This document shows, piece after piece, positions 1-42,065 of a stretch of 42,065 nucleotides of DNA. The notes beneath the pieces are model-generated. The model saw nothing but the letters and a program-made list of their open reading frames with translations. It was not told the DNA's origin and ran no database searches. This stretch comes from Methylococcaceae bacterium (GTDB lineage Bacteria; Pseudomonadota; Gammaproteobacteria; Methylococcales; Methylomonadaceae): assembly GCA_024636875.1 (NCBI GenBank), contig JAGXGJ010000075.1, positions 1-42,065 on the forward strand. Reading direction: 5' to 3'. The translations under genes were made by a program, and so were the position numbers. The stretch's first letter is position 1. Every line of letters starts with the position of its first letter.

Positions 1-364
1 CCAACAAGGGGTATGCAACGTAGTTACGCAATGACTCGACGCGATGTCGTAAAGCCTGCATTTTCACTACGCATAAAGCGCTTCGTGAAAACACATGCCC
101 TATCGCTTCTGGGGACTACTCGACTCCTGTCTCGCAGCGAAAGTATAAGACTGGACGGGTGGTTCCTTTATATTGAGGATCAACAGAGTCAATTGATTAG
201 AGATGAACAGCTATGCATTTGTGTAAACTTAGAGTGCATCAGCGAAAATCAAGGCATACATAAAACGAGCGGGTCTAGGGAATGAGTTAAGTCAAATCCG
301 GTTATTTTGTGTTATTCTTTTACAGTAACAATTCGAACATTTAGTTTAAAGCATAAAAATAACA
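1..364. other. Upstream region without a recognisable gene
   Basis: An open frame of 90 codons (13-285, plus strand) lies here. Its product has no recognisable domain, no good ribosome-binding site and an Arg/Ser-rich composition more like chance translation. The last ~70 bp before the next gene are AT-rich and probably carry its promoter, but I cannot pick out a convincing -35/-10 pair. I do not call a gene. Confidence 0.4.
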
Positions 365-2482
365 ATGAATCAATCTGAGATCGCTTTGCCATTAGTACTG
401 GTCATTGATGATGACCAGACTATTCATCTATGGGCCAAGCGGCATCTATCTGCCGCTGGTTTTGAAGTTGTTTTTGCAATCAATGGGCATGAAGGTGTTG
501 ATGCCTTTAAAAAATATTCACCCGATATTATTCTCGTGGATATCGAAATGCCGGAGATGGATGGTTTTGCTACCTGCTCCGGAATACGGAGTGTTCCGGG
601 AAGCAGTAATACGCCATTGTTAATGATAACAGGAACCGAAGATGCTGAAAGAATAGAGCGATCCTATTTGGCGGGGGCTACGGATTTTATAGTAAAACCG
701 ATCAATTGGCAGGTACTTATTCACCGTTTGCGTTATATGATTAAGGCCAGTAAAGTATTTCTTCAGCTTGAAAAGAGTGAATCACGTTTGTCTAAAGCCC
801 AGCAAATGGCCAGGTTGGGACATTGGGAATTGAGGATTGTTGATGACAATCTGTACTGGTCAGATGAAATTTATAAAATATTTGAGCAAAACAGTGACTC
901 TTTTACTCTTGACCAGCCCGGTTTTTTGAATATGGTCCATGCAGCGGACAGGCTCTATGTCGATGAGGGTTTTGAAAAGGCAATCAAAAATGGTACAGGA
1001 TTAACTATTGAATACCGTATCATCACTGGAACCGGTAAGCAGCGATTTGTTAGCCAACACATCGAAATAATAAAGAATCAGCAAGATCAGTTGGTGGCAT
1101 TAACCGGCACAATTCAGGATATAACTGAACGTAAAGATCACGAAAATCAGGTCAGGCACCTGGCCTATTATGATGTGATAACAGGATTACCCAATCGTAC
1201 CTGTTTTTTAGAGCTTTTATCAACAGCGCTCGAACTGGCAAAACGGAATGGGCGCAGTTTTGCTGTTTTATTTCTGGATCTGGATGGATTTAAAGGCGTT
1301 AATGATACTTATGGTCATCATGTCGGTGATTTGTTGTTGAAAGAAGTTTCCAGACGTTTGACAGAAGGTCTGCGCCGTTCAGATATAGCCTCCAGATATT
1401 TACATCATCATAATTATATTGCCGACGTCGCCCGCTTAGGCGGCGATGAGTTCACTATTCTTCTGAATGAACTGACACAGCCAGAAGATGCAGCTATTGC
1501 AGCGAGAAATATTCTTAAATGGATTTCCGAGCCGGTTTTGCTGGAGGATCACAAAATCTTCAGTGGCGCCAGTATTGGCATTGCTCTTTTTTCACAGGAT
1601 GGTCAGGATGGTGAAACATTGCTAAAAAATGCTGATGTTGCCATGTACCACGCAAAAAAAATGGGCAAGGGAAATTTCCAGTTTTTCCATGACTTCATGA
1701 ATATCAAAGCCAAAAAACGCATGGAATTGGAAAATTACATGCATCAAGCTGTAGCGAATAATGAATTGCAACTATATTATCAACCTGTTATCAAATCCGT
1801 CACCGGTGAGCTGATTGGCGCTGAAGCGTTGATGCGTTGGGAAAGTCCGCAATTAGGTTTTTTATATCCTGTTGATTTTATTTCATTAGCTGAAGAAAAT
1901 GGGATGATACTCAAATTCGGTGAATGGGCTATCCACGAAGTTTGCCGACAATACCAGGACTGGCAGAAAAAGGGCATGGGCTATTTGTCAATAGCGGTTA
2001 ATCTGAGCAGTTTGCAGTTGAACCAGATTTCCTTTGTCCCCATGCTCAAAGCGATTCTGAATGAATACCAGCTTGATCCTGCATTTCTGGTGTTAGAATT
2101 GACTGAAACCATGATCATGGTGGATAGCGAGAAAATACTCGGTACGCTTCTGGAATTAAAAAAAATGGGCATCAAACTGTCTATCGACGATTTTGGCACA
2201 GGTTATTCGTCGCTCAGTTATCTCAAACGTTTTCCCCTGGATTCGTTAAAGATAGATCGATCGTTTATCAAAGATGTGACGAATAATTCTGAAGATGCCG
2301 CTATTGTCGATGCTATTCTGGCATTAGCGGCAGCACTGAATTTACAGGTAATTGCCGAGGGCGTGGAAACCGGTCTGCAAAAAGAATTTCTGGAAAATAC
2401 GGCTTGTCAAGCCATTCAGGGTAATGTTTTCGCAAAACCGATGCCCATGGCCGATTTTCAGGAATACTGGAAATCGCACTGA
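365..2482 (+). CDS. Response regulator with PAS, GGDEF and EAL domains (c-di-GMP turnover)
   Basis: A 705-residue cytoplasmic signalling protein. Residues 10-125 form a receiver domain: acidic pocket D15-D17, phospho-acceptor D59 in VDIEMPEMDG, and K111 in VKP. Residues 140-255 form a PAS domain ending in the usual DITERK. A diguanylate cyclase domain follows with intact GGDEF at 359-363. The C-terminal EAL phosphodiesterase domain has EAL at 487-489, DDFGTGYSSL and AEGVET, so both catalytic motifs look intact. Unusually, about 14 residues rich in His and Tyr sit between the LRRSD segment, where the inhibitory RxxD site normally lies, and VARLGGDEF. The ATG is preceded by only a weak purine stretch. 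A hybrid kinase gene starts 16 bp downstream, so the two are probably co-transcribed and may form a phosphorelay. Which enzymatic activity dominates cannot be read from the sequence. Confidence 0.93.
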   Translation: MNQSEIALPLVLVIDDDQTIHLWAKRHLSAAGFEVVFAINGHEGVDAFKKYSPDIILVDIEMPEMDGFATCSGIRSVPGSSNTPLLMITGTEDAERIERSYLAGATDFIVKPINWQVLIHRLRYMIKASKVFLQLEKSESRLSKAQQMARLGHWELRIVDDNLYWSDEIYKIFEQNSDSFTLDQPGFLNMVHAADRLYVDEGFEKAIKNGTGLTIEYRIITGTGKQRFVSQHIEIIKNQQDQLVALTGTIQDITERKDHENQVRHLAYYDVITGLPNRTCFLELLSTALELAKRNGRSFAVLFLDLDGFKGVNDTYGHHVGDLLLKEVSRRLTEGLRRSDIASRYLHHHNYIADVARLGGDEFTILLNELTQPEDAAIAARNILKWISEPVLLEDHKIFSGASIGIALFSQDGQDGETLLKNADVAMYHAKKMGKGNFQFFHDFMNIKAKKRMELENYMHQAVANNELQLYYQPVIKSVTGELIGAEALMRWESPQLGFLYPVDFISLAEENGMILKFGEWAIHEVCRQYQDWQKKGMGYLSIAVNLSSLQLNQISFVPMLKAILNEYQLDPAFLVLELTETMIMVDSEKILGTLLELKKMGIKLSIDDFGTGYSSLSYLKRFPLDSLKIDRSFIKDVTNNSEDAAIVDAILALAAALNLQVIAEGVETGLQKEFLENTACQAIQGNVFAKPMPMADFQEYWKSH

Positions 2483-2498
2483 TCAGCAGGCGCTATAA

Positions 2499-5003
2499 AT
2501 GAAAACTCGTTTTCGAAATGCGCCGATACGCATCAAGTTAATGTTGATTATCGGCCTGTCTGCATTGTTCGCCTTGTTGTTTGTAGCATCGGCGATTTCC
2601 ATAAGTGAATATATAACCAGAAAACATGAAACGCAGCAGAATTTATCATCCTTAGCCGATATCATTGCCTGGAACAATCGAGCTACATTAGCCTTTATGG
2701 ATGGCAAGTCTGCAAATGAATCCCTGAAGGTTTTAGAGACCCAGCCAGCCATAGTTGCAGCTTTTTTATATAACCCGGAGGGCGAGGTATTTGCTGAATA
2801 TAAAACGACTTATAAAACTGATAATCAACTGAATGGTTCCCGTATTGCTCAAATCATCATGGAGGATTCAGCGACTGCGAACGAGCAGTCCCTTGATGTT
2901 CCAGCTATTTGGCAATGGACTAAACAAATCTTCAGTTCTTCATCAAGGCAGCCTTTACAAGATGGTTATTCAGTAATAACGCTCTATGACCACTTTGGTC
3001 AGTTGCATTTGTTTCGGCCGGTTTTAATTGATGATCAAGTCATTGGCATCGTCCATCTGGTTGATAATCTCAGCCGGTTAAATGCATTTTTAGCTGATTT
3101 TTATTTAATTATTTCGGCCATCGTTTTCGTTACTTTGCTGTTTGTTTTGTTTATTTCGGATCGATTGCAGCGGAATTTTTCGGCGCCTTTGCTGGAATTG
3201 ATGCGGGCCATGAAAGCAGTCGCCAGTGAAAAAAACTTTACGAGCTGTGTTATCAAAACCAGTAATGATGAATTTGGCCAGCTGGTTGATGTTTACAATG
3301 ACATGCTGGACGAAATTCACCAGCGGGACGAGCAGTTGGAGAAACAGCGTGAAGAATTGGAAATACAGGTACAGGAGCGGACTTCGGAATTGACCGAAAA
3401 GAATAAAGCATTAAAACGCGCAGTGACTGATGCCTTGATTGCCAAAGAAGAGGCGGAAGCGGCGAACCGGGCAAAATCCCAGTTTTTGGCTAACATGAGC
3501 CATGAAATCAGGACACCGATGAATGCAGTACTGGGGATGACTGAATTTTTATATGAAAGTGAGTTGAATAGTGATCAGCGTCATTCTATCGAGATAGTAC
3601 AGCAGTCATCGAGATTACTGCTGGGGGTAATCAATGATATTCTGGATTTCTCCAAAATTGAATCCGGTAAACTGGATCTGGACATACGCTGCTTTAATTG
3701 CCACGATTTGGTTCATGACTGTTTCGCATTGCTGGAAAGCCAGGCCAAAGCCAAGGGCTTAAAGTATCGGCTGGATATGGCCGAGTTGCCGGTCATGCTT
3801 GATGGCGATGCTATCAGGCTAAGCCAGATATTGACCAATCTACTCAGTAATGCGATCAAATTTACTGAGCACGGCGAAGTGACATTAAGCGCTGCCAGCC
3901 AGCCAGTAGATCAAAAAAAAGTCAAACTTTATTTCGAAGTTACTGATACCGGGATTGGTGTTGACGCGGAAAAGCAACTGCTGATTTTTGATCCCTTTTC
4001 CCAGGCAGACAATTCGATGACCAGAGCCTTTGGTGGAACCGGTTTGGGTCTGGCGATTGCGAAACAGCTTGTACGCATGATGAATGGTGAAATTGGTGTC
4101 AGGAGTCAGTCAGGCCAAGGAGCAACTTTCTGGTTTCGGGTTGAACTGGAAAAATCGGACACCACACCCATAAAAATCAAGGTCCATCCTGACTGCTGTT
4201 TTAATGCCAGCGTCCTGGTTGCCGAGGATTATCCTGCCAATCAGTTGCTGGCAAAAAGATTTCTGGAAGCCGTCGGTTGTCACGTTTATATGGCTAATAA
4301 TGGTCTGGAGGCAGTCGAGGCGTTAAAGAAACAGGATTACGATATGATCTTCATGGACTGCCAGATGCCGGTAATGGATGGCTACGAGGCCACCAGGGTA
4401 ATTCGACGATTTGAATCAGAAACAGGGTCGAAGAAGCATATTCCAATTGTTGCTCTAACGGCTCACGCACTGACAGGTGACAAAGCAAAATGTCTGGCTG
4501 CCGGAATGGATGAATGGGTAACCAAACCATTTACCCGTCAGGAAATAAATGAAGCTTTACAGAAATGGTTGCCCGAGCAGTTAATTATCCCGAATCATCT
4601 TTCGAAATCTGCTGACTCGGATTCTGCACTTCATTCCACAAGTAAACCGCCGGCAATAGATACTCATTTCCTCCGGCAAAATTTCAATTTCGATGATGCG
4701 GATGATCTGGCATTTATTGCATCATTAAAACAGGCATTCAAACACAGCGCAGAACAGACGCTTGTTTCTTTGCGGGAGAGCATTGGCAATAATGAAGCGG
4801 AACAAATCCGCAAACTGGCTCACGGTCTAAAATCGATCAGTGCCAATGTTGGGGGAATGCAGCTTTCAGCGCTATGTAAAACAATGGAACAAGCCGGTCA
4901 ACAAAATCAGCTGCAAGGCGCTGACGAATTATTGACGGCCATGGAGCTTGAATATGCAAGGGTGCTTTCAGGGTTGGATAATATTTGCTCGCAATCAAGC
5001 TAG
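2499..5003 (+). CDS. Hybrid sensor histidine kinase, BarA-like (HK-REC-Hpt)
   Basis: An 834-residue membrane-bound tripartite kinase. A first membrane segment lies at about residues 11-33, then an extracytoplasmic region to ~198 resembling the CHASE8 sensor domain (motifs [14 protein letters not shown] and [10 protein letters not shown]). A second membrane segment at ~201-220 leads into HAMP and a coiled coil (270-325). The HisKA domain has phospho-acceptor H335 in SHEIRTP. The ATPase domain carries the N box ([10 protein letters not shown]), DTGIG and GGTGLGL. A receiver domain (~570-690) has D620 in [10 protein letters not shown] and K676, and a C-terminal Hpt domain has H775 in AHGLKSIS. 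Every phosphotransfer residue is present. BarA/UhpB-like kinases of this layout pass phosphate to a separate response regulator; the adjacent GGDEF-EAL receiver protein is the obvious candidate by position, which is inference. No downstream gene is close enough to belong to the same operon. Confidence 0.93.
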
Positions 5004-5068
5004 ATCGGGTTAGCGGTAGAAATTGTGAAAGTATTTTCAAATAGCTCTGTAGTCAACTGTTGTTTTCA

Positions 5069-5164
5069 GGATAAAAGGCACAAGTCGACGGGCTAAAGGC
5101 GAAAAATCGCAAATGTTAAAAAAGACTGCACCTGCGCCTTCCATCTTTCGCCTTTTATATATCC
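5069..5164. repeat. Imperfect inverted repeat between the kinase gene and birA
   Basis: The arms GGATAAAAGGC (5069-5079) and GCCTTTTATATATCC (5150-5164) are nearly complementary. Inside them AAAGGCGAAAAA pairs with the stretch CTTTCGCCTTTT. It could fold as a long hairpin and serve as a terminator for the kinase gene or a leader for birA. Related AAAGGCGAAAGATG-type words recur at the 3' end of hpnG near 23.4 kb. Confidence 0.45.
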
Positions 5165-5176
5165 TAAACAATAACA

Positions 5177-6196
5177 GTGCTACTTTCTGATAAACAAAAA
5201 AAAATTCTTATTTTGCTGGCCGATGGAGAATTTCATTCCGGAACAGAATTGGCTGGCGAGTTGGGTATTAGTCGCGCCGCCATCAGTAAACAGCTAAAGG
5301 GCTTGTCTGAATCAGGCTTACAACATTCGGCAGTCAGTGGCAGGGGTTACCGGCTGGATAAACCCCTGGAATTTTTGGCACAGTCAAAAATCGAAGCAAT
5401 TCTAAGTGATCAGAGTAAAGCATTAATGTCAGTGCTGGAGATTCATGACCACATTAATTCCACAAACAGCTATTTAATGGATCGCTCCCGGAAGTATGCG
5501 TCCTCAGGTTTTGTCTGTTTTGCCGAGCATCAAACGGCAGGAAAAGGCAGACGAGGGCGGCAATGGGTTTCTCCCTACGGCAGCAATATTTATGTATCGA
5601 TACTCTGGCGCTTTCAACAAGGCGGCCCCGCTTCAATTTCAGGCTTAAGTCTGGCTATCGGCGTCGCCGTCATCAGGGCTTTAAAACAGTATCTTTTGTT
5701 CTCAGGAAACGGCGCTAGAAGGGACATTGGTTTGAAATGGCCTAATGATATCTATTGTCAAGGCAAAAAACTGGGCGGTATTCTGATTGAAGTTTCGGGT
5801 GAAGCCGATGGCCCTTGCGCTGCCGTCATTGGCGTGGGCTTAAATTTGTTTTTGCCGGAAACGCAAGCGTGTACCATTACCCAGGCATGGACTGATCTGA
5901 CTAAAGTCGCAGGACAACAGCCATTAAGCAGGAATGCACTGGCAGGAACATTGTTAAATCAACTTCTCCCGGTTATTGCCGGATTTGAGAATGACGGCAT
6001 TACCGCCTATCTCGATGAATGGCGGAACTATGATTGTCTGAAAGGTCAACCGGCAACGCTGTTTATTGGCCAGCAGCAAGTCGAAGGCATCATCGAAGGC
6101 ATAGACGATAATGGTCTATTATTGATTAAACGGCTCGACGGCATTGTTCAGACTTTTGCTTCCGGTGAAGTCAGCTTTAATTCTTCAACGCGATGA
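5177..6196 (+). CDS. birA: Bifunctional biotin--protein ligase / biotin operon repressor
   Basis: Attaches biotin to the carrier protein of acetyl-CoA carboxylase and, in the two-function form, represses biotin synthesis genes as a dimer bound to biotinyl-AMP. The 339-residue product has an N-terminal winged helix (about 8-62, containing ELGISRAAISKQLKGL), which supports the repressor role. The ligase domain follows with the biotinyl-AMP loop GKGRRGRQW, the KWPNDIY motif and GGILIEVSGE. A small SH3-like C-terminal domain (~285-335) completes it. The start codon is GTG; an upstream hairpin occupies the intergenic space. The 3' end overlaps coaX by ATGA, so the two are translationally coupled, an arrangement seen in many proteobacteria. 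No operator could be recognised. Confidence 0.95.
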   Translation: MLLSDKQKKILILLADGEFHSGTELAGELGISRAAISKQLKGLSESGLQHSAVSGRGYRLDKPLEFLAQSKIEAILSDQSKALMSVLEIHDHINSTNSYLMDRSRKYASSGFVCFAEHQTAGKGRRGRQWVSPYGSNIYVSILWRFQQGGPASISGLSLAIGVAVIRALKQYLLFSGNGARRDIGLKWPNDIYCQGKKLGGILIEVSGEADGPCAAVIGVGLNLFLPETQACTITQAWTDLTKVAGQQPLSRNALAGTLLNQLLPVIAGFENDGITAYLDEWRNYDCLKGQPATLFIGQQQVEGIIEGIDDNGLLLIKRLDGIVQTFASGEVSFNSSTR

Positions 6197-6924
6197 ATTT
6201 ACTGGTTGATATAGGCAACACCCGGCTCAAATGGGCTGTTATGTTAGACGGCCAGCTTATTCCGGGTCGCGCAATGGATAATTCTCGACTTAACCGGCAT
6301 GAACTAGTTGAAATCTGGAAAACACAAGCACACCCTGAGCGCCTTGCAATAGCTTGCGTGAGTGCTAACCCGCTATTGGAACTTGTGCTTCGGGTAGTCA
6401 ATGAACTTTGGCCAAACCTTGAAATTATATCCGCTAAATCCCAGGCGCACGCTTTTGGCGTGTGCAATGCCTATCAACAGCCGGAACAGCTGGGGGTTGA
6501 TCGCTGGCTGGCGCTAGTGGCCGTTCGGCGCCATTATCAAATACCCGCCTGCATAGTTGATTGCGGCACAGCTATTACCGTTGATTTGATTGATGTCAGG
6601 GGTAGTCATCAGGGCGGCCTGATCAGCCCCGGATTAATGCTGATGAGAAAATCACTGGCTGAAGGGACTGAAGCTCTTCAATTACTTGAAACAGACCATG
6701 AATTCGGGCTGGCCAATTGTACCGGTGCTGCCATTTATAGCGGTACCTTATCAGCCGCTGTCGGCTTGATTGAGCATGTTTTATCAAGACAGCACGACAC
6801 TGTACAACTGATTTTAACGGGCGGAGATGCCGGATTTATTGCTCAGCACCTTAAAGGCAAGCCTGTTATTGACCCTGATTTGGTATTGCGTGGATTAGCC
6901 ATTGTCGCGGATAGCCGGCATTGA
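6193..6924 (+). CDS. coaX: Type III pantothenate kinase
   Basis: Catalyses the first step of coenzyme A synthesis, pantothenate to 4'-phosphopantothenate. Type III enzymes are not feedback-inhibited by CoA and need a monovalent cation. The 243-residue product shows the family's ASKHA-fold motifs: DIGNTRLKWA near the N-terminus (phosphate-binding aspartate), GVDRWLALVA near residue 100 and DCGTAITVDLID near 120, then GGLISPGL and LTGGDAG. The length is typical. The start ATG lies inside the end of birA (4-nt overlap). The next gene starts about 107 bp later after an AT-rich gap, so coaX probably ends this operon. Confidence 0.94.
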   Translation: MNLLVDIGNTRLKWAVMLDGQLIPGRAMDNSRLNRHELVEIWKTQAHPERLAIACVSANPLLELVLRVVNELWPNLEIISAKSQAHAFGVCNAYQQPEQLGVDRWLALVAVRRHYQIPACIVDCGTAITVDLIDVRGSHQGGLISPGLMLMRKSLAEGTEALQLLETDHEFGLANCTGAAIYSGTLSAAVGLIEHVLSRQHDTVQLILTGGDAGFIAQHLKGKPVIDPDLVLRGLAIVADSRH

Positions 6925-7031
6925 AAAATCTGTGTTCGTTATCCTTCTGCAGTTTTGAGTATTTTGCAATACAATACAATACAATAAAATTGATAAATAT
7001 TGATTTTCCATACTGTAAAAGGCTAACAATC

Positions 7032-7874
7032 ATGGCAACAATTCAGGTAGGCTGCGACCTAACGTATTCAGTCACAAATCCAACGAGCTTTCTGTTTAAC
7101 GTGGCGGCGGCACGTACTGAACACCAGAGCATCAACGAGGAAACTTTTCAGTTAAACCCCAATATTAACTACGAGGCCAGCAGTTTAGGCACGGAAAATA
7201 TTCAGGTGTACCGGTTAACTGCCGAACCCTGTGATCTGCAACTCCAGTACCGTGCGAAAGTGAATTTGCGTCCTGAACTGTATAACACTTCAGGGATTAT
7301 CGAAACCGGGTACTCCCAATTGCCAAACGAAGTATTACCCTATCTTAATCCCAGCCGTTATTGCGAGTCTGATCGATTAGCCCATTTTGCCTTACGGATG
7401 TTTGGCGACGCCGAGCCCGGATTTTCCAGGGTTACTGCGATTTGTGACTGGATAAACAGCAATCTCGACTATCAACCAGGCAGTAGCAGCGAAAGCACCA
7501 GCGCCTGTGACGTATTAATCCAGCGCGTTGGTGTATGCCGGGATTATGCACATCTCGCCATCGCCCTGTGCCGGGCGTTATGCATCCCCGCACGTTATAT
7601 TTCAGGATACGCAGTAGCGTTGCAGCCGCCGGATTTTCATGGATTCTTTGAAGCTTATCTGGGTTCGCGCTGGTATTTGTTTGATGCTACACGAATGGCG
7701 CCTGTTGAAGGATTTGTACGTATTGGTACAGGCCGCGATGCTGCTGATGCATCATTTGCGACCATTATCGGGGAGGCGGTGCTTACCTATATGGCGGTTT
7801 GGGCTGAACAAACGGCGCCTGGCCAAATCACCAACCAATCTGTATCCCGGGCTGCGGTGTCGACAAATAATTAA
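7032..7874 (+). CDS. Transglutaminase-like cysteine peptidase family protein
   Basis: A 280-residue protein with a bacterial transglutaminase-like N-terminal beta region (~1-130) and a transglutaminase core. The catalytic triad can be read as C169 (GVCRDYAHLA), H203 (DFHGFFEAYL) and D218 (YLFDATR). Proteins of this type are usually cysteine proteases or amidases; the substrate cannot be inferred here. No signal peptide is visible, so it is likely cytoplasmic. I chose the ATG at 7032. The frame opens further upstream (to 6921), but that extension is AT-rich, begins inside the end of coaX and contains a short ACAAT tandem repeat (about 6966-6985) that looks non-coding. It may be transcribed with birA-coaX or from its own promoter in the 107-bp gap. 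Confidence 0.85.
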   Translation: MATIQVGCDLTYSVTNPTSFLFNVAAARTEHQSINEETFQLNPNINYEASSLGTENIQVYRLTAEPCDLQLQYRAKVNLRPELYNTSGIIETGYSQLPNEVLPYLNPSRYCESDRLAHFALRMFGDAEPGFSRVTAICDWINSNLDYQPGSSSESTSACDVLIQRVGVCRDYAHLAIALCRALCIPARYISGYAVALQPPDFHGFFEAYLGSRWYLFDATRMAPVEGFVRIGTGRDAADASFATIIGEAVLTYMAVWAEQTAPGQITNQSVSRAAVSTNN

Positions 7875-7984
7875 GTGTTATACCCCAAGCCGGCATTTTT
7901 TAAGAGTGTCTTTGAGCCAGGCGGCGGGATCAAGTTGAAGCCGGTGTTATGCACCCAAAAATGCCGCACCGTGATATTAAGCAT

Positions 7985-8089
7985 TATAGGAGCCAAAGTT
8001 GGTAAAGCGACCTTTGTAATACCCTCACCCTAACCCTCTCCCAAAGGGAGAGGGGACTTTGTGTCGCTTTACCAACGTCGGACTATATA
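7985..8089 (+). mobile_element. 105-bp MITE, copy 1
   Basis: A small palindromic element with imperfect terminal inverted repeats beginning TATAGGAGCC and ending GGACTATATA on the plus strand. Subterminal GTTGGTAAAGCG / CGCTTTACCAAC form the main arms, with an internal CCTCTCCC/GGGAGAGG stem. Four further near-identical copies occur in this window. It lies 110 bp after the transglutaminase-like gene. No coding capacity. The TA at the ends fits TA-target insertion of the IS630/mariner kind, which is inference. The rest of the 7875-8305 intergenic stretch shows no gene. Confidence 0.85.
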
Positions 8090-8305
8090 GTGTAGACTTA
8101 ATCAATATTTATCCGCTGCCGTACATTAGGGCTACGAAAAAACCGGGGTCCCTAAAGAAAATCCTTAGTCTATGTGCGTTACCGTACTGACCGAATTCAG
8201 CTTTATGTTTATTATTTACTATAAGTGATGGATTTATTATTCCACGCTTTGGACATGACTAACGTGACTAACGGGTCATGGCTACATAATAATCAGGAGA
8301 CACTC

Positions 8306-8482
8306 ATGAACAAAGATCAAGTAAAAGGCCGAGTCGAAGAAACCAAAGGTAAAGTCAAGGAAGCCACCGGTGTGGTACTGGATGACAAGGGTATGGAGAT
8401 TGAAGGAAATGTCCAAAAGAATGTCGGCAAAGTCCAGAAGGGCCTTGGCGATCTCAAGGAAGATATTAAGGACAGCATCTAA
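8306..8482 (+). CDS. CsbD family stress protein
   Basis: A small, highly charged, predicted largely helical 58-residue protein with the CsbD signature: NKDQVKGRVEETKGKVKEATG at the N-terminus and a second VQKNVGKVQKGLGDLKEDIK segment. The family is general-stress induced in several bacteria, but its biochemical role is unknown. I chose the ATG at 8306 because an AGGAG lies 6 nt upstream (8295-8299) and the conserved domain starts at residue 2; the open frame extends upstream without conserved sequence. It heads a run of three small stress-type genes reading in the same direction. Confidence 0.9.
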   Translation: MNKDQVKGRVEETKGKVKEATGVVLDDKGMEIEGNVQKNVGKVQKGLGDLKEDIKDSI

Positions 8483-8690
8483 AACGGGTATCGCTGAACT
8501 ATGCAGCCGAGTCCAGAAAGACTGGCCAGTTGCACTGCGCAAAGAAGCCTCGCAATACAATTTTCACAGGAGATGAACGTGAAACTCGCCGTTTTATGGG
8601 CAGAAGTGGTTTTGGCCCCCGGTACTGCTTCATATGTTTATCTCTGGTTCATATCGCCGTCATTTGATGGCCTTTTACGGAGAAGCACAC

Positions 8691-8837
8691 ATGCTTGTAA
8701 CTTTAGCGATCATTCTAATCATCCTCTGGGTACTGGGTTTGGTATCCTCATACACACTCGGCGGGTTCATTCACATTCTGTTGGTTATCGCGATCATCGT
8801 AATCGTGCTGCGCGTCATTCAGGGCCGGCGTGTCTAG
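8691..8837 (+). CDS. Lmo0937-family small membrane protein
   Basis: A 48-residue hydrophobic protein with two closely spaced membrane segments (about 3-20 and 24-43) and a short basic tail, QGRRV. The pattern LWVLGLVSSYTLGGFIHILLVIAIIVIVLRVIQGRR is typical of the Lmo0937 family, small inner-membrane proteins of unknown function often found beside CsbD and other stress genes. The ATG at 8691 has GGAG 8 nt upstream (8679-8682). Upstream in-frame codons back to 8634 are not conserved in the family. Confidence 0.85.
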   Translation: MLVTLAIILIILWVLGLVSSYTLGGFIHILLVIAIIVIVLRVIQGRRV

Positions 8838-8899
8838 GAAGGGCACTGGATTGGGTTTGGGTTACGCGCCGTATCTATCGGGTGGAGCGGACCGGCGCG

Positions 8900-8930
8900 C
8901 CTGGAGTACCGGTTTATGCCGGACTCCAGG
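8900..8930. promoter_or_regulatory. Strong hairpin ahead of the small membrane gene at 8955
   Basis: CCTGGAGTACCGG, a short TTTATG loop and CCGGACTCCAGG form a near-perfect stem of about 12 bp ending 24 nt before the ATG at 8955. There is no T run after it, so it is more likely an mRNA-stability or translational element than a classic terminator. Confidence 0.55.
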
Positions 8931-8954
8931 CCTATCATTTACAGGAGAGAAGAA

Positions 8955-9176
8955 ATGAGTGCAATCAAGATCGTGGCAATTGTGCTGATCATAGCTGGAC
9001 TGTTGGGGCTGGTGTATGGCCGTTTTAGCTATACCCGGGAAACGCAGGAAGCGAAGTTAGGCCCTTTCGAGCTGACCGTAAAAGACACGCAGACGGTTAA
9101 TGTCCCAGTCTGGGCCGGCGTTGCTGCGATAGTGGCTGGCGGTGGACTCCTGCTTTTTGCTAGTAAAAAGACCTAG
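8955..9176 (+). CDS. Small conserved two-helix membrane protein, unknown function
   Basis: A 73-residue protein with an N-terminal membrane helix (about 4-22), a polar middle segment containing LGPFELTVKDTQTVNVPVW, and a second helix (~52-69) ending in SKKT. Topology suggests a small periplasmic or cytoplasmic loop between two helices. A good ribosome-binding site, AGGAGAGA (8942-8949), precedes the ATG. I recognise the general type, found near CsbD and other stress genes in proteobacteria, but no function. It probably shares a transcript with the genes at 8306 and 8691. Confidence 0.8.
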   Translation: MSAIKIVAIVLIIAGLLGLVYGRFSYTRETQEAKLGPFELTVKDTQTVNVPVWAGVAAIVAGGGLLLFASKKT

Positions 9177-9755
9177 CGCTTCCGTCGATTTAAAGATCAG
9201 GAATCCATTAAAACAACCTCAAAATCACCGTGCTTCGACAGGACTCAGCTGAGCGTAGCCGAAGTTCCTGGCATAAATTATATTTATACTATCAATAAGT
9301 TATGTTTTTGGTGAGCTTGTCGGATAGTCAGCGCTAAACTTAACTTGTTATTAGTGCTTTCCCTAAGCCAAACCGGCCCCAACATTCTGCTTTTTTTGAT
9401 TATCCTCGGAGCAAATGAGTATTTATTAATAGGCTAAACTGTAGCACGAGTGCTGGCTTGATCTCAACTTATTGTTCTATATCGGATTATAGATTACTGT
9501 TCAGGCTTTAATAACCTTTTCATTTAAAAATGCTGCCTCAATTAAGGATACATTAATCAATTGGAGAGCATAATCGGCTTACAAGACATATAAGCATGCA
9601 TTATGCCTTTTGCACCCAACAGTGAATGATGCCGCGTGCTTATGCACACCATAAATTGTGGAAAAATCAGAAGTAATTGGCGCCAAATTTATAGTCAAGT
9701 AGCTGAAACTTCCAGCCGCTATTCCTGCAAATCGAGAGCTCTTTGGGAGAAAACA
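9177..9755. other. Intergenic stretch of 579 bp with one small palindrome
   Basis: No open frame with coding character. At 9233-9264 lies an imperfect palindrome, CTTCGAC...GTAGCCGAAG with an inner CTCAGCTGAG. It resembles the short palindromic repeats scattered through many proteobacterial genomes. The remainder is AT-rich and probably contains the promoter of the gene at 9756. Confidence 0.4.
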
Positions 9756-10733
9756 ATGCCACCTGCAATTAAACCGACTTATGCGCTCATCCCTTTTGTT
9801 ATCTTCGGCATTATTTTGATAACCGCATTTTTCTTAAAGTACTTTGAGCCAATGCTGCCGGCGGCCCTCCAAACTTGGGCCGATCACTTGTCAATTGCGT
9901 TGATCGTTGCCGTTGTCATAGGCTTGACTTATGAGTATACATCGCATCTATTTCGGGAAGAGATTCTGAAAAATCTTCTGCATGAGAGCCAGGAGCAGGT
10001 CTACCAGGCTTTAAGAGCCTATAGTGTACTTACACCTGATGAAGTTTTTCGATTATTAAAAGAGATAGCCTGCCAGATTAATCAGACGCCTACGCTGCTT
10101 TATCCTGCACGACCGGAAAGCGGCGAATGTTCGTTTACCGAAAGCATGGACTTTTTCGATACGCTTGTCAAAATGCGGCCTAAAGAAATCGTCAAAATAC
10201 TCGGTACGTGGATAGAACCCAAAAGCCACAAGAATCTGAAATACCTTGCCAGTGATTTTATCGGAAAATATCAGCTCACTGAAATCACTGAGGAACTTCG
10301 CCGCCAGGTGGAGCCGATATTACGCTTGGGTAACCTTAGCGAAGACAATAGAGGATGGGTATTAAATTATATCTGGGCCTATTCCCGTTGCGAGAAGCCC
10401 ATGTACAAAAGTCTTGCAGATGTTATGCGCACCACTTCAGATCATGAAATCGAAAAATGGATGCTTTTCCTTCCGGTGCAAATGCCGTCAATCGAGTTTG
10501 CCCACATGATTAATGACTATCTGGAACGTGAGGTGGCAATCTCTGATGATAATTTGTTGCTTGTGATTCAAGCTGTTGCCTCTTTGCATCGCGCACAATT
10601 GATCGACAGTGTGACCTTGCTAAAGAAATATCCAAACCGCTTTGGACCTCATCATCAGGAGGATGTTGAACGTATCTGGAGGAATTATGCACTCGTGCCT
10701 GAAGAGTTGAAAGGCATTTTTTTTCAAGCGTAA
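9756..10733 (+). CDS. Membrane-anchored protein of unknown function
   Basis: A 325-residue protein with two N-terminal membrane segments (about residues 8-28 and 44-64) followed by a predominantly helical cytoplasmic-type region of ~255 residues. That region has no recognised catalytic motif; features include LTPDEVFRLLKEIACQIN and repeated short helices resembling a solenoid. I do not recognise the family. The ATG at 9756 is chosen because GGGAGA lies 5 nt upstream and the hydrophobic N-terminus begins just after it. The frame is open upstream to 9636 but shows no conserved character. It stands alone: a 579-bp gap precedes it and the next gene is convergent. Confidence 0.7.
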   Translation: MPPAIKPTYALIPFVIFGIILITAFFLKYFEPMLPAALQTWADHLSIALIVAVVIGLTYEYTSHLFREEILKNLLHESQEQVYQALRAYSVLTPDEVFRLLKEIACQINQTPTLLYPARPESGECSFTESMDFFDTLVKMRPKEIVKILGTWIEPKSHKNLKYLASDFIGKYQLTEITEELRRQVEPILRLGNLSEDNRGWVLNYIWAYSRCEKPMYKSLADVMRTTSDHEIEKWMLFLPVQMPSIEFAHMINDYLEREVAISDDNLLLVIQAVASLHRAQLIDSVTLLKKYPNRFGPHHQEDVERIWRNYALVPEELKGIFFQA

Positions 10734-10835
10734 TTTTACCAACTTCTAAAAATTACCAGCAAAACCGGAATGGATCAAAGACTCACGGTGATGCTTGTTT
10801 ACTCTGGCCTGATTAAAACCCGATTTACAAACAAA

Positions 10836-12182
10836 TCAGGCTTTACGCAGTGTAACAAATTCTTCGGCGGCAGTCGGGTGTATACCGATGGTCGAGTCAA
10901 AGACCGCCTTGGTCGCACCGGCTCGAATGGCAATGGCCATGCCCTGGATAATTTCAGGGGCATCAGTCCCTGCCATGTGCATGCCGACAACCCGGTCAGT
11001 GTCGCGCACCACGATCATCTTCATCAGGGTTTTTTCATCGATACCGGAAAGAGTGTTTTTCATCGGTTTGAAACTGGTTTTGTAAATGTCGATGTCCGGG
11101 TATTTTTCGCGCGCCTGTGCTTCGGTCAGGCCTACGGTGCCAATAGTGGGCTGGCTGAAAACGGCAGTGGGAATAGTGTCATAATCTACCGGCCTCGGTT
11201 GTTTGACATACAATTGGTTCACCAGGGCCATGCCCTCTGCTATGGCTACCGGCGTCAGGTTGACGCGGTTAGTCACATCACCCAGTGCATAGATTGACGG
11301 CACATTGGTTTGATAGTCACTGTTGACTTTAATCGCAAGTTCCGTGTCCAGTTCGACGCCAAGCTTTTCCATGCCAAATCCGGTTGAATTCGGTGTTCTT
11401 CCAGTGGCATACAGTACCAGATCTGTGCTTACTTTGCTGCCATCAATAAGCCGTGCTGCGAAGCAATCGCCGGTACTTTCTATGGCTTCAATATCGGTAT
11501 TCAAAAGCAGTTTAATACCTTTTTTGATCATTTCCTCGGCCAGAAAATCACGTATATCCTCATCAAAACCCCGAAGCAATTTGTGTCCGCGATGACAAAT
11601 TGTCGTATTCACACCAAGTCCATGAAGAATACTGGCAAATTCAACCGCGATATAGCCGCCGCCGACGATAATGATACGCTTGGGCAATTGCTCGAGAAAA
11701 AACATTTCATTCGATGTGACGACGTGCTGCTTGCCGGGTATTTCGGGAACAGACGGCCAGCCTCCTGTTGCAATAAGTATGCGTTCGGCGCTGTATTCCG
11801 TTCCATCGACAGCGACAGTATGAGCATCAAGCACTTGTGCCCTGCCGGTGATAATACAGACACCCGATTTTTGCAGCAGGTTGTTGTAGACAGCGTGTAG
11901 CCGTTCTATCTCCTGATTTTTGTTGGTGATCAGACTAGTCCAGTTGAAAGTTGAATTGCCCACCGTCCAGCCAAAACCCGCTGCCGAATCGAATTGATCT
12001 CTGAATTGAGAAGCATAAACAAAAAGCTTTTTGGGTACACAGCCCACATTGACACAGGTGCCGCCTAAATAACGCTCTTCAGCTATGGCTACCCTTACGC
12101 CATGACCCGATGCCATACGTGCTGCACGCACGCCTCCTGAACCTGCACCAATTACAAACAAATCGTAGTCATATTGAGTCAT
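10836..12182 (-). CDS. gor: Glutathione-disulfide reductase
   Basis: Reduces oxidised glutathione with NADPH in the cytoplasm. The 448-residue flavoprotein has the FAD-binding GAGSGG (residues 12-17), the redox-active disulfide C43/C48 in GGTCVNVGCVPKK, the NAD(P)H-binding GGGYIAVEFA, the second FAD motif YALGDV and the C-terminal HPTAAEE with the catalytic histidine. The length is right for Gor. A glutathionylspermidine-type or mercuric reductase is unlikely because the motifs follow Gor throughout. It lies 146 bp downstream of the peroxiredoxin gene on the same strand and they may act together in peroxide defence. An inverted repeat, GCCTGATT...AATCAGGC (10807-10841), overlaps the stop codon and may help end transcription. 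Confidence 0.93.
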   Translation of the reverse strand: MTQYDYDLFVIGAGSGGVRAARMASGHGVRVAIAEERYLGGTCVNVGCVPKKLFVYASQFRDQFDSAAGFGWTVGNSTFNWTSLITNKNQEIERLHAVYNNLLQKSGVCIITGRAQVLDAHTVAVDGTEYSAERILIATGGWPSVPEIPGKQHVVTSNEMFFLEQLPKRIIIVGGGYIAVEFASILHGLGVNTTICHRGHKLLRGFDEDIRDFLAEEMIKKGIKLLLNTDIEAIESTGDCFAARLIDGSKVSTDLVLYATGRTPNSTGFGMEKLGVELDTELAIKVNSDYQTNVPSIYALGDVTNRVNLTPVAIAEGMALVNQLYVKQPRPVDYDTIPTAVFSQPTIGTVGLTEAQAREKYPDIDIYKTSFKPMKNTLSGIDEKTLMKMIVVRDTDRVVGMHMAGTDAPEIIQGMAIAIRAGATKAVFDSTIGIHPTAAEEFVTLRKA

Positions 12183-12219
12183 TGGCGCTTCTCGATATCA
12201 AATAATAAGTATGGGATAC

Positions 12220-12262
12220 AAAGCGCAAGATTAAAGAAAATATCCAGTTTACCTTGCGCTTT
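12220..12262. promoter_or_regulatory. Ten-base-pair inverted repeat between peroxiredoxin and gor
   Basis: AAAGCGCAAG (12220-12229) and CTTGCGCTTT (12253-12262) are perfectly complementary around a 23-nt AT-rich loop. It could attenuate read-through from the peroxiredoxin gene into gor or be an operator. There is no T run on the minus strand, so a classic terminator is doubtful. Confidence 0.45.
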
Positions 12263-12328
12263 CTATATTGGGTTTCGTATTGATTTATCTGGCCCGAACT
12301 GCAGTATGGGATTGAGGGCTATACAGGC

Positions 12329-12856
12329 TCATTTGTTCTGCTTTAAATAAGCCAACAGGGTATCAACATCGCTTACCGTAAATGGATCATCAGGGCAATT
12401 ATCAATTTTGCCGGACTCTCTGAATAATTTGATAATCTTTTTATTCTCAACAAACATTGAATAGCGCCATGAACGATAGCCAAAACCAACGTTTTCTTTT
12501 TTAACCAGCATGCCCATTGCCCGGGTAAAATCGCCATTTCCGTCGGGCAGCATTTTTACATGCTTGATGTCCAGATGCTTGCTCCATTGATACATCACAA
12601 AGGCATCATTAACACTCAGGCAATAAACTTCATCAACGCCCTGATCAATGAGTTCCTGATATTTGGCCTCATAGCCAGGCAAATGTTTGCTTGAGCAGGT
12701 AGGCGTATAGGCGCCGGGAAGAGCCAAAACAACAATTTTTTTCCCTTTAAAAATCTCATCGGTGCTGACATCCTGCCAGCGAAACGGGTTGTCGCCACCG
12801 ATACTTTCGTCGCGAACACGGGTTTTAAAAATTACATCAGGTACAGTTGTAAGCAT
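12329..12856 (-). CDS. Peroxiredoxin, Prx5-like (glutathione-dependent type)
   Basis: Reduces hydrogen peroxide and alkyl hydroperoxides. The 175-residue product has the peroxidatic cysteine C54 in PGAYTPTCSSKHLPGYE, followed by the Prx5 pattern DEVYCLSVNDAFVMYQW and a conserved arginine in GFGYRSWRYSMFV. Proteins of this group in gammaproteobacteria often use glutathione and may be fused to glutaredoxin; no glutaredoxin domain is present here. The ATG has a good ribosome-binding site (GAGGAG, about 8 nt upstream on the minus strand). The gor gene downstream on the same strand supports a glutathione-linked cycle, which is inference from context. Confidence 0.92.
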   Translation of the reverse strand: MLTTVPDVIFKTRVRDESIGGDNPFRWQDVSTDEIFKGKKIVVLALPGAYTPTCSSKHLPGYEAKYQELIDQGVDEVYCLSVNDAFVMYQWSKHLDIKHVKMLPDGNGDFTRAMGMLVKKENVGFGYRSWRYSMFVENKKIIKLFRESGKIDNCPDDPFTVSDVDTLLAYLKQNK

Positions 12857-13169
12857 GTTGGAACTCCTCAGGTTTATTAATAGCGTATATGGGGCGAGGT
12901 AAAGAACCCCAATACTTGATGTACCCTAATTGTTGTGCCCAAAGGCCATACATTATCCCAACAATACAGGCAGATACTCTTAATGACAGTTATCAGCGGT
13001 AAAAAGTTTATGAGATACCGTATTTTATTGAACATTAATGGGACATCCTGGTTTTTTTCAAATGAATGCGGGTGAATTATCCAAATCTCTGGGAAATTAA
13101 TGACTAAAAATCAGATAAAACAATCGTTATTGAACCGATTTTAAGCACATGCCCGCGATGGTTCTCTGG

Positions 13170-13274
13170 TATAGAGTCCGGCGTTGGTAAAGCGACACAA
13201 AGTACCCTCTCCCTTTGGGAGAGGGTTAGGGTGAGGGTATTACAAAGGTCGCTTTACCAACTTTGGTTCCTATA
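13170..13274 (-). mobile_element. 105-bp MITE, copy 2 (inverted)
   Basis: Same element as at 7985 but in opposite orientation, beginning TATAGAGTCC and ending GGTTCCTATA on the plus strand. It has a few substitutions (for example GGAACC for GGAGCC in its own orientation). It ends 13 bp beyond the stop codon of the 149-residue gene at 13288. Together with copy 1 it brackets a 5.3-kb segment as an inverted pair. The remaining sequence from 12857 to 13169 shows no gene. Confidence 0.85.
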
Positions 13275-13287
13275 TATAAAAAAACAG

Positions 13288-13737
13288 CTATCGACTTGAC
13301 CTTCGACGGCCTCCGGTTGCACCGGAAGCCGAAGCCGCCGGCTGGGATTGCCGTTCCGGCGCTTGACGGTTCGATGCGCATGGCTGATGGAAAGACTTGA
13401 TCATCCAGGCTATGGGCAAGGCTGTGTATAAGGTGTGTACCGAGACCATAAGGTTTAGCGCAGTTCTCAGGGGTGAAGTTCCGGTAGTGCGTGGTTTTTC
13501 GGCGGCGCTACGGCTGTTGGTTGTTTGGCGCCTGGTAAGTTCACCAATGATAAATCCGATGCCAAATGTCAGTAGCAGTGTTGTTGGAGCGGTTATCTCT
13601 TTGTGAATTTTCTTGATCAGGATAGCGGCACGAACATCGACCCCCCGTTGATGAATCAGTATTTGCTGCTCCGCATCCCTGATCTGCGCCGTCAGGGACC
13701 TGGATTTGCTTACGCTTGAAAAGTAGCCCTTCATCAT
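13288..13737 (-). CDS. Small membrane-associated protein of the YqjD/YqjE-type cluster
   Basis: A 149-residue protein starting at the ATGATG that overlaps the stop of the holin-like gene. The N-terminal ~40 residues are charged and helical (SLTAQIRDAEQQILIHQRGVDV). A membrane segment follows at about 51-66 (APTTLLLTFGIGFIIGEL), a second weaker hydrophobic stretch lies near 87-107, and the tail is Pro/Arg/Ser-rich. Position as third gene after DUF883 and holin-like genes matches the location of YqjK-like proteins in enterobacteria, but I see no clear sequence identity. The frame is open further upstream (to 13947) inside the neighbouring gene, which is an overlap artefact. Confidence 0.65.
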   Translation of the reverse strand: MMKGYFSSVSKSRSLTAQIRDAEQQILIHQRGVDVRAAILIKKIHKEITAPTTLLLTFGIGFIIGELTRRQTTNSRSAAEKPRTTGTSPLRTALNLMVSVHTLYTALPIAWMIKSFHQPCASNRQAPERQSQPAASASGATGGRRRSSR

Positions 13738-14174
13738 GACTTCTGCGCATTCCGGTGGTTTGGGGGCTTGCTCTGAAGAGAACTGAGGGTCGCGGGAAAT
13801 TGAAGATAACGGCTCTTTCGGCGCATCACGCGATAAAAGATCAGCGCGAGCAGCAAATTGAAAACAACGGCAAGCAGTATGGCGCTGACCGCCATGACGC
13901 CGTTCTCGATTAGCCCCAGTACGGCGGCTGCCATGAGTCCCAGCCAAGCGCTGCTCAGCAAGAACGCAACCATCACCCCCGCCATAATCATCGACACCAG
14001 ACTTTCACCCGCCCGCCGTGTTTCCAGTGCGGCGAGCCGCAAACGATCGTGGGCTAGCCCATGCAGTTCATGCCATAACGACTGGGCATCATCCAGCACG
14101 CCGGAAGCGCTCATCGAATCATCGCGCGTTGCAGTTTGCCCGGGAATTTCATCCTCGATGGCATCCTGGTCCAT
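13734..14174 (-). CDS. Phage-holin-like / YqjE-type membrane protein
   Basis: A 146-residue inner-membrane protein: a charged N-terminus with an amphipathic helix (LWHELHGLAHDRLRLAALETR) followed by two membrane helices (about 58-80 and 88-112) and a basic tail. This is the pattern of the phage holin 3_6 / YqjE family; in bacteria these are chromosomal membrane proteins rather than lysis proteins. It lies between a DUF883 (YqjD/ElaB-like) gene 13 bp upstream and the 149-residue gene it overlaps, forming a co-transcribed unit. YqjD/ElaB in E. coli associate with the membrane and ribosomes in stationary phase; a similar role here is inference. Confidence 0.8.
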   Translation of the reverse strand: MDQDAIEDEIPGQTATRDDSMSASGVLDDAQSLWHELHGLAHDRLRLAALETRRAGESLVSMIMAGVMVAFLLSSAWLGLMAAAVLGLIENGVMAVSAILLAVVFNLLLALIFYRVMRRKSRYLQFPATLSSLQSKPPNHRNAQKS

Positions 14175-14187
14175 GATGTTTGACGAT

Positions 14188-14418
14188 CTAACGGCCGCTC
14201 AAGACGCGGCTCAGCAAAAAACCGGCCGCTGCTGCGATCCCTAGCGACGTTATCGGGTTGTCGCGGACATAACTGCGGCAATTCTCCATCAATTGCTGCT
14301 CGTCATTTTTCAGCTGATTGCCTTTTTCACCAAGCGTTTCCGCTGCCTGATTCGTCGCACTTGCGACCTTGTCGACAGCCTCATGTGCGGATTTAGATGC
14401 TTTTTCTATGGTATCCAT
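14188..14418 (-). CDS. DUF883 family protein (ElaB/YqjD-like)
   Basis: A 76-residue protein with a long amphipathic helix (about 1-50, rich in Ala, Glu, Lys) and a C-terminal membrane anchor containing the conserved RDNPITSLGIAAAAGFLLSRVLS. This tail, with a glycine-rich helix ended by arginine, is diagnostic of the DUF883 family. E. coli ElaB and YqjD are tail-anchored, stationary-phase, ribosome-associated proteins; that role is known for those members and assumed here. The gene lies 14 bp after the BON lipoprotein gene and 13 bp before the holin-like gene, all on the minus strand. Confidence 0.88.
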   Translation of the reverse strand: MDTIEKASKSAHEAVDKVASATNQAAETLGEKGNQLKNDEQQLMENCRSYVRDNPITSLGIAAAAGFLLSRVLSGR

Positions 14419-14432
14419 AATGTTTTCCTCGT

Positions 14433-14747
14433 CTATTTGAGCTGCATGTCATTTTTGACCGACTTCACGCCGCCGACGCCGCTTGCCACTTCAACTGCTT
14501 TGACAATATCGGCACTGGAATTCACGAAGCCGCTCAATTGAACCACGCCCTTGAAGGTTTCAACGTTGATCTCGGCGGAGCTCAAGGCAGGCTCATTCAG
14601 TATGGCCGCCTTAACCTTGCTGGTGATGACGCTGTCGTCAATATATTCCCCGGTTCCTTCGTGCTTGTGCGTCGATGCGCAACCGGCGGCAGTCAGTAAC
14701 GTCAGGGCTAAAAAAAATGCGGAAAAAAATCTGATAAGGTGTTTCAT
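14433..14747 (-). CDS. BON-domain lipoprotein (OsmY-like)
   Basis: A 104-residue envelope protein. The N-terminus is a lipoprotein signal (residues 1-22) with lipobox LTAAGC, so it should be acylated and exported. One BON domain follows (about 38-104: DDSVITSKVKAAIL..INVETFKGVVQLSGFV..GVGGVKSVKNDM), a phospholipid- or membrane-interacting fold found in OsmY and DolP. I place the start at the ATG at 14747, which has GGAG about 8 nt upstream; the frame is open 12 codons further upstream but that would break the signal peptide. First gene of the four-gene envelope-stress operon. Confidence 0.9.
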   Translation of the reverse strand: MKHLIRFFSAFFLALTLLTAAGCASTHKHEGTGEYIDDSVITSKVKAAILNEPALSSAEINVETFKGVVQLSGFVNSSADIVKAVEVASGVGGVKSVKNDMQLK

Positions 14748-15025
14748 AAATAAATCTCCAGTAAGACGTAAAAAATCAATCAAGTTGTTTCATTGCTAAA
14801 TATGCGGACGTATCTATCCAAACGGGCGATCAAGCAAGCATGACCAAAAATCGGCAAGTCATCTCAATCACGGAGTAAGCTACAGGGCGCGGCAGGGGGG
14901 TTGTTTTAAAACCTTTAAATTACTTTAGCCGTATAACAACTTGCTGTCTGTACGGTGTCGCACATAGAGATATTGATTCCAGGACTGCTGGCTTCACTGT
15001 AGTGAGCTGAAAAGTGCTGCCCAGC

Positions 15026-15721
15026 TTAGCCCAGAATGCGCTCGTAGATGTCTTTATCGACCCGGTAACACTCGCAAGAAGCGGCTTCCAGGCCGGCGCG
15101 GTCGAGAATCGTGATGTCCCCACGGCGGTAGCTGATGAGCTTTTGCTTCAGTAATGAATTCGCCGCTTTGGTGATGCCGACGCGCCGTACACCCAGCATA
15201 TGGGCCATTAATTCGTGGGTAACATGGAAGTGGTTTGAATGCGCCCGGTCATGGGTCATCAACAGCCAACGGGCGAGGCGTGCCTCCACCACATGGTAGC
15301 GGGTGCATGCGGTTGTTTGCGCAAGCTGGCTCATCGATACGTAGAGGTAGCGCTTCAACTCCTGCTGCAGCGCAGGACTCTGTTCGAGTTCATGGAGAAA
15401 AGCTGACGCCGTCATACGCAGTGCAGGACCCTTCCCATGAACCAGAGCGTGAAATGGTGTGACATCGACTCCCAGAATGAGGGTGATGCCAAGCATGCCT
15501 TCATTACCGATCAGCTTCACTTCCAGACTCGCGCTGTTATTGATGGGCCTCATCAAGGAAATTAAGCTGCCAGTCGGGAAATAAACATAGCGAATGAGTT
15601 CTTCCGGGCGGTAGAGTACCTCGGCAAAATTGAGCTCGATTGTTTCGCACTTTGCCAGCAACTGTTCGCGATCCTTGCCGGGTAGGTCAGTCAGCAGACG
15701 GTTGTTAGCGGGGGACAGCAT
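15026..15721 (-). CDS. Crp/Fnr family transcriptional regulator (first of two paralogues)
   Basis: A 231-residue regulator with an N-terminal cyclic-nucleotide-binding-like fold (about 15-130; motifs YRPEELIRYVYFPTGSLISLM and LIGNEGMLGI) and a C-terminal winged helix (ELMAHMLGVRRVGITKAANSLLKQKLISYRRG). There are no N-terminal cysteine clusters of FNR type, so an iron-sulfur sensor is unlikely. The effector is unknown. A DRAGLEAASCECYRV tail is shared with the paralogue at 16436. I chose the ATG at 15721; a longer frame extends to 15778 with non-conserved sequence. It precedes the BON lipoprotein operon by ~280 bp on the same strand and could regulate it, which is inference. Confidence 0.88.
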   Translation of the reverse strand: MLSPANNRLLTDLPGKDREQLLAKCETIELNFAEVLYRPEELIRYVYFPTGSLISLMRPINNSASLEVKLIGNEGMLGITLILGVDVTPFHALVHGKGPALRMTASAFLHELEQSPALQQELKRYLYVSMSQLAQTTACTRYHVVEARLARWLLMTHDRAHSNHFHVTHELMAHMLGVRRVGITKAANSLLKQKLISYRRGDITILDRAGLEAASCECYRVDKDIYERILG

Positions 15722-16200
15722 GGTTGTATGGCACGCGTATTTTCCTGCAATAGTTGGGAAACCCGATAGTCGGCACAAAAAACCAGGATGATAATTATGC
15801 CGGTGCCGGCGTTTGCTATAGGGAGACTGGCTCCACTAATCAGGGAAAAAATTTAGCACAGCAGCCTGCCCCCGTCTGTACGTTAGCGAACTTACCGCAT
15901 AGATTGGGGAAGCCGGGATCGGCTATCTGCCAGCCGCTTTCAGAGCCAGAGTTGACCGTGATTTGTACGATAACCTGGGAACATGCACGAAATAAGTTGA
16001 ACAAGTGAGTAATAATTCGAGCCGGCAAACGAGTGCTGATCCAATACAATGTTTATAACTTGTTTTTATAACCATGAAGGCCAAAAGCAGCCGCCTCTAG
16101 GCTACATGAAGATAATGAAGGGGGGGGAGAGAATTTAGTGATTTGTCGAATAAAGCTTCCGCTCCTGCTCACGCCGCCCCTAACCTACATCCCTGTAGGC

Positions 16201-16366
16201 AAGGTGATTGCTTGCATGTGAAGTTCATAAAACACTCGGTCTGGATTGCTGGAATCCACTTATCAGCAAGGTCTTGCTCATGAACCTGGCATTAATCAGA
16301 TTGAATTCAGAATCGAGTATCCTTTGCCGGTAAAATACCAAGGAATATACCTGGCTTGTGGTTATA
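16201..16366 (+). pseudogene. Degraded GxxExxY-family gene fragment
   Basis: Conceptual translation in shifting frames gives EVHKTLG, then (after a one-base shift) LLESTYQQGLAHEPGINQIEFRIEYPLPVKYQGIYLACGY. This is the core of the GxxExxY (PD-(D/E)XK-like) protein family, usually ~125 residues. At least one frameshift lies near 16245 and another probably near 16220. After CGY the sequence runs into unrelated repeat-like DNA, so the C-terminal third is missing. It sits in the gap between the two Crp/Fnr genes. The remaining part of 15722-16435 has no gene; a small palindrome CCTACA..TGTAGG lies at 16184-16199 and a run of G at about 16120. Confidence 0.7.
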
Positions 16367-16435
16367 GTAATACATTGAAATTCTTCATGAAGTTCGTGTT
16401 CTTCGTGGTTGAATTGCCGAATTTAGGTTAATGGG

Positions 16436-17152
16436 TCATGAGCCGGGGGATTGGAGCAGGCGATCGGATTCCGTTTTGACCACTTGATAGCATTCGCAGA
16501 CTCGTCCTTCCAATCCCGGCCGGTCCAGCACGGTGATGAGACCACGGTGATATTCAATCAACCCCGCTCGCTGCAATTTCCCGGCAGCCTCCGTGACGCT
16601 TTCGCGGCGCACGCCCAGTATATTGGCGATCATTTCCTGAGTCATGATCAACTCATTCCCGGGTAACCGGTCGAGGCTTATTAGCAGCAATTGGCAGAGT
16701 CGCTGGTCCACCGAATGATGCCGATTACAGACTGCCGTCTGCGCTATCTGGGTAATCAGCGCCTGGGAATAGCGCAGCAATATATGGTATAGAGTACCGT
16801 TGCGGTTGAATTCCTGAATGAGCAGCTGCCCACGCAGCCGATAGGCGTAGCCTGCGCTCAGCACGACGGCACGATTAGGCATGGAGCCGCCATCCATGAA
16901 GAGTGAGATACCGATCATGCCATCATTGCCGATTACGGCGATTTCGGTCGACGTGCCATTCTCCATGATGTAAAGCAGTGCTACGATGCAGGTCGTGGGG
17001 AAATAGGCGTAACGCATTTTGTCACCCGGGTTGTAGAGAACTTCGCCGCTCTGCATCGGGACCTGTTCCAGATGGGGAAAAATGAGCTCATATTCGGCGG
17101 CGGGCAGGATGTTGAGGAGATGGTTTTGCCGAGTCTTATTTCGGTCAGTCAT
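16436..17152 (-). CDS. Crp/Fnr family transcriptional regulator (second paralogue)
   Basis: A 238-residue regulator with the same layout as the gene at 15026: cyclic-nucleotide-binding-like domain (EVLYNPGDKMRYAYFPTTCIVALL, VIGNDGMIGISLF) and winged helix (EMIANILGVRRESVTEAAGKLQRAGLIEYHRG), then DRPGLEGRVCECYQV. The recognition helices differ (VGITKAANSLL versus ESVTEAAGKLQ), so DNA targets may differ. The ATG at 17152 is chosen from the family's usual length; the frame stays open to 17242. The two paralogues are separated by ~0.7 kb of DNA holding a gene remnant, so they probably have separate promoters. Confidence 0.88.
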   Translation of the reverse strand: MTDRNKTRQNHLLNILPAAEYELIFPHLEQVPMQSGEVLYNPGDKMRYAYFPTTCIVALLYIMENGTSTEIAVIGNDGMIGISLFMDGGSMPNRAVVLSAGYAYRLRGQLLIQEFNRNGTLYHILLRYSQALITQIAQTAVCNRHHSVDQRLCQLLLISLDRLPGNELIMTQEMIANILGVRRESVTEAAGKLQRAGLIEYHRGLITVLDRPGLEGRVCECYQVVKTESDRLLQSPGS

Positions 17153-17439
17153 AAGCAATATCTCTATTAGCAGGTCAAGATTGAATGCCGCCACCAATGA
17201 GACCCGGATGCCTGTATGCCTGGTGGAGAAACCCGGAGTCATAGTGTCTAGATTTCAGCGTCATTTTTATAACACGAGGCACTGTAACATTCAAGTTATT
17301 AATCGGGATGGATCAGCTTGGCTAAAACGAAACCGAAACCGGTCATTGGCAGCGGCATTATATGAGTTACCGTACTGTCGGCGTCTGAAGTTGTGGTTTA
17401 GCGGTTTACGGTGACTGAAATGAACCTAGAAAGCGCAGT

Positions 17440-17698
17440 TTAGCCACAGATGAACACGGATTTACACGAATAAACAACTAGGTGCTTGTCCGAGAACTAA
17501 CGTTTAACTAATTCGCCTACTATATATAGTGCCTTGAAAGTATTAAAAAGCACTACATATTGATAGCCACTGACTGGCATGTTAGTTCTCGGACAGCCTC
17601 CTAGTTACATCAATTCTTTTTGACACCATTTGTGTGAAGTGCCAGCCTCGCGCAACATAATGTTTTATCAGCGTTTTTCTGTGTAAATCTGTGGCTAA
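17440..17698. repeat. Inverted repeat pair enclosing a second MITE-like element
   Basis: The left arm starts TTAGCCACAGAT (17440) and contains TTTACAC; the right arm ends GTGTAAATCTGTGGCTAA (17681-17698). They are inverted copies of a common proteobacterial intergenic repeat. The element at 17478-17604 lies between them, suggesting nested insertion. No gene lies in 17153-17757. Confidence 0.65.
17478..17604. mobile_element. 127-bp MITE-like element with 24-bp terminal inverted repeats
   Basis: Left end CTAGGTGCTTGTCCGAGAAC (continuing to 17501) and right end GTTCTCGGACAGCCTCCTAG (the last 20 nt of the repeat that starts at 17581) match as imperfect inverted repeats differing at about three positions. 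The ends include CTAG, which may be a duplicated target. The 80-bp interior has no coding capacity. It is unrelated to the 105-bp MITE family. A parent transposase cannot be named from this window. Confidence 0.7.
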
Positions 17699-17761
17699 CT
17701 AAGGTTTTTAGGATGAAGAGCATGTCTTGCCGCAAAACGGGTATTTGCCGGGAGGTATCGG

Positions 17762-18011
17762 CATAGTTAATATTGATCAACAGGCACTTGCTACTTGCAA
17801 TACAGAGGGTGTTAATGCCGGGCGGCGTCCATTCAACACGATGCCGGGTATGTGCAGGAATTAATAAATAATCACCGGCAGTCAGGTTTACTGCTTGCTG
17901 GTCTTGTTCAAAGACTAATGTTGCCTGTCACTGCAGCAATATAACCCATTCATCCCATACCTGATCAAACCATTGTCCAGCCGGTGTAATATGGCCTTTA
18001 GAGATAATACG
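17762..18011 (-). pseudogene. Cupin-domain gene remnant with in-frame stop
   Basis: Reading on the minus strand directly after the dxs stop codon gives IISKGHITPAGQWFDQVWDE, WVILLQ, a TGA, then QATLVFEQDQQ and LTAGDYLLIPAHTRHRVEW. This matches the single-cupin family whose members carry a WVxLLxGxAxL pattern; the TGA stands where glycine is normally found (a single G to T change would explain it). The N-terminal ~40 residues and start codon are absent because the sequence abuts the dxs 3' end, and the C-terminus drifts from the family after the EWTPP segment. A dead gene fragment rather than an active cupin; selenocysteine use is very unlikely. Confidence 0.75.
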
Positions 18012-19874
18012 TTAACTGCAAAATGCCTCGATTTGAGCCGTAATGCCCTGGACATCCAGTTCGCAGATAGCCAGCAGTTCCTCGCGTGTGCCTTGTTCGA
18101 CAAATCTGTCAGGCAAGCCAATATTTAACACCGGCATGAGTATGCGTTGAGCTTGCAGGAAGTTATTCACCGCACTGCCAGCACCACCGGAAATGACATT
18201 TTCCTCAACCGTGATAAACAGCTCATGTGTTTTCGCCAGCTCCAGAATCAATTGTTCATCAAGCGGTTTGACAAAGCGCATATTGACGACAGTCGCGCCA
18301 AAATGCTTGCCAGCTGCCAGCGCCGGCGTCACCATGCTGCCCCAGGCCAGAATGGCGATGCGGCTGCCCTGATGTCGAATCTCGGCTTTGCCTATCGGCA
18401 GCGCCGTCATGGTTTGCTGTATGGCAACGCCAGGCCCTTTGCCGCGCGGATAGCGCACCGAAGCGGGGCCTTCATGCAGATAGCCGGTAGTCAGCATCTG
18501 CCGGCATTCATTTTCATCGGCCGGCGCCATAATCAGCATATTGGGAATACAGCGCATGTAACTGTAATCAAAACTGCCGGCATGGGTCGGGCCATCCGGG
18601 CCGACCAGACCGGCGCGGTCCAAGGCAAACAGGACGTCCAGATTTTGAATGGCGACATCGTGAATCAATTGATCATAGGCGCGTTGCAAAAACGTGGAAT
18701 AAATCGCCACCACTGGCTTTGCGCCCTGACAGGCCTGGCCCGCCGCCAGCGTGACTGCGTGCTGCTCGGCAATGGCGACATCAAAATAACGCTTGGGATA
18801 ACACAGCGAAAATTTGACCAGACCCGAACCCTCACGCATGGCGGGAGTAATCCCGAGCAGACGTTCGTCCTGCCCGGCCATATCACATAACCAGTTGCCA
18901 AATACTTCGGTGTAGGTTGGATGAGGTGACGGTGTTGACTTGGGCAAGGAATCCTTGCACGGATCAAATGCCGGTACGCCATGATAGGCCAGGGGATCTT
19001 TTTCGGCAGGCGGATAGCCTTTGCCTTTTTTGGTGATGATATGTAAAAACCGCGGCCCGGAGATGGCTTTCAGGTTTTCCAGCGTAGGCACCAGCATATC
19101 CAGATCATGACCATCAATCGGGCCGATATAATTAAAGCCGAGTTCTTCAAACAAGGTGCCCGGTACGATCATGCCTTTCATGTGTTCTTCAGTCCGGCGC
19201 GCCAGTTCCCAGACACTGGGCATTTTACTCAAGACCTTCCGGCTTTCTTCACGCACCGAGGAATACAAGCGGCTGGATAAAATCTTGGTCAGATAGTTAT
19301 TCATGGCCCCGACATTGGGTGAAATCGACATGTCGTTGTCATTTAAAATCACCAGCAGATTGGCATCTATTGAACCGGCATGATTCATCGCCTCAAAAGC
19401 CATGCCGCCGGTAATGCTGCCGTCACCGATAATGGCCACCATCTGTTTATCTTTCCCTTTGAGTTCCGAGGCTATCGCCATGCCTAATGCGGCGCTGATC
19501 GAGGTACTCGAGTGGCCGACGCCAAAAGCGTCGTATTCGCTCTCAGCCCGGCTGGGAAACGCCGATACACCGTTCAGGGTGCGAATAGTCGTCATCCGTT
19601 CCTTGCGGCCGGTCAGAATCTTGTGCGGATAGGCCTGATGGCCGACATCCCAGACCAGCTGGTCGGACGGCGTATCAAATACATAATGCAGGGCAATGGT
19701 CAGCTCGACGGTACCCAGGCCTGCCGAAAAGTGACCGCCGGAAATACTGACGGTATGGGTTAAATACTCGCGCAGCTCTTTCGCTAATGGCTTTAGCTGA
19801 TCTTTGCTGAGCTTGCGGATATCGGCGGGGCTGTTGATGCCGTTAAGCAATGGGTAGTTAGGTAATGTATTCAT
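18012..19874 (-). CDS. dxs: 1-deoxy-D-xylulose-5-phosphate synthase
   Basis: Condenses pyruvate with glyceraldehyde 3-phosphate, the committed step of the MEP isoprenoid pathway; needs thiamine diphosphate and Mg2+. The 620-residue product is full length. The N-terminal domain has the [13 protein letters not shown] segment and the thiamine-binding [18 protein letters not shown]. The central pyrimidine-binding domain has [18 protein letters not shown] and [16 protein letters not shown], and a transketolase C-terminal domain follows. It starts 2 bp after the stop of the CopD-like gene and is last in the minus-strand hopanoid operon, consistent with co-regulated precursor supply. Just beyond its stop lies a cupin remnant. 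Confidence 0.96.
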
Positions 19875-19876
19875 AA

Positions 19877-21562
19877 TTAATAAAGGGGTTCACGATAAAA
19901 TATCAGGATGATCCCGATCTGGAACAGGGCGGCAACAGAAACAAAACCGGCAAACTCTTTGCCTGGTTTATCCAGTTTCAATTCCAGCCAGCGGCCGATT
20001 GCCAGAATGAGAGAAAAAACACCCATTGTGGTGTGCCCAACCTGAATAAGAAAAGCACTTTTGGCCTGAAAGCCGACATGTGAATGGGTGAGCAACATTA
20101 AACCGCCGAAAGCCGCTAGAAAGGGGAAAACGAAGGGTAGCTTGCTGTCAGTGTTTTTGGTCATTCTGGCTGTCAGTTCAATAATGCCAAGAACAAACAC
20201 CAGCAAGGTCGCAATTCTGTGCTGTAATACTTCGCCATTATTAAAGGTGCTATCCCAGAAGCCTATCGGCCCCAATGGCCAGGTTTCGGCGTCACTGCGG
20301 AAAAACAGAAAAATACCAAGAAAAACAAAGCCCAATGGCCAATATCGGGTTAATGGCAAATAGTTATCGAAAAATGACAATGGAGACGGCAATTGCCTTA
20401 TATAAGAAAGCATGGCGAAGAAACTCATCGTCATCAGAAAAATACCCGCGATGTTGTGATTATAGTTTGACCATTCGGTCGCTGCTATTGAAGGCACTTG
20501 ATCTATAATGGCGACGCGACCAGCCTCACCGGCTATCAATTCAGTATGGCTGGGTGAGCTGGTTTGGGGAATCTGTGGGCTAAAGGTCTCAAATACTTCC
20601 TGCCAGTTTGCCGTCAGTGCCGGAATATCAATGGCTGGAGGCTGCGAAGCCAGACTGGCGGCAGTAAATAACAAGGTAGTTAATACAAAAGTCTCAGCTT
20701 CAATGTAATAAGGGACGCGGTTGTTTAGTGCATAATGGTTGCCGGTAATGCCGTATTCCATTACGGCGCTTTTATTCAACCAGGCAAAACCCAGGGCAAG
20801 CGCCAATAAGGTCATTTTTACCATTAATAAATTACCATAGCCCGTGCCGACCAGACCGTTCCATGTATCAATGTACTGCAAGGCAATAGGCAACCCCGAG
20901 ATTAGAATTAAAGCAACCGAGGCTATGCCATACCTGGAGAATCGTCGTAGCATTAAAGGCCATAATTCAAATGGAACCCGTTTGTTTCGGCGCAAAAGCC
21001 AAAGATTGACCAGTTGAAAAATGCCGCCGATCCAGGCGGCGGCGGCCAGTTGGTGAATAACTGTTAACGCCATTAAAATGAGCTTGTTTTCAAAACGTCC
21101 CGCCGCATGTACTAGCCATGCCCCTGAAATAATCATGGGTAAGGCCATAAGGGCGGCATCTGTCCAGTGCTCCTTGGAAAAAGGGTTATTACGCAGATAC
21201 TGATAACAATAGCCTGCTAATAATACAGTCAGAATCGTGCGAATAATGCCGCCAATGAATTGAGTAGTGTCGGCGAATTCAGGAAAGGGCGAGCGCTCAA
21301 GTACGGCTGTCATCAACCAGATCTTGAGAATTATTTTAAAAAGTTGCGCAGCGGCAAGTAAAAATCCACCTTTATAGATAAGAGATATGGTTTTTTGCAG
21401 CAATACATCATTGTATCTGTCCTCTGTCTTCTGTCCTCCGTCCTCTGATAGCCACGGACGTAAAACAAAAAGACCCCAGAACAGGCCGCCGATTGTTAAT
21501 GAATAACAAATCAGAGCCAATCCGCCTATCAGGGAATCGAGAAAATCAGCTATACCCGCCAT
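19877..21562 (-). CDS. CopD-family membrane protein (copper transport/resistance)
   Basis: A 561-residue polytopic inner-membrane protein with roughly 12 hydrophobic segments. The first four-fifths match the CopD/YcnJ type ([64 protein letters not shown]). CopD proteins move copper across the inner membrane together with periplasmic CopC. The copC-like gene directly upstream overlaps it by 13 nt, supporting a functional pair. Residues ~38-49 ([12 protein letters not shown]) are encoded by a purine-rich simple repeat (21414-21450) that looks inserted in frame. Lying inside a hopanoid operon is unusual; copper is central to methane oxidation in methanotrophs, but any link to hopanoids is inference. 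Confidence 0.82.
21414..21450. repeat. Degenerate CTGTCCTC/CTGTCTTC simple repeat inside the CopD-like gene
   Basis: About four degenerate copies of an 8-9-bp pyrimidine-rich unit on the plus strand (CTGTCCT, CTGTCTT, CTGTCCTC, CGTCCTC). They encode the charged insert in a cytoplasmic or loop segment between the first two membrane helices. It keeps the reading frame. The tract resembles simple intergenic repeats elsewhere in proteobacteria. Confidence 0.6.
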
Positions 21563-21927
21563 TGCGTGTCCTGTCGAGATACAGAAAAATGAATAACGTC
21601 TTCAGTTAAATGGCCATCAGCTGCAAAGACTTTAAATCTGAGGGCATAATCGCCTGCCTCCAGTGGTGGAATATGGATAATGATCTGCCCCTGCTTCTTG
21701 CCGTTTTCTGCGTGCAATAATTCATGTTTATCGCCTTTGCGTACTAAATATATTTGCGACAAGCCCAGCTCTATCCGGGAATTAAAAGAAAGTTCAACTT
21801 TGCCTTGCCGGTTGGCGTGAATAGGCGTAATTTTTAATGAATAATCAGTGATAACCGCATGCGCAGAAACTAACGCTGACTGACCTGAAAACAGCACTAG
21901 CATGATTAACAGAAACAGCTTTTTCAT
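21550..21927 (-). CDS. CopC-like periplasmic copper-binding protein
   Basis: A 125-residue secreted protein. Signal peptide 1-22 ends in SALVSA|HAV, which leaves histidine as the mature N-terminus, as in CopC, where it is a Cu(II) ligand. The Ig-like CopC fold follows, and near the end FKVFAADGHLTEDVIHFSV supplies the Asp and His (ADGH) that complete the Cu(II) site in CopC. It carries no Met-rich Cu(I) loop, so it probably binds only Cu(II). The gene lies 9 bp after hpnO and overlaps copD by 13 nt, so it is translationally coupled to copD and in the same operon as hpnO. Confidence 0.85.
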   Translation of the reverse strand: MKKLFLLIMLVLFSGQSALVSAHAVITDYSLKITPIHANRQGKVELSFNSRIELGLSQIYLVRKGDKHELLHAENGKKQGQIIIHIPPLEAGDYALRFKVFAADGHLTEDVIHFSVSRQDTQWRV

Positions 21928-21936
21928 TACTCTACC

Positions 21937-23328
21937 TCAGTGACTTTTTTTGCTTTTTAAAGCATGACTGGCTAAATTTTTCCCTAAATCCCAGATTGAA
22001 CCGGGAATTTGATGAGTTTCCGCGATGACTTTATCAAATGCACTGACAATATGATCGCGGTCTTTTTGTGTCAGATTTAATGGCGGCAGCAGTTTGACCA
22101 CGTTCATGCCGTGTCCGGCAACCTGGGTCAGTATATGGTGTTCTTTAAATAAAGGTATCGTGATCATTTGACAGAACAAGCCTTTATTGGCGGCTTCCAG
22201 CATCGCCCAGGCTGCTTTCAGCGTCAGACTTTTCGGTGACTTGAATTCGATTGCGATCATCATGCCTTTACCGCGCACTTCTTTCAGGAACTCATATTTT
22301 CCAGACAATGCGTTTAAACTGTTGATAATATCAGTGCCTGTTTCCAGGCTGTTTTCAACCAGTTTTTCTTCCTTCAAAACATGCAAAGTGGCAAGACCGG
22401 CCGCCATCGCCAGATTGTTTTTGGCAAAGGTGGAACCGTGCACGATGGCTCTATCCATACGATTAAAAACGCTATCCATGATTGTGTGCGTCATGGCCAC
22501 TGCGCCGACTGGAACAAAACCGCCGGATAAGGCCTTGGCCATACAAATCATATCCGGTTTAACGTTCCAGTGATCTATGGCCCAGAATTTTCCGGTGCGT
22601 CCCAAGCCTGTCTGAACTTCGTCAGCGACAAACAAGGTGCCATATTTTTTACATAATCGCTCAACTTCAGGTAGATAGTGATCATCGGGTACATTAACAC
22701 CTTTACCCTGAACAGGTTCGACGATAAAAGCGGCAACGTCTTTATTGCTTAAAGCCTTTTCCAGTGCCTCAGGATCATTAAAAGGTATTGGGCTGCAACC
22801 CGGCAGCAACGGGCCAAAACCTTCACGAAAAATCTCTTCGCCATTCAAGGATAACGCGCCCATCGTCAAGCCGTGATAGCCGTGTTCACAAAAGACTACT
22901 TTTTCCCGTTTGGTTGTATAACGGGCAAATTTGATGGCGGCCTCGACCGACTCGGTTCCGGAATTACAAAAGAACATCTTGTCGAGATTAGCCGGAGTTG
23001 TTTTCAAAAGCTCTTTAGCCAGTAAGCCACTGAGTATGGAAACATCCAGTTGCACAAGATTGGGTAATTCCAGCGTCAAAGTCTCTTTTAACGCATCGAT
23101 AACGGCAGGATGGTTGCGGCCAATAGCAAATACGCCAAAGCCGCTTAACAAATCCAGATATTCAGTACCGGCCTGATCATAAAGATATTGTCCAACAGCT
23201 CTTTGGTAATGCCGGTCGTAGCCTATGGTCTTTAACATTCTGACCAGTTGATTATTGAGATGCTGCTCGTGCAGATCAAATTTATCAGAACTATGTTGGG
23301 CAAAAAGTTCGGCAATGCTGAAAGTCAT
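21937..23328 (-). CDS. hpnO: Hopanoid aminotransferase HpnO
   Basis: A class III pyridoxal-phosphate aminotransferase of 463 residues, expected to aminate the ribosyl-derived hopane side chain to give aminobacteriohopanetriol. Visible features: the GTESVEAAIKFAR phosphate-binding segment, ADEVQTGLGRTG with the cofactor aspartate D236, and the Schiff-base lysine K265 in MAKALSGG. The N-terminal FDLHEQHLNNQLVRMLKTIGYD matches the HpnO branch rather than ornithine aminotransferases. It follows hpnG in the operon. The ATG has no ribosome-binding site: the 64 bp before it are a heptanucleotide tract. Translation may depend on coupling from hpnG or vary with repeat number. Assignment as HpnO rests on both sequence pattern and context. 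Confidence 0.9.
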   Translation of the reverse strand: MTFSIAELFAQHSSDKFDLHEQHLNNQLVRMLKTIGYDRHYQRAVGQYLYDQAGTEYLDLLSGFGVFAIGRNHPAVIDALKETLTLELPNLVQLDVSILSGLLAKELLKTTPANLDKMFFCNSGTESVEAAIKFARYTTKREKVVFCEHGYHGLTMGALSLNGEEIFREGFGPLLPGCSPIPFNDPEALEKALSNKDVAAFIVEPVQGKGVNVPDDHYLPEVERLCKKYGTLFVADEVQTGLGRTGKFWAIDHWNVKPDMICMAKALSGGFVPVGAVAMTHTIMDSVFNRMDRAIVHGSTFAKNNLAMAAGLATLHVLKEEKLVENSLETGTDIINSLNALSGKYEFLKEVRGKGMMIAIEFKSPKSLTLKAAWAMLEAANKGLFCQMITIPLFKEHHILTQVAGHGMNVVKLLPPLNLTQKDRDHIVSAFDKVIAETHQIPGSIWDLGKNLASHALKSKKSH

Positions 23329-23334
23329 ATTTGA

Positions 23335-23394
23335 GGTTCAAGGTTCAAGGTTCAAGGTTCAAGGTTCAAGGTTCAAGGTTCAAGGTTCAAGGTT
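23335..23394. repeat. Heptanucleotide tandem repeat GGTTCAA, 8.6 copies
   Basis: Eight perfect copies of GGTTCAA (23335-23390) plus a partial GGTT. It begins 6 bp upstream of the hpnO start codon (on the minus strand) and ends at the hpnG stop codon, filling the whole intergenic space. On the coding strand the unit reads TTGAACC, which gives no Shine-Dalgarno match. A 7-bp unit is prone to slipped-strand length change. Confidence 0.95.
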
Positions 23395-24220
23395 AGGAGC
23401 GACCGTGTAAGTATTGGATTTTTTCATCTTTCGCCTTTTGCCTTTTATCTTTTGCCTGATCTCCAGTTCCAGCTTTGTGGTGAATAGTTTCCATTCTATT
23501 ATCACAGCTAAAACCGGTTATTATATCAAGATGTTTGGCTGCCGATTTCAGTGTTTTCCTGGCAGCATTAAAATGCAGACCCAGTTTTATAAGGGCGGGC
23601 AATTCGGCGGGATGGAGAACCAGAAATAGTATTAATTTACCTAATATAATGTCGCCCTGATTGTTAAGCGAATAATTGATGGCCAAGGGCAAGTCCATAT
23701 TAACCGGGTCAGCTATGGCCCGTATAGCTAAAAAAGGCAAGCCGTAATGTCCTGCAACCTTGGCTATAGCGATGCTTTCCATATCCAGCACAACTGCACC
23801 CGTTATTGATTGCAGTTGTTTTTTGTCTTTGCTGGATGAAACAATGCCTGGACTCTCAGCCAGCCAGCCAGTATGAACGACAAGAGACGTGGACAGACTG
23901 TTTTTAGCATAGCTATGCCAATTGCTGGAGACGCAAAAATTTGCGGCTCTACAACCTTCGGCATCTATCAATTCATCAGCCAGGGTTAAAGAACCCGGTT
24001 TTAATGCTGTGCTAAGAGCTGCGGCGCAACCCCAACTGATTAGCCGGGTTGCGCCGTTAGTTATCAGCAATTCAGCAGCTGCCTTAGCATTGGCGGAACC
24101 GGCGCCAGAATTTGCGACTAATAACTTGTCAGTAATGAAAGCACACTCCCCTTTTTTAATATTTTTTGATGTCAGGGTGGCCAATTCTTCAGACAAAGCA
24201 ACAACAATGCCGGTGATCAC
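23393..24220 (-). CDS. hpnG: Adenosylhopane nucleosidase/phosphorylase HpnG
   Basis: Removes adenine from adenosylhopane to give ribosylhopane (or its phosphate), the step before HpnO. The 275-residue product belongs to the nucleoside phosphorylase/MTA-SAH nucleosidase superfamily: SGAGSANAKAAAELLI, LISWGCAAALS, the substrate-binding VLDMESIAIAKVA and the catalytic AIRAIADP aspartate region. It starts with GTG overlapping the shc stop by GTGA, so the pair is translationally coupled. The last ~24 residues (DQAKDKRQKAKDEK and onward) are encoded by simple-repeat DNA (about 23418-23460) and look like a recent, non-functional extension; homologues would be expected to end earlier. Confidence 0.9.
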   Translation of the reverse strand: MITGIVVALSEELATLTSKNIKKGECAFITDKLLVANSGAGSANAKAAAELLITNGATRLISWGCAAALSTALKPGSLTLADELIDAEGCRAANFCVSSNWHSYAKNSLSTSLVVHTGWLAESPGIVSSSKDKKQLQSITGAVVLDMESIAIAKVAGHYGLPFLAIRAIADPVNMDLPLAINYSLNNQGDIILGKLILFLVLHPAELPALIKLGLHFNAARKTLKSAAKHLDIITGFSCDNRMETIHHKAGTGDQAKDKRQKAKDEKIQYLHGRS

Positions 24221-26241
24221 TTTTTATCGCCAGGGATGGTGTATATGCCGCAAGCCAGTTGGGAACTGGCGCGGCGTTTAAGCTCGTTGCGGTATCGCGC
24301 CAGCGCCCAGAGCGGGAAAAACTTGTCATAACCGTGGTATTTAAGATAGAAAACCTTGGGGAAGCCCGGAGCGGTAAAGCATTTGTCGTTCCAGACACCA
24401 TCAGCCTGCTGGTTATGCAAGATAAAATCAATACCCGCTTTTACTTCGGGGCTGTGGGCTTCGCCAGCCGCCATCAGTGCTAAAACAGCCCAGGCCGTTT
24501 GGAATGAGGTGCTGAAACGATAGCTTCCGCTAACACGTTTGTCGTGAAAGCTGTAATTATCTTCACCCCAGCCGCCATCTTCACGCTGTACGCTTTTTAA
24601 CCATTTTACGGCTTTGGTATACATCGGATCATTTTTAGGCAGGCTGGTTTGTTCCAGGCCAAGTAAAACAGACCAGGTGCCGTAAATGTAGTTGGTCCCC
24701 CAGCGGCCAAACCAGGAGCCGTCAGCTTCCTGTTCGCTGCGGATATAGTCAATGGCACGCTCCAAAGCTGGCAGATATTCAGCATGATCCTGAGCGACTC
24801 TGGCCATTAACATGGCGCAGCGGGCACTCACATCTGACGTAGGAGGATCCAGTAAAGCGCCGTGGTCGGCAAAAGGAATTTCATCCAGATAATGATAGGT
24901 GTTATCAACATCAAAGGCGCCGTAACCGCCGTTTCTGGATTGCATGCCCACTATCCAGCGCGTTGCCCGATGTATTGATTCACTCAGATTGCATAATTCC
25001 GATTCTGCCATGGCGAAGCCAACGATAGCCGTGTCATCAACATCAGGATAATAAGGATTTTCAAACTGGAATGCCCAGCCGCCTCCAGCCAAATCAGGCT
25101 TTGAAATGCGCCAATCGCCCGGCTCATCCGCTAGTTGTTTGCTTTTAAGCCAGTCATATGCTCGTGTCAGAGCTGAAGTAGAGATGCGGCCAGGCAAATC
25201 TCTGCCTTTATCCGCTTCCTGTAAAGCCAACGCTGAAAGCGCTGTATCCCAGACTGGTGATAAACAGGGTTGGCAATAGGCATCATGCTCGTTGATAACC
25301 AGTAACTTATCTATGGCCTTGCGTGCGGTAACGACAAGTTCATGATCTTTAGGCATACCCAGCAGCAGCAAGGCTTGATAGGCTCCCATCATGGCCGGAC
25401 AAATACCGCCCAATCCGTCTTCACCGTTCAGCCGTTCGATAATCCAGTCTTTCGCTGTTGCTATCGCCTTGTCATGTAATTTTTTTGGAATTAATGGGCG
25501 CGTTGTGCGGCCAAAAAAATCCAGTCCCAGAAAAATTTTGTTCAACAGGGTTCTTTCAGGGAAATAATGCCGTTCTTTGTCAGGATGGGTGACAAAAAGT
25601 TCCAGTATGCTGACTTGATCCGGATTTTTAGCAGTGGCTTTTAAAGTACAAAGAATAAACAACGGTACCATTACTGTTCTGGACCAATAAGATACTTTAT
25701 CCAGATGGAACGGAAACCATTTTGGAAACAGCATAATTTCGACCGGAATGTACGGAACACCGCGCCAGGGCAACTGTTCAAAGGTTGCCAGCGCTATACG
25801 GGTGAAAACATTGGCTTTCGCCGCGCCGCCCTTGCCGAGTATGAAATTTCTTAATTTGACCATGTGCGGCGCTGCAATTGAATCTCCCGCCAATTTTAAG
25901 GCGTAATAGACTTTAATACTGCAACTGAGGTCGCCTGATCCCCCGGTAAATAACGGGTAACTGCCGTCTTCGGACTGGCGGGTCCTTAAATAGATGGCTA
26001 TTTTTGCCTGCAGCGGGGCATCAATCTCGCCCAGATAGTGCATCATCAGGATGTATTCTGACGGGATCGTGCAGTCAGCCTCCAATTCAAACACCCAGTA
26101 GCCGTCTTTGTCCTGCAAGCTTAATAACTTATCCTGCGCTCTGCTAATGGCTGAATTTAGGTTATAGGCCTTGGAATATATCGCTGTTGATGAACTGGAT
26201 AGATTGCCAGTATGGGTTTGTGTAGTTGCATCGGTAAACAT
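24217..26241 (-). CDS. shc: Squalene--hopene cyclase
   Basis: Cyclises squalene to hopene/hopanol in one step; a monotopic membrane enzyme. The 674-residue product has the catalytic aspartates DVDD at 400-403 (YYPDVDDTA) and several QW repeats, for example QEADGSWFGRWG, QREDGGWGED and QQADGVWND. The N-terminal start MFTDATTQTH is preceded by a short gap after sqs (10 bp). Length is in the normal range (~630-730). The gene is also known as hpnF. It is the second gene of the operon and its stop overlaps the GTG of hpnG. Confidence 0.97.
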   Translation of the reverse strand: MFTDATTQTHTGNLSSSSTAIYSKAYNLNSAISRAQDKLLSLQDKDGYWVFELEADCTIPSEYILMMHYLGEIDAPLQAKIAIYLRTRQSEDGSYPLFTGGSGDLSCSIKVYYALKLAGDSIAAPHMVKLRNFILGKGGAAKANVFTRIALATFEQLPWRGVPYIPVEIMLFPKWFPFHLDKVSYWSRTVMVPLFILCTLKATAKNPDQVSILELFVTHPDKERHYFPERTLLNKIFLGLDFFGRTTRPLIPKKLHDKAIATAKDWIIERLNGEDGLGGICPAMMGAYQALLLLGMPKDHELVVTARKAIDKLLVINEHDAYCQPCLSPVWDTALSALALQEADKGRDLPGRISTSALTRAYDWLKSKQLADEPGDWRISKPDLAGGGWAFQFENPYYPDVDDTAIVGFAMAESELCNLSESIHRATRWIVGMQSRNGGYGAFDVDNTYHYLDEIPFADHGALLDPPTSDVSARCAMLMARVAQDHAEYLPALERAIDYIRSEQEADGSWFGRWGTNYIYGTWSVLLGLEQTSLPKNDPMYTKAVKWLKSVQREDGGWGEDNYSFHDKRVSGSYRFSTSFQTAWAVLALMAAGEAHSPEVKAGIDFILHNQQADGVWNDKCFTAPGFPKVFYLKYHGYDKFFPLWALARYRNELKRRASSQLACGIYTIPGDKK

Positions 26242-26251
26242 AAGTACGTCC

Positions 26252-27352
26252 TTAAAGGTCTAAGTTGGCTTTTGAGGAAGGTCTTGAGTAAGTCCAGCCA
26301 GGTGTTTTCAGCTCCCGGCTGATTAAATTAAAAAGTAAACTGAGCAATGTGTTGTTGCGGCCTGCTAATCTGCTCGCCAGGATGGTTGCTTTAACATTTT
26401 TACGGCTGATCTTGACCTGATCGGAATGCTTGAAATCCGGATTTTGTTTGATTTTTTTTAAGGTCAAAACAGCCATACCAAGCGCCCAGAGGCAGAAATT
26501 ACGGATGCCGGTTTCATGTGCAGGAAGCAGTTGCGTATAGATCAGGGCGTTATGCAAATGACCATGAGCAATACTGATCAAGTGCGTGAGCCCTGCTCTG
26601 AAATTTTCATCATTGGTTTCGGGACTCAGGTTTTCAAGATCAAAACCTGTTTCGGTAAAGATGTCTTGTGGCAGCCAGCAAACGTTACGCTGTGCATCAT
26701 CCCAGATATCTTTCAGAATGTTGGTCATTTGCAGTCCCTGACCAAAAGAGACAGAGAGTGTTAACAATTCATCTCTATGTTGTGCGATTTCAGGCGAGTA
26801 ATGACAAAAAAGTTTGGCCAGCATTTCGCCAACGCAACCGGCCACGTAGTAACAGTACCTGTCCAGGTCAGCAAGCGTCGCTAGGCCGTTATGCAGATTC
26901 TGAGCCTGGAATATCGGCATACCTTCGGCCATCGTCTCTACGCAGGTGGCCAGTGCATCGATCTGATCATCATCAAAGGTATGAGTGATTTGTATAACCC
27001 GTGGCAGCACATGGATCAATGTGTGTTCAGCTGGACTTGTTTGTGCAGATAGCAATGGCGCAAGATCAACGGCAAATGGTTCAGCGTTGACGCCGGTCTT
27101 GACAATATCAATAAACTCTGAACAAAAATATTTTTTTTGCTCGAGAGTTAATGAGATTTCATCTTCAATGGTATCAACTATGCGGCATAAGAGATAAGCA
27201 TTGGCGACTGCGCCATAGAGCTTTTCCGGTAGTTGGGGAATAGTCAGGGCAAATGTTCTGGATACGCCTTCAAGCAATAGTGTCTGAAATTCACTATCAG
27301 GCACAAGACTGAGTGATTTGGGGTTATCCAGAGATATTCGAGTTCCGCTCAT
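26252..27352 (-). CDS. sqs: Squalene synthase (one-step, farnesyl-diphosphate farnesyltransferase type)
   Basis: Condenses two farnesyl diphosphates to squalene with NADPH. The protein carries the two aspartate motifs of the trans-isoprenoid head-to-head synthases: DTIED (60-64) and DIWDD (215-219), plus YCYYVAGCVGEML and the LQMTNILKDI segment. Local motifs look closer to eukaryotic-type SQS (as in Methylococcus) than to HpnC/HpnD or phytoene synthase. Absence of hpnC/D/E in the cluster agrees. I chose the ATG at 27352 (366 residues, usual family length). The frame also opens from a TTG at 27436 (394 residues). Neither has a strong ribosome-binding site. First gene of the minus-strand hopanoid operon. 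Confidence 0.88.
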   Translation of the reverse strand: MSGTRISLDNPKSLSLVPDSEFQTLLLEGVSRTFALTIPQLPEKLYGAVANAYLLCRIVDTIEDEISLTLEQKKYFCSEFIDIVKTGVNAEPFAVDLAPLLSAQTSPAEHTLIHVLPRVIQITHTFDDDQIDALATCVETMAEGMPIFQAQNLHNGLATLADLDRYCYYVAGCVGEMLAKLFCHYSPEIAQHRDELLTLSVSFGQGLQMTNILKDIWDDAQRNVCWLPQDIFTETGFDLENLSPETNDENFRAGLTHLISIAHGHLHNALIYTQLLPAHETGIRNFCLWALGMAVLTLKKIKQNPDFKHSDQVKISRKNVKATILASRLAGRNNTLLSLLFNLISRELKTPGWTYSRPSSKANLDL

Positions 27353-27838
27353 AATATTTTTGATGTCGACCCAAGGGGTATTAGTGAATGTGTTGTGGTT
27401 GACGGCAATAATAGCGTGTTTGTTGGTATTTTGCAAAGTAATGTTGTTTTATTGTCAACAGCGCTAATCAGCAAGGTTGTAAAGCAGTTTATTAAGAATA
27501 AAAACAGTAATTTAAAGGCTGGTGTTGTATTTGTACAAATCGCCATAAAATTAACTGCTACACACTGGTTTTTAGATAAATTTAGAGTAAAAACTGGAGT
27601 CGTCAGTTAAAAGATAGTATTCTAGTAGACAATAGATAAGCGATTGTATTATATAACAGGCTAGATAATAACTCTGGGCCTCTAACGGCAAAAAGTCCTG
27701 GATGATTGCAGATCAGTAAATAATGTCCGCTTGTTGCTTAATTACTACGGACTTATCATTCTATAGTTTTGTGTGGTTTCAGGGTGGTCAAAGTCACTAG
27801 ACCATCATCAGTTTAAAACAATTTTGGAGGGTTTGGCC
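27353..27838. promoter_or_regulatory. Divergent control region between sqs and hpnH
   Basis: A 486-bp AT-rich gap between the two divergent hopanoid operons, so it should contain both promoters. I could not identify a well-spaced -35/-10 pair with confidence; TATAGT at 27762-27767 is a possible -10 for hpnH. No other gene is visible. The hpnH ribosome-binding site GGAGG lies at 27826-27830. Confidence 0.5.
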
Positions 27839-28954
27839 ATGGGAGTTCCTTTACGTCAACAGTTGACTGTAGGCAGTTATCTAATTAAGCAAAAGTTAAA
27901 AGGAGTCAAGAAATATCCTTTGGTGCTAATGCTGGAGCCTTTGTTTCGCTGCAATCTGGCATGTGCAGGCTGTGGCAAAATTGATTATCCTGACGATATT
28001 CTTGATAAGCGGCTTTCGTTTGAGGAATGCATGCAGGCCGTTGATGAGTGCAACGCGCCCATGGTATCGATTCCTGGCGGTGAACCGCTGATACATAAAG
28101 AGATGCCGCAGATCATTGCGGGTATTGTTGCACGGAAGAAATACGTTTATTTATGCACCAATGCGCTGTTATTGAAAAAACGGATAAATGATTATACCCC
28201 GTCGCCTTATCTTACTTTTTCAATCCATCTGGATGGGATGCAGGAACGGCATGACGCCTCGGTTTGTCAGGAGGGGGTTTTTGACAGAGCAGTTGAAGCA
28301 ATAAAGCTGGCGCTGGGAAAAGGCTTTAGAGTCACGATTAACTGCACGCTTTTTCAAGGAGAAAACTCCCGGGAAGTTGCTGATTTTCTTGATTATGCAA
28401 TGGAACTGGGTGTTGAAGGGGTAACCATAGCGCCTGGCTTCAGTTATGAGCGGGCGCCGCAGCAAGATGTGTTTATTAAGGGTAAAGATGTCAAGGATTT
28501 ATTCAGGGGCATTTTTAGAATAGGTAAAAATCGGAAATGGAAACTAAACCATTCTTCACTGTATCTTGATTTTTTGGCCGGAAATCAAAGCTATGAATGT
28601 ACACCCTGGGGCAACCCTACGCGCAATGTCTTTGGCTGGCAAAAACCCTGTTATTTACTGGCAGATGAAGGCAATGCGGCAAGTTTTCAAGAGCTTCTGG
28701 ATACCACGCCCTGGGAAAAATATGGCAACGTTAATAACCCTAAATGTGCAAGCTGCATGGCTCATTGCGGTTATGAAGCGACCGCCGTTGAAGATATGCT
28801 AAAACACCCGCTGAAGGCGTTGCTGACTTCCATCAGAGGTCCTAAAACTGAAGGCGACATGATACCTGAACCTGAACCTCAGCCTCAGTATGTAGTCAAA
28901 GAACCTCATCCAAGACTTGCAGGCATTCCTGTCAGAGTAGAAATGGTTGATTGA
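27839..28954 (+). CDS. hpnH: Adenosyl-hopene transferase HpnH (radical SAM)
   Basis: A radical SAM enzyme that adds the 5'-deoxyadenosyl group of SAM to diploptene, giving adenosylhopane. The 371-residue product has the [4Fe-4S] motif C38-X3-C42-X2-C45 (CNLACAGC), the GGEPL SAM-binding motif and a C-terminal SPASM-like cysteine region (CTPWGNP, CYLLADEG, CASCMAHCGYEA). The ATG at 27839 has GGAGG 8 nt upstream; an in-frame GTG 66 bp earlier is less likely. It heads the plus-strand hopanoid operon, with hpnM 92 bp downstream. Confidence 0.95.
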   Translation: MGVPLRQQLTVGSYLIKQKLKGVKKYPLVLMLEPLFRCNLACAGCGKIDYPDDILDKRLSFEECMQAVDECNAPMVSIPGGEPLIHKEMPQIIAGIVARKKYVYLCTNALLLKKRINDYTPSPYLTFSIHLDGMQERHDASVCQEGVFDRAVEAIKLALGKGFRVTINCTLFQGENSREVADFLDYAMELGVEGVTIAPGFSYERAPQQDVFIKGKDVKDLFRGIFRIGKNRKWKLNHSSLYLDFLAGNQSYECTPWGNPTRNVFGWQKPCYLLADEGNAASFQELLDTTPWEKYGNVNNPKCASCMAHCGYEATAVEDMLKHPLKALLTSIRGPKTEGDMIPEPEPQPQYVVKEPHPRLAGIPVRVEMVD

Positions 28955-29046
28955 CAAGCGGGCGCCTGACTTCTCAAATATACTTTTTTGGTGCTCAGGT
29001 GCTTTAAATCAAGTTTATTTGTATACTGCATTATTTACGAGATTAT

Positions 29047-29667
29047 ATGATGGTTTTAAAAAATATCAGGTTAGCACTTGTCCTAATTTTCTGTTTATTC
29101 ACGGCAGGCAAAGCCTTTGCCCAGGAGGGAAATGAAGCAACCGCAAGACAGGTTGTCGAGAACTTTCAGGCCGAGCTTATCGCTGTCATGAAGAACGGCA
29201 AGCAATTGGGATATGCCGGACGATATGACAAGCTGTATAAGCCGGTGTCCAACAGCCACGACTTGACTAAAATTGCCCGTATAGTGGTCGGTAAAGAGTG
29301 GGAAAAGTTATCCGAGGCGCAACAACAAAAGCTGGTGGAGGTATTTAATCGCTTTAGCGTTGCGTCTTATGCGCATAACTTTAAAGATTACTCGGGTGAA
29401 TCATTCGTATTTGATTCGGAGGAAGAAACTGCAAGAGGCGGTTTTGTCGTACATTCCCGTCTGCTTATTCCTGATGATAAACCTGTTAAATTTGATTACA
29501 TGCTAAAGGAAAAGGGTAACAGTTGGCGCATTATCAATATTATTGCTAACGGCGTCAGTGATTTGGCCTTGAAAAGATCAGAATACACATCCATTTTGCA
29601 ACGTGAAGGCTTTGATGCTTTAATAGCAAAGATAAACGAAAAAATTGATACTTATTCAAAACAATAG
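29047..29667 (+). CDS. hpnM: HpnM, MlaC/Ttg2D-family periplasmic lipid-binding protein
   Basis: A 206-residue exported protein with signal peptide 1-25 (cleavage near AFA|QEG). The mature domain is of MlaC/toluene-tolerance type: VVENFQAELIAVMKNG, YKPVSNSHDLTKIARIVVGKEW and the C-terminal WRIINIIANGVSDLALKRSEY. MlaC proteins carry phospholipids between outer and inner membrane; HpnM is the variant found in hopanoid clusters and is thought to traffic hopanoids, not proved biochemically as far as I know. The start is ATGATG, either codon possible. The stop lies 19 bp before mlaA, so they are co-transcribed. Confidence 0.9.
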   Translation: MMVLKNIRLALVLIFCLFTAGKAFAQEGNEATARQVVENFQAELIAVMKNGKQLGYAGRYDKLYKPVSNSHDLTKIARIVVGKEWEKLSEAQQQKLVEVFNRFSVASYAHNFKDYSGESFVFDSEEETARGGFVVHSRLLIPDDKPVKFDYMLKEKGNSWRIINIIANGVSDLALKRSEYTSILQREGFDALIAKINEKIDTYSKQ

Positions 29668-29686
29668 GCTACAAGATTATATTCCA

Positions 29687-30529
29687 ATGAACAAATCCTG
29701 CACTTGCAATCGTAACGCTAAAATTCAACAGACTTTCTTGAGTGTTCTTATTGTGGCTGTCGTTTTTTTAAGCGGTTGTGCGACAACTGAAGTCGCTGAA
29801 CATCATATAGCGAATAAGGCGGACCCTTATGAAAACTTTAATAGAAAAATATATGTTTTTAACGATACCGTCGACAACTATGTTGCCGAACCCATTTCAG
29901 ATACTTATAAATGGATAACGCCCCAGTTTATGCAAACCGGTGTTTTCAATTTCTTTAATAACCTGAAAACAATTAATGTTGTTATCAATGATGTTTTGCA
30001 GGCAAAATTTAAGCAAAGCGCTGAAGATGCCGGACGATTTGCACTTAATACTGCGTTTGGTCTTGGCGGATTTCTTGATGTCGGTAAAAGCGTTGGGCTA
30101 GAGCAAAATGATGAGGATTTTGAGCAGACTCTGGCAGTCTGGGGGGTTCCGCAGGGTTCATATCTGGTGCTTCCTTTGTTAGGGCCGTCAACCTGGCGCG
30201 GAATCCCTGGCGTGGTTTTTGATACAGCAGCAAACCCTGTCAGCTATGTAGGTATGCCGGTACAGTTGATCTACATGCTGAATGCCAGAGCCAACGCAGA
30301 AGGTGCATTGAAATTTATTGATGAAGCTGCACTGGACCCTTATGTATTCACCCGCGAATCTTTTTTGCAGTGGCGTAATAATCTGGCTACAGATGGAAAA
30401 TCCGAGGCTGCTCTGGATTTCGATGATGAGTTGGGCTGGGATGAGGCAGATTCAGCTGCCAAGGGCAGTGACGCCGCCACAGGCAACAAAGCAGGGCAGA
30501 CTCTGGATTTATATCCTGAGACCAGGTAA
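29687..30529 (+). CDS. mlaA: MlaA/VacJ-family outer-membrane lipoprotein
   Basis: A 280-residue lipoprotein with an N-terminal signal and lipobox LSGC, so it should be anchored in the outer membrane. The MlaA domain follows: DPYENFNRKIYVFNDTVDNYV, FFNNLKTINVVINDVLQAKF, RFALNTAFGLGGFLDVG and GVPQGSYLVLPLLGPSTWR. MlaA forms a channel that removes phospholipids from the outer leaflet and passes them to MlaC. Paired here with HpnM it probably serves hopanoid transport. The last ~45 residues are acidic and low-complexity. I chose the ATG at 29687; the frame is open to 29645 within the end of hpnM. Confidence 0.93.
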   Translation: MNKSCTCNRNAKIQQTFLSVLIVAVVFLSGCATTEVAEHHIANKADPYENFNRKIYVFNDTVDNYVAEPISDTYKWITPQFMQTGVFNFFNNLKTINVVINDVLQAKFKQSAEDAGRFALNTAFGLGGFLDVGKSVGLEQNDEDFEQTLAVWGVPQGSYLVLPLLGPSTWRGIPGVVFDTAANPVSYVGMPVQLIYMLNARANAEGALKFIDEAALDPYVFTRESFLQWRNNLATDGKSEAALDFDDELGWDEADSAAKGSDAATGNKAGQTLDLYPETR

Positions 30530-30577
30530 GTTCCAAGTCATTCGAACAAGATTCTAGAAACGTGGTACATCACGCCT

Positions 30578-31093
30578 CTAAAAATGTAATAAAGAGTAGA
30601 CTTCATAATCTTTGAGCCTCTCTCTTCCCTCCAGAAAATCCAGTTCCACGACAAATGCGCAAGCTTCAACTTTAGCGCCCAGTTTTTCCACCAATTCACA
30701 ACTTGCCTTGGCCGTCCCGCCTGTAGCTAAAAGATCATCGATTAACAAAACACGGTCATCGGTATTAAATGCGTCAATATGCGCTTCAAGAGTGGCCGAG
30801 CCATACTCGAGATCATAGGCTACACTTTGCACATCGTAGGGTAATTTTCCCGGTTTTCTGAGTGGTATGAAAGGAAGGCCCAACTCCCATGCCACCAGGG
30901 AGCCAAAAATGAAGCCGCGTGCTTCCATACCTGCCACTGCGGTAATATTCTTGCCTAAAAATGGATACAGTAATTGATGCACAGCAAGTCTTAAGGTCGC
31001 GGGATCTTTTACCAGAGGCGTAATATCCTTGAATATGATACCGGGTTTAGGGAAGTCAGGGATATCACGGATTTTATTTCTTAGTCTGTCCAA
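30578..31093 (-). CDS. apt: Adenine phosphoribosyltransferase
   Basis: Salvages adenine to AMP with PRPP. The 171-residue product has the N-terminal DIPDFPKPGIIFKDITPL, the substrate region GMEARGFIFG and the PRPP-binding VLLIDDLLATGGTA. The start codon appears to be TTG at 31093: no ATG or GTG occurs upstream before unrelated sequence, and the conserved domain begins within 10 residues. It is convergent with mlaA (48-bp gap). HpnG releases adenine, so its position next to the hopanoid locus may be functional; co-location could also be chance. Confidence 0.93.
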   Translation of the reverse strand: MDRLRNKIRDIPDFPKPGIIFKDITPLVKDPATLRLAVHQLLYPFLGKNITAVAGMEARGFIFGSLVAWELGLPFIPLRKPGKLPYDVQSVAYDLEYGSATLEAHIDAFNTDDRVLLIDDLLATGGTAKASCELVEKLGAKVEACAFVVELDFLEGRERLKDYEVYSLLHF

Positions 31094-31230
31094 TGTTTTA
31101 TTTTGAGGGGTAGAAGGTTCAATTATTGATGTGTTCCAGGGGTGATTTTAGTCCTTATGGCGAATGAATTCACCCCAGCAACAGTCCATGCCGGAATGAC
31201 GGCCGATAAAACTTGTGTAGATACTGATGC

Positions 31231-31335
31231 TATAGGAGCCAAAGTTGGTAAAGCGGCCTTTGTAATACCCTCACCCTAACCCTCTCCAAAAGGGAGAGGG
31301 GACTTTGTGTCGCTTTACCAACGTCGGACTCTATA
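31231..31335 (+). mobile_element. 105-bp MITE, copy 3
   Basis: Same orientation as copy 1, TATAGGAGCC to GGACTCTATA. Its right end directly abuts the ispA stop codon (TAA complement at 31336-31338). It could act as the 3' hairpin of the xseB-ispA transcript. The stretch 31094-31230 before it has no gene. Confidence 0.87.
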
Positions 31336-32232
31336 TTAATGAGTCCGCTGAATGATGTAAAGCGACAAGTCGCGCAATAAATCGGCTTCTTTACCAAAAA
31401 TGCCTAGACTGTCCAGGGCCTTCTCATGAAGCTCCTGCGCTTTTTGTTTGGCGCCAGCCAACCCTAACAGGGCAGGGTAGGTAGGTTTATCGTTATCCTT
31501 GTCTTTGCCCTGCGTTTTGCCTAACGTGGCGGTATCGCTTTCTTCATCAAGAATATCATCTTTAACCTGAAAGGATAAACCTATGCATTTGGCATAGTGG
31601 TCCAGTTTTGTCGCCACAGCCGGATCTATGTCGTCCTTTGCAAGTGTTGCCATAATGACACTGGCACGAATTAAAGCACCCGTTTTATGAATATGCATGT
31701 TTTCCAGTTCAGGCAGATTTAATTTTGTGCCTACCGACTGCAAATCAATTGCCTGGCCGCCCACCATGCCTTGAGAGCCACTGGCCTTGGCCAAGGCAGT
31801 AATCATTTTTAACCGGTTTTCAGTGCTTGTTTTGATGCTGGGATCATTAGCCAATATTTCAAAGGCCAAAGCCTGTAGGGCATCGCCTGCCAAAATAGCG
31901 GTAGCTTGATCATAAGCAACATGACAGGTCGCTTTACCGCGCCTGAGATCATCATCATCCATAGCAGGAAGATCATCGTGTATTAAAGAATAGGCGTGAA
32001 TAAATTCAACCGCACAAGCAGGGCCGTCGAGAGACTCTGCTGCAATGCCGAGCGTTTTTCCTGCGCAATAAGTCAGCATGGGGCGCATACGTTTGCCGCC
32101 ATCCAGCACACTGTAACGCATCGCTTGATGAAGTTTTTGCGGCAGTAACTGTCCACTGGGAAGACGAGCTTCCAAAGCGCTTTCGACGCGGTTTTGGCAA
32201 AAGCCAAGGTATTCTTTTAACGCATTACTCAT
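31336..32232 (-). CDS. ispA: Farnesyl diphosphate synthase (geranyltranstransferase)
   Basis: Makes farnesyl diphosphate from IPP and DMAPP/GPP, the direct substrate of squalene synthase. The 298-residue product has the first aspartate-rich motif [10 protein letters not shown] (86-95) with RRGK after it, and the second motif DDILDEE. GGKRMRP near residue 45 binds IPP. Length and C-terminus (YIIQR) match IspA. It overlaps xseB by 8 nt, the usual xseB-ispA pair; dxs, often third in this operon, is here in the hopanoid operon 12 kb away. Downstream, a MITE begins immediately after its stop codon. Confidence 0.95.
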
Positions 32233-32458
32233 CAGTAAAGGGCTCCAGGGTTTGAGTGCCGTTTTTTTCTAGCAGAATCTGAACTTTCTGTTCTGCTTCC
32301 CGTAAGGCTTTTTGACAGATTCGGGTAAGCGTGACCCCCCGTTCAAAAGACTTTAATGACTCCTCCAGAGAAATGTCCCCTTGTTCCAGTTGATTAACCA
32401 GTTGTTCAAGCTCTGCGAGTGAGTCTTCAAATTCTGTCGTACTTTTCTTTTTTGGCAT
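32225..32458 (-). CDS. xseB: Exodeoxyribonuclease VII small subunit
   Basis: Small subunit of the single-strand-specific exonuclease VII. The 77-residue helical protein shows the family pattern [35 protein letters not shown] and a second helix [16 protein letters not shown]. Its 3' end overlaps ispA by 8 nt; translation is likely coupled. The large subunit gene xseA is not in this window. The 229 bp before it (32459-32687) hold no gene; an imperfect REP-like sequence lies around 32550-32610. Confidence 0.94.
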
Positions 32459-32687
32459 GTGGATAAAAGTGTTTTAATGATTTGGCTTATTGGCGTCGCT
32501 AAGGCTCGGTAAATCGACCAGTCCGGTGTGAACGGATTTTATATTACCAATAGCTTGCGCTCAGGGTGCCCTTCGGCATCGCTCAGCAGAGCCTTGGTGA
32601 ACCATGAGACTGATCTGTTTTTAGAGATGCTCTTAGAGAAATAAGCTGGCCATTATATATGAAATTGGCGGGTAAGTTATCAGGAAG

Positions 32688-32792
32688 TATAGGAGCCAAA
32701 GTTGGTAAAGCGACCTTTGTAATACCCTCACCCTAACCCTCTCCCAAAGGGAGAGGGGACTTTGTGTCGCTTTACCAACGTCGGACTCTATA
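32688..32792 (+). mobile_element. 105-bp MITE, copy 4
   Basis: Same orientation as copies 1 and 3. The right end TCTATA abuts the holC stop codon (TGA complement at 32793-32795) with no intervening base. Nearly identical to copy 1. Confidence 0.87.
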
Positions 32793-33233
32793 TCATGCAG
32801 TCTGATCGATTTTGTGGGTAGTGATGGCAATCCCTGCCTGCTGATAATGCCGGTAGCGATTTCTGCCCAGCTCTTTGGTTTCTTCACTATTATCCAGTAT
32901 TTCAACTAGCCGTTCCAGTTTCTCAAAATTTGCCGGGCATTGCGCAGACAGGTTGATAATGGTTTTTTGCCAATGTTCCGGCGCATCCAATGAACCTATC
33001 AAAATGACTTTTTTAAAGTCGGGTATTTCACCAGTGTACAATTGATGCGGGATAAAACTGCCTGCCCGGAAAGTCCAAAGCAGGTCGTCCAAGAATTGGC
33101 TCTGTTGGGTTGTGTCAGTCAATACATAACAAAAATGGCCGCTGCGGTACGCTTTTTCTATCAGTTTACACGCATATAGATAGCGTTCCTGTAAGGATTC
33201 AGACGCTATTAGATAAAAGCTGACTTCAACCAT
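32793..33233 (-). CDS. holC: DNA polymerase III chi subunit
   Basis: Part of the clamp-loader complex; chi contacts single-strand-binding protein. The 146-residue product matches the family: VSFYLIASESLQERYLYACKLIEKAYRSG near the N-terminus, LDDLLWTFRAGSFIPH and the late NLSAQCPANFEKLERLVEILD segment. Length is typical (E. coli 147). Its start overlaps the end of pepA by 8 nt, the common pepA-holC arrangement. A MITE touches its stop codon, while valS, often next in other gammaproteobacteria, is not present here. Confidence 0.92.
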   Translation of the reverse strand: MVEVSFYLIASESLQERYLYACKLIEKAYRSGHFCYVLTDTTQQSQFLDDLLWTFRAGSFIPHQLYTGEIPDFKKVILIGSLDAPEHWQKTIINLSAQCPANFEKLERLVEILDNSEETKELGRNRYRHYQQAGIAITTHKIDQTA

Positions 33234-34713
33234 GCGCCCGGTTAATAAGATATTGGCTTAATAAGGGTACCGGGCGCCCGGTCGCGCCTTTGGTCTGGCC
33301 TGTCCGCCAGGCCGTACCGGCAATATCCAGGTGCGCCCAATGGTAGTTTTCGGCAAACTGTGACAGAAAACAGGCAGCAGTAATGGTGCCGGCATCTTTG
33401 CCCCCCACATTAGCCAGGTCGGCAAAATTGGATTTAAGTAGCTCCTGATACTCTTCCCACAACGGCAAGCGCCACAGGCTATCGTTGGCGGTTTCAGCGG
33501 CAGCCAGCAGGTCATTGCATAAGGCGTCATTATTACCGAGTAAACCGCTGGGTACTCGGCCTAATGCCACCAGGCATGCGCCGGTCAAGGTTGCCATGTC
33601 TATAACGACATCGGGGTTAAATCTTTCCGCATACGTCAACGTGTCACAAAGGAGCAAGCGGCCTTCAGCGTCAGTGTTTAAAACTTCAATGGTTTTGCCG
33701 GACATGCTGGTTAAAATATCGCCCGGTTTATTGGCATCACCATCAGGCATATTTTCCGATGACGGAATCAAACCGATAATATTCAGTGGCAGCTGCATTT
33801 GTGCTGCGGCCAGCAAGGTACCCAGAACCGTTGCGCCGCCGCACATATCATATTTCATTTCATCCATGCCGGGGGCTTGTTTTAATGAAATACCACCGGC
33901 GTCAAAGGTGAGGCCTTTGCCGATCAAGACGATGGGTTTGCTGTTTTTTTCGCCGCCTTGATAATTGAGCGTGATCAATTTGGCGGGTTGACGGCTGCCG
34001 CGTGAAACCGATAGTAAAGCGCCCATGCCCAGCTTTTCCATGTCGGCTTCTTCAAGGATACTAATGTCGAGGCTGGGGTATTTTTTACCCAGTTCCAGCG
34101 CTTGTCCGGCAAGGTAGGACGGTGTACAGATATTGCCGGGCAAATCGGCTAAAAGTTTTGTCAGGTTTATCCCTTCGGCGATAGCTCTGCCTTGTGCCAG
34201 TCCCGTTTGTGCAGACTCAAGTTCAGTTGCGGGAGCGGTAATGCTTATTTTTTCAACCTTGCTGTCGGTTTCCTTATCTGACTTATAAACCGTGAATTGA
34301 TAGACAGCATCATTAAAGACTTCGACAATCTGCCGGGTTTTCCATTGCCGGTCACACGCGATAACGTCACATTCTGCCAGGCTACAGACGACTGATTTTA
34401 TTTGAGTTTTTTTCAGGCTGTTAATAGCGGCGAGGAGTGCTTTTCTGAAATTTTTGCCCGATAAAGGCTTGTTTTCACCCAGACCGACTAACAAAATACG
34501 CTCAATAGAGCTGTCCGGGATCGCGTTTATTAACACGGTTTCGCCATTTTTTCCGCTGATATCCCCACGGCTGAGGATTTTGTTAATAAGTCCCTGAGTA
34601 GTGCTGTTGATTGCGCTTGCAGACGCACTGAGCTGCCGCTCCTGGAATACGCCAACAATAAGGCAATCACATTGCAATGTTTCCAGTGGCGCAGTTTCTA
34701 TCGCATAGTCCAT
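33226..34713 (-). CDS. pepA: Leucyl aminopeptidase (M17)
   Basis: A 495-residue cytosolic di-zinc aminopeptidase; in E. coli PepA also binds DNA in cer recombination and carAB control. The catalytic C-terminal domain shows GKGLTFDAGGISLK (metal/substrate lysine and aspartate) and the M17 signature NTDAEGRLLL, plus DMATLTGA. The N-terminal domain (~1-170) is the usual macro-like fold. The ATG at 34713 begins MDYAIETAPL. It is the first gene of pepA-holC; a MITE (34769-34873) ends 56 bp upstream of its start, so the element may lie in or near the promoter. Confidence 0.95.
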   Translation of the reverse strand: MDYAIETAPLETLQCDCLIVGVFQERQLSASASAINSTTQGLINKILSRGDISGKNGETVLINAIPDSSIERILLVGLGENKPLSGKNFRKALLAAINSLKKTQIKSVVCSLAECDVIACDRQWKTRQIVEVFNDAVYQFTVYKSDKETDSKVEKISITAPATELESAQTGLAQGRAIAEGINLTKLLADLPGNICTPSYLAGQALELGKKYPSLDISILEEADMEKLGMGALLSVSRGSRQPAKLITLNYQGGEKNSKPIVLIGKGLTFDAGGISLKQAPGMDEMKYDMCGGATVLGTLLAAAQMQLPLNIIGLIPSSENMPDGDANKPGDILTSMSGKTIEVLNTDAEGRLLLCDTLTYAERFNPDVVIDMATLTGACLVALGRVPSGLLGNNDALCNDLLAAAETANDSLWRLPLWEEYQELLKSNFADLANVGGKDAGTITAACFLSQFAENYHWAHLDIAGTAWRTGQTKGATGRPVPLLSQYLINRAHG

Positions 34714-34768
34714 AATTTAACTCATTAATTTGTTGAATAAAATTCTTTTGTGATCATATCTGGATTAA

Positions 34769-34873
34769 TATAGAGTCCGACGTTGGTAAAGCGACACAAA
34801 GTCCCCTCTCCCTTTAAGAGAGGGTTAGGGTGAAGGTATTACAAAGGCCGCTTTACCAACTTTGGCTCCTATA
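34769..34873 (-). mobile_element. 105-bp MITE, copy 5 (inverted)
   Basis: Opposite orientation to copies 1, 3 and 4, TATAGAGTCC to GGCTCCTATA on the plus strand. It carries a few differences in the central stem (TTAAGAG, GTGAAGG). It stands in the 5' region of pepA, between pepA and tusC. With copy 4 it forms an inverted pair flanking pepA-holC exactly. Confidence 0.85.
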
Positions 34874-34977
34874 TGCTGACTCAAGATAAGCTGTTTTGCG
34901 TTAAATTATACAACTAATAGCTTTGCTAAGCAGCTACAGGGGAAATTTATTCTTGATGTGAGATGCGTACAGGTTCC

Positions 34978-35334
34978 TTAACCCGGAAGTACCACATCAA
35001 ACCGCTTCATCAAACTGGCAATATCTTTTCTATAAAATGTTTGAACAGACAAACACAAATCACCCGGCTTTAGGCCGCGTTCCTGCAGAGACTCCACTTC
35101 GGTGTAAATAGTGTTAACCTCATATATTTCCAGAGCTTTAAAAATGGCAGCAGTGTCTTTCATACCGGCATTTTCAGGGTGCTGACCAGTTTTTAACTGA
35201 AAAACGCCATCATCAAGCAACAAAATTGAAACTTTTTGGTCGAAAGCGGCAGTGGTCAAAATAATGTCGAGCATTTCCTGAACAAAAGCACCGCTGTGCG
35301 CCGGTTTGCGTAAAACAAATAGAAAGTTTTTCAT
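34978..35334 (-). CDS. tusC: Sulfurtransferase complex subunit TusC
   Basis: A 118-residue DsrF-like protein, part of the TusBCD complex that relays sulfur from TusA to TusE during 2-thiouridine modification of tRNA. The N-terminal MKNFLFVLRKPAHSGAFVQEMLD and central VSILLLDDGVFQLKTGQ are diagnostic. I chose the ATG at 35334; a GTG two codons earlier (35340) is also possible and would start right at the tusD stop. No tusB can be found downstream: all minus-strand frames in the 264-bp gap before pepA are interrupted. Confidence 0.87.
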   Translation of the reverse strand: MKNFLFVLRKPAHSGAFVQEMLDIILTTAAFDQKVSILLLDDGVFQLKTGQHPENAGMKDTAAIFKALEIYEVNTIYTEVESLQERGLKPGDLCLSVQTFYRKDIASLMKRFDVVLPG

Positions 35335-35340
35335 CGACAC

Positions 35341-35730
35341 TTATCCAAACACGATAAATCGATCAGCTTCCAGCGTCGCTTCAACCAGCTGTCCCAAACC
35401 GGAAATACGAAAGCCCTCGGCCAGATCATCATCCTGTTTCCCTTGTCTTCTGGCTTCGTCGGAACACAATAAACCGCGCCGTTGAGCGGCAGAGATACAC
35501 ACGACTAGATCAACCTGGGATCGCCTCGCCAATGCGCTCCACTGAGCGTTGAACTGCAGTTCATCATCGGGTGGTGTAGCATATTTGAACGCATGATAAA
35601 CGCCGTCATGATAAAAAAACACCCGAAATACCTGATGCCTCTGTGCCAGGGCGGCATTAATAAACCGGTAGGCGGTTTGTCCGGCATTTGACTGATAGGG
35701 ACTGGTATTGACTTGAATGGCGAATTTCAT
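35341..35730 (-). CDS. tusD: Sulfurtransferase complex subunit TusD (DsrE-like)
   Basis: A 129-residue DsrE-family protein. The active-site cysteine aligns as C78 in VVCISAAQRRGLL, the same position as in E. coli TusD, so it should carry persulfide sulfur. The opening segment MKFAIQVNTSPYQSNAGQTAYRF and the FYHDGVYHA motif are typical. It is followed directly by tusC. A DsrE of the oxidative dsr pathway is an alternative, but no other dsr genes are visible. The 118-bp gap to the divergent bepA should contain promoters for both; a TATAAT lies at 35802-35807. Confidence 0.87.
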   Translation of the reverse strand: MKFAIQVNTSPYQSNAGQTAYRFINAALAQRHQVFRVFFYHDGVYHAFKYATPPDDELQFNAQWSALARRSQVDLVVCISAAQRRGLLCSDEARRQGKQDDDLAEGFRISGLGQLVEATLEADRFIVFG

Positions 35731-35848
35731 CTAATTATATGGCCGCATTTTCCTGTTTGAGTTTATTTGAGATGTTTTATTATCAATAACTGATATTCTA
35801 TTATAATTTGCTAATTTTGTGCTTATTTATCACAATCCCTGAGATCTC

Positions 35849-37303
35849 ATGTTTAAACCCATTGCTGTTACTCTGGCTTTAAGCCTTGCTCTCTTTTCTG
35901 CTCCGCAGCGGGCCGTTGAGATTAAAAAGATTGAATTGCCTGATATGGGGGATTCCTCGGGGACACTGATGACACCGGCCGAAGAAAAAGAGTTTGGCGA
36001 GGCATTTTTCAGAAGCCTGCATTCGCAAATTTCTATCAATCAGGATGCCGAGATCCAGCAGTATATCCAGTCTATTGGTCAAAAACTGGTCGCTAACAGC
36101 GATGCGCCGAGCCATCCGTTCCATTTTTTTGTTGTCATGGAAAATGACATTAACGCCTTTGCAGGCCCTGGAGGCTATATTGGCGTTAATTCAGGACTGA
36201 TATTAATGACTGAAGCAGAAAGTGAATTAGCCTCTGTAATGGCCCACGAAATTGCCCACGTTACCCAGCGCCATTTATTTCGAGCCGCTGAAGCCGCAAG
36301 CCGGTTATCGATTCCTACAGCGGCCGCAACGTTGGCCGCCATTTTATTGGGCACACAATCGCCTGCTTTGGGGCAGGCAGCGATCATGGCTATTCAGGCG
36401 GGCAGCGTACAGTTTCAAATTGATTTTACCCGTGAAAATGAAGCAGAAGCTGATCGCGTCGGCATGCAAACTTTGGCAGGCTCCCATTTTGACCCGCGCA
36501 GTATGCCGACGTTTTTCGAACGTTTACAGCAATCTACGCGATATTACGGGCAGGCTATTCCCGAATTCTTAAGAACACACCCTGTGACGGCTTCACGTAT
36601 TTCTGATACGCGGGGACGTGCAGAAACTTATTCTTACAAGCAATACCCTGATTCGCTGGAGTATCAATTAACCAAAGCAAAACTTCGGGTTTTGACTGCT
36701 GCAGATACAGCTGAACCGCTTAAATATTTTCAGTCCAGATTAACTCAAGGCACAACCGAGCAGCGGACTGTTGCCCGCTATGGAATGGGCCTGATCGCAC
36801 TTAACGGGCAAAAATTTAAAGAAGCTGAAAATATTTTTCAATCATTAACCCAGAAAAATCCCGAGCAGGATCAATATGCAGCAGCGCTAGCCCGCACGGC
36901 ACTGGAATCTCGAAATTACAGTACAGCGCTTTCCCGCTATAAAAAACTGGTACGACAATTCCCGAATAATACAGCGATTAAACTTGAATATATAAACTCT
37001 TTGCTAAAAACAGGTCATGTAGAACAGGCTCGAAAAAGCTTGTTTTCATTAGACCCTGAAACCAGGCAACTACCTGTTTATTGGCAATTATTGGCACAAG
37101 TCTACAGCAGCTTGAATCAACCCGCTGAGTCTCATCGCTATCTTGCCGAGTACTACTATGCAACAGGGCAAACCAGAAATGCGATTTTACAAATAAGGTT
37201 GGCTCAAGAATCCAAAGGACTTAATTTTCAGTTGTCCTCGATTCTTAGTGAACGGCTCACCTTTTTCCTGAATCAGGAACAAGAAGCAAAGCGCAACAGA
37301 TAA
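35849..37303 (+). CDS. bepA: Periplasmic M48 metalloprotease/chaperone BepA (YfgC)
   Basis: A 484-residue exported protein with signal peptide (about 1-22) and a zinc M48 peptidase domain: HEIAH at 133-137 (SVMAHEIAHVTQRH) and the third ligand glutamate in ENEAEADRVGMQTL. TPR repeats follow from ~270 to the end. BepA helps assemble or degrade LptD and other outer-membrane proteins. The ATG at 35849 is preceded by an AT-rich region with TATAAT at 35802-35807. Convergence with no neighbour; downstream lies a non-coding region. Confidence 0.95.
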   Translation: MFKPIAVTLALSLALFSAPQRAVEIKKIELPDMGDSSGTLMTPAEEKEFGEAFFRSLHSQISINQDAEIQQYIQSIGQKLVANSDAPSHPFHFFVVMENDINAFAGPGGYIGVNSGLILMTEAESELASVMAHEIAHVTQRHLFRAAEAASRLSIPTAAATLAAILLGTQSPALGQAAIMAIQAGSVQFQIDFTRENEAEADRVGMQTLAGSHFDPRSMPTFFERLQQSTRYYGQAIPEFLRTHPVTASRISDTRGRAETYSYKQYPDSLEYQLTKAKLRVLTAADTAEPLKYFQSRLTQGTTEQRTVARYGMGLIALNGQKFKEAENIFQSLTQKNPEQDQYAAALARTALESRNYSTALSRYKKLVRQFPNNTAIKLEYINSLLKTGHVEQARKSLFSLDPETRQLPVYWQLLAQVYSSLNQPAESHRYLAEYYYATGQTRNAILQIRLAQESKGLNFQLSSILSERLTFFLNQEQEAKRNR

Positions 37304-37474
37304 ATAAGGTCAGGCCTATGGCGACTGATACTTTTCTGAATGCAGGCTTAACAAAAAAGCACTTATTGCCTTGTCATCGAGTGTATTAGATGTTACTAAA
37401 ACTCGGTAATATACTGTAATTATTAACTATTTTATAAGCTAGTCCGGTTTTTCAAAACAAACCTATTTTTTTTA

Positions 37475-37502
37475 TGGACACTGATATTTTTTTGGATATA
37501 GA
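37475..37502 (+). promoter_or_regulatory. Candidate sigma-70 promoter for a small RNA
   Basis: TGGACA (37475-37480) and TATAGA (37497-37502) are separated by 16 bp, close to the sigma-70 consensus. No coding sequence follows for over 300 bp, but an intrinsic terminator does (37661-37682). Confidence 0.5.
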
Positions 37503-37508
37503 ATAGCG

Positions 37509-37682
37509 CAGCTTTAGGGAGCGGAGCTGGTAGGAAAGCAAGTTAAGAGAGGGGGAAATAGCCTGATGAGGCTCCTTAATAACAATAATAAAATAGTAAT
37601 ACTGCTTGAGTTGGGTTGTACTTGCGACAACTAAATAATAAAAATAATAAAACTCAACATGCCCGCTTCAGCGGGCTTTTTA
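37509..37682 (+). ncRNA. Candidate small RNA of about 175 nt
   Basis: Bounded by a sigma-70-like promoter and a strong intrinsic terminator, with no open frame inside. The 5' half has a hairpin CAGCT...AGCTG whose loop holds GGA motifs, two further GGA motifs, and a second hairpin AGCC-TGATGA-GGCT. The 3' half is AT-rich. Multiple GGA in loops resemble CsrA/RsmA-sequestering RNAs, but no known family is recognised and no GacA box was seen upstream. The rest of 37304-37848 holds no gene. Confidence 0.4.
37661..37682 (+). terminator. Intrinsic terminator
   Basis: A perfect 6-bp GC stem, GCCCGC-TTCA-GCGGGC (37661-37676), is followed by TTTTTA. It is 358 bp past the bepA stop, too far to be its normal terminator, which supports a separate short transcript. 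Confidence 0.8.
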
Positions 37683-37848
37683 TTGCCTGTTGTTTAGCTT
37701 TGAAACTCGCGGTTTATTAATCGTCTCGTTATTTTGGCAAAAATGCCAGTGATATAAATAATCACATAACTGCACTATTCACTAATTTACATAAAAGCTT
37801 ATAAATCCGAGTTGAAAAATCCTGATATTTGTTCAGGTGTTCAGGAAG

Positions 37849-39529
37849 GATTCAATCCGCTCCCGGCTGATAGGCCGGGAGATACGCAAGCCGCAGCAAT
37901 GCCCACGCCGCCAGCCGAGAGTTTCAATCCGCTCCCGGCTGATAGGCCGGGAGATACGAAGCAGGCCCGATCCCTGAGGATGCATTTGAGAGTTTCAATC
38001 CGCTCCCGGCTGATAGGCCGGGAGATACCAGCTTACGACTTAATGGTGCTGCTCAATCAAGCGTTTCAATCCGCTCCCGGCTGATAGGCCGGGAGATACA
38101 TGTAAAGCGAAGTGTAAAGCGCGTGTCAGCAAGGTTTCAATCCGCTCCCGGCTGATAGGCCGGGAGATACAAGTATGCTTGGCTACGCGCGCATTCTGAA
38201 AGAAGTTTCAATCCGCTCCCGGCTGATAGGCCGGGAGATACCTTTCAACAGCCATGTGCACGTCACCAATCTTAACGTTTCAATCCGCTCCCGGCTGATA
38301 GGCCGGGAGATACGCATTATCTTCATGCCCGCAATGAACGCATTTATAGTTTCAATCCGCTCCCGGCTGATAGGCCGGGAGATACGGCCGTCGATAGTGA
38401 TTCGCTTGCGGGTTTTATAGTTTCAATCCGCTCCCGGCTGATAGGCCGGGAGATACGACAATGACAGAGGTTTTTGGTGGAGCCCTTCCAAGTTTCAATC
38501 CGCTCCCGGCTGATAGGCCGGGAGATACAAATAATGAAGTATCCATAGTAGCCAGATAAAAAGTTTCAATCCGCTCCCGGCTGATAGGCCGGGAGATACT
38601 TTGTCTGTTTTCATTTTATTCACCTTAATAATTTGTTTCAATCCGCTCCCGGCTGATAGGCCGGGAGATACTCCACGACAGCATCATCAATAATTGCATC
38701 GAATTTGTTTCAATCCGCTCCCGGCTGATAGGCCGGGAGATACAGTCCAAAGCATCAATACCAAGCCAAACCTCTGTGTTTCAATCCGCTCCCGGCTGAT
38801 AGGCCGGGAGATACCATTCCAGCAGGATATAATCAACTCATTGACAAAGTTTCAATCCGCTCCCGGCTGATAGGCCGGGAGATACGCATGACCGACTTCT
38901 CTGACGGCGGCGGCAAGATGTTTCAATCCGCTCCCGGCTGATAGGCCGGGAGATACATATGAAAAGTGACGGCATCGACTGCTATGTCGCTGTTTCAATC
39001 CGCTCCCGGCTGATAGGCCGGGAGATACTGTCTGCCTGCCAGCATTTGATAGCGTATAGCCTGTTTCAATCCGCTCCCGGCTGATAGGCCGGGAGATACT
39101 AAAGGTGGAGCCTGCCCCTCCAAATAAATCAAGGTTTCAATCCGCTCCCGGCTGATAGGCCGGGAGATACGCTGCATCACAAGTTAATTAATGGTAACTT
39201 ATGGTGTTTCAATCCGCTCCCGGCTGATAGGCCGGGAGATACGTGACGGCATCAAGCAGCGTATAAACTGTTTTAAGTTTCAATCCGCTCCCGGCTGATA
39301 GGCCGGGAGATACTTTGTAAGCTTTTTAACTTGTGCTTCAAGTGTTTTGTTTCAATCCGCTCCCGGCTGATAGGCCGGGAGATACCTTTTACCCTCGTTT
39401 ACAGTTACGGCCCCAAGCAGTTTCAATCCGCTCCCGGCTGATAGGCCGGGAGATACCACGTACGCACGTAGCAATGTATATGCCAATTCATAGTTTCAAT
39501 CCGCTCCCGGCTGATAGGCCGGGAGATAC
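37849..39529 (-). CRISPR. CRISPR array, 24 repeats and 23 spacers
   Basis: The repeats are 37 bp and identical except for the leftmost (37849-37885), which has one T to A change at its second base. Spacers are 34-36 bp and all differ. Read on the minus strand the repeat has GTAT, an 8-bp stem CTCCCGGC/GCCGGGAG with a CTATCA loop, and an 11-nt 3' handle ending ATTGAAAC. The leader side is at 39529, next to cas2; the degenerate repeat at the opposite end marks the oldest spacers. The 11-nt handle after the stem is typical of type I-C, though I-C repeats are usually 32 bp. Individual repeat starts include 37921, 37992, 38063 and onward about every 71-72 bp to 39493. Confidence 0.98.
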
Positions 39530-39832
39530 GGCCTTGTTGTAAGGCCATGATGATTATAACGAATATGCACTATTAACGCGAAAGTTATGAGTTTCAAACC
39601 TTAATTACCATAGGTGATTTGGAATATAACAAGGTTTTGATTAAGTTTCATATGTTTACAAGAGCTGCGAAGCTGCCGGTGTTTTTGGCATCACTTAGGG
39701 TTCGCGTTTTAGTTTTAATTGACTGTTGGCCTTTAAAAATGTTGGGTTATGCTGTTGCTAATCCAACAAAATACAATAGTTACAAAGTTCAGTATATTTG
39801 ATTTTATTCAAGCTTTATATAATAAGTGTGCT
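39530..39832 (-). promoter_or_regulatory. CRISPR leader
   Basis: An AT-rich 303-bp non-coding region between cas2 and the newest repeat, in the position of a leader. It should contain the array promoter and the adaptation signals, which I cannot delimit. Its cas2-proximal end includes an 18-bp tandem duplication starting CTTTATATAATAAG (39813-39848) that overlaps the cas2 stop codon. Confidence 0.75.
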
Positions 39833-40123
39833 TTATATAATAAGTGTGCTTTCAAAATCGATAGCCTGACTATTACCAAATTCTTCCCTGTTTTTCTCAA
39901 GCGGCTCAATAATCCGGTAGATTCTCAAACTATCCTGCACGAGGTCGATTTCTTTTAGCAGTTGGTCCTTTAATCTGGCCATTTCCATGGTGTTGACCTG
40001 ACATTCAAACACCGATTTTTGTACACGTTGTCCGTAATTCAAACAGGTTTTCGCCACTCGTCTTAAACGTCTGCGGCCCTCGCGGGTTTCGGTAGACACA
40101 TCGTAGGTAATCAGAATCATCAT
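39833..40123 (-). CDS. cas2: CRISPR-associated endoribonuclease/adaptation protein Cas2
   Basis: A 96-residue ferredoxin-fold protein that pairs with Cas1 for spacer integration. It opens [13 protein letters not shown] with the conserved aspartate of Cas2, and [27 protein letters not shown] matches the type I-C branch well. Either of the two initial Met codons may start. It lies 10 bp after cas1. The last codons ESTLII-stop are part of an 18-bp duplication, so the same codons and a second stop are repeated just downstream. Confidence 0.95.
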
Positions 40124-40133
40124 GGCCGTGGCT

Positions 40134-41165
40134 TTATTGCTGAAGAAAGGGAAGATAAGTTTCTATATCACCGCGTAAATATCGCGCTAGCAGTCGAGCT
40201 TGAATCTGTGGCAATAAGCCGATGTAAATGGATTGCTGTAATACCGGATGGTTGATTTCTTCCTGTTTTCGGGCTTGAAAAGCAGCGATGACGGTTTTTC
40301 GTCCGGCGTCGTTTAACATGACGCTGCCGCCATCCCGAAAATCGAAATCCTTAGTTTGTAATTGCTCGCGGTTAATTAAAGTCAAGGCCAAACGGTCGCA
40401 AATGGGGGCCCGAAATTCTTCCAACAGATCTAACGCGAGAGATTGCCGACCCGGTCTAACGGCATGCAGAAAACCGAGTTGTGGATCAAGTCCGACTGTT
40501 TCAAGCGCAGACCGGCAATCGCCCAAAACCAGCGCGTAGAGAAAGGAAATCAGCGCGTTAAAACAATCCAGTGGCGGTCTGCGGTTGCGGGTGGTGAAGG
40601 CAAAGGATTCTCGTGCCGAGGGTCGAATAAGGCTGGGCAGTGCGGCAAAATAAATACGCGCAGAATCGCCCTCCAAGCCTCGTACCATATCGGCTGATTC
40701 CGCCAATGCCAATTTACTGAGATTACCTGCCAACAAGCGAGCAGCTTGTACCAGGTCCGTTTTTTCCTGCTCGTTTTTGCTGTCGCGTGCGCCGCGCATT
40801 AAAACTTGCCGGCTATTGCGAATTTTACCGGCAATGAAACGCCGGGCAATTTTTAAGCTTTGTTCCGCGTTATCAGCAACCCTGTATTGAGCTTGTCTTA
40901 ACAAAATATTGCCGTTTACAGGCCCTTCCATACGCGCCATAAACTTCCCGCTGCGATTCAGCCAAATAATGGAACGGCCATCGGCCGCGCATCGCCCCAT
41001 TAAGGCGGGGCTCATCATGGTGTCAAACAGAACAAAAGCATTCAAATGATGCAGAGGCACTTGCAGGCGTTTTTCCTTTTCAATCATGACGCAGACAGTT
41101 TCACCCTCCAGTCTTAGATAAGCTTCCGGGGTTGTAACATACAGTGTATTGAGAAGTTGTTTCAT
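40134..41165 (-). CDS. cas1: CRISPR-associated integrase Cas1 (type I-C-like)
   Basis: A 343-residue metal-dependent integrase that inserts new spacers with Cas2. Metal-site residues are visible as E165 ([10 protein letters not shown]), H234 ([14 protein letters not shown]) and D246. The N-terminal beta domain [21 protein letters not shown] follows the type I-C Cas1 pattern. The start overlaps the end of cas4 by 4 nt (ATGA), so translation is coupled. No sign of damage; the adaptation module looks functional. Confidence 0.96.
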
Positions 41166-41830
41166 GCTTCGTCCGTTTCAGGGTTAAATAACCGGGCAGA
41201 TAGTTGCTGTAATCTGGATTTTTCGTTAAGCAGCTCCGGGTTGCACAGTTCATTTAATGAGCATTGCGGACAGCGTTTGATGTGTTCGGTAGGCGGCGGG
41301 CATTGCTGGCCGTTAAGCAGATTTATTACGGCTTTTATCGTGGCGGTGACTTCGTTTCGTATATCTTTATCAATAGACACTTCGCGTCTTCGGCGCGTCT
41401 GAATGTGATAAATTGCCGCCTTCGGGATTTTGGTATTAAGCATTTCTTCCAGGCACATCGCTTGTGCGGCAACCTGTATGTCGTCATTGTCCCACTGCTT
41501 GCGTTTGCCATGTTTATATTCAACGGGGAATACCGTGCCGTCCGGGTGAAATTCAACGACGTCACAACGTCCGCTAATACCGAGCGCATCAGACCAGACA
41601 GGCAAGTTAAATTCTACCCGAACGCCTTTTTTGATGTCATGGGCCAGTTGATCGACACGTTCATGTTCGCGTGTGCCGCTTTCGGTGTGGATGTTATCTT
41701 TAAATTCACCTTCAGCATGGATCAGATAGCAACGTCTTGGGCAGTAGGCGTATTGGTTAAGGGCGGATAAGGGGATTTTGTCGGGTGGATCTGTGTTGTT
41801 TAATGTGGTGTCGGTACAATCGCTTGTCAC
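41162..41830 (-). CDS. cas4: CRISPR-associated exonuclease Cas4
   Basis: A 222-residue RecB-like nuclease with an iron-sulfur cluster that trims prespacers and selects PAM. The cysteine ligands can be read as C30/C34 (YAYCPRRC) and the C-terminal RCPQCSLNELC; nuclease residues lie in ISGRCDVVEF and FPVEYKHGK. It starts with GTG at 41830, preceded by GAGG about 8 nt upstream. The stop overlaps cas1. Upstream, a 22-codon open stretch ending TGA at 41856 (LNAYHNTWGNF and on) may be the 3' end of a disrupted gene, and beyond it lies a transposase end. The first ~17 residues before the conserved IPLSALNQYAYCP are not conserved, so a later start is possible. Confidence 0.94.
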   Translation of the reverse strand: MTSDCTDTTLNNTDPPDKIPLSALNQYAYCPRRCYLIHAEGEFKDNIHTESGTREHERVDQLAHDIKKGVRVEFNLPVWSDALGISGRCDVVEFHPDGTVFPVEYKHGKRKQWDNDDIQVAAQAMCLEEMLNTKIPKAAIYHIQTRRRREVSIDKDIRNEVTATIKAVINLLNGQQCPPPTEHIKRCPQCSLNELCNPELLNEKSRLQQLSARLFNPETDEA

Positions 41831-41954
41831 TTAATAAGCCTCTTTTCGGCACCCTTCATTTTCCAATTAACAGTTTAACAAAATTCCCCCAGGTGTTGTG
41901 ATATGCATTTAGAGCAATCACATATAAGGTGATTTCCAGAAAATAATTTACCCA

Positions 41955-42065
41955 TCAGGTGGGCCGAATCAGGATGTCCCATTTTGGCAGGATTGGGTTT
42001 CGTTCCAGTCTGGCTTCAATCGCCAGCATCGCCTTCTTAGACAGTGAAATTCCTTTCTGGTAGAC
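41955..42065 (-). mobile_element. Transposase 3' end (ISAzo13-like), partial
   Basis: The frame is open from the window edge to a TGA at 41955 and gives 36 residues: VYQKGISLSKKAMLAIEARL, then ERNPILPKWDILIRPT. A C-terminus with LPKWDILIRP resembles ISAzo13-family transposases. The insertion sequence end is probably within the next ~50 bp toward cas4 (41905-41954), but the terminal repeat cannot be fixed without the other end. It occupies the position expected for cas7 or other effector genes of a type I-C operon. Confidence 0.6.

Follow-up and report, generated by a model that had tools for sequence, protein, structure and literature searches.

The eight tandem heptamers between hpnG and hpnO probably represent, on balance, one of the arms of a palindromic intercistronic cassette of heptad repeats, whose class is spread through part of the methanotroph family. 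Read on the coding strand, this cassette would consist of the upstream stop, (AAGGYNM)m, a short loop, (KNRCCTT)n and the next gene. The array in the window (the whole stretch of 42,065 nucleotides that was analysed) most likely arose when a CCTT arm in such a cassette grew by slippage. The genome holding the window (G000; contig C123) comprises 3.19 Mb in 183 contigs and is 77% complete. Gene starts were called throughout by means of our own simple ORF script. The coordinates of the features are given in Table 1.

Table 1. Position of the repeat tract, the two heptad arms and the flanking genes in the window.
Feature	Position	Strand	Remark
Eight perfect units reading TTGAACC along the coding strand (+ strand, GGTTCAA)	23335..23390	-	Putative start-proximal CCTT arm
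Partial ninth unit joined to the hpnG stop TAA (23393-23395)	23391..23395	-	
Six-base spacer TCAAAT (coding strand) ahead of the hpnO ATG	23329..23334	-	TCAAAT-ATG also in congener G002
Stretch separating the two heptad arms, translated as HpnG end	23396..23424	-	
Degenerate AAGG-heptad arm, coding strand TCAGGCAAAAGATAAAAGGCAAAAGGCGAAAGATG	23425..23459	-	TRF 23428-23457; translated within the HpnG tail (QAKDKRQKAKDE)
hpnG-like ORF, PNP_UDP_1 domain, 275 aa	23393..24220	-	C-terminal tail absent from congener G001
hpnO-like ORF, class III aminotransferase, 463 aa	21937..23328	-	Start conserved among relatives

TRF delimited the tract to 23334-23394 with a period of 7, 8.7 copies, a 100% match and a score of 122, which confirms the eight perfect GGTTCAA units reported in a sequence-only reading of this DNA. 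The partial ninth unit consists of the letters GGTT (23391-23394) and is overlapped by the TAA of hpnG. According to the same reading, the repeat fills the entire gap between the two genes. This is nearly the case: the gap measures 64 nt, of which the six bases next to the ATG are not part of the repeat. The two genes are encoded on the minus strand, the hpnO ATG occupies 23326-23328, and the mRNA between them reads (UUGAACC)8 UCAAAU AUG. None of the motifs AGGA, GGAG or GAGG occurs at -18 to -4 of this ATG, and the reported lack of a Shine-Dalgarno sequence was thus borne out. The 21-nt triple unit of GGTTCAA gave 26 overlapping matches in the G000 genome and none when read backwards; the tract is therefore not due to chance. 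Two features were absent from the earlier reading, namely that the unit is oriented and that a second, degenerate heptamer tract (23428-23457) is translated as part of the HpnG C-terminus. The HpnG tail of G000 that is missing in G001 is encoded in part by this second tract.

The hpnG-like ORF scored 171.4 bits against TIGR03468, which is below the cut-off of 187.1. Among the best 25 NCBIfam matches of the hpnO-like ORF none is named HpnO, and each is below its cut-off. The name of the aminotransferase was therefore taken from the neighbourhood and from the role of HpnO as described in the sections of PMC12583986 considered here. Farther upstream of hpnG follow a squalene-hopene cyclase ORF and a squalene/phytoene synthase-type ORF. 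Three further repeats were seen in the window. A CRISPR-like array with a repeat of about 37 nt (GTTTCAATCCGCTCCCGGCTGATAGGCCGGGAGATAC) and a spacing of about 71 nt occupies 37851-39530, and a perfect 18-nt tandem (GCTTTATATAATAAGTGT, 2.3 copies) is located near it at 39812-39852. A degenerate TCTGTCC heptamer tract with 4.6 copies lies at 21416-21447 within a copD-like ORF.

For a comparison of the hpnO start, 30 loci were taken from 37 genomes with a match, and 27 of them could be resolved. The alignment with relatives places their start at MTFSIAEL or close variants of it; the ATG at 23326-23328 is therefore the likely start. Among the 24 leaders displayed, a heptamer array at hpnO was found only in G000 and in G002. 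One of the motifs AGGA, GGAG or GAGG is present in 16 of the 27 resolved leaders and absent from 11. Both array-bearing leaders lack such a Shine-Dalgarno-like 4-mer, whereas 16 of the 25 array-less ones contain it and nine do not. For example, congener G001 has no array and its leader caagaggactac-ATG carries AGAGGA ahead of the start codon. The notion that the repeat replaces the ribosome-binding region is thus in agreement with what many relatives have at this place. In G002, the leader contains four TCGAACC units followed by TCAAAT-ATG; here, the hpnG frame stays open across the array (TCGAACC lacks a TGA) and shares 4 nt with hpnO. Among the remoter relatives, hpnO is often preceded by a gene other than hpnG. 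That a change in length leaves the protein intact, as had been proposed, also held: the copy number differs between species (eight at hpnO of G000, four in G002) and the protein start is unchanged. All copy-number comparisons are between species, with one genome per species.

The orientation of the arrays and their proximity to start codons were determined in the family. Arrays with three or more units number seven in G000; six point toward the following same-strand gene and one points away. The family set comprised all 38 arrays from 41 related genomes (G000 included), seven of which have any. TTGAACC points toward the following same-strand gene in 25 arrays and away from it in four; four arrays lie between convergent genes, three in an ORF and two at a contig end. 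The latter two are long arrays that stop there, such that the assembly may have truncated high copy numbers; the longest family arrays have 17 units. For the 36 arrays left after omission of these two, an ATG within 12 nt was found on the TTGAACC side in 20 cases and on the other side in four (Fisher p = 1.2e-4). The control trinucleotide GTA gave three and nine, respectively, and CAT gave 11 and five. CAT is a poor control since CCATG starts contain it; the CAT test across the family yielded 21 of 237 genomes. Of the 25 arrays directed toward a gene, 20 are closer to the following start than to the preceding stop (p = 0.004). The window array is among the five exceptions, with the upstream stop 2 nt and the start 6 nt away. 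When the 237 family genomes were scanned for triple units no more than 12 nt from an ATG, (TTGAACC)3 was found at such a distance in 27 genomes (53 arrays listed) and (GGTTCAA)3 in 11 genomes (14 arrays listed). Arrays of three perfect units were present in 44 of these genomes and absent from 193. A Shine-Dalgarno match precedes only one of the 25 array genes but 58 of 176 sampled genes of G000 (p = 0.0018, with starts from the simple caller).

The same triple unit is also found outside the family. At least 119 stretches with three exact tandem units were collected from many phyla, and the 119 listed loci contained 130 arrays. Of these, 27 point toward the following gene and 25 away from it; 29 are located in an ORF, another 24 are flanked by convergent or divergent genes, and 25 have no called neighbour. 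Subtraction of six Methylococcales loci from the listed ones left 25 toward and 24 away. An ATG within 12 nt was found for 10 of 119 listed arrays on the TTGAACC side and for seven of 119 on the other, which corresponds to background (CAT, 15 and 11 of 119; GTA, nine and nine). Compared to the 20 of 36 in the family, the value for the TTGAACC side is clearly lower (Fisher 8.7e-9). In none of the four testable arrays from the six Methylococcales loci of this multi-phylum listing did the TTGAACC side have an ATG at 12 nt or less. A universal start rule for the TTGAACC unit was rejected, given the even orientation and the background level of ATG among the matches listed in other taxa.

The arrays are not special to hopanoids; in G000 and its relatives their neighbours are mostly housekeeping genes. 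Ten downstream proteins from the family were examined in total. Eight of them (hisC, purD, tldD, cysN, eda, rraA, pyrF and gshB) scored above the NCBIfam cut-offs, and the other two were assigned to PHP and JAB domains by Pfam. Possible exceptions are a pilin-like gene (L204) and a pilus/secretion-like gene (L213), both recognised by eye. The array neighbours are thus not mainly surface or adaptive genes, as phase-variable loci would be.

Several array positions are common to different genera. Arrays precede the PHP-domain gene in G000 (six pure units), G012 (five) and G024 (five), and a shorter one is found in G002. The JAB-domain gene has arrays in G000 (four units), G002 (three) and G017 (nine), and tldD has them in G000 (five) and G017 (10). 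For each of these three genes, 30 loci were taken from 38 to 40 matching genomes. Of the resulting 90 leaders, four (L328, L343, L346 and L373) are uninformative, with no start codon at the picked place, and the placement of a few more may be wrong. The remaining leaders of these genes contain no pure array; at several PHP loci only a few nt separate the preceding stop from the ATG and the cassette is absent. Arrays at cysN were found in G011 and G012, and their exit TAACCC-ATG recurs in G183-G186, which were matched by this exit sequence alone. At purD, G000 and the family genome locus L398 agree in part of the loop (GTCGTATGCACCTTGA) and at the array exit (CTGATCTTCT), but the units and their number differ; of the first 150 residues, 125 are identical. 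In total, five coincidences between arrays of G000 and arrays of six other genomes were observed, compared to 0.06 expected if arrays were placed at random among 3,500 starts (an assumed number). Inheritance is the simple reason for the shared positions, at which the arrays are pure though their length has changed; the positions could also be plainly inherited without any use. Furthermore, L389, L397, L399 and L405 apparently represent one orthologous intercistronic site with an AAGG-heptad cassette in four family genomes. With nine, three and two GGTTCAA units and another unit, this site forms a natural allelic series.

A second, opposed heptad arm links the pure arrays to a wider class. Two AAGG cores at heptad spacing were found within 120 nt on the 5' side of 17 of the 36 family arrays and on the 3' side of one (background 3%). 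Among the listed arrays of other taxa, the corresponding values were 11 and one of 112 (background 1.3%). In a sample of 328,761 bases from G000, the pattern AAGGNNNAAGG followed by CCTTNNNCCTT within 90 nt occurred eight times, and three of these occurrences are known arrays; the sample includes the window and stretches of C27 and C99, which likewise hold known arrays. The reversed order was found zero times in the same bases. At period 7, AAGG was the sole four-base core of this sample with at least two inverted pairs. In the family, the pattern AAGGNNNAAGGN{5,35}CCTTNNNCCTT, i.e. with a loop of 5-35 nt, was present in 105 of 237 genomes, with 27 overlapping matches in G000, 48 in G002 and 48 in G017. 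The reversed order gave six matches in six of the 237 genomes, and the mirrored control gave 11 matches summed. The polarity of the class is therefore strict. In the window, the 90-nt scan detected 23347-23444, where AAGG heptads precede CCTT heptads. With 41 nt between its arms, this site lies outside the 35-nt loop limit of the family-wide pattern.

Thirty cassettes were read. Both neighbours were called for 28 of them; 23 are located between same-strand genes and five between convergent or divergent genes. Because 131 of 165 adjacent gene pairs (79%) in the G000 sample are co-directional, this proportion is no signal by itself. Of the 23 co-directional cassettes, 20 begin -2 to 15 nt from the upstream stop and only three have their end 15 nt or less from the next start. 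The class thus hugs the stop, and proximity to the start belongs to the pure arrays. Two AAGG-heptad palindromes of the form AAGGATG / CATCCTT, in which the variable triplet is ATG, were also noted inside called ORFs of G000 (L227, 3491-3529 and 4880-4954). In addition, a second class of repeat-built palindromes was seen in L015 and in the G000 sample, which has CCCT cores every six bases (CCCTCACCCTAACCCTCTCCC...GGGAGAGGG) and 12 inverted pairs in 329 kb.

The folding of the leaders was predicted. The window leader folds no better than its shuffles (z of +1.4 and +1.50), and a hairpin at the hpnO leader is therefore not supported. Rfam gave no match at E up to 1 in 23200-23700. Among the 25 array leaders, 13 have a z of -3 or lower and 12 are above this value; at least one of the 13 (L204) folds via an unrelated palindrome. 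With 2 to 16 copies at the hpnO start, the predicted unpaired values range from 0.61 to 0.64 for -20 to -1 and from 0.38 to 0.41 for the ATG region; with no copies, the values are 0.62 and 0.30. The earlier proposal that the mRNA structure may change with repeat length finds no counterpart in the accessibility predicted around the start. A TTGAACC array contains TGA in every frame within 21 nt. Ribosomes that read through hpnG in any frame would therefore stop before hpnO. The repeat does not belong to the hpnO frame, and translation from an in-frame start farther upstream could not pass it. In-frame upstream TTG starts within the array, which would give a longer HpnO, were rejected since each TTGAACC frame meets a TGA. 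In the gene pairs described in the relevant part of PMC10666635, a spacing of about 20 nt nearly abolished reinitiation coupling. If this result applies here, coupling over the 64-nt gap between hpnG and hpnO is unlikely.

It is plausible to assume the following course of events. Members of the class adjoin the upstream stop, and a CCTT arm that has grown to a pure TTGAACC array would usually reach the next start. Between hpnG and hpnO, the CCTT arm would have grown by slippage into (TTGAACC)8, and the AAGG arm would have drifted and now be translated as the extra tail of HpnG. The array may then serve mainly as an unstructured leader without a Shine-Dalgarno sequence, which would stop upstream ribosomes in all frames. 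Its copy number would drift between species with little effect on translation and would not constitute a phase-variation switch. Evidence against this course is provided by the poor folding of the window leader and of 12 of the 25 array leaders, the distance of 41 nt between the arms, the position of the window array nearer to the stop, the remoteness of most co-directional cassettes from the next start, the four Methylococcales arrays that have no ATG close by, and the 193 family genomes without an array of three perfect units. As the predicted accessibility of the start is independent of the number of copies from 2 to 16, copy number is probably near-neutral for hpnO. A more far-reaching version is speculative and rather improbable: a heptad-coded intercistronic element would give Shine-Dalgarno-independent starts to scattered housekeeping genes in part of the methanotroph family, would be read by a modular RNA- or DNA-binding protein, and would evolve by adding or swapping seven-base units.

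A neutral heptanucleotide microsatellite is a possible, if less favoured, explanation. Slippage grows any heptamer, and place and orientation of the arrays would then merely mark where they are harmless; CCTT arms are free of Shine-Dalgarno-like AAGG and provide a stop in every frame. This explanation is consistent with the occurrence of the triple unit in many phyla without start enrichment or a bias in orientation (27 versus 25 listed), with copy numbers of 2 to 16 that have no predicted effect, and with housekeeping neighbours that share no functional theme. Moreover, a passage of PMC4679880 states, citing earlier work, that heptanucleotides rank first in abundance among the long simple repeats of most genomes. 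Neutrality is opposed by the strong orientation and start bias in the family and by the strict arm polarity, for which 105 genomes stand against six. The reuse of the same gene starts across genera (five versus 0.06) also argues against it, although inheritance alone would give the same result. An element acting at the level of DNA is distinctly improbable. Here, the opposed heptad arrays would be putative sites of a nucleoid or regulatory protein, and any effect on the RNA would be incidental. Cassettes between convergent or divergent genes (five of 28, with a sample background of 34 of 165) would fit, as would the paired tandem heptanucleotide sites of Geobacter metallireducens, which are proposed in parts of PMC2700814 to be sites of a global regulator. 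There is, however, no known binding protein, and a strand-symmetric DNA site leaves the start-side bias of the pure arrays unexplained.

The sequence-only reading had suggested that slippage could make aminohopanoid output variable between cells. Such a contingency locus, in which the repeat switches or tunes HpnO, is very improbable. A perfect tract of eight units adjoins the start and copy number varies among species, as it would at such a locus; in Moraxella, the tracts of uspA1 and uspA2 lie between promoter and start codon, as mentioned in PMC4679880. Yet the predicted accessibility hardly varies between 2 and 16 units, the repeat is not part of the hpnO frame and has TGA in every frame, and the arrays adjoin mostly housekeeping genes. 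Aminohopanoid phase variation was therefore rejected as the leading reading on account of the flat folding and the housekeeping neighbours. A switch specific to hpnO and a variable aminohopanoid output are not supported by these predictions and neighbourhoods. A slippage-expanded cassette arm remains the preferred reading.

Within the library searched, the literature on heptamer repeats and on methanotroph repeats contained no description of the AAGG-heptad class; the entries listed for the unit itself were primers and unrelated papers. Likewise, the portions of PMC4679880, PMC4692102 and PMC2700814 considered mention neither the TTGAACC unit nor the methanotroph family. Related methanotrophs offer a comparative system, in which the same gene starts occur with arrays, without them, or with different unit numbers. 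With this system, it can be tested directly whether heptamer repeats of bacteria have any function at starts, a question of long standing. It also advises caution, as a repeat beside one gene need not be a switch for the pathway of that gene.

Several known systems resemble the arrays in part. REPs have a conserved sequence. Like these, the cassettes are multicopy palindromes between genes; in contrast to REPs, their recurring part is restricted to a core of four bases per heptad. The sites of Geobacter metallireducens (PMC2700814, as far as considered) are similar in being tandem heptamers or octamers that are paired on opposite strands with variable spacing and occur at many places. They differ in their units and in being proposed for global regulators or IHF/HU-like proteins, and no start-codon rule was seen in that part of the paper. 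Rehm et al. (2015; PMC4692102, in the sections considered) described G-rich intergenic GGGNATC heptamers with a preference for four units in Xanthomonas and Nostoc. As in the present case, their orientation is ordered, with the G-strand coding just after stops and non-coding just before starts. The named genes belong mainly to general metabolism, and phase variation was judged unlikely by the authors. In contrast, GGTTCAA has GG only and hence lacks the GGG tracts required for a quadruplex.

There is also a likeness to the start-proximal TAACTGA direct repeats of marine Beggiatoaceae, for which translational regulation has been suggested (MacGregor 2015; PMC4679880, in the passages considered). 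According to these passages, TAACTGA repeats also occur in other groups in other arrangements. In both systems, tandem heptamers are found many times per genome and mostly in one orientation, end a few nt before the starts of unrelated genes and displace Shine-Dalgarno sequences. Thus, a one-orientation tandem near the start and the rarity of Shine-Dalgarno matches are also found here; the TAACTGA unit is not. Here, the unit is TTGAACC, the lineage is another one and the arrays reach up to 17 units. Furthermore, at about half of the arrays the upstream stop is followed by an AAGG-heptad arm, and there is a wider class with mixed AAGGNNN units.
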